Origin: Alphaproteobacteria bacterium
Lineage (GTDB): Bacteria; Pseudomonadota; Alphaproteobacteria; UBA9219; RGZA01
Length of the DNA stretch: 32,850 nucleotides
Reading direction: 5' to 3'
NCBI GenBank assembly: GCA_010031785.1
Contig: RGZA01000008.1
Span: forward strand, 1 to 32,850
The notes beneath the pieces are model-generated. The model was not told where the DNA came from. It made no database searches and saw only the letters and a list, made by a program, of their open reading frames with translations. Shown piece by piece: positions 1-32,850 of this stretch. A program made the translations under genes and the position numbers. Within the stretch, counting starts at the first letter, position 1; each line of letters opens with the position of its first letter.

Positions 1-293
1 TGCCCACCAATCACCAGCAATTCACGGCTTTCCAGATACGCCCCGCTCATAGCAGTAATAATATTAGTAAGGCCTGGACCCGCTGTCACAAGCGCAAACG
101 CACGTTCATTTTTTTTTGTTTCATTAAAATATTCAACCGCGATGCCTGCCGCCACTTCATGCACGACTGGCACCATCTTCATCTTGCGGCTGCAGGATTC
201 CAGAATATGCATGATATTCCCGCCAGCAAGAAAAAAGCAGGTTGTATACCCTGCATCAACAAGCCAGTCAGCCAATAAATCGCTATATTTCAT
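1..293 (-). CDS. ThDP-dependent enzyme, N-terminal part (acetolactate synthase-like)
   Basis: This is the first 97 residues of a thiamine-diphosphate enzyme whose 3' part lies beyond the window edge. The visible part is the pyrimidine-binding (PYR) domain. It has a conserved HEVAAGIAVEY block whose Glu would activate the ThDP cofactor, then TAGPGLTNIITAMSGAYLES, typical of the IlvB/acetolactate synthase superfamily. ThDP enzymes of this type make or break C-C bonds next to a carbonyl. The start at 293 (ATG) lies 15 bases after the stop of the cyclase gene, so the gene is last in the visible four-gene operon. A housekeeping IlvB seems unlikely because the neighbours are a sugar-type cyclase, an SDR and an aldolase. 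Substrate unknown; IolD-like diketone hydrolase, IlvB-like carboligase and decarboxylase are all possible. Confidence 0.8.
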   Translation of the reverse strand, partial: MKYSDLLADWLVDAGYTTCFFLAGGNIMHILESCSRKMKMVPVVHEVAAGIAVEYFNETKKNERAFALVTAGPGLTNIITAMSGAYLESRELLVIGG

Positions 294-308
294 TATCTGT
301 TCCTAACG

Positions 309-1409
309 TCAGGCAGCCATACGTTTTTTACGAAGAACATTTAAAATCTGTTCCATCGCTGCAGTCAGATGCGCACGGCTTGCATCATCTTTTGGCAATG
401 CTTTTAATTGCACGCTGCCATCAGCTGCAACAATAACCACGCGATACCCATCGGCCTTGTGTTTTTTATCCGATGAAAAACGGTCAAACAAGTCACTTGC
501 AGTAACGCCCTGCAATACATCGGGTAAATCGGTGACGAGCGCGAGAAGGTCTTGGATGTGCTCTCGCAGTACTGCAACCTGTGGCTGGCCCTCATAACGC
601 GCACCCAGCCGTTCTTCGAGCGCAAGCGCACATAACATCCCGATGCCAACCGCAATGCCATGGCTTACACGGTAATGCGATGCACCCTCCAGCGCGTGAC
701 CAAAGGTATGGCCAAAATTAAGTAATAGCCGTTCGGCCTTATCAAACTCGTCAATTTCAATAAACCATTTTTTGGCAGCGAGCGATGTAGCAATAACGCC
801 TGCAACATGGGCCTCACTCATAGTATGAGAGGGGTTATTGGCAAGATAAGCCTTCCAACTATCTGGCCCACGGCAATAACAGATTTTTGCTGCCTCAATA
901 AGGCCTGCTGCAATTTGTTCTGAAGATAATGTTTTTACAAAACTCGGGTCAATCACAACGCGACGCGGCGGATTGAAGGTGCCAACAATGTTTTTATATT
1001 CGCCGACATTGATCGATGATTTTCCACCAATGCAACTATCCGCCATACCGAGCAAGGTGGTTGGCATATAAATCCATTCAAGGCCGCGCATATAAATGGC
1101 AGCGCAAAAGGCAGATACATCCTGCACAATGCCACCGCCCACTGCGAGCAACAGCGTATCGCGCATGGTGCCTGCCTTGCGCAATTGCGTGATGATATCG
1201 GGAATGGCGGAAAGATTTTTTACGGTTTCATCCGAATGCAATGCAATCGCATGCACACCGGCTTCTTTGAAATCCCACGCAAAGCGTTCATCGCAGATGG
1301 CGATGAGTTTTTTGCCTTCGCTCATAAATTGGCGATAGAGCCCTGATGCGATATCCACATCATAACTGCCAGTAGAAGAAGAGATAGAAAAGTTAGACGA
1401 TACGGACAT
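309..1409 (-). CDS. 3-dehydroquinate synthase-fold sugar cyclase
   Basis: A 366-residue member of the dehydroquinate synthase superfamily, NAD- and metal-dependent enzymes that cyclise phosphorylated keto-sugars. Visible motifs are GGGIVQD (about 91-97), PTTLLGMADSCIGGKSSIN (about 116-134), IEAAK with metal ligand E172, and NFGHTFGHALE followed by SHG, giving likely metal ligands H234 and H250. True AroB normally has GGGVxGDxxGF, DSSVGGKTGVN and HGEAV. Here these read GGGIVQDVSAF, DSCIGGKSSIN and HGIAV, so the protein resembles the specialised cyclases (2-deoxy-scyllo-inosose or valiolone synthase-like) more than shikimate-pathway AroB. ATG 1409 was chosen over an upstream in-frame start at 1499 because alignable sequence begins there; it overlaps the SDR gene by 17 bases. 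AroB itself cannot be fully excluded. Confidence 0.8.
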   Translation of the reverse strand: MSVSSNFSISSSTGSYDVDIASGLYRQFMSEGKKLIAICDERFAWDFKEAGVHAIALHSDETVKNLSAIPDIITQLRKAGTMRDTLLLAVGGGIVQDVSAFCAAIYMRGLEWIYMPTTLLGMADSCIGGKSSINVGEYKNIVGTFNPPRRVVIDPSFVKTLSSEQIAAGLIEAAKICYCRGPDSWKAYLANNPSHTMSEAHVAGVIATSLAAKKWFIEIDEFDKAERLLLNFGHTFGHALEGASHYRVSHGIAVGIGMLCALALEERLGARYEGQPQVAVLREHIQDLLALVTDLPDVLQGVTASDLFDRFSSDKKHKADGYRVVIVAADGSVQLKALPKDDASRAHLTAAMEQILNVLRKKRMAA

Positions 1410-2154
1410 GGCTATACCCAAGATCAGAAGCGATAAATTGGCCCGTAATACCGGTATTATTGGCAGAACATAAATGGAATACCAGGTTAGATACATCATC
1501 GAGTTTGGGCATGCGATTGAATTTTGTGGCGCCAGCCAATTGCTTGATCTGCTCGATACTCAGATTACGCTGCGTCATCGGTGTATCAAGCGCCCCTGGT
1601 AATACCGCATTAATCAAATGACCATCAACCGCGAGATCAGCGGCAGCTGATAATACAAGACCCTGCAAAGCCGATTTGGTGATGCAATAGGAATATTTAT
1701 TCTGCCGCGCAATGTTCTGCCAGATGGAACTGATCACACATAAGCGCGATGCATTATTAAGCAGTTTACGCTGTAAAAGGATTTGCAGGGTAACGACAAT
1801 AAACAGGCAATTGGCGCGATAGAGTTCGATGTGCTTTGCAATATCAACATCATATGCGCTGTCATTCAGGTTAGCGCCTTGTGCCCAGCATACTGCAGAA
1901 TAGGGTGCATGCGCATTAAGCGCCGCGCCATCAAACCCTTCTTCAAACGGATCAAGCGCCACCCATGTAACACCGGGAACAGGGGGCGTTGCTGGCACGG
2001 TGCGACCTGTAGCAATTACATGCCATCCTTGTTCACCGAATTTTTCTACTAGGGAATTACCAATCGCACCCGCGCCACCAAATAAAAGCAGTCGCGGGGC
2101 TTTGGTTAAATCATGCTGAGACATATCGTGTTCAAGCATTGTGCTGTTTGACAC
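1393..2154 (-). CDS. Short-chain dehydrogenase/reductase
   Basis: An SDR-family NAD(P)-dependent oxidoreductase of up to 253 residues. An N-terminal Rossmann motif GGAGAIG lies at about 26-32, the catalytic Ser in VISSIW at about 142-143, and the YxxxK pair in YSYCITK (Y156, K160). The position after YxxxK reads SALQG, as in classical SDRs. Codon 1 at 2154 is GTG, with in-frame ATGs at codons 6 and 11. An AAGGG stretch sits only three bases before the GTG, so the ATG at 2139 is equally plausible. The gene follows the aldolase gene by 9 bases and overlaps the cyclase gene, so all are cotranscribed. It probably reduces or oxidises a keto intermediate of the cluster's pathway; the substrate cannot be read from sequence. 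Confidence 0.85.
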   Translation of the reverse strand: MSNSTMLEHDMSQHDLTKAPRLLLFGGAGAIGNSLVEKFGEQGWHVIATGRTVPATPPVPGVTWVALDPFEEGFDGAALNAHAPYSAVCWAQGANLNDSAYDVDIAKHIELYRANCLFIVVTLQILLQRKLLNNASRLCVISSIWQNIARQNKYSYCITKSALQGLVLSAAADLAVDGHLINAVLPGALDTPMTQRNLSIEQIKQLAGATKFNRMPKLDDVSNLVFHLCSANNTGITGQFIASDLGYSHVRIV

Positions 2155-2163
2155 AGCCCTTGA

Positions 2164-3003
2164 TTATGATGCAAGTGCAATAGCAGGCCTGCCTTGTGCT
2201 TCGGCTTCAGCTTGCAGAACATGCCAGCGCTTTTCAAGCATATCGATGCGCTTTGCATCTTCACGTTGAATAGCACCATAATATTCGCGCTTGTTAAGCA
2301 ACCATAGCAATTCAAAATGCACGGCATTGAGAAGGCCAGCTTCGATATCCTGCTGCTCAATCGCTTCGCCATCAAAGATCACCTTGCGCGTTTCAAAGCG
2401 GGTCAGCTTGACTGCATTTACCTGGCGCAGGGCAGAAATTGCATCCATCGACACGCCACCGCCAACAACGATATCAAGGTTCTTTTGCTTGCACACCCGG
2501 GCAGTTTCAAGAATGTAATCGGTTACTTGCTGGTCATTAATGCCATCGCGTGACAGACCTTTGGAAAGCGAGAAGTCAACGCGGCCAAAAACGATACCAT
2601 TAGAACCATTTGGCTTGCGCGCTTCATCAGCCATTGCTTCAAGGTGGCTGTAAGCAGTTTCAGTTTCAAGATTGAACAGGAAGTCAGTGTCCTCTTGTTC
2701 ATCTGCTGAATAAACTTTATTCTTTGAATCAATAAATTTGGTGAGCGCATAAACCGTTTCAACCATTGGCGCGATGATGTAATCAACGCCGAGCTGCTTG
2801 CTTTCTAGCAAATCGCGCATCGCTTCGCAGCCGCCGATTTTCAAACCGATTTTTACGTTCGCCTTGCGCGCAATTTCAATAAGGCGAAGAAGCTCTTCAA
2901 CGCGTGTACCTTCTGCCTCGAATTCCGCTTTCACAGCGAGGTAACCGTAATTGTCACGGCCCTTTTTCAGAATATCGAGCATTTGGCGTTCAAGCTTGTT
3001 CAT
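2164..3003 (-). CDS. HpcH/HpaI-type aldolase (citrate lyase beta-like)
   Basis: A 279-residue TIM-barrel protein of the HpcH/HpaI aldolase/citrate lyase beta superfamily, which cleaves or forms C-C bonds with pyruvate-like or acyl-CoA donors using a divalent metal. Diagnostic segments are [15 protein letters not shown] (about 51-65), the Glu-bearing [10 protein letters not shown] (about 79-87) and [14 protein letters not shown] (about 137-150), with the Glu and Asp in the expected metal-ligand positions. The start ATG at 3003 follows a GAGGAAAATT ribosome site. An in-frame extension to 3099 has no family similarity and runs into the AT-rich promoter region. It is the first gene of the cluster, consistent with the enzyme supplying or consuming a chain-extended keto acid. 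The exact reaction is unknown. Confidence 0.8.
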
Positions 3004-3137
3004 AATTTTCCTCGCGAAAATGAATAAAGGGCATCGGTGCTCACAGCACATGCAATACCAACATAGTGCTTTTATAGTCCAGCATAGTTTGGCAGTCAAA
3101 ACAAAATAAGGGAGAAATGAAAAATTGCCTTTTTAAT

Positions 3138-3165
3138 ATTAATACTTAACAGATGCAGTATTAAT
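3138..3165. promoter_or_regulatory. Perfect 9-bp inverted repeat, candidate operator
   Basis: ATTAATACT at 3138-3146 and AGTATTAAT at 3157-3165 form a perfect inverted repeat with a 10-base spacer, giving 19 bases centre to centre. That is close to two helical turns and suits a dimeric regulator. It lies in the 227-bp divergent spacer between the aldolase operon and the FkbM gene, and could serve both. No known regulator can be named. Confidence 0.4.
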
Positions 3166-3230
3166 GAAGGGAATCATCTCCAATCATTAATAGTATTTTA
3201 TGCTCCCTTTATATCGCTTAGGCTGGCCTT

Positions 3231-3938
3231 ATGAAGTTCGAATATGGCTATTATTTTCCGGATGATGAGTTGCATTTCCAGCCTTTTCTGGAAGGCAGTG
3301 AATACCAGATCGTGCAGCGTGAGATGGGCATCGGGGTGTGCCGCGCCTTAAATGTCCCCTTTCGCTGTGCCGTTGATATTGGCGCGCATGTTGGATTATG
3401 GGCAAAACCGTTAGCGGGCCTTTTTGACAAGGTGATCTGTTTTGAGCCGCGTCTTGAAAACTTTGCCTGCCTTGAGAAAAACATGGCGGGACTGGCCTGC
3501 GATCTTTTTCCATTTGGACTATCGGACCGCGAAGCAACCATGACCTTTCATATGCCAAGCGACATTTGCAATAGCGGTGCTGGATCACTGGAACCATTTG
3601 CCGATGCATCCACTCAAAGCATGGTGAAGGTTAGGCCCCTTGATAATATGCATATTCCTGAAATCAATTTTATCAAGATTGATGTGCAAGGCTGGGAAGC
3701 GCAGGTGCTGATCGGCGGCCATGAAACCTTGCAACGCAACGCACCGGTTATCCTGTGCGAAAATCACCCGCAGCGCAGCACACTGGTCGAGCAGTTTGCA
3801 GCACTGGGTTATGAAAAAATTCTGCGCGTTGTTAAGGAAGATATTTTTGTGCCGCATGCGCTATTAACGCCTGCCACGCGGCAAGCGATCATGCATTATT
3901 TCAATGAACGCAGGGCTTTCTTTGAAGGTTTGATGTAA
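3231..3938 (+). CDS. FkbM-family methyltransferase
   Basis: A 235-residue class I SAM-dependent methyltransferase of the FkbM family, which usually O-methylates sugars or polyketides. The SAM-binding motif I is CAVDIGAHVGLWAKP (about 47-60). An acidic residue follows in ICFEPRLENF, and the FkbM signature INFIKIDVQGWEAQVLIGG is followed by PVILCENHP. The start ATG at 3231 has an AGG about eight bases upstream. It is divergent from the four-gene cyclase/ThDP cluster and shares its intergenic region. By inference it may decorate the same surface sugar, although FkbM enzymes also occur alone. No signal peptide or membrane segment is visible, so it is cytoplasmic. Confidence 0.88.
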   Translation: MKFEYGYYFPDDELHFQPFLEGSEYQIVQREMGIGVCRALNVPFRCAVDIGAHVGLWAKPLAGLFDKVICFEPRLENFACLEKNMAGLACDLFPFGLSDREATMTFHMPSDICNSGAGSLEPFADASTQSMVKVRPLDNMHIPEINFIKIDVQGWEAQVLIGGHETLQRNAPVILCENHPQRSTLVEQFAALGYEKILRVVKEDIFVPHALLTPATRQAIMHYFNERRAFFEGLM

Positions 3939-3983
3939 TTATGTCTATAGCACCGCATTGATTTTTTTGACAGATTACAGCGC

Positions 3984-4691
3984 ATGATCAGACTTTTTAT
4001 CCAACATTCCCTTTTTGCCAACGCATCCATCCCTTTGGATGAGAAACAGAGTCATTACCTCAAACATGTCATGCGTCAGAAGGATGGTGATGCGGTTCTA
4101 CTCTTTAATGGCATGGATGGGGAATGGCGCGGTGTTCTCACACTTACCAAAAAACATGTGCTTGTGAATTTGCAGCACCAGACCCGGATGCAAACGCATG
4201 AGAAACTGCTGAGCCTTATTTTTGCGCCGATCAAGCGCGGTCATGGCGATATGGTAATTGAAAAAGCCAGCGAGCTTGGGGCAACCGCGCTTTATCCCAT
4301 TATTACTGATCACACGGTTGTAGCGCGTATTCCCATTGATCGTTATCAGACCATCGGCATGGAGGCCGCCGAACAATGTGAACGTCTGTCAGTGCCTACT
4401 ATTGTTGAAGCGCAAAAGCTCGATCTGTTTTTAAAAAACTGGGACAGCACCAAGCCAATTATCTTATGTGCCGAACAAGGGGATGCAGCGCCCATTGCTG
4501 ATGTTATTACACGAAGCGCACTCTCTGAATACGCCGTGATGATTGGCCCTGAGGGTGGTTTCACTGAAAAGGAATTTGCCATGCTGCGCAGCCTTCCTTT
4601 TATTATCCCCGTAACGCTGGGACCACGCATTTTACGCGCTGATACAGCCGCCATTGCAGCAATCAGCCTCATTCAGGCGCTGAGGAAATAA
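3984..4691 (+). CDS. rsmE: 16S rRNA (uracil-1498-N3)-methyltransferase RsmE
   Basis: RsmE methylates N3 of U1498 in helix 44 of 16S rRNA in the assembled 30S subunit. The 235-residue protein has the small N-terminal PUA-like domain (SHYLKHVMRQKDGDAVLLFN) followed by a SPOUT methyltransferase domain. The knotted SAM site is visible as IGPEGGFTEKEF and LGPRILRADTAAIAAISLIQ near the C-terminus, and IKRGHGDMVIEKASELGA is the family's central block. Length matches the family (about 240). It lies 45 bases after the FkbM gene and 74 bases before gshA on the same strand. The rsmE-gshA order is common in alphaproteobacteria from general knowledge. Confidence 0.95.
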   Translation: MIRLFIQHSLFANASIPLDEKQSHYLKHVMRQKDGDAVLLFNGMDGEWRGVLTLTKKHVLVNLQHQTRMQTHEKLLSLIFAPIKRGHGDMVIEKASELGATALYPIITDHTVVARIPIDRYQTIGMEAAEQCERLSVPTIVEAQKLDLFLKNWDSTKPIILCAEQGDAAPIADVITRSALSEYAVMIGPEGGFTEKEFAMLRSLPFIIPVTLGPRILRADTAAIAAISLIQALRK

Positions 4692-4719
4692 TATTTAAGA
4701 GGATGATTTTCCAGATCCG

Positions 4720-4737
4720 CACCCTATATATAGGGTG
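4720..4737. promoter_or_regulatory. Perfect 18-bp palindrome upstream of gshA
   Basis: CACCCTATA at 4720-4728 is followed directly by TATAGGGTG at 4729-4737, an uninterrupted 18-base palindrome 28 bases before the gshA start. With no loop it makes a poor transcription terminator for rsmE. A repressor or activator operator for gshA fits better. The TATATATA centre could also overlap a -10 element. The binding protein is unknown. Confidence 0.45.
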
Positions 4738-4765
4738 ATCATTAATCCATTTTATCATATGAAGC

Positions 4766-6121
4766 ATGACGATTTCTTCCCCATTACCAGATACGATTAT
4801 CGAGAATAAAGCACAGCTGGTGCGTTATTTTGAAAGCGGAGCCAAGCCAAAAAACGGGTTTCTTATCGGGACCGAACATGAAAAATTTGTCCTTGATACA
4901 ACAACGAAACAGATTGTGCCTTATGAGGGTATCAAGATGCTGCTGCAAGGTATGCAGCGCTTTGGCTATCAGCCAATGATGGAAGGACCTGTTCTAACTG
5001 GCCTATCGCGCGGTGAGGCAAGCATCACCATTGAACCTGCAGGACAGTTTGAGCTTTCAGGCGCGCGCCTTACCAATCTCCATGAAATGAGCGATGAGCT
5101 TGATCAGCATATTGCAGAAAGCACGCAAATAGCTAATGAGCTTGGCTTTCGGTTTATGCCCATTGGCTATCACCCAACAGCACGCATCAACGAATTACCA
5201 TGGATGCCAAAACGCCGCTATGAAATCATGCGCAACTACATGCCAAAGGTTGGCACGCGCGGTCTTGAAATGATGCAGCTCACCTGTGCAACCCAGGTCA
5301 ATCTGGATTTCCTTGATGAGCACGACATGGTGCGCAAAATGCGCGTGGGCCTTGCATTGCAACCGATTGTTGCAGCCTTGTTTTCTAACTCGCCCTTTAA
5401 AAATGGCGAGCTTTCAGGGCAGCTTTCCACGCGCTATGGCGTGTGGGCCGATGTTGATCCTGCCCGCTGTGGTGGATTGTCTTTTGCTTTTGACGATGGG
5501 TTTGGCTTTGAGCGCTATGTCGATTATAGCCTTGATGTACCGATGTATTTTGTCTATCGCGATGGCACCTATATTGACTGCACCGGCCAATCCTTCCGCG
5601 ATTTTATGACAGGAAAGCTTCCGGCCTTTATGGGGCAAAAGCCGCGCATGGCAGATTATATCAATCACCTCACAACGCTTTTTCCCGATGTGCGCTTGCG
5701 CACTTATATTGAAATGCGCGGTGCAGATGTTGGTAACTCAGCGATGATCAAAGCGCTGGCCGCCCTATGGGTTGGCCTACTCTATGATGACAGCGCACTT
5801 AATCAGGCGGAAAGTTTGATAAAAGAATGGAGCATTGAGCAGATCACCGCGATGCGCCGCGATGTTGCGCGTTTTGGTATGAGTGTGATGGTTGACAAGC
5901 AAAGCGGCTTTGAAATCGCGCGCCATATTATCAATCTGGCAAAAGCAGGTTTGCAGCGCCGAAGTGTGCGCAATGCGGGTGGCGCAGATGAAAGCCGTTA
6001 TCTGGATGTACTTCTAACGCTGATGAAGCTTGAACAAACCAGCGCGGAATATCTGATCGGGCTTTATCAGGAAGTATGGGGTGAGGATATTAGCCCTGTA
6101 TTTGATACGGTTATACTTTAA
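4766..6121 (+). CDS. gshA: Glutamate-cysteine ligase
   Basis: Catalyses the first and rate-limiting step of glutathione synthesis, the ATP-dependent joining of L-glutamate and L-cysteine, in the cytoplasm. The 451-residue protein belongs to the GCS2/plant-alphaproteobacterial type: FESGAKPKNGFLIGTEHEKF near the N-terminus (the acidic EHE metal-binding motif), GEASITIEPAGQFELSGARL, and the conserved MQLTCATQVNLDF block. Length agrees with this type (about 450-460). The start ATG at 4766 follows the palindrome described above. Its 3' end overlaps the convergent FTR1 gene by 11 bases. The cysE-cysK operon elsewhere in the window would supply its cysteine. The gene implies that glutathione is this organism's low-molecular-weight thiol. 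Confidence 0.95.
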   Translation: MTISSPLPDTIIENKAQLVRYFESGAKPKNGFLIGTEHEKFVLDTTTKQIVPYEGIKMLLQGMQRFGYQPMMEGPVLTGLSRGEASITIEPAGQFELSGARLTNLHEMSDELDQHIAESTQIANELGFRFMPIGYHPTARINELPWMPKRRYEIMRNYMPKVGTRGLEMMQLTCATQVNLDFLDEHDMVRKMRVGLALQPIVAALFSNSPFKNGELSGQLSTRYGVWADVDPARCGGLSFAFDDGFGFERYVDYSLDVPMYFVYRDGTYIDCTGQSFRDFMTGKLPAFMGQKPRMADYINHLTTLFPDVRLRTYIEMRGADVGNSAMIKALAALWVGLLYDDSALNQAESLIKEWSIEQITAMRRDVARFGMSVMVDKQSGFEIARHIINLAKAGLQRRSVRNAGGADESRYLDVLLTLMKLEQTSAEYLIGLYQEVWGEDISPVFDTVIL

Positions 6122-6923
6122 CGACCGCGGGCTTTTTCTGCATATAGAGCAATGCACTGATACAGGTCACCGTCACCCCATAAAACACCAGTTGCATGGC
6201 GTTGGGCTGAGCAATGTAGCCCACTAGGGCAGATAATAATTGCCCTGGCACGCTCGTTTCTGGCAAGAGTGCGCTGCTATCCCAAACCCGATCATAGAGA
6301 GATGGAATAAATCCGGCTTGAATTAGTTTGTCTGAGCCACGCGCAGCCATCCCGGCAGCAATGAGGATCAGCACGATGTTCGTGGTTGAAAAAAGATGCT
6401 TAAGCGACAACTTTACGAATCCGGCATAGAGGAATGCGCCGATGAGAACACCCGTAAATAACCCAAGCACAAAGCCTACTGCGACATCCTGCTGTGCGCC
6501 GGATGCCATCATACCTTGCACAAAAAGCACCACTTCGGAGCCTTCGCGCAGTACAGCCAAGGCTACAACGATGGCCAAAGCGAGCAACGGTTTTTTACCT
6601 GCTACTACCGCCGCACCGATATCCTTCATCTCATGCACCATTTCACGCCCATGGCTTTGCATCCAGATCACATGCCAGGCAAGTAGTCCAACGACGGTAA
6701 ACATGATACCAGCGTGCAACAATTCCTGACCATTTCCTGCAAAAGCATTCGAAAGCTGTGCTGTAAAGAAGGCAACAATCCATGACCCAATGCAGCCAGC
6801 AGCAACCCCACCGCCAATCATGGCTAACCGGTTATGCACACCTCTTGTTGCGGCCAAAATAACCGAAACAATTAGAGCAGCTTCCAATACTTCACGAAAA
6901 ACAATAACCGCAATCCCAAGCAT
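6111..6923 (-). CDS. FTR1-family iron permease
   Basis: A 270-residue polytopic inner-membrane protein of the OFeT/FTR1 (EfeU) family, which imports iron after oxidation of Fe2+ by a partner. Both signature REXXE motifs are present: REVLE at 10-14 in the first helix and REGSE at 126-130 in a later helix. About seven hydrophobic segments can be read. The start ATG follows an AGGAAAA ribosome site, 12 bases after the stop of the cupredoxin gene, so the two form an operon. No EfeB peroxidase, P19 protein or ferredoxin (FtrD) gene is adjacent, so the system is minimal or its parts lie elsewhere. The 3' end overlaps gshA by 11 bases. Confidence 0.93.
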   Translation of the reverse strand: MLGIAVIVFREVLEAALIVSVILAATRGVHNRLAMIGGGVAAGCIGSWIVAFFTAQLSNAFAGNGQELLHAGIMFTVVGLLAWHVIWMQSHGREMVHEMKDIGAAVVAGKKPLLALAIVVALAVLREGSEVVLFVQGMMASGAQQDVAVGFVLGLFTGVLIGAFLYAGFVKLSLKHLFSTTNIVLILIAAGMAARGSDKLIQAGFIPSLYDRVWDSSALLPETSVPGQLLSALVGYIAQPNAMQLVFYGVTVTCISALLYMQKKPAVVKV

Positions 6924-6935
6924 CCGTTTTCCTGC

Positions 6936-7316
6936 TTATTTAACAGTAATCGTGCCGTGCGCGGTTTTTTCATTATATTCACCAGCAAATTTATAAATAC
7001 CTGGCTTTAACCGGCCAACATTGATTGTTGCGGTTGCGCCTGCAGCAATTACTTTTTCGCGGTGCAGATCATGGCTTTCAAATTCTTCCGGGGTTGCATC
7101 GCTATTGGTAACCACGAGTGCAATTTTCTTATCAGCAGGCACTTCAATCGCTGAAGGCTCAAACACATGATTTTTCAATGTCACGGTAACCGATTGCACT
7201 GCTTCTGCGGATGCGTCAACCTTGGCGGCATCATTGGCAAATGATTTTCCAGCAAGCACAATTCCAAACACCATTGCAACAACGACTGTTACATATACTC
7301 TCACCCCATTTTTCAT
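6936..7316 (-). CDS. Periplasmic cupredoxin-domain protein of the FTR1 system
   Basis: A 126-residue exported protein. Residues 1 to about 27 form a signal peptide (basic start, hydrophobic VVVAMVFGIVLAG core, SFA cleavage site). The rest is a single cupredoxin domain of EfeO/FtrB type: VTLKNHVFEPSAIEVPADKKIALVVTNSD, the typical PEEFESHDLHREKVI segment and a glycine-rich GIYKFAGEYNEKTAHG end. There is no Cys, so this is not a classical type 1 copper site. His, Glu and Asp residues of the FESHDLH block are the likely metal ligands. It probably binds or oxidises Fe2+ and passes it to the FTR1 permease encoded next. An AAGGA ribosome site precedes ATG 7316. Confidence 0.88.
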   Translation of the reverse strand: MKNGVRVYVTVVVAMVFGIVLAGKSFANDAAKVDASAEAVQSVTVTLKNHVFEPSAIEVPADKKIALVVTNSDATPEEFESHDLHREKVIAAGATATINVGRLKPGIYKFAGEYNEKTAHGTITVK

Positions 7317-7347
7317 TTCTTGATCCTTATTGTAGAATTGCTCTGTC

Positions 7348-7366
7348 GTTAATTATCACTCGCATT
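7348..7366 (-). promoter_or_regulatory. Possible Fur/Mur-like box of the iron uptake operon
   Basis: Read on the minus strand, this 19-mer (AATGCGAGTGATAATTAAC) resembles the GATAATGATAATCATTATC-type Fur box, especially in GTGATAATTA. It lies 32-50 bases before the cupredoxin start and downstream of the predicted -10. Iron repression would fit the operon's function. The match is imperfect and other alphaproteobacterial iron regulators (Irr, RirA) use different motifs. Confidence 0.3.
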
Positions 7367-7398
7367 TTGTCTTTTATGCGATGCATCCTGATGTCGCT

Positions 7399-7427
7399 AT
7401 TATATAGACATGCACCATCAGTTGCAA
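7399..7427 (-). promoter_or_regulatory. Sigma70-type promoter of the cupredoxin-FTR1 operon
   Basis: On the minus strand a -35 TTGCAA (7422-7427) and a consensus -10 TATAAT (7399-7404) are separated by exactly 17 bases. Transcription would start near 7392, leaving a leader of about 75 bases before ATG 7316. The region upstream (7428-7460) is very AT-rich and could act as an UP element or regulator site. Confidence 0.65.
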
Positions 7428-7468
7428 GTAATTCTTAATATCATTAATAATACTTAAGCCTTTGATTT

Positions 7469-7483
7469 ATCAATACTATTGAT
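7469..7483. repeat. 7-bp inverted repeat after gyrB
   Basis: ATCAATA (7469-7475) and TATTGAT (7477-7483) are perfect inverted copies around one base, two bases beyond the gyrB stop. The stem is AT-only and the loop too small for a good terminator, so it may be an operator or a weak transcript end. Confidence 0.3.
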
Positions 7484-7485
7484 GG

Positions 7486-11210
<3,725 letters not shown>

Positions 11211-11626
11211 GTGAATATCATGGCATGAGAAAAATCACCTCGGTAGCATTAAAAGGCAAAAGCAAATCACTGTGTATAAAAACAGAAATGGCTGAGATTT
11301 TTTCATGGCATCGGCGTTGCGGTTTTAATAACCCGTTATTCTTTAGTCGCTAGGCGCGTAAAAACTGCCTTATTCACGCCATTCAGAGTTAATCGGTTAC
11401 AGGGAAAACATACACAACCTTCACCATAACCCATTGTTTCTATTTAATTTATTCGTACATTAACCAAAGATGAATTTTAGTGCGAATTTACCTTAAAAGC
11501 GCGATGCATTTGTCTAAAATGCTAGCAATTTCAATGATTTAATTCAGTTTTTTTTAACATGCCTGCCTTATGCTCATCCCATAACAACAAGAAGTCATTT
11601 TTAAAGACATATAACGAGGTAGGGCT
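11211..11626. promoter_or_regulatory. 416-bp AT-rich spacer between cca and sciP, candidate regulatory region
   Basis: This divergent spacer has no convincing gene. It contains several near-matches to the CtrA box TTAA-N7-TTAA: TTAA-N7-TTAT at 11325-11339, TTAA-N7-TGAA at 11460-11474 and TTAG-N7-TTAC at 11477-11491. The last two are tandem. In Caulobacter, sciP is CtrA-activated (established knowledge). The sites here are degenerate, so the assignment is inference. A GAGGTAGGG ribosome site (about 11616-11624) directly precedes the sciP start. A 42-codon frame at 11225-11353 has no support. Confidence 0.5.
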
Positions 11627-11923
11627 ATGACAATGAATAATGCGGGCCAGGAATTTAAAATGGTGCGTGCGGGCGCCGATCTATCGCATTTGCCGCCAGC
11701 AGATACCAAGCGCTGGGTGATCAGCCGCAAAGCGATTGTCGTAGATGCGGTGCGCAAAGGTCATATTACCTTGGCCGAAGTATGCGAGCGCTATTCCCTT
11801 TCCGAAGAAGAAATTCGCTCATGGATGAAATTATCTGAACGTGGCGGTTCACGCGCGCTTCGCGTTACACGCTTGCAGGATTACCGCCGCAAGCCAACTT
11901 CAACCGGCATCGTTACAGCTTAA
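11627..11923 (+). CDS. sciP: SciP-like DUF1153 cell-cycle regulator
   Basis: A 98-residue protein of the DUF1153/SciP family. In Caulobacter, SciP binds the response regulator CtrA and DNA and restrains CtrA-activated transcription. The conserved core DLSHLPPADTKRWVISRKAIVVDAV (about 19-42) is followed by a helix-turn-helix (KGHITLAEVCERYSLSEEEIRSW, about 44-66) and the LRVTRLQDYR tail. These are the hallmarks of the family, which is largely restricted to alphaproteobacteria. The start ATG at 11627 has a strong GAGGTAGGG site; a second ATG two codons later is possible. The gene stands alone between a long upstream regulatory spacer and a strong terminator. Two perfect CtrA boxes elsewhere in the window support a CtrA/SciP circuit here. 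Confidence 0.9.
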   Translation: MTMNNAGQEFKMVRAGADLSHLPPADTKRWVISRKAIVVDAVRKGHITLAEVCERYSLSEEEIRSWMKLSERGGSRALRVTRLQDYRRKPTSTGIVTA

Positions 11924-11960
11924 TTATTTTCTAGAGTTTTGTTCAAAAATTTGTTCCCTG

Positions 11961-11989
11961 CCACGCGCAGCGATGCGCGTGGTTTTTTT
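11961..11989 (+). terminator. Rho-independent terminator of sciP
   Basis: CCACGCGC (11961-11968) and GCGCGTGG (11975-11982) form a perfect GC-rich 8-bp stem with a 6-base loop, followed by seven T residues (11983-11989). It lies 38 bases after the sciP stop. It also separates sciP from the convergent methyltransferase gene ending at 12000. Confidence 0.9.
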
Positions 11990-11999
11990 ATGGGTTTTT

Positions 12000-12710
12000 T
12001 TATTCTTCTGATACAAGCAACCGGTAAATCGTTGTATGCTTGATTTCGCTATCTTCTACTTCAAGGGGCGTTGCGACATCATATTCGGCAAGCTTTTCGA
12101 TTCCCTCCTTGGGAAGATAATTCCGTCCGGGATCAGCCAGTAATACCGTGCGCCCCTGTTTTACCTGTGCGCGCAGCCATTCAATCGCATAGCCTGCCAT
12201 GGGCCATTCATAGCAAAAATCTCCTGCCAGAATGACATCAATATCCGGCAAATCGCGATTGATCTTGTTATCATGCAGCACTTGGACATCGACATTGTTA
12301 GCGGCAGCATTCATCCCCACCGCAACAATCGAAAGCGGATCGACATCATTGGCAATCACGCTCACCGCGCCTGACATTTTTGCAGCAATTGCGCAAAGGC
12401 CGGAGCCCGATGCAAAATCAAACACGCGCTTGCCGCGCACAATTTCCGGATGATCAAGAACATACCGCGCCAGCGCCTGCCCGCCCGGCCATGCAAAGGA
12501 CCAGAAAGGGGGGGGCATATTTTTTACTTCAAACTTTGTTTCTGTTACGCGCCATAGCGCATTAAACACTTCGCTCAGATATAATTTCATTTCCGGCAAT
12601 AAGGGTGGATGTTTAAGCTGCGTATTATTGATAATAAATTCGCTATTTTCGGTGATATAGCTCGGCCAGTCCTCGACCTTTTTAACGCGCTTAGTTTTTA
12701 TAGTGCTCAT
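12000..12710 (-). CDS. METTL20-like protein lysine methyltransferase
   Basis: A 236-residue class I SAM methyltransferase. The PPPFWSFAWPGGQALARYVLD segment (about 66-86) is the signature of the METTL20/ETFBKMT group. A studied Agrobacterium member methylates lysines of electron-transfer flavoprotein beta and ribosomal protein L7/L12. Motif I is VFDFASGSGLCAIAA, motif II VIANDVDPLS, and motif post-I/II IDVILAGDFCYEW, where the usual DxxY/F position reads GDFCYEW. Such genes are often annotated loosely as L11 or nicotinamide N-methyltransferase. It is cytoplasmic. The start overlaps the ubiA stop by four bases (ATGA), so the pair is cotranscribed and probably translationally coupled. The protein target in this organism is inferred, not shown. 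Confidence 0.8.
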   Translation of the reverse strand: MSTIKTKRVKKVEDWPSYITENSEFIINNTQLKHPPLLPEMKLYLSEVFNALWRVTETKFEVKNMPPPFWSFAWPGGQALARYVLDHPEIVRGKRVFDFASGSGLCAIAAKMSGAVSVIANDVDPLSIVAVGMNAAANNVDVQVLHDNKINRDLPDIDVILAGDFCYEWPMAGYAIEWLRAQVKQGRTVLLADPGRNYLPKEGIEKLAEYDVATPLEVEDSEIKHTTIYRLLVSEE

Positions 12711-13579
12711 GAAAATATTCTTCCTAACAGTATGGCCGCAAAAACAATTGCACCAAAAATAGTGTGGGCTTGAAACGCAGCCAGACTACTCGCTGCATTA
12801 TCCTTGCGCCAGTTCTTTAGCTGCCATGCCATATGGATAAGCGCGATGGCCATTCCTGCCATAAAAACAGCGCCTAATCCCGCATGAAGCCCCGCCCATA
12901 GCAGCAGGATAAAACTAAGCCCTGACCACAGGATAATGACATAGCGCGCATGTTCGCCAAGACGCCGCGCAGTGGATTTGATGCCTGCCAGCATATCATC
13001 CTCAATATCCTGAAATGCATAGATGGTATCGTAAGCAAGCGTCCAGAAAAAACACGCTGCATAAAGAATAAACGCTGTAAAAGGGATCGTGCCTTGCACG
13101 GCAGCAAAACCCATCCATGCACCCCAGTTAAAAATAATTCCCAGAAAGGCTTGCGGCCACCAGGTGATGCGCTTCATCAGAGGATAAATCGCAATCAAGG
13201 GTAGTGATGCAAGCGCAAGCCAGAAACTTAACGGCCCCATCTGCAATACTATCAGCAAACCCATCGCGCAGCACAGCATAGCAAATAATATGCCCTGCCA
13301 TGGTTTTATTTCCCCGCTTGCAATCGGGCGCACTTTGGTACGCGCAACCTGCGCATCAAGTTTATGATCAAGCACATCATTAATAGCGCAGCCCGCCGCG
13401 CGCATTACCACTGCGCCAATAAAAAACAGAAGCAACAACCACAGATCAGGCCATGTTCCAGAGGGCGTTGCCAGCGCTTGCGCCCACCATGCTGGAAACA
13501 GCAGCAGCATAAAGCCAGCAGGCTTATCAAGCCGCGCAAGCCGCAGATAGGGTTTAAAAGAAGCGATTGTTAAAAACAT
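12707..13579 (-). CDS. ubiA: 4-hydroxybenzoate polyprenyltransferase
   Basis: UbiA attaches the polyprenyl tail to 4-hydroxybenzoate in ubiquinone biosynthesis, in the inner membrane. The 290-residue protein has about eight to nine hydrophobic helices and both aspartate-rich prenyl-diphosphate motifs: NDVLDHKLD (67-75) with the following [10 protein letters not shown], and [13 protein letters not shown] (183-195). The start [13 protein letters not shown] is typical of the family. ATG 13579 was chosen over a longer form at 13621 because the extension has no similarity and would run into the upstream cysE region. It is the first gene of a two-gene unit with the METTL20-like methyltransferase. 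Both relate to the respiratory chain if the latter acts on ETF, which is an inference. Confidence 0.95.
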
Positions 13580-13667
13580 GGCGAGAAGAGAATACGAACA
13601 GTCTTTGCAAAAATCCAGCACAACGCTATGGTCAACATTCTACCTAACGCCTTACTGGAACCTCGCA

Positions 13668-14177
13668 ATGTCCCTTCTTGAAGCTTATAAAAAGAATGAT
13701 CCCGCCGCACGCAGCCTGCTTGAAGTTGCCCTGCTTTATCCCGGTATTAAGGCCATTCTGCTGCATCGCGTGGCGCATCGGCTTTACACATGGGGGGTTC
13801 CTTTCTTTCCACGCCTTGTCTGCGAAATTTCCCGCCTGCTGACCGGTATTGAAATTCACCCCGGTGCGCGCATTGGAAAAAATCTGGTAATTGATCATGG
13901 CATGGGCGTAGTGATTGGCGAAACATCGGAGATCGGTGATGATTGTTTAATCTTCCACGGCGTAACGCTTGGCGGTAAAGGTGGCTTTGGCAAGCGCCAC
14001 CCGACCATGGGTAATCGCGTGATGGTGGGCGCTGGCGCAAAACTGATTGGCAATATCACAATTGGCGATGATGCAAAAATTGGCGCAAATTCCGTAGTAA
14101 CCAAACATGTTCCGAACAATGCCACTGCATTTGGTATTCCAGCGCGTATTTACAACCATGAAACTCAACCTGAATAG
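13668..14177 (+). CDS. cysE: Serine O-acetyltransferase
   Basis: Transfers acetyl from acetyl-CoA to L-serine to give O-acetylserine, the substrate of the next gene product. The 169-residue protein is the short form of the family. A helical N-terminal part has [20 protein letters not shown] and [11 protein letters not shown]. It is followed by left-handed beta-helix hexapeptides [40 protein letters not shown] and the RHPTMGN block containing the catalytic His of the family. ATG 13668 ([13 protein letters not shown]) is preferred. An in-frame ATG at 13578 would overlap the divergent ubiA start and add 30 residues without family character. The cysK start is eight bases after the stop, so the two are cotranscribed. 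Confidence 0.93.
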
Positions 14178-14185
14178 GTGACGTC

Positions 14186-15184
14186 ATGATTCACGATTCT
14201 ATTTTAGATACCATTGGCAATACACCGCTTATTCGTGTTCCGGGACTTAAAACGGACGCTGATATTATTTTAAAGCTGGAATTTTTTAATCCGCTTGGTT
14301 CCGTGAAAGACCGTATTGGCAAAGCCATGCTCGAAGATGCAGAAAAGCGCGGTGCCTTGAAAAAAGGCATGCGCATTGTTGAGCCAACTTCGGGTAATAC
14401 TGGCATTGGCCTTGCCTTTGTTGCTGCAGCAAAGGGTTATGCGATTACGCTGGTGATGCCTGAAAGCATGTCGATGGAACGGCGCTCGCTCCTGCTTCTA
14501 CTGGGCGCAGATGTTGTGCTTACGCCTGCAGCCTTTGGCATGCGCGGGGCGATTGCAAAAGCAATGGAGATGGTCGCTGCGGATAAAAACGCCATCATGA
14601 TGGAGCAGTTTGATAATCCTGCAAATCCAAGCATTCATGAAAAAACCACAGCCGAAGAAATCTGGCGCGATACAGAAGGCAAGGTTGATATTGTGATTTC
14701 TGGTGTGGGTACCGGTGGCAGCCTGTCGGGCATTGGCAAGAGATTGAAGGCTAAAAAAGCATCGCTGCAGATGATAGCGGTTGAGCCTGAAGAATCGCCG
14801 ATTATCTCTGGCGGCAAACACACACCCCATAAAATTCAGGGTATTGGTGCAGGCTTTATTCCAAACACGCTTGATCGCAGCATGATTGATGCCGTTGAAA
14901 AGGTCAGCAGCGCCGACAGCCTTGCCATGGCGCGCAATCTTATTAAACAGCATGGGATTCCGGTTGGGATCAGCAGTGGCGCTGCAATGAGTGCAGCACT
15001 GCGTATTGCTGCAAAGCCTGAAAACAAAGGCAAAATGATTGTGGTGATTATTCCAAGCTATACGGAGCGTTATTTATCGACTGTATTGGCAGAAGAAGAA
15101 CGCACCCGTGCATCAACATTGACAGTTTCAGAACCACAGGAAGATTTTCTAACGCAAGCTGGAAAGCGCTACGGCGTTGGATAA
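14186..15184 (+). CDS. cysK: Cysteine synthase A (O-acetylserine sulfhydrylase)
   Basis: A PLP enzyme that makes L-cysteine from O-acetylserine and sulfide. The 332-residue protein shows the PLP lysine K41 in NPLGSVKDRIG, the substrate loop PTSGNTGIGLA (67-77) and the phosphate-binding glycine-rich loop SGVGTGGSLSGIG. The substrate-binding SSGAAMSAALRIA lies near the C-terminus. The family blocks EQFDNPANPSIH and IQGIGAGFIP are also intact. An AGGTGA ribosome site precedes ATG 14186. It forms an operon with cysE and would feed cysteine to gshA. Its stop at 15184 directly abuts the stop of the convergent small gene at 15185. Confidence 0.96.
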   Translation: MIHDSILDTIGNTPLIRVPGLKTDADIILKLEFFNPLGSVKDRIGKAMLEDAEKRGALKKGMRIVEPTSGNTGIGLAFVAAAKGYAITLVMPESMSMERRSLLLLLGADVVLTPAAFGMRGAIAKAMEMVAADKNAIMMEQFDNPANPSIHEKTTAEEIWRDTEGKVDIVISGVGTGGSLSGIGKRLKAKKASLQMIAVEPEESPIISGGKHTPHKIQGIGAGFIPNTLDRSMIDAVEKVSSADSLAMARNLIKQHGIPVGISSGAAMSAALRIAAKPENKGKMIVVIIPSYTERYLSTVLAEEERTRASTLTVSEPQEDFLTQAGKRYGVG

Positions 15185-15478
15185 TTAATTTAAGCCAAAA
15201 TCTTTTGGCGGCCCTTTGGGAACCATCAACCTTTCTAATCTTGGTGCATTTTCTTGCAGATCAGCTTCGGGAGATAATGCTGTGGGTGTTGTTGCGGCAA
15301 ATACCATGCCTGGGCGTGATGCGGCCTCAACTTTAACCGGCATACTTGCTTCGTCAAAAACACTTCCAAAACGCGCCTCATGTGCAAAAGTTACCTGAGC
15401 ATTGCTGGGCATATCAAAGCGAGCTTCATCAAGCTGCGTAGCGTGCTCTGGTTTTCTGGCGTAGGCGTGATAACCCAT
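15185..15478 (-). CDS. Hypothetical small protein
   Basis: A 97-residue open frame with no recognised domain, signal peptide or membrane segment. The sequence is polar with several Pro, Ala and Glu residues and looks partly disordered, ending LMVPKGPPKDFGLN. Support for coding is moderate. The frame exactly fills the space between cysK and the divergent promoter region, and stops flush with cysK. A GGATG sequence lies shortly before ATG 15478. It shares the 135-bp divergent spacer with the secreted-protein gene at 15614, which contains a perfect CtrA box. It may be a lineage-specific protein or a chance frame. Confidence 0.5.
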   Translation of the reverse strand: MGYHAYARKPEHATQLDEARFDMPSNAQVTFAHEARFGSVFDEASMPVKVEAASRPGMVFAATTPTALSPEADLQENAPRLERLMVPKGPPKDFGLN

Positions 15479-15564
15479 TCATATCATCCATAACGGTTGA
15501 ATAAGTCTTTATCCTATCCTGCCACCCTAAAGAATGTCTAAATGGCCCCGCTTAAATGAGCGCT

Positions 15565-15580
15565 TTAAACCAATCTTAAC
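15565..15580 (+). promoter_or_regulatory. Perfect CtrA box (TTAA-N7-TTAAC)
   Basis: TTAA at 15565-15568, seven bases, then TTAAC at 15576-15580 exactly match the CtrA consensus of alphaproteobacteria. The box lies 33 bases before the start of the secreted-protein gene at 15614 and 86 bases before the divergent small gene. A 5-bp hairpin CCCTG-TTTT-CAGGG (15580-15593) follows directly. The spacing suits activation of the rightward gene, which is an inference. Confidence 0.7.
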
Positions 15581-15613
15581 CCTGTTTTCAGGGATTTATG
15601 AGTAACGTCGCAT

Positions 15614-16309
15614 ATGCTTTTTGCCCGTTTTTTCCTTTTTCTATGCGTTATCGCAGGTGCTACCCCACTTATGGCGGCCGAAGCCCGGCATGTCCCTACT
15701 TTTTCTGAATGTCAGAAACTGGCAAGTAAAAAAACAACCGCGCAGGAAAAAGCACAGCTTACCCAGCTTTTCAAAAGCAATGGCATGTATTGCACCATGC
15801 TTACCGCGCCATTTACGGTGCAGAATATCTTTAGCCCCGGCCAGACCAAGGCGCAATTGCGCCTTACAATCGATCGTTCCAACCATTATGCGATTGATGG
15901 AAAATCATTGCTTGATGTGCTCGCGCCCGATCGCGCGGCTATCCCCATGGCGCATATGGTTTTGCTCGCAGGGCAGATCATCGCGGCGCTTAGTGATGTT
16001 GTGAATGCTGGCGGCAATCCGGAATCAGCAACACATGTTGGACGACATGTAAGCGGCCTTGCTAGCATTGCTGGTGTAAATGCGCGCAGCGCATTACAAC
16101 AGATTAATTTCTTGCGCATGCAAGCCCGCCTTGGTGAAGATGATATCCAACCATCATTTTGGCTTAATAAACTTGCGCTGATGGAACCACCGCCTGCAAC
16201 TGCACCAGCGATTGCTACACCAAACCCACTTGCGGCAAGCCCACCATGGATGCAAAAAGCCTTTGGCGGGATGCAAAATCTTCTCGGCAGTTTCCAATCA
16301 AGCGATTAA
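15614..16309 (+). CDS. Hypothetical secreted protein under a CtrA box
   Basis: A 231-residue protein with no family recognised. Residues 1 to about 22 form a classical signal peptide (MLFARFFLFLCVIAGATPLMAAEA), predicting export to the periplasm. The mature part has two cysteines (TFSECQKL and GMYCTML) that could form a disulfide. A central block DRSNHYAIDGKSLLDVLAPDRAAIPMAHMVLLAGQIIAAL follows, and a proline/alanine-rich stretch (PPPATAPAIATPNPLAASPP) precedes an amphipathic end. The start ATG at 15614 lacks a clear ribosome site. The perfect CtrA box just upstream suggests cell-cycle-timed expression, possibly in envelope, motility or division. The 3' end overlaps the convergent membrane-protein gene by four bases. 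Confidence 0.75.
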   Translation: MLFARFFLFLCVIAGATPLMAAEARHVPTFSECQKLASKKTTAQEKAQLTQLFKSNGMYCTMLTAPFTVQNIFSPGQTKAQLRLTIDRSNHYAIDGKSLLDVLAPDRAAIPMAHMVLLAGQIIAALSDVVNAGGNPESATHVGRHVSGLASIAGVNARSALQQINFLRMQARLGEDDIQPSFWLNKLALMEPPPATAPAIATPNPLAASPPWMQKAFGGMQNLLGSFQSSD

Positions 16310-16794
16310 TTGGAATCCAGCTCTTTGACCTCTTCACCCCAGATTTTGCGGATTTCGACCTGATTGGCTTTGAGTTTTTGTAATTTTATTTCTGAAAGAG
16401 TGGTCAATACCTGCGCAACAATCGGCGGAATAAGGGAGAGCAAGGCAAGCCCAATGCCTGCACCGCCCCACATAATGAGCCAGTTCATCGGGTCCTGCAA
16501 AAGCGTAATCGCATAATCAAGGCGCATGCCCTTCATACCTAATTGAATGACGATATAAGCAACGCCCGTCAGATTTAATGCACCAACCGCCACGCTTACA
16601 CTGCGGCCACGGCTTTTATCGGTGAACGTCGTTGCAATCGTTGGAATAAGCCCGCAAAAAGCGACAATGCTGGCTGGAAGGACGCATAATCCACCAATGC
16701 CAAGAATGATGAAGGCAGGCATTAAACCGCCTTTTCCTTTAGCGCCTTTGGCACCTTTTGTTTTTTCTGCTGCTGGTTTTGCTTCTTTTCCCAT
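16306..16794 (-). CDS. Hypothetical membrane protein, partner of the kinase-like protein
   Basis: A 162-residue protein without a recognised family. It begins with a Lys/Ala-rich low-complexity stretch (about 1-22), followed by three hydrophobic segments (about 25-50, 65-86 and 105-132) and a charged C-terminal tail (EIKLQKLKANQVEIRKIWGEEV) that could be a short coiled coil. It starts seven bases after the stop of the kinase-fold gene and is clearly cotranscribed with it. The two products are both predicted in the membrane and may interact; this is inference from gene order. The stop overlaps the convergent secreted-protein gene by four bases. Confidence 0.75.
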   Translation of the reverse strand: MGKEAKPAAEKTKGAKGAKGKGGLMPAFIILGIGGLCVLPASIVAFCGLIPTIATTFTDKSRGRSVSVAVGALNLTGVAYIVIQLGMKGMRLDYAITLLQDPMNWLIMWGGAGIGLALLSLIPPIVAQVLTTLSEIKLQKLKANQVEIRKIWGEEVKELDSN

Positions 16795-16801
16795 GGTGTT
16801 C

Positions 16802-18787
16802 CTACTGGAATAAACGCAATAAAATAATCAGTAACAGGAAAAATGATAATCCTACTGCGATTACTGCCGCCAGCGGCTGTCCTGCCTGTTCGGCAAGCAG
16901 TTTCCTATTCTTGGCATAGGATTGCAGGCGCGCAACCTCACTTTCCGTTTCCTGATAGAGCATTTTGGCGGCAACAAATTCCTGCTCATCCAGACGCACG
17001 GTATTAGGATCATCTACCAGCGCAAGCAGATCGCGTAATTTTCCTGTCGCTGCTGCGGTTTTTAATTCTTTGCGCACCCGCTCCTGACGCGGGCGATTAT
17101 GAAAACGTTTCACGGCTTCTTCAGTCAAGGGTAATAGTAATGCCGCAAGATTTTTGAGCTGATCAGGCCCGTGCCGTTCCTGCAAATTGCTATAGAAATT
17201 TAAAATTGCGATATTACGCGCGGTCATATCGCGCATCTGGTCGATAAGCGCCATCAGTGATGTGGGTACGCTTTTATCGCGGGCCATCAGGAATGCAGCA
17301 ATATGGCGATCCACCAGTTGCAGCCCGCCAAGCGGCGCACGCCGCTCCATGCTTTCAAGCAATTGTTTTGGATTAAGAACATAGCGCTCGCGCAATTGCG
17401 GATTGAAACATGGCAGCGAGGGATTGCTATCATATAAAAACCGTTCAATACCAAAACCGAGCATTTTGTTTTGCAACATACTTGTGGCTTTTTCACATAG
17501 CTGCACCGCAACAATGACATCCGAGGGTTTATCGCTTTGGTTATCAAGCCAGAGGCTTGGCAGTTTATTGACCAGCATTTCAGCAAAGACGGTAAGCGGT
17601 GCCTCGGTCAAAATCATATGCGCAAGCAACGCTGGCAATGCGCCGGGAAAAACACTGATGCCGCGATAGCGAATGGGCGCAAGCGGATCAAGTGCCATCT
17701 GCACATTGCTGACAAGCCGTTCTTCATCAGAGCCAAAGCGCTGCTGGCGCGTGCTGTTAATAGCATTTTCCAGATTCTTGATGATCTTTTCATCACTGAA
17801 ATGGCTCATCCAGCGCGTGAGATCCTGATTAGAAATATGCGCTGCCGCTAGCTTGGTATCGTTTGTCATTGCATTGAGCAACTGGCGTACCTGCAAATAA
17901 TCCTGACCTGCAAAACGAAACGGGCGATTGGCTTTTTTAGAAATAGCAGCAGGGCGCGGCGTTAAACGCCGTCCCAGCAACCAGTGATCAAAATCATCAT
18001 TATTCCAACGCGAATGCGGATCATCATTGAGCAGCCCATGCAATAGTTCACTGATGCCTTGCGTAAAACGTCGCTCGCCCGCAAGTGCAGCATAACTTCC
18101 GCGCTCGGTTTTCATTTGCACAATCGCTTCATCCGAAAGACCGCGCAGCGGAATATCGCCCGTCATGGCGGCAAGAATAGCAACGCCAAAAGCATAAAGA
18201 TCATCACCGGGTGTTCCGGGCCCACGCGCAATATCGGGCGCTAATCCACGTTGCAATGTTTCATACTGAACAGGCTGGCGATAGGCACATGGTGCACTTA
18301 AACAATCACCAAGCGTGACATTGTTTCCATCGGCAAGAAAAATATTATCCGCGCGGATGGAGCCATGAAACAATCCCATCTTGTGCAGATAACAGATCGC
18401 CTGCCCGAGCGGCTTGATAAAGCGATCAATAACAACCGTATCCTTGATCGGCTGAAAGATGCCATGCGCTGCTTCACCATTTGCAGGAAACGGCGCCATG
18501 CGTTTGCCCGGGATGACATCATAGATAATCGCCATCTGCCGTTGGCCCGAAAGCGGCCAGTCAACAACCTTGGCTTCATGCACTAAATTCAGGCCAGGAT
18601 GCGATAGACCATGAAAGGCAGATAACAGATTAATGCGTGTTGGCAGCTGACCCTGCACAATCAGGGCGATCAGCGCGTTACTATTATTTGTCTTGCTTTG
18701 CGCCGCATAGGCCCTACCTGCGCCGCTGTCAAATTCAGGCAGCGGCTGCATTTCATCGATAGTAATGCGTTCGGAGAAATTGATCAT
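16802..18787 (-). CDS. Tail-anchored protein-kinase-fold protein, probable pseudokinase
   Basis: A 661-residue protein with an N-terminal Ser/Thr-kinase-like domain (about 15-275), a long helical middle region and one C-terminal hydrophobic segment (about 638-659) followed by only two residues. The kinase landmarks are degenerate. The glycine loop is barely present (LPEFDSGAGRAYAA) and the VAIK lysine is absent (NALIALIVQG). The catalytic HRD reads HGS (141-143) in LFHGSIRADNIFL. The DFG equivalent reads GDC with the Asp kept (D161), and N148 is kept. The F-helix Asp motif DDLYAFGVAILAAMTG is intact. This pattern suggests a binding or scaffold role rather than phosphorylation. The start ATG at 18787 has no visible ribosome site and abuts a CTAG palindrome. 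The next gene encodes a small membrane protein. Confidence 0.8.
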   Translation of the reverse strand: MINFSERITIDEMQPLPEFDSGAGRAYAAQSKTNNSNALIALIVQGQLPTRINLLSAFHGLSHPGLNLVHEAKVVDWPLSGQRQMAIIYDVIPGKRMAPFPANGEAAHGIFQPIKDTVVIDRFIKPLGQAICYLHKMGLFHGSIRADNIFLADGNNVTLGDCLSAPCAYRQPVQYETLQRGLAPDIARGPGTPGDDLYAFGVAILAAMTGDIPLRGLSDEAIVQMKTERGSYAALAGERRFTQGISELLHGLLNDDPHSRWNNDDFDHWLLGRRLTPRPAAISKKANRPFRFAGQDYLQVRQLLNAMTNDTKLAAAHISNQDLTRWMSHFSDEKIIKNLENAINSTRQQRFGSDEERLVSNVQMALDPLAPIRYRGISVFPGALPALLAHMILTEAPLTVFAEMLVNKLPSLWLDNQSDKPSDVIVAVQLCEKATSMLQNKMLGFGIERFLYDSNPSLPCFNPQLRERYVLNPKQLLESMERRAPLGGLQLVDRHIAAFLMARDKSVPTSLMALIDQMRDMTARNIAILNFYSNLQERHGPDQLKNLAALLLPLTEEAVKRFHNRPRQERVRKELKTAAATGKLRDLLALVDDPNTVRLDEQEFVAAKMLYQETESEVARLQSYAKNRKLLAEQAGQPLAAVIAVGLSFFLLLIILLRLFQ

Positions 18788-18793
18788 GAAGAA

Positions 18794-18898
18794 AGGGGCT
18801 AGAGGCTAGGATCTAGAGACTAGTAGAAAACGCGTTACTATAATAAGTATTTTTGACTAGAAATTTCTAGCCCCTAGTCTCTAGCCCCTAATCCCTAG
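18794..18898. repeat. CTAG-heptad palindromic element, copy 1
   Basis: The element fills the whole space between the kinase-like gene and purA. CTAG occurs every seven bases at 18799, 18806, 18813 and 18820 in the left arm. In the right arm it occurs at 18867, 18874, 18881 and 18895, with CTAA at 18888. The arms 18794-18816 and 18867-18889 are inverted repeats matching at 20 of 23 positions. The right arm runs into purA, whose TAG stop (18895-18897) is part of the last heptad. The unit approximates CTAGYCY. A second copy lies at 21418-21505. Confidence 0.9.
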
Positions 18899-20187
18899 CT
18901 CTCGAATGGATCTTTCATCAGAATGGTATCTTCGCGCTCCGGGCTCGTGGAAAGGATCGTAACAGGTGCGCCCGTCAGTTCTTCGATGCGGCGTACATAT
19001 TTAATTGCCTGTGCTGGCAACTGTGCCCAGCTACGTGCGCCGCCGGTTGTACCTTGCCATCCTTCAATCGTTTCATAGATGGGTTCAATTTTTGCCTGCG
19101 CAAACTGATCAGCAGGCAGATAATCGAAACGATCATTGCCGATTTTATAGCCAGTGCAGATTTTGAGCTCCGGCAAGCCATCGAGTACATCGATTTTTGT
19201 TAAGGTCAGCCCATCAATACCGCCAAACTTAACCGCCTGACGCATCATCACGCTGTCATACCATCCTACGCGACGCTTGCGCCCGGTGACGGTGCCAAAT
19301 TCACGGCCACGCTCACCAATTTTTTCGCCAATCTCGCTGAATTCTTCGGTTGGGAATGGGCCCGAACCCACGCGCGTTGTGTAAGCCTTACAAATACCAA
19401 GCACCATGCCAATCGCCTTGGGGCCAATACCGCTACCGGTGGATGCTTGTGCAGCAACAGTATTCGATGAGGTAACATAAGGATAGGTTCCAAAATCCAC
19501 ATCAAGCATAATGCCTTGTGCGCCTTCAAACAAAATGCGTTTGCCATTGCGGTTCGCTTCATCAAGCACGCGCCACACAGGAGCAGCATGCGAAAGCAAA
19601 CGCGGCGCCATCTGCATCAGTTCGCCATAGAGCTGATCAACGCTGACTGTTTCTGCACCATATCCTTTAAGCAATAGATTATGGTGTTCCAGCAATTCAC
19701 CAAGCTTGGTTTTAAGATGTTCAGGATGCTGTAAATCACACACACGTATGGCCCGGCGGCCAACCTTGTCTTCATAGGCAGGGCCAATGCCACGGCCTGT
19801 TGTACCAATTTTTGCATTGCCCTTGGATGCTTCGCGCGCGCGATCAAGCATGCCATGCACCGGCAAAATCAGCGCAGCATTTTCAGCAAGCAATAAATTT
19901 TGCGGTGTAATTTTTACGCCCTTTTCAGCAATCGCATCCATTTCTTTAAGCAACGCTGCAGGATCAACTACAACGCCATTGCCGATAATCGAAAGCTTGC
20001 CACCGCGCACAACACCGGATGGCAGCAAACTCAATTTATACACAACGCCATCAATCACCAGCGTATGGCCAGCATTATGTCCGCCCTGAAAACGCACCAC
20101 CACATCGGCTCTGCTTGAAAGCCAATCAACGACTTTTCCTTTACCTTCATCACCCCATTGGGCGCCGACGACGGCTACGTTAGGCAT
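18895..20187 (-). CDS. purA: Adenylosuccinate synthetase
   Basis: Joins IMP and aspartate using GTP, the first committed step to AMP. The 430-residue protein has the P-loop-like GDEGKGK (12-18) with catalytic D13, the GHNAGHT motif with the catalytic His, [14 protein letters not shown], and the nucleotide block [23 protein letters not shown]. Length matches the family (about 430). An AAGGA ribosome site precedes ATG 20187. The last codons and the TAG stop sit at the edge of the CTAG palindromic element, so the stop codon lies inside the repeat. It follows hisZ by 94 bases on the same strand. Confidence 0.97.
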
Positions 20188-20252
20188 TTTATTTTCCTTA
20201 ATTAATCAGGTGGGCCTTTTATCGGGCGTAATAAACCAAGACTCCGCGCAAA

Positions 20253-20281
20253 GAACAAGCAAATATCAAAAAAGCTTGTTC
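20253..20281 (-). terminator. Hairpin after hisZ, weak terminator candidate
   Basis: GAACAAGC (20253-20260) and GCTTGTTC (20274-20281) form a perfect 8-bp stem with a 13-base loop, starting one base past the hisZ stop. On the minus strand only a short T-run (TTT) follows, so termination would be weak. It may partly separate hisZ from purA. Confidence 0.4.
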
Positions 20282-21412
20282 CTATACCGCTTTTGCCTTG
20301 CCATTTTCCAAAACTGCCTGACATTGCTGGCGTTTTGCCTCTGTGGTCAGATCATTGCTGCGCTTTAAACAACGCAAGACGACATAGCCTTCTTTAACCA
20401 GTGCATCGCATTGCGCAGCGCTTGTTTCAAACGCAACCAGAATGCTGGGGCGCGGCTTTGTGGGCGGCAATACCGGCATGAGGCTTTCTGCATAAAAGGT
20501 GAAACCGGTTGCAGGCTCCTGACTTGCTGTGCGGTAACGTCCGCCACGGCCCAGTTCTTTACGGGTGCTTTTTGAAAAAATCGCAAAGCTTAATCCGGTC
20601 TGATATTCAAAGCCGCGATATTCCACCAGATCAACAGTGATGTGTTCGATCATGTCGGCTGGCAGCAATTCCAGAACGCGGATCAAACGTGTACGATCCA
20701 GCGCAGCCTTTTGCGGCAGATCCATGGTCGTTAATGCCTTCACCGCTTTGCGTGCATCACCGCTTGCGCGCAACAAGGCAAGTGCAAGCCCGCATAATTT
20801 TTCTAGGCCCGCTGTTTTAGAAAGCGCCTGCACCAGCGCCTCATCCTTGCGGTCGAGCGCATGATGCAGTTCACTGCGCGCAAGGGGCAAAATTTCAAAT
20901 GCATCACATAAACTCGGCACAAGTGTTGGCAAGGTGATATCAACGCTAACATCCTTGATGCCTGTTTGTGAAAGGCTCTGCACTGCAAGCATCATCACTT
21001 CGGCATCGGCTTCAGCATCAAGGCTGCCGATCAGCTCGGCGCCAACCTGCGTCATTTGCCGCGCGGGATTTTGCTCATGCGCAGAAAGGCGCACAATCGG
21101 CCCGGCATAGGAAAGACGCAGAGGGCGCGGCGAAGATAATAAGCGCGTTGCGGCAATGCGCCCGATCTGCAACGTATGATCACTGCGGCAGGCAAGCATG
21201 CGCTGCGCTGCTGGGTCCATCACGCGGAAGGTGGTGCGGTTTAATGCCGCGCCAGGCCCTGATAACAGGGTCTCTTCAAATTCCATCATGGGCGGGCTTA
21301 CGCGGCCATAACCTTGCTCTGCAAAACGGGATAGCAATGTCTCTATTGCTGCAGCTTCCCTTTGAGCATCAGGCGTAAGAACATCATAAAAACCGGCGGG
21401 AAGAAGATTCAT
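20282..21412 (-). CDS. hisZ: ATP phosphoribosyltransferase regulatory subunit HisZ
   Basis: A 376-residue class II aminoacyl-tRNA-synthetase paralogue related to HisRS. It forms a complex with short-form HisG and makes it active and feedback-sensitive in histidine synthesis. The N-terminal LPAGFYDVLTPDAQREAAAIETLLSRFAEQGYGRVSPPMMEFEE and RSDHTLQIGRIA match HisZ. The central part has VEYRGFEYQTGLSFAIF and ELGRGGRYR. Unlike HisRS there is no full C-terminal anticodon-binding domain; the protein ends with a short tail. Its start ATG (21412) lies six bases from the CTAG palindrome and has no ribosome site. Its partner HisG is not in the window. Confidence 0.92.
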   Translation of the reverse strand: MNLLPAGFYDVLTPDAQREAAAIETLLSRFAEQGYGRVSPPMMEFEETLLSGPGAALNRTTFRVMDPAAQRMLACRSDHTLQIGRIAATRLLSSPRPLRLSYAGPIVRLSAHEQNPARQMTQVGAELIGSLDAEADAEVMMLAVQSLSQTGIKDVSVDITLPTLVPSLCDAFEILPLARSELHHALDRKDEALVQALSKTAGLEKLCGLALALLRASGDARKAVKALTTMDLPQKAALDRTRLIRVLELLPADMIEHITVDLVEYRGFEYQTGLSFAIFSKSTRKELGRGGRYRTASQEPATGFTFYAESLMPVLPPTKPRPSILVAFETSAAQCDALVKEGYVVLRCLKRSNDLTTEAKRQQCQAVLENGKAKAV

Positions 21413-21417
21413 TTGAA

Positions 21418-21505
21418 AGGGACTAGGGGCTAGAGGCTAGGGACTAGTATTTTTATCGAATATCTTTATCTTCTGCTAGTCCCTAATCTCTAGCCCCTAG
21501 TCCCT
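21418..21505. repeat. CTAG-heptad palindromic element, copy 2
   Basis: Two 30-base arms, 21418-21447 and 21476-21505, are inverted repeats matching at 28 of 30 positions, around a 28-base AT-rich centre. CTAG recurs every seven bases at 21423, 21430, 21437 and 21444 on the left. On the right it occurs at 21476, 21490 and 21497, with CTAA at 21483. The element spans nearly all of the 94-bp divergent space between hisZ and hemB and ends one base before the hemB ATG. As RNA it would fold into a long stable hairpin in either leader. Confidence 0.92.
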
Positions 21506-21506
21506 C

Positions 21507-22487
21507 ATGTTTCCTAATATCCGCCTGCGCCGTACCCGCCAAACAGCATGGTTGCGCAATCTTGTCGCTGAAAACGCTGTATCCGTGAATGATCTAATCT
21601 GGACCGGGTTTGTCGTGGAAGGCCAGCGCGTGCGAGAGCCTATTCCATCCATGCCCGATGTTGCGCGTCTTTCGATTGATGAGCTGGTTGCAGAAGCCCA
21701 AGAGCTCAAAAACCTTGGCATTAACGCAATGGCGATTTTCCCAGCACTGGATAGCAGTTTAAAAAATGCCAAGGGCAGCGAAGCAACAAACCAAGATGGA
21801 TTAATTTGCCGCGCCGTTACTGCGGTGAAAAAAGCCGTGCCTGATATGGGTATTATTTGTGATGTTGCGCTTGATCCCTTTACCGATCATGCACATGACG
21901 GATTATTGGTGGATGGAAAAATTCTCAATGATGAAACCGTTGCAGTGTTATGCGAGCAAGCCATTGTACAGGCGCGCGCGGGCTGCGATATCATAGCGCC
22001 AAGCGATATGATGGATGGCCGCGTGGGCGCAATCCGTACTGCGCTGGATAAGGCCGGGTTTCAGAACACGCTTATTCTTTCCTATGCCGCCAAATATGCA
22101 TCGGGTTTTTATGGGCCGTTCCGCGATGCGCTAAATAATCGTGGCAGCTTAAAAGGCGATAAAAAAACCTATCAGATGGACCCTGCCAACAGCGATGAGG
22201 CCTTGCGCGAAGTAGCGATGGATATTGATGAAGGCGCAGATATGGTCATGGTAAAGCCGGGCATGCCTTACCTTGATATTGTAGCGCGCGTGAAGACCAC
22301 ATTTAACGTGCCGACCTTTGTCTATCAGGTGAGTGGCGAATATGCGATGTGGAAAGCAGCATCCGCCAATGGCTGGATTGATGGCGAACGCATTTTGATG
22401 GAAAGCATGCTGTGCTTTAAACGCGCAGGCGCGGATGCGATTCTGACCTATGCGGCCAAGGATGTTGCGAAGTTGCTCAGGAAATAA
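21507..22487 (+). CDS. hemB: Delta-aminolevulinic acid dehydratase (porphobilinogen synthase)
   Basis: Condenses two 5-aminolevulinates to porphobilinogen in haem synthesis. The 326-residue protein has the two Schiff-base lysines K196 (LSYAAKYASGFYGPF) and K250 (MVMVKPGMPYLD). The metal loop reads CDVALDPFTDHAHDG (118-132) with aspartates where zinc-type enzymes have cysteines, so this is the Mg/monovalent-cation type. The N-terminus MFPNIRLRRTRQ fits the family. An in-frame TAG at 21498, inside the CTAG element, rules out an earlier start, so ATG 21507 is the first possible. No Shine-Dalgarno sequence precedes it. The stop directly abuts the convergent PIG-L gene. Confidence 0.96.
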   Translation: MFPNIRLRRTRQTAWLRNLVAENAVSVNDLIWTGFVVEGQRVREPIPSMPDVARLSIDELVAEAQELKNLGINAMAIFPALDSSLKNAKGSEATNQDGLICRAVTAVKKAVPDMGIICDVALDPFTDHAHDGLLVDGKILNDETVAVLCEQAIVQARAGCDIIAPSDMMDGRVGAIRTALDKAGFQNTLILSYAAKYASGFYGPFRDALNNRGSLKGDKKTYQMDPANSDEALREVAMDIDEGADMVMVKPGMPYLDIVARVKTTFNVPTFVYQVSGEYAMWKAASANGWIDGERILMESMLCFKRAGADAILTYAAKDVAKLLRK

Positions 22488-23267
22488 TTATTCGCGCTTG
22501 CCCAGAAATTCCATGATCGCCTTGCTCACCATTTCAGCCTTGGTGAAATCAACGCGCGGATGGCGAAAGGGCACCCATTGGAAGCGCTCATACCATAGCT
22601 TGCCCTCATGCGGGCGCTTTGAATAATCATACTGCGCTAACGGGCGGAAACTTTCATAGCGCACATCCATATCGACGAGATTTTTTTGCTCTGATTTATA
22701 GAGCGCAAAAGCCGCGCGTTTCATTTTTTTCTCATCATCAGTTAAATCGAGAATAATCTCATTACCTTTGATGGCTAAAAACGCGTTGGGATGCGGAATA
22801 CCATGGGCAAAATGATATTCAGCCATTTCAAACACTGGCACATGCTTAATCGTACTGGCGAGCGCATTTAAGCCATCATGATCGGGATTGCCACCTTCAT
22901 AGGCAGGTACCCAGATGCAATCGGGCGCACATTGTTGCATCGCCTGCATCACTTCGCCATACACGGTTTGCAAATCAGGCCAGATTTCCCGCGCGCTGCG
23001 CTGCACATTTCCGCCAACAACCATGATGCCAAGGAATTCGGCGACCTGTGCAAATTCGGCCATGCGGCGATCAACATCATGTTGATAATTTCCGCGCTGC
23101 CACCACCACATGGTTTTTCTGGACAGGCACCCATGCGATAAATAAGTGGCAAACACCCGCGCGCCCTGACCGCGCGCACGCGCGATCGCCGCAGCGCAGC
23201 CCACCACTTCATCATCAGGATGCGGAATAAGAATGAGGATGCGTTTGCCATACATTGTTTCTGCCAT
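22488..23267 (-). CDS. PIG-L family (GlcNAc) deacetylase
   Basis: A 259-residue zinc-dependent deacetylase of the PIG-L/LmbE family, which removes acetyl groups from N-acetylglucosaminyl compounds. The metal motif PHPDDEVVG lies near residue 17 and the downstream metal His in GGNPDHDGLNAL. No signal peptide is present, so the substrate is cytoplasmic. The start ATG (23267) overlaps the stop of the preceding glycosyltransferase gene by one base (TAATG), with AGGGG upstream; a longer form to 23288 would overlap that gene further. This tight coupling implies that both enzymes act on the same glycan or glycoside. The 3' end abuts hemB. Confidence 0.88.
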   Translation of the reverse strand: MAETMYGKRILILIPHPDDEVVGCAAAIARARGQGARVFATYLSHGCLSRKTMWWWQRGNYQHDVDRRMAEFAQVAEFLGIMVVGGNVQRSAREIWPDLQTVYGEVMQAMQQCAPDCIWVPAYEGGNPDHDGLNALASTIKHVPVFEMAEYHFAHGIPHPNAFLAIKGNEIILDLTDDEKKMKRAAFALYKSEQKNLVDMDVRYESFRPLAQYDYSKRPHEGKLWYERFQWVPFRHPRVDFTKAEMVSKAIMEFLGKRE

Positions 23268-24517
23268 TATCTGCGCGCCCCTTGCCATACGGGAACAAGA
23301 TCTTCAACCAGCGCCTGTTTCCAGCTTGGGAATTTCTCAGCTGCAAGTTGCAACGCGCTATCACGCAATGTTCTATCATTACGCAATAAATAAGCACGTT
23401 TAAGCGCATCCGCCCATGCATCGCTGCTATTTTCCATAACCAACTCGCCCGCATGCTTATCGCCGATAAAACGGCCCACGCCGCTCTGCGCTGCGGCAAT
23501 GACAGGTAGGCCACAAGCCAATGCTTCGGCTGCAACCATGCTCCATGTTTCCACATGCGATGGCAATGCCATGAAATCCGCACTCGCATATATTTCAGCG
23601 AGCGCACCGGGCTGTAAGAAACCCACACATGCGGCATGATGGTTAAGCCGTTTTTCAATAACACTTGCAGCGGGGCCAACACCGGCAGCGATTAAAAACA
23701 CCGGCAAGCCTTCGCGGATGACTTTTTCAAGCGCATCAATCAGCACATAAATATTTTTGCCTTCATCAAGACGTCCAACAAAAATAAGCGCCAACACATC
23801 CGCAGGAATTGAAAAACGCTGATTGAGTTTTTCACGTGCACCAATACTTGCCTTAAATACCTCGCGATCAATACCAAGCCGCAAGTGCACAAGCCTATCT
23901 GCCATTACATTTTGTGCAGCAACCCTGCGATCTTCCTCGCGCGAGGTAAGCACCTTAACGCATAAACGCTGATGTTTCTCAAGCTTTGCGCGCATATCGG
24001 CCGCGACCTGCTGGGGAATTTGCAACGCATCAATAAGCACCGGTTTTAAAAACCCAAATTTCTGTTCAAGCATGCTGCGCGTAAAAAGCTCGCTATACGC
24101 CACGCTATCGGTGTGCACGGAATGAACTAAAGGAATGTTATGCTGAGCAGCAATGCGCTCAGCTGTTTTGGCAAAGGCAAAAAACGCATCGGTGGTGTGA
24201 ATGACATCAGCCTTGATAAGATGCTGCGCAAGACCGGGATGAAAACTTGCCATATCGGTATGATCCGGCACATGGCCAAGAAACGGGATACGCCGCGTAC
24301 TGAACACCGGCTTGTGAATTTCATAGGCAACATTGCTGGTCAATTGCTTGCGCTGCTCAGTCTTCCCCGAAAAATGCACGGTCAGATTGACATCTTCATT
24401 ACCAATTGCCGCCTTGGCAAAACGTTCCCAGCATTTCACATGGCCACCCGCTTGCGCGGACCATTCAAGATCGACGAGCACATGTACATTGACGGGCAAT
24501 TGCGACATTTTAAGCAT
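23267..24517 (-). CDS. Glycosyltransferase family 4 (GT-B fold)
   Basis: A retaining GT-B glycosyltransferase of about 416 residues. The C-terminal half has LALIFVGRLDEGKNIYVLIDAL, GFLQPGALAEIYASADFMALPS and the E-x7-E nucleotide-sugar motif in ETWSMVAAEALACGLPVIA. The N-terminal half has a glycine-rich acceptor/sugar loop SAQAGGHVKCW. No transmembrane segment is visible, so it works in the cytoplasm or at the inner membrane surface. The start is unclear. ATG 24517 was chosen; a TTG at 24532 and ATG 24508 are alternatives, and none has a clear ribosome site. It is translationally coupled to the PIG-L deacetylase. The sugar transferred cannot be predicted. Confidence 0.85.
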   Translation of the reverse strand: MLKMSQLPVNVHVLVDLEWSAQAGGHVKCWERFAKAAIGNEDVNLTVHFSGKTEQRKQLTSNVAYEIHKPVFSTRRIPFLGHVPDHTDMASFHPGLAQHLIKADVIHTTDAFFAFAKTAERIAAQHNIPLVHSVHTDSVAYSELFTRSMLEQKFGFLKPVLIDALQIPQQVAADMRAKLEKHQRLCVKVLTSREEDRRVAAQNVMADRLVHLRLGIDREVFKASIGAREKLNQRFSIPADVLALIFVGRLDEGKNIYVLIDALEKVIREGLPVFLIAAGVGPAASVIEKRLNHHAACVGFLQPGALAEIYASADFMALPSHVETWSMVAAEALACGLPVIAAAQSGVGRFIGDKHAGELVMENSSDAWADALKRAYLLRNDRTLRDSALQLAAEKFPSWKQALVEDLVPVWQGARR

Positions 24518-24560
24518 GATTGTTAATGACAATTGTTGGAAGGGAAGACAATATCAATTT

Positions 24561-25865
24561 ATGCAACGCATTCCATCTTCTTTATTATTGCTTATATCGC
24601 TGGGGCTGTTCGCTTTGCCGCTTCATGCGGCTGAGCCATCGCTGGTAGATAGACTTTTGAACATGCTGGGCAATAAAAACCTACCGCGTATTGATATTCA
24701 ACCACCTGCTGCACCTGCCGCACCACCCCTGCCTGCCAAACCACCGCTTGATCCGGCAAAGCTTGAAATCGGGCAAAGCTTTTTGCCAATTTATTCGTTT
24801 GATCGCAGCGATGAGGATGATCTGGCACCCGTGCTGCCCTTTTTTAGTACCGCGCCGATCAACCAGCTGCATAAAGGTATTCAGACGCTGGTGGTTTTTA
24901 TTCACGATCAGGGCCGTGAAGCTGCCAAGGCGTTTGCCTTTGCACGCAGCGCGCAGGATGAAGCAAGTGCGCGTCATCCCGAATGGAATGCTGATGCGAG
25001 TTTTATTTTTGCACCCCAATTTTTAAATAACGAAGATATCGAAGCGCATGCAAAAACCTGGCCCGATGGCGGCGCAGCCTTGTTGCGCTGGGTCAATAAT
25101 GGCTGGATGTTTGGCGCAGAGAGCATCACGCCGGATAAAAAAGGTATCTGGCAGGCCAAAACCGGCATCAGCAGTTTTACCGCGCTTGATTTTGCATTGC
25201 TCGCACTAGCGCGGCCTATGATATTTCCTGATTTACAGAAAGTGGTGATTGCCGGCACATCGGGCGGTGCTGATTTTGTGCAGCGCTATGCCGCGCTTGG
25301 TATTGCGCCATCGGTTCTGAATGATGAAGGCATTGAAATACGCTTTGTGCTCTCGCAGACCAACAGTTTTTTATATCTTGATCATCATCGTTTTGTTCCC
25401 CAGCGCAATGATCCCATTGCTGCAAAAATTGAAAACAGTGCATTCATGCCTGCGCGCACTGATGCATGCAAAACCATCAATAGTTACCCGTTTGGCCTTG
25501 ATAATATGCCGCCCTATGGCCGCAAAAATGCGATTAATGAGGTGCGGCTTAATTACAGCAGCAAGCGCATTATTTATCTTGCGGGTGCTGGAGCAACCTT
25601 GCCCATTCATGAAACAACACCGGATGCCTGCGCACTTAATGCACAAGGCACCACGATCAAACAGCGTAGCGATATTTTCTTTGCCAGCCTTAAACGGCTT
25701 TATGGCGAAGAGGCAGAGCGTATGCAAAAGCTCTATCTTATCGAAGGCATCAATGAAGATGGCTTAAGCCTATGGCGCAGTGCCTGTGGTAACGCTGCGC
25801 TGTTTGGTGATGGTGCCTGCAATGCCCGCGATATTGGCGGCAAGGCCATGCAAATTATAAAGTAG
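24561..25865 (+). CDS. Secreted alpha/beta-hydrolase-like protein
   Basis: A 434-residue exported protein. Residues 1-24 form a signal peptide (SLLLLISLGLFALPLHAAEP), and a proline/alanine-rich linker runs from about 47 to 64. The remainder resembles an alpha/beta hydrolase. TLVVFIHDQGREA is the oxyanion-region strand. The nucleophile elbow is VVIAGTSGGADFV with Ser234, and a catalytic His may lie in the IRFVLSQTNSFLYLDHHRF region or near the C-terminus. The closest family is not certain. ATG 24561 gives the signal peptide. A frame extending to 24333 would overlap the divergent glycosyltransferase and is rejected. A GGAAGGGAAGA stretch lies somewhat far upstream of the ATG. Substrate unknown. 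Confidence 0.8.
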   Translation: MQRIPSSLLLLISLGLFALPLHAAEPSLVDRLLNMLGNKNLPRIDIQPPAAPAAPPLPAKPPLDPAKLEIGQSFLPIYSFDRSDEDDLAPVLPFFSTAPINQLHKGIQTLVVFIHDQGREAAKAFAFARSAQDEASARHPEWNADASFIFAPQFLNNEDIEAHAKTWPDGGAALLRWVNNGWMFGAESITPDKKGIWQAKTGISSFTALDFALLALARPMIFPDLQKVVIAGTSGGADFVQRYAALGIAPSVLNDEGIEIRFVLSQTNSFLYLDHHRFVPQRNDPIAAKIENSAFMPARTDACKTINSYPFGLDNMPPYGRKNAINEVRLNYSSKRIIYLAGAGATLPIHETTPDACALNAQGTTIKQRSDIFFASLKRLYGEEAERMQKLYLIEGINEDGLSLWRSACGNAALFGDGACNARDIGGKAMQIIK

Positions 25866-25881
25866 GCAGATCATCAAATAA

Positions 25882-26772
25882 TTACGCTAAAAAATCGCTG
25901 ACAGTTTTTATCTGCTCATCATCCATCAATGCAGGCACATGGCCGCAATCAGCAAAGGTTACAAGTTTTGCTTTTGGCCCACGCTGCGTCATTTCCTGGG
26001 CAATTTCTTTTGACAACACATCGGACTTTGCGCCGCGCAACAGTAAGGTAGGGCACGTCACCGCATCATAAAGCGGCCAGACATTCACATCTTCTTTGAC
26101 ATCAGCAAAGGCTTTGGCAATGCGCGGATCATAATGCAGCGTAAAGCCGCCTTCGGGTTTTGCACGCACAGTTTTTTCGGCAAAGAAGCGCCAAGCCTTA
26201 TCGCTCTTGATATTAAAATCAGCGTAAATGGCGCGGCAATGCCGCTCGGCTTCCTCAATCGTATTAAAATTCACAACGCGGCTTGCATAAAAAGCGATGC
26301 GCTGAATAGCGATAAGCGGCAGGAACGGTCCGATATCATTAAGGACCAGTTTACGGATTAAAGCAGGGCCGGTTGCGCCATTTGGCGCAGAGGCATCGCG
26401 TCTATCTAATGAGGCAATCCACATACCAATCAGGCCACCCATACTGGTGCCAAGCCAATCCACCTGTGAAAGCTTCAACTCATCCTTGATAATATGCAGG
26501 CAGTCAGCAACATAGTTGGGATAAATATATTGCTCGGCATCGCTGAGCCAATCGCTTTCGCCGCGCCCCGGCATGCTCAGACTATAAACATCACGCTTGG
26601 CTGATAGCGCCTGCGCGACATCCATAAAATCATACGCCATGCGCGTAAGGCCATGCACGCATATGACGGGCGGCAGGGACGAGTTGTGATCCTGAGTTGG
26701 CCATTTCAAAACATGTATACGATGGGGTGCAATCGCACCGGAACAGGTAATAAAGGACGATAGTGGCTGCAA
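25882..26772 (-). CDS. Alpha/beta hydrolase
   Basis: A 296-residue cytoplasmic alpha/beta hydrolase. It has PVICVHGLTRMAYDF (oxyanion-loop HG), the nucleophile elbow WLGTSMGGLIGM, an acidic residue in LLLRGAKSDVLS and the catalytic His in FADCGHVPALM, giving a complete Ser-Asp-His triad. The family includes esterases, lactonases and haloalkane dehalogenase-like enzymes, so the substrate cannot be named. The start is a TTG codon at 26772. A GGAGA ribosome site lies nine bases upstream, and the N-terminal SSFITCSGAIAPHRIHVL fits the beta-strand start of the fold. Its stop is 16 bases from the convergent secreted hydrolase gene. Confidence 0.88.
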   Translation of the reverse strand: MQPLSSFITCSGAIAPHRIHVLKWPTQDHNSSLPPVICVHGLTRMAYDFMDVAQALSAKRDVYSLSMPGRGESDWLSDAEQYIYPNYVADCLHIIKDELKLSQVDWLGTSMGGLIGMWIASLDRRDASAPNGATGPALIRKLVLNDIGPFLPLIAIQRIAFYASRVVNFNTIEEAERHCRAIYADFNIKSDKAWRFFAEKTVRAKPEGGFTLHYDPRIAKAFADVKEDVNVWPLYDAVTCPTLLLRGAKSDVLSKEIAQEMTQRGPKAKLVTFADCGHVPALMDDEQIKTVSDFLA

Positions 26773-26845
26773 AAGAAAACGTCTCCAAAATGATAATCAA
26801 AAAGCAGCAATATATTGCACAGTAAATCGCGCTTTACCAAGCTGT

Positions 26846-26861
26846 TTAACACACTCTTAAC
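26846..26861 (+). promoter_or_regulatory. Perfect CtrA box (TTAA-N7-TTAAC)
   Basis: TTAA (26846-26849), seven bases, then TTAAC (26857-26861) match the CtrA consensus exactly. It lies in the 144-bp divergent spacer, 55 bases before ATG 26917 of the membrane-protein gene and 73 bases before the TTG start of the hydrolase. The position suits a CtrA site over a -35 region for the rightward operon; a role in the leftward gene is possible. Confidence 0.7.
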
Positions 26862-26916
26862 GCTGCGCGGTTATCGTGGCATAGCATAGGGCGCTTATTG
26901 TTTTAGGGAAACACAG

Positions 26917-27339
26917 ATGAAACGTAAATTCGGCGACATCTTTTTTGTTGTTTTCCCGCTGACTGCGATCCTGTTTGGCGCGCTCACCTATTTCCTGCTC
27001 AATTTTAAATCGCTTGGCCCGCATGGTATGATGATGGCGCTGGGCCTTGGCGTCATGTGCGGCATGGTGTTCGGAATTGGTGTTGGCTACTTTGTACGCT
27101 CACTTGAATATGCGTTTGATATTGATCCATCGGTTGATATTTCCACGCGTCTGCAACTCCTGCTCATTGGAATGGGCTACCGCATTGATAACCAGTTTCA
27201 AAAAATCATGACCTTTCAACCCACCGTGCGTGCAGGCATTTTTGCCGACCGCATCCGCATTGAAATGATGCCAGGGCATATCCGCATGGAAGGCCCGCAT
27301 TGGCATATTGAAAAAATCCGCGCCACGTTAGGCGTTTAA
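26917..27339 (+). CDS. Hypothetical membrane protein under a CtrA box
   Basis: A 140-residue protein with two hydrophobic helices (about 8-30 and 37-62) and a soluble C-terminal domain of about 75 residues. The domain contains YAFDIDPSVDISTRLQLLLIGMGYRID and ends MPGHIRMEGPHWHIEKIRATLGV. No family is recognised; the soluble part looks like a compact alpha/beta domain. An AGGGAAA ribosome site precedes ATG 26917. It is followed after eight bases by an EamA transporter gene, so the two form an operon. The perfect CtrA box upstream suggests cell-cycle control, and a role in the envelope or in transporter function is inferred only from location. Confidence 0.78.
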   Translation: MKRKFGDIFFVVFPLTAILFGALTYFLLNFKSLGPHGMMMALGLGVMCGMVFGIGVGYFVRSLEYAFDIDPSVDISTRLQLLLIGMGYRIDNQFQKIMTFQPTVRAGIFADRIRIEMMPGHIRMEGPHWHIEKIRATLGV

Positions 27340-27347
27340 GAACGACG

Positions 27348-28184
27348 ATGTCCCTTACTATTTTTCTTATTATTCTTGCTACCGCCCTTGTTCACGCGGT
27401 CTGGAATGCATTGTTAAAAAACAATGGAAATCCGTGGGATAATGTCACGGCGGTTTCCTATGCCACTGGCAGCATTTCTCTTGTTGCGCTGTTTTTTCTG
27501 CCGCTTCCAGACAGTGCAAGCTGGCCTTATCTACTTGCTTCGGGCGGTACGCAATTTTATTACCTTTATCTGTTATCCAAGGTTTACGAGAAAGGCGAAT
27601 ATGCGGTTGGTTATCCGCTGATGCGCGGATTATCGCTGCCTTTTGTTGCACTCTTTAGTTATCTCTTTTTACATGAAGTGCTGAGCCCATCGGAGATGCT
27701 TGGCCTTGCGGGGATTTCCGGCGGTATCCTGCTCATGGCTTTCTCTGCGCTTCATGATTTAACGGCATTTAAAAAACAGGCGGGCCTTGCACTGACCTGC
27801 GCGATGATGGTTGCCTATTATATGATGATGGATGGAACAGGTGCGCGGCTTTCCGGCAATTCTGCGTCCTACACTGTGTGGATTTATCTTTTACAGGCAA
27901 GCGGTGTGTTTATTTTCCGCACGCTGCGCAAGGATAAGGGCGTTATTCCAATCGGGCACTGGAACCCATGGATGGTCGCGGTGCTCTCGATCATTGTTTA
28001 TATTGTTCAATTATGGGCTGTTACCAAAGCCCCGATTGCGCTGGTGTCGGCCTTGCGCGAAAGCTCGGTCCTGTTTTCGGCATTGGTCGGGTTTATTATC
28101 TTAAGGGAAAAACCTAATCTTTTCCGTATCCTGAGTGTTATGGTGCTAACCGCCGGTATCATTGTCTTTCGCCTGCATTTTTAA
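27348..28184 (+). CDS. EamA/DMT-family transporter
   Basis: A 278-residue polytopic membrane protein of the drug/metabolite transporter superfamily, with about ten hydrophobic helices and two EamA repeats. The N-terminal ALVHAVWNALLKNNGNPW is typical of one DMT subgroup, as is YAVGYPLMRGLSLPFVALFSYLFLHEVLSPSEMLGLAGISGG at the end of the first repeat. The second repeat ends PIALVSALRESSVLFSALVGFIILREKPNLFRI. Such proteins export amino acids, nucleobases or drugs, and the substrate cannot be read from sequence. It is the second gene of the operon beginning at 26917 and so probably shares its CtrA-linked promoter. Confidence 0.9.
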   Translation: MSLTIFLIILATALVHAVWNALLKNNGNPWDNVTAVSYATGSISLVALFFLPLPDSASWPYLLASGGTQFYYLYLLSKVYEKGEYAVGYPLMRGLSLPFVALFSYLFLHEVLSPSEMLGLAGISGGILLMAFSALHDLTAFKKQAGLALTCAMMVAYYMMMDGTGARLSGNSASYTVWIYLLQASGVFIFRTLRKDKGVIPIGHWNPWMVAVLSIIVYIVQLWAVTKAPIALVSALRESSVLFSALVGFIILREKPNLFRILSVMVLTAGIIVFRLHF

Positions 28185-28244
28185 TCGCTTTAGAAAGTAT
28201 TTTAGCCCTGTACGCTAGGGGTTATTCGCCCTATTTTCCTGTTC

Positions 28245-29486
28245 ATGAACAGCTTGGGATTTAACAAAGAGCCAAAAGATACACGCGTTGTCGTTGCAAT
28301 GAGCGGCGGCGTGGATTCGTGTGTGGTTGCGGCGCTGTTAAAAGATCAGGGTTATGATGTGATCGGTATTACGTTGCAGCTTTATGATCATGGCGCTGCA
28401 ACGCAGGTGTGTGCGACACCGGACGGATCTAGCGCAGTCGCGGTTGCGCCGCAAGGCGCAGAGCAGTCGCGCAAGAGTAAAACCTGCTGTGCGGGCGCTG
28501 ACATCTATGATGCAAAAACCGTCGCGGCAAAAATCAATATCCCGCATTATGTACTCGATTATGAATCCGCGTTTCGCCAAAGCGTGATGGATGATTTTGC
28601 CGATAGTTATTTAAAAGGTGAAACGCCCATCCCCTGTGTGCGCTGTAATCAAAAAGTAAAATTTCATGATCTGTTGCAAGCCGCGCGCGATCTGGGCGCC
28701 GATTGCCTAGCGACTGGCCATTATGTGCAACGCATAGTAACAACAAACGGAAGCGAACTGCATCGCGCAGCAGACCCCGCGCGCGATCAAAGCTATTTCC
28801 TTTTTGCAACTACACAAGAACAGCTGGATTATCTGCGCTTTCCACTTGGGCATCTTACAACCAAGCAGGAAACACGCGCGCTTGCTGCGCATTACGGACT
28901 GATTGTTGCGGAAAAACCGGACAGTCAGGATATTTGTTTTGTGCCACAAGGCCGCTATGTCGATGTCGTTGCGAAAATGCGCCCCGGCGCGATTGAGCCC
29001 GGCGATATCGTGCTCGAAAATGGCACGGTAGTGGGCCAGCATAATGGCATCATTCATTACACGATTGGCCAACGCAAAGGGCTTAACCTGCAACAGCGCA
29101 GTGGTGAAAATCGTGAACCGCTTTTTGTCATTGGCCTTAGCGCTGCAAAAAAACAGGTCATCGTTGGCAACCATCATGCGCTTGCCGTATCGGCGATTGA
29201 TCTCAAAGAAACCAACTGGCTCATTGCGCCTTCTGCGGCAGCCATCATGGTGCGCTATCGCTCCTCGATGGAACCAACCGCCGCTACGATCACCACCGAT
29301 GAAACAGGCAAGGCCACCATTCATTTTATCGATCCACAATTTGGTGTCGCACCAGGCCAGGCGTGCGTTGTCTATGATGGCGCGCGCGTAATTGGCGGCG
29401 GTTGGATCGCCAAGACTCATGCCATGGCTAAACCTGCAACCATGCCCTTAACCGAGCAGCAAACCGGCGTTTTTGCCAGCGCTTAA
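28245..29486 (+). CDS. mnmA: tRNA-specific 2-thiouridylase MnmA
   Basis: Inserts sulfur at C2 of wobble uridine 34 in tRNA-Lys, -Glu and -Gln. The 413-residue protein has the PP-loop SGGVDS (20-25), the catalytic cysteine C134 in [11 protein letters not shown] and the persulfide cysteine C231 in [13 protein letters not shown]. It also has the GQRKGL motif. It is longer than most MnmA proteins (about 360-390), mainly because of an Ala/Gln-rich insertion at about 52-78 before [12 protein letters not shown]. The N-terminus [22 protein letters not shown] fits alphaproteobacterial forms. No obvious ribosome site precedes ATG 28245. It is the last core gene before the tRNA-Met locus. Confidence 0.96.
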
Positions 29487-29503
29487 CGCCCTGCTGCGCC
29501 CAC

Positions 29504-29532
29504 TTGACTCTTCCACCCCAAAACGCTTAAAA
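29504..29532 (+). promoter_or_regulatory. Possible promoter of tRNA-Met
   Basis: TTGACT at 29504-29509 is a near-consensus -35. A weak -10 (TAAAAC, 29528-29533, or TTAAAA, 29527-29532) follows after 17-18 bases and would start transcription about 12 bases before the tRNA. It lies just after the mnmA stop, so the tRNA may be transcribed independently. Confidence 0.45.
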
Positions 29533-29552
29533 CACGCCGTCTTTTCGAAGAT

Positions 29553-29627
29553 GGCAGCGTAGCTCAGTGGTAGAGCAGAGGAATCATAATCCTTTGGTCG
29601 GGGGTTCAAATCTCTCCGCTGCTACCA
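29553..29627 (+). tRNA. tRNA-Met (CAU), elongator type
   Basis: A 75-base cloverleaf. The acceptor stem is 29553-29559 with 29617-29623 (first pair G-T), the D stem 29562-29565/29573-29576, and the anticodon stem 29578-29582/29590-29594. The loop carries anticodon CAT at 29585-29587. The T stem is 29600-29604/29612-29616, the discriminator is A, and CCA is encoded at 29625-29627. The anticodon-stem sequence and acceptor G-T pair match alphaproteobacterial elongator tRNA-Met. tRNA-Ile2 (lysidine) also has CAT but is less similar. The T stem has two G-T pairs. The neighbouring integrase suggests that this 3' end is the island attachment site. Confidence 0.93.
29600..29627 (+). other. Probable island attachment site (att) in the tRNA-Met 3' end
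   Basis: P4-type integrases commonly recombine at the 3' end of tRNA genes, and one is encoded 174 bases downstream in the same direction. The T arm to CCA end is therefore the likely left attachment core. The matching right copy would lie beyond the window, so boundaries cannot be fixed here. Confidence 0.5.
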
Positions 29628-29660
29628 TTTCCTTTCCAGTAAAGTTCAGTGAGTTCCAGA

Positions 29661-29689
29661 AAGCCCAGTAAATACAATTTACTGGGCTT
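29661..29689. repeat. Perfect 13-bp hairpin between tRNA and integrase
   Basis: AAGCCCAGTAAAT (29661-29673) and ATTTACTGGGCTT (29677-29689) are perfect inverted copies with a 3-base loop (ACA). No T-run follows on either strand, so it is not a standard terminator. It could block read-through from the tRNA, or be an integrase or regulator site within the attachment region. Confidence 0.7.
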
Positions 29690-29738
29690 CTCGCTCGTTT
29701 ATAATCGCTCGGACAAATTCACTAGCGTCCGAAAGTTT

Positions 29739-29792
29739 TAGGGTCATGCGTAGGGTCATGAACGTTAAAACGCAGAGGGCTGCATGACCCTA
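29739..29792. promoter_or_regulatory. Three copies of TAGGGTCATG before the integrase gene
   Basis: The 10-mer TAGGGTCATG occurs at 29739-29748 and 29751-29760 as direct repeats with a 12-base period. It occurs again inverted at 29783-29792. Copies two and three share a 12-mer including a leading CG. They end eight bases before the integrase start. Likely roles are arm-type integrase sites or an operator for self-regulation of the integrase. Confidence 0.6.
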
Positions 29793-29800
29793 CGATTGAA

Positions 29801-31048
29801 ATGCCCAGAATTGCCAGACCACTAACTGACAGCAAATGCAAGAATGCCCTTTATCAGGCAAATGGTGCAGGCAGTATGCTTTTTGATGGTGGCGGGCTTT
29901 ACCTGCACCTTCTGCCCACAGGGGCTAAGATATGGCGCATGAAATACTACCGCCCCGATGGTCGCCCCGCCCGCCTATCCTTTGGGGCATACCCGCAAAT
30001 TAGCCTGCTACATGCACGCGCCATGCGCGAAAAGCACAGGGCAATTATTAGGGAAGGCAAAGACCCTGCATTTGAAATCAAACAAGGCATTGCCCGTGCC
30101 TCACTTCATGCCAGAAACACCTTTGAAAAAGTCGCACGGGAATGGTTTGAAAATAACAAGCCGGAATGGGTGGAGCGTCACGCGCAAAACATCATGAACC
30201 GCTTGGAAAAAGATATATTCCCCCAAATCGGGACATTACCCATTTCAAGAATTGATAGCCTGACAGTTCTTGAAACAATCAGGAAAATAGAAAAACGCGG
30301 CGCGAAGGATATTGCAAAGCGTATGGCGCAGTATTGTTGCCAGATATTCAATTATGCGATTGGTTGCGGTATTAACGGCATGACGCACAACCCCGCCCAA
30401 AACACTTCCGGACTTCTTGCAAAATACAAGAAAGAACACTTTAAGCGCATACCCATCAAAGATGTGCCTGAACTTTTGAATAAGCTTGAAAATCACGGCG
30501 GGCAACTCACTCCACAAACGCTGATTGCCGCAAAACTACTAATGCTGACACTGGTTCGCACAAGCGAACTTATTGAAGCAAAGTGGAATGAAATAAATTT
30601 TGAAACGGCGGAATGGACAATTTGCAGCGAACGCATGAAGGTAAAAGAACGCCCGCCTTTTGTTGTTCCACTTTCAAAGCAAGCGATTGCGCTATTTCAG
30701 GAACAAAAATTACGTGCCGGGAATTATGAATATGTCTTTCCTCATAATTCTGACCCAAAAGCGCACATGTCTAACTGCACAGTTCTGGCTGCACTATATC
30801 GGCTGGGCTACAAAGGAAAAATGACAGGTCATGGCTTTCGTAGTCTTGGGGTTGATGTACTTTCTTCTGTTTTAAAACACCCTAAAGACGTAGTGGACAA
30901 ATGCTTGGCGCACGGCGGAAAAAACAAGGTCATGAGCGCCTATTTTCGTGACCCCTATTTAGACCAACGCAAAGCATTGATGCAGGAATGGGCGGATTAT
31001 ATTGATGAAGCGGCAATAATAACCGTACCTTTAAAGGAAGCCGCATGA
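29801..31048 (+). CDS. P4-type tyrosine integrase of a tRNA-integrated island
   Basis: A 415-residue site-specific tyrosine recombinase. The N-terminal arm-binding domain (DUF4102 type) shows LFDGGGLYLHLLPTGAKIWRMKYYRPDGRPARLSFGAYP (about 28-64). A SAM-like core-binding domain (about 105-200) is followed by the catalytic domain with Arg253 (LVRTSELIEAKW), the HxxR box H344-G-F-R347, H371 in LAHGG and nucleophile Tyr381 in SAYFRDPYLDQRKALMQEW. All five positions are intact, so the enzyme is probably active. There is no clear ribosome site before ATG 29801, but the first residues fit the family. It lies just downstream of tRNA-Met, and its stop overlaps the next gene (ATGA). Confidence 0.95.
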   Translation: MPRIARPLTDSKCKNALYQANGAGSMLFDGGGLYLHLLPTGAKIWRMKYYRPDGRPARLSFGAYPQISLLHARAMREKHRAIIREGKDPAFEIKQGIARASLHARNTFEKVAREWFENNKPEWVERHAQNIMNRLEKDIFPQIGTLPISRIDSLTVLETIRKIEKRGAKDIAKRMAQYCCQIFNYAIGCGINGMTHNPAQNTSGLLAKYKKEHFKRIPIKDVPELLNKLENHGGQLTPQTLIAAKLLMLTLVRTSELIEAKWNEINFETAEWTICSERMKVKERPPFVVPLSKQAIALFQEQKLRAGNYEYVFPHNSDPKAHMSNCTVLAALYRLGYKGKMTGHGFRSLGVDVLSSVLKHPKDVVDKCLAHGGKNKVMSAYFRDPYLDQRKALMQEWADYIDEAAIITVPLKEAA

Positions 31049-31842
31049 GTATTGAACCAAATTGTAATCGTGCAGGGGGCATGTGGCTTCAGCCTTGGGC
31101 GGAAGGTGATAACTGGCTATTACAGCATGAGTTGTATTCAACCGATGAATGGCTAAAAATTAAATCCCAAATAGAACCTTTAGCCGAGCCTTTTGTATTT
31201 CGTGATGTAGTACCCGCACTAATGATAGTTGCAGGCAATTACTATTGTGCATGCATAACTAGAAATGCCGATAGAATAGTTGGGTTCAAATATCGTTCTT
31301 CAAAAAACCGCGCACGATTAAAAAAAGCATTTAATATCATTCAAAAAATAAAGGCTCTGATTTTTGAACAAAGACCACTAAACAGGAATGATTTAAGTAT
31401 TCTAAAAAAAGCCAACAACCTACTAACGCAGAGAAGTTTATTACTACAAGCTACAAAAGACAGCCCTTCAGGTTTTAAGAACATTGCCGAGTGGTTGGCA
31501 TCACATGGCAAACAAGAAATTAATATAGGTTCATGTTGGGAAGTTCTAAACGATATACAACACGTACTACTTCAGCACATGCAACGAACCTCACAGGGGG
31601 GCGCACCCAGTAAGCACGAAAGAAGTTCTGTTATTAAAGGGCTTATAGATATTTGGGTTGAATATACGGGCACTCAGCCAGCCGTCTTTACCAATCGTGA
31701 AACGGATGAACTTGGCGGACGTTTTGTTAACTTTGTATATGCCGTCTTAACCCCACTTGCGAAACAAACCCAAGATGTAACGGATATGATTGGAATGGTA
31801 TATGCAATCAAAAAAGAATGTCTGTTGATGCACAAAAAATGA
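31045..31842 (+). CDS. Hypothetical island-encoded protein
   Basis: A 265-residue protein of no recognised family. It is soluble, with no signal peptide or membrane segment, and has a mixed alpha/beta character. A basic helical stretch (KYRSSKNRARLKKAFNIIQKIK, about 91-112) and SQGGAPSKHERSSVIKGLIDIWVEYTG (about 188-214) stand out. The latter resembles segments seen in hypothetical proteins of integrated elements. The start overlaps the integrase stop by four bases (ATGA), so expression is coupled to the integrase. Base composition is visibly more AT-rich than the core genes to the left, in line with acquired DNA. A function cannot be assigned; roles in element maintenance or a cargo trait are equally open. 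Confidence 0.7.
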   Translation: MSIEPNCNRAGGMWLQPWAEGDNWLLQHELYSTDEWLKIKSQIEPLAEPFVFRDVVPALMIVAGNYYCACITRNADRIVGFKYRSSKNRARLKKAFNIIQKIKALIFEQRPLNRNDLSILKKANNLLTQRSLLLQATKDSPSGFKNIAEWLASHGKQEINIGSCWEVLNDIQHVLLQHMQRTSQGGAPSKHERSSVIKGLIDIWVEYTGTQPAVFTNRETDELGGRFVNFVYAVLTPLAKQTQDVTDMIGMVYAIKKECLLMHKK

Positions 31843-31916
31843 GGGGGTTCTACTCTGTGCGCTTTGAATTCAAATAGGTTTTAATAGCCCCAGTTGAACA
31901 AAAAAGGGGGCTTAAA

Positions 31917-32138
31917 ATGAATAAAACACCACGGCGCATGCTTCGTTTACCTGATGTAATAGCAAAAACGGGCTTAAAACGCAGTTCTATATACGCTTAT
32001 ATCAAAGAAGGAAAATTTCCTGCACCCACCTTGCTTGGTATACGCGCATGTGGGTGGCTTGAAGCTGAAGTGGATGCTTGGATTGAAGGGCGAATTCAAA
32101 CCCGAATGCACCCCCAACAAACTGGTGGCACAAGGTGA
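31917..32138 (+). CDS. AlpA-family helix-turn-helix regulator
   Basis: A 73-residue DNA-binding protein of the AlpA/MerR-like excisionase type. RMLRLPDVIAKTGLKRSSIYAYIKEGKFP (about 7-35) is the winged HTH, and the following LGIRACGWLEAEVDAWIEGRI matches the AlpA consensus (GxRAxGWxxxEVDxWI). AlpA-type proteins activate integrase genes or act as excisionases in P4-like elements. An AGGGGG ribosome site lies about eight bases before ATG 31917. The stop overlaps the next gene's GTG start (GTGA). Likely target sites are the TAGGGTCATG repeats before the integrase, which is inference. Confidence 0.88.
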   Translation: MNKTPRRMLRLPDVIAKTGLKRSSIYAYIKEGKFPAPTLLGIRACGWLEAEVDAWIEGRIQTRMHPQQTGGTR

Positions 32139-32791
32139 GTAAAGGCAACCACTGGATGCCCATGTTTTGGGGCGATTATTTTCTTGATACCACACATCTC
32201 ACAACTGAAGAGCATGGGGCTTACCTGTTATTAATCGCCCGCTATTGGTCTGACCAGAAGCCGCTAAAGGATGATGATAACTTTCTAAGAATGATTACAA
32301 AAACATCGCCCAAGGCGTGGAAAAGACTATCGCCGATAATAAAGGCCTTCTTTATTTGTAAAGATGGAATGCTTCACCATAAAAGAATAGATGCTGAAAT
32401 CATAAAGCTTCAAGCACGACAAAAAAGGGGACATACAGGCGGAGTTTCAAAGGCAGAAAATATAAGAAAATCAAGAATTGACCACTACAATAAGCACGTA
32501 ACAAGCAAACAAGAAGCAAATGCTAGCGACCAACAATCCATAACCACATCCACAACTACATCTACAAATATAACCCCTATATCCCCTTTATCACCCACAA
32601 CTGTGAATGAATTTGGCCTGACAACTCACATAATCGACTGTGCTAGAGAACACGCCCCCGGATGGGACATCAATTATTTAATCAATCAATGGAGCAACTG
32701 GCAGTCCAAGCAAGAAGTGCCTGCAAGAGATAAGAATATGTCCTTTCTTGCTTACGTTAAGCGTTACACAAAAGGAAAACCGCCACATTAA
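32135..32791 (+). CDS. DUF1376-domain protein (phage/element replication-associated)
   Basis: A 218-residue protein starting with a DUF1376 (YdaU-like) domain: WMPMFWGDYFLDTTHLTTEEHGAYLLLIARYW (about 7-38) followed by LRMITKTSPKAWKRLSPIIKAFF. The middle is basic and rich in Ser/Thr/Gln (about 100-150) and probably disordered. The C-terminal DINYLINQWSNWQSK and NMSFLAYVKRYTKGKPP resemble the ends of phage replication-initiation proteins. The start is GTG 32135, overlapping the AlpA stop by four bases; translation is probably coupled. Such genes sit in the replication module of prophages and islands. The biochemical function of DUF1376 is not established. Confidence 0.85.
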   Translation: MSKGNHWMPMFWGDYFLDTTHLTTEEHGAYLLLIARYWSDQKPLKDDDNFLRMITKTSPKAWKRLSPIIKAFFICKDGMLHHKRIDAEIIKLQARQKRGHTGGVSKAENIRKSRIDHYNKHVTSKQEANASDQQSITTSTTTSTNITPISPLSPTTVNEFGLTTHIIDCAREHAPGWDINYLINQWSNWQSKQEVPARDKNMSFLAYVKRYTKGKPPH

Positions 32792-32825
32792 TGTTGGTGG
32801 TAGGGGGTAGCAGTAAGAGACGCAC

Positions 32826-32850
32826 ATGACAAAAAATCATATATTGGGCG
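32826..32850 (+). CDS. Possible start of a further island gene (truncated by window end)
   Basis: An ATG at 32826 opens a frame (MTKNHILG) that runs off the window after eight codons. It follows the DUF1376 gene by 34 bases on the same strand, as expected in a replication module. No ribosome site stands out, and the sequence is too short to assign a product. Confidence 0.3.

Follow-up and report, generated by a model that had tools for sequence, protein, structure and literature searches.

A family of tail-anchored pseudokinases in Alphaproteobacteria encoded with a small membrane protein

Results

The window, by which we mean the whole stretch of 32,850 nucleotides that was analysed, is one contig of a genome bin placed in Alphaproteobacteria by its named relatives. 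It carries on its reverse strand two neighboring genes that a sequence-only reading had singled out as encoding a pseudokinase and a membrane partner. Both open reading frames are present (Table 1). The gap between them (positions 16795-16801) is 7 bases, as that reading had counted, with an AGGA just ahead of the partner start; judging by this spacing, the two genes are probably co-transcribed.

Table 1. Features of the pseudokinase-partner locus and its upstream neighbors
Feature	Coordinates	Strand	Description	Basis
Pseudokinase gene P0001	16802..18787	-	661 aa; kinase-like ~1-272, helical ~285-628, C-terminal anchor ~629-661	
Kinase-like domain	17972..18787	-	Residues 1-272; lacks beta-3 Lys and HRD Asp	PF00069, AF2 model, Foldseek, 146-member alignment
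Catalytic-loop equivalent	18344..18367	-	H141-G-S-I-R-A-D-N148 (active kinases: HRDxKxxN)	Translation and family variation
Helical domain	16904..17935	-	Residues 285-628; without known family	
C-terminal membrane anchor	16805..16903	-	Residues 629-661	Hydrophobic C-terminus in 142/146 members
Partner gene P0002 (essentially obligate)	16306..16794	-	162 aa; head rich in Lys, three hydrophobic stretches, last helix carrying W152-G153 (near-invariant)	
purA (adenylosuccinate synthetase)	18895..20187	-	Commonest upstream neighbor of the pair	Named by reading; synteny
hisZ	20282..21412	-	Usually upstream of purA	Named by reading; synteny

The larger protein belongs to the protein kinase-like superfamily by profile and by fold. 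PF00069 matches residues 119-262 with an E value of 6e-9 and 36.1 bits, against a curated cut-off of 31.7, and an AlphaFold2 model built from 29 orthologues (pLDDT 88.7, pTM 0.82) retrieves kinases from the PDB with Foldseek, among them B-Raf and PknB, at E ~1e-8 and a TM score of ~0.7 on the kinase part. The model confidently predicts a kinase fold, which is followed by an all-helical domain of ~345 residues and by a hydrophobic C-terminal helix. The helical region had been put at about 360 residues, near the size found here, and the C-terminal membrane anchor proposed for this protein corresponds to a hydrophobic segment that is present in it. Such an anchor occurs almost throughout the family, and the term tail-anchored is apt because a median of 4 residues lie past the hydrophobic window.

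Catalytic residues were counted in an alignment of 146 distinct members of the pseudokinase family. The window protein has I43 at the position of the VAIK Lys, with no Lys in beta-3, and H141-G142-S143 instead of HRD, both as the sequence-only reading had them; N148, D161 and D196 are retained. In the family, the beta-3 Lys is absent from 145 of 146 members (Ile, Val or Leu in 138, Lys in 1). The HRD Asp is likewise absent from 145, its position being taken by Ala in 73, Ser in 27, Gly in 19, Asn in 15, other residues in the rest, and Asp in 1. The reading had named orthologues with HRD and VAIK residues as the observation that would count against it, and the alignment shows the opposite, so that the catalytic losses are a family trait, not an oddity of a single sequence. 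Since these losses fall within the definition used in PMC12599244, we call the family members pseudokinases; of the residues by which an active Hanks-type Ser/Thr kinase is recognized, the beta-3 Lys and the HRD Asp are each lacking in all but one member. In two genomes (G129:C6:14549-16518 and G586:C110:68-2015) the pseudokinase is divided between two matches that overlap or abut and lie in different frames, which suggests frameshifts or sequencing errors.

Other parts of the kinase core are kept. Asn148 of the catalytic loop is found in 144 of 146 members, Asp196 of the F helix is invariant (146/146), Arg260 and Trp261 are retained in 145, and R51, directly after beta-3, in 140. The position equivalent to the DFG Asp is acidic in 139 members, but as Glu in 78 and as Asp in only 61, so that the Asp listed as retained by the sequence-only reading holds for the window protein but not for most of its relatives. 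Retention of the Asn and of an acidic residue for metal binding would fit an atypical protein kinase that remains active with its catalytic residues relocated, as would the one member, from Skermanella (L063, 9950-11989), that carries Asp at the HRD position (HGDIRPTN). We consider this very unlikely, given that Lys and HRD Asp are both lost family-wide, that the HGD member also lacks the Lys, and that helix C has no conserved Glu across the family.

The prevailing loop motif is H-[RGN]-[ASGN]-I-R-P-T-N, with HGAIRPTN common, and the pocket residues H141, N148, G160 and R51, together with the acidic residue 161 and R145, rank among the most conserved of the protein. The kinase-like pocket is conserved in an unusual form, and its conservation would be compatible with a different kind of enzyme as well. 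Because the pocket is so well conserved, the main rival to a purely non-catalytic role is that the kinase-like domain carries out a non-phosphorylating reaction, such as the AMPylation of SelO or the glutamylation of SidJ, on a membrane client, the partner serving as its substrate or cofactor. SelO, like the family described here, has a kinase fold without the HRD Asp and a loop that ends in Asn, tabulated as Hgvmntdn (PMC12599244), which HGAIRPTN resembles. However, the beta-3 Lys is retained in both SelO and SidJ (PMC12599244), and the DFG in SelO as well, whereas the Lys is missing from all but one member here. In addition, the SelO family profile gave no Pfam match among the pseudokinase members scanned. 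To our knowledge, SelO is not tail-anchored. We regard an enzymatic role of this kind as unlikely.

The partner has the Lys-rich head and three hydrophobic stretches expected of the three-helix protein that had been described from the sequence, but its first stretch (residues ~24-58) is modeled as short broken helices and is perhaps a re-entrant hairpin. The head has a net positive charge in 118 of 131 relatives. A long final helix ends in W-G, with W152 in 146 and G153 in 144 of 147 sequences. The model of the partner (pLDDT 82.8, pTM 0.57) has no convincing relative in the PDB, and no Pfam or NCBIfam family fits the sequence. Apparent partner fusions, in frames of up to 934 aa, were discarded because these open frames simply read on across the pseudokinase gene.

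Evidence for a dedicated membrane partner comes from co-occurrence. Among 289 genomes drawn across Alphaproteobacteria, with weak kinase-only matches removed, 99 have the pseudokinase, and every one of these also has the partner; 2 genomes, both incomplete bins, have the partner alone, none has the pseudokinase alone, and 188 have neither (Fisher p 2e-76, a descriptive value that ignores relatedness). More telling than the Fisher value is that in genus g5 the two genes are apart, yet both are retained in the genome. Copy numbers match in G164 (three of each) and in G209, G304 and G307 (two of each); they are unequal in G159 (four pseudokinases, three partners) and in G046 and G178 (one and four), which belong to one genus and hold three extra unlinked partner paralogues beside a single pseudokinase (L201-L206). 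At the level of the locus, a strict rule puts the partner next to the pseudokinase in 112 of 131 cases, and removal of false ORF extensions adds another 4 (~116), in a set in which some species are represented twice; several Magnetospirillum loci have no adjacent partner at the locus itself. Protein distances of the two correlate (r 0.74; partial r 0.58 when controlled for purA, with some shared ancestry remaining), but those of the pseudokinase and purA correlate as strongly, and the distance correlations therefore mainly reflect vertical inheritance. Taken with the unlinked cases, the near-perfect co-occurrence strongly supports the proposed partnership, and the two genes are essentially an obligate pair.

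Of 59 related genomes, 40 contain relatives of the pseudokinase, and a GTDB species set yielded 343 stretches with relatives; the 80 that were kept include Azospirillum, Skermanella, Magnetospirillum, Thalassospira and Terasakiella. In the genomes sampled outside Alphaproteobacteria, there were only partial matches to the kinase domain and none to the helical domain. That the protein might be a degenerate remnant without function, as the loss of catalytic residues could suggest, is hardly credible: it is kept in about a third of the sampled alphaproteobacterial genomes, nearly always intact and with a dedicated partner, and the conservation of residues along its full length already contradicts this idea.

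For the helical domain, neither Pfam, NCBIfam, PDB sequences nor PDB folds offered a convincing relative. A weak internal repeat in this domain (E 0.003, 10% probability) is not claimed, and a role in anti-phage defence was set aside, the PADLOC matches being restricted to the generic kinase domain. No literature on the locus was found. A pseudokinase family with this helical domain and partner was absent from the profile libraries and open papers searched, which is consistent with the description of the pair as undescribed; an earlier mention elsewhere, as in the KINtaro family tables, is conceivable.

The usual gene order is serC, serA, hisZ, purA, pseudokinase and partner, followed by rpoH, which is convergent, and by an rluD-like gene (all named by reading). 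The gene directly upstream of the pseudokinase is purA in 31 of 57 loci of the class sample and in 47 of 67 loci of the named set, and in 69 loci the partner faces a converging rpoH-like gene. The pair could accordingly be thought to modulate a neighboring process, either purine and histidine synthesis (purA, hisZ) or membrane proteostasis (FtsH, sigma-32), the latter recalling one related genus (L207-L210, L215-L217) in which the pseudokinase comes right after ybgF-tilS and, for L208-L210, the partner lies 5-7 bases after ftsH, as if the usual tilS-ftsH locus had been split with one member of the pair in each half. Yet the pair of many other lineages has unrelated neighbors, such as ilvD, rpoN, argG, hisB or serA (named by reading), and because the neighbors vary in this way we take the neighborhood as inherited synteny and not as a functional statement; the ftsH link represents one or few events. 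The varied contexts weaken a metabolic link through purA and hisZ, and we judge a role in a neighboring process to be quite improbable. In one locus (L213, 5879-7249, G202) the partner is apart from the pseudokinase and still convergent with an rpoH-like gene.

Two intergenic regions of the window, between purA and the pseudokinase (18788-18894) and between hisZ and hemB (21413-21506), are filled by CTAG-rich imperfect palindromes that fold to strong hairpins (z -5.3 and -9.2, respectively); five further contigs of the genome hold comparable sequences. Since the purA gap of a relative (L032) is just ~42 bases and lacks the element, it seems to belong to a repeat family dispersed among intergenic regions.

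PF00069 matches nothing but the pseudokinase in the genome of the window, and in almost every genome of its order no other full kinase domain exceeds the PF00069 cut-off. The single other match above the cut-off in the order (G026) spans 70 profile positions. Weaker matches around profile positions 70-150 fall in frames of 440-570 aa that may be UbiB-like. As almost no genome of the order has another full kinase match, allosteric regulation of an active Hanks-type kinase is unlikely as the general function of the pseudokinase.

Discussion

Membrane-anchored bacterial pseudokinases are already known, EssB/YukC and MviN among them (PMC12599244); what is apparently new here is a pseudokinase family with its own helical domain and a dedicated partner. 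Several published families were considered and do not fit, GLW, CP1 and DLHK by motif or domain and EssB and SelO by motif and profile. GLW pseudokinases of Proteobacteria have GLW in place of HRD (PMC12599244), whereas the loop here is mostly of the H-[RGN]-[ASGN]-I-R-P-T-N type and the beta-3 Lys position holds Ile, Val or Leu without an LLLL/W motif. CP1 pseudokinases are defined by a COG3899 ATPase domain and have no transmembrane region (PMC12599244); the family here has a C-terminal anchor and no ATPase domain in the Pfam scan. Among the nearest profiles is that of class IV lanthionine synthetases (LanL), matched only in the kinase part and at a score far under the LanL cut-off, and PknB and CuvL are among the nearest by fold, in the kinase domain only. 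The LanL kinase domain and PknB keep their catalytic residues, unlike the family described here.

The closest analogy is to EssB/YukC of the type VIIb secretion system of Firmicutes, in which a membrane-anchored, cytoplasmic pseudokinase domain has a non-catalytic scaffolding role (PMC12599244). The family shares with it the combination of such a domain, a membrane anchor and, possibly, the scaffolding logic, and differs in its degenerate motifs, its large helical domain, its tail anchor and its alphaproteobacterial hosts. Of 29 members scanned at E 0.1, none matched the YukC family profile, and no secretion-system genes (T7SSb: EssC, WXG100) were recognized by eye in the neighborhood of the pair.

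Of the two roles that the sequence-only reading had suggested at the membrane, nucleotide sensing and a scaffold complex, the former would involve a pocket conserved in an unusual form, and the latter is plausible and is the reading that we prefer; more specifically, we think it somewhat probable that the pseudokinase and its partner form a non-phosphorylating scaffold or sensor complex at the inner membrane with a logic comparable to that of EssB/YukC. The pseudokinase would be tail-anchored, with its kinase-like module and helical domain facing the cytoplasm and its last helix in the membrane, and its obligate partner would probably dock via its transmembrane helices, via its cytoplasmic WG(D/E)xV tail, or both. 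Without phosphorylating, the kinase-like module most likely uses its altered but conserved pocket (R51, H141, R145, N148 and the acidic residue 161) to bind a ligand or a protein; such binding could set the conformation of the helical domain, which in turn may recruit or regulate a client at the membrane.

Most bacterial pseudokinases have received no study, and a partner is known for few of them. The family described here, with members in Azospirillum, Magnetospirillum, Thalassospira and other genera, comes as a whole with a dedicated membrane partner and, in most genomes of the order to which the window belongs, with no second full match to a Hanks-type kinase. The non-catalytic use of a kinase fold is thereby directly testable. 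It is conceivable, although we hold the idea only tentatively, that the pair is a dedicated ligand-sensing membrane module: a kinase fold devoid of phosphotransfer would sense a cellular ligand and signal through the unrelated helical domain and the obligate partner to a client. If this is true, such a module would be present in about one third of the sampled alphaproteobacterial genomes.
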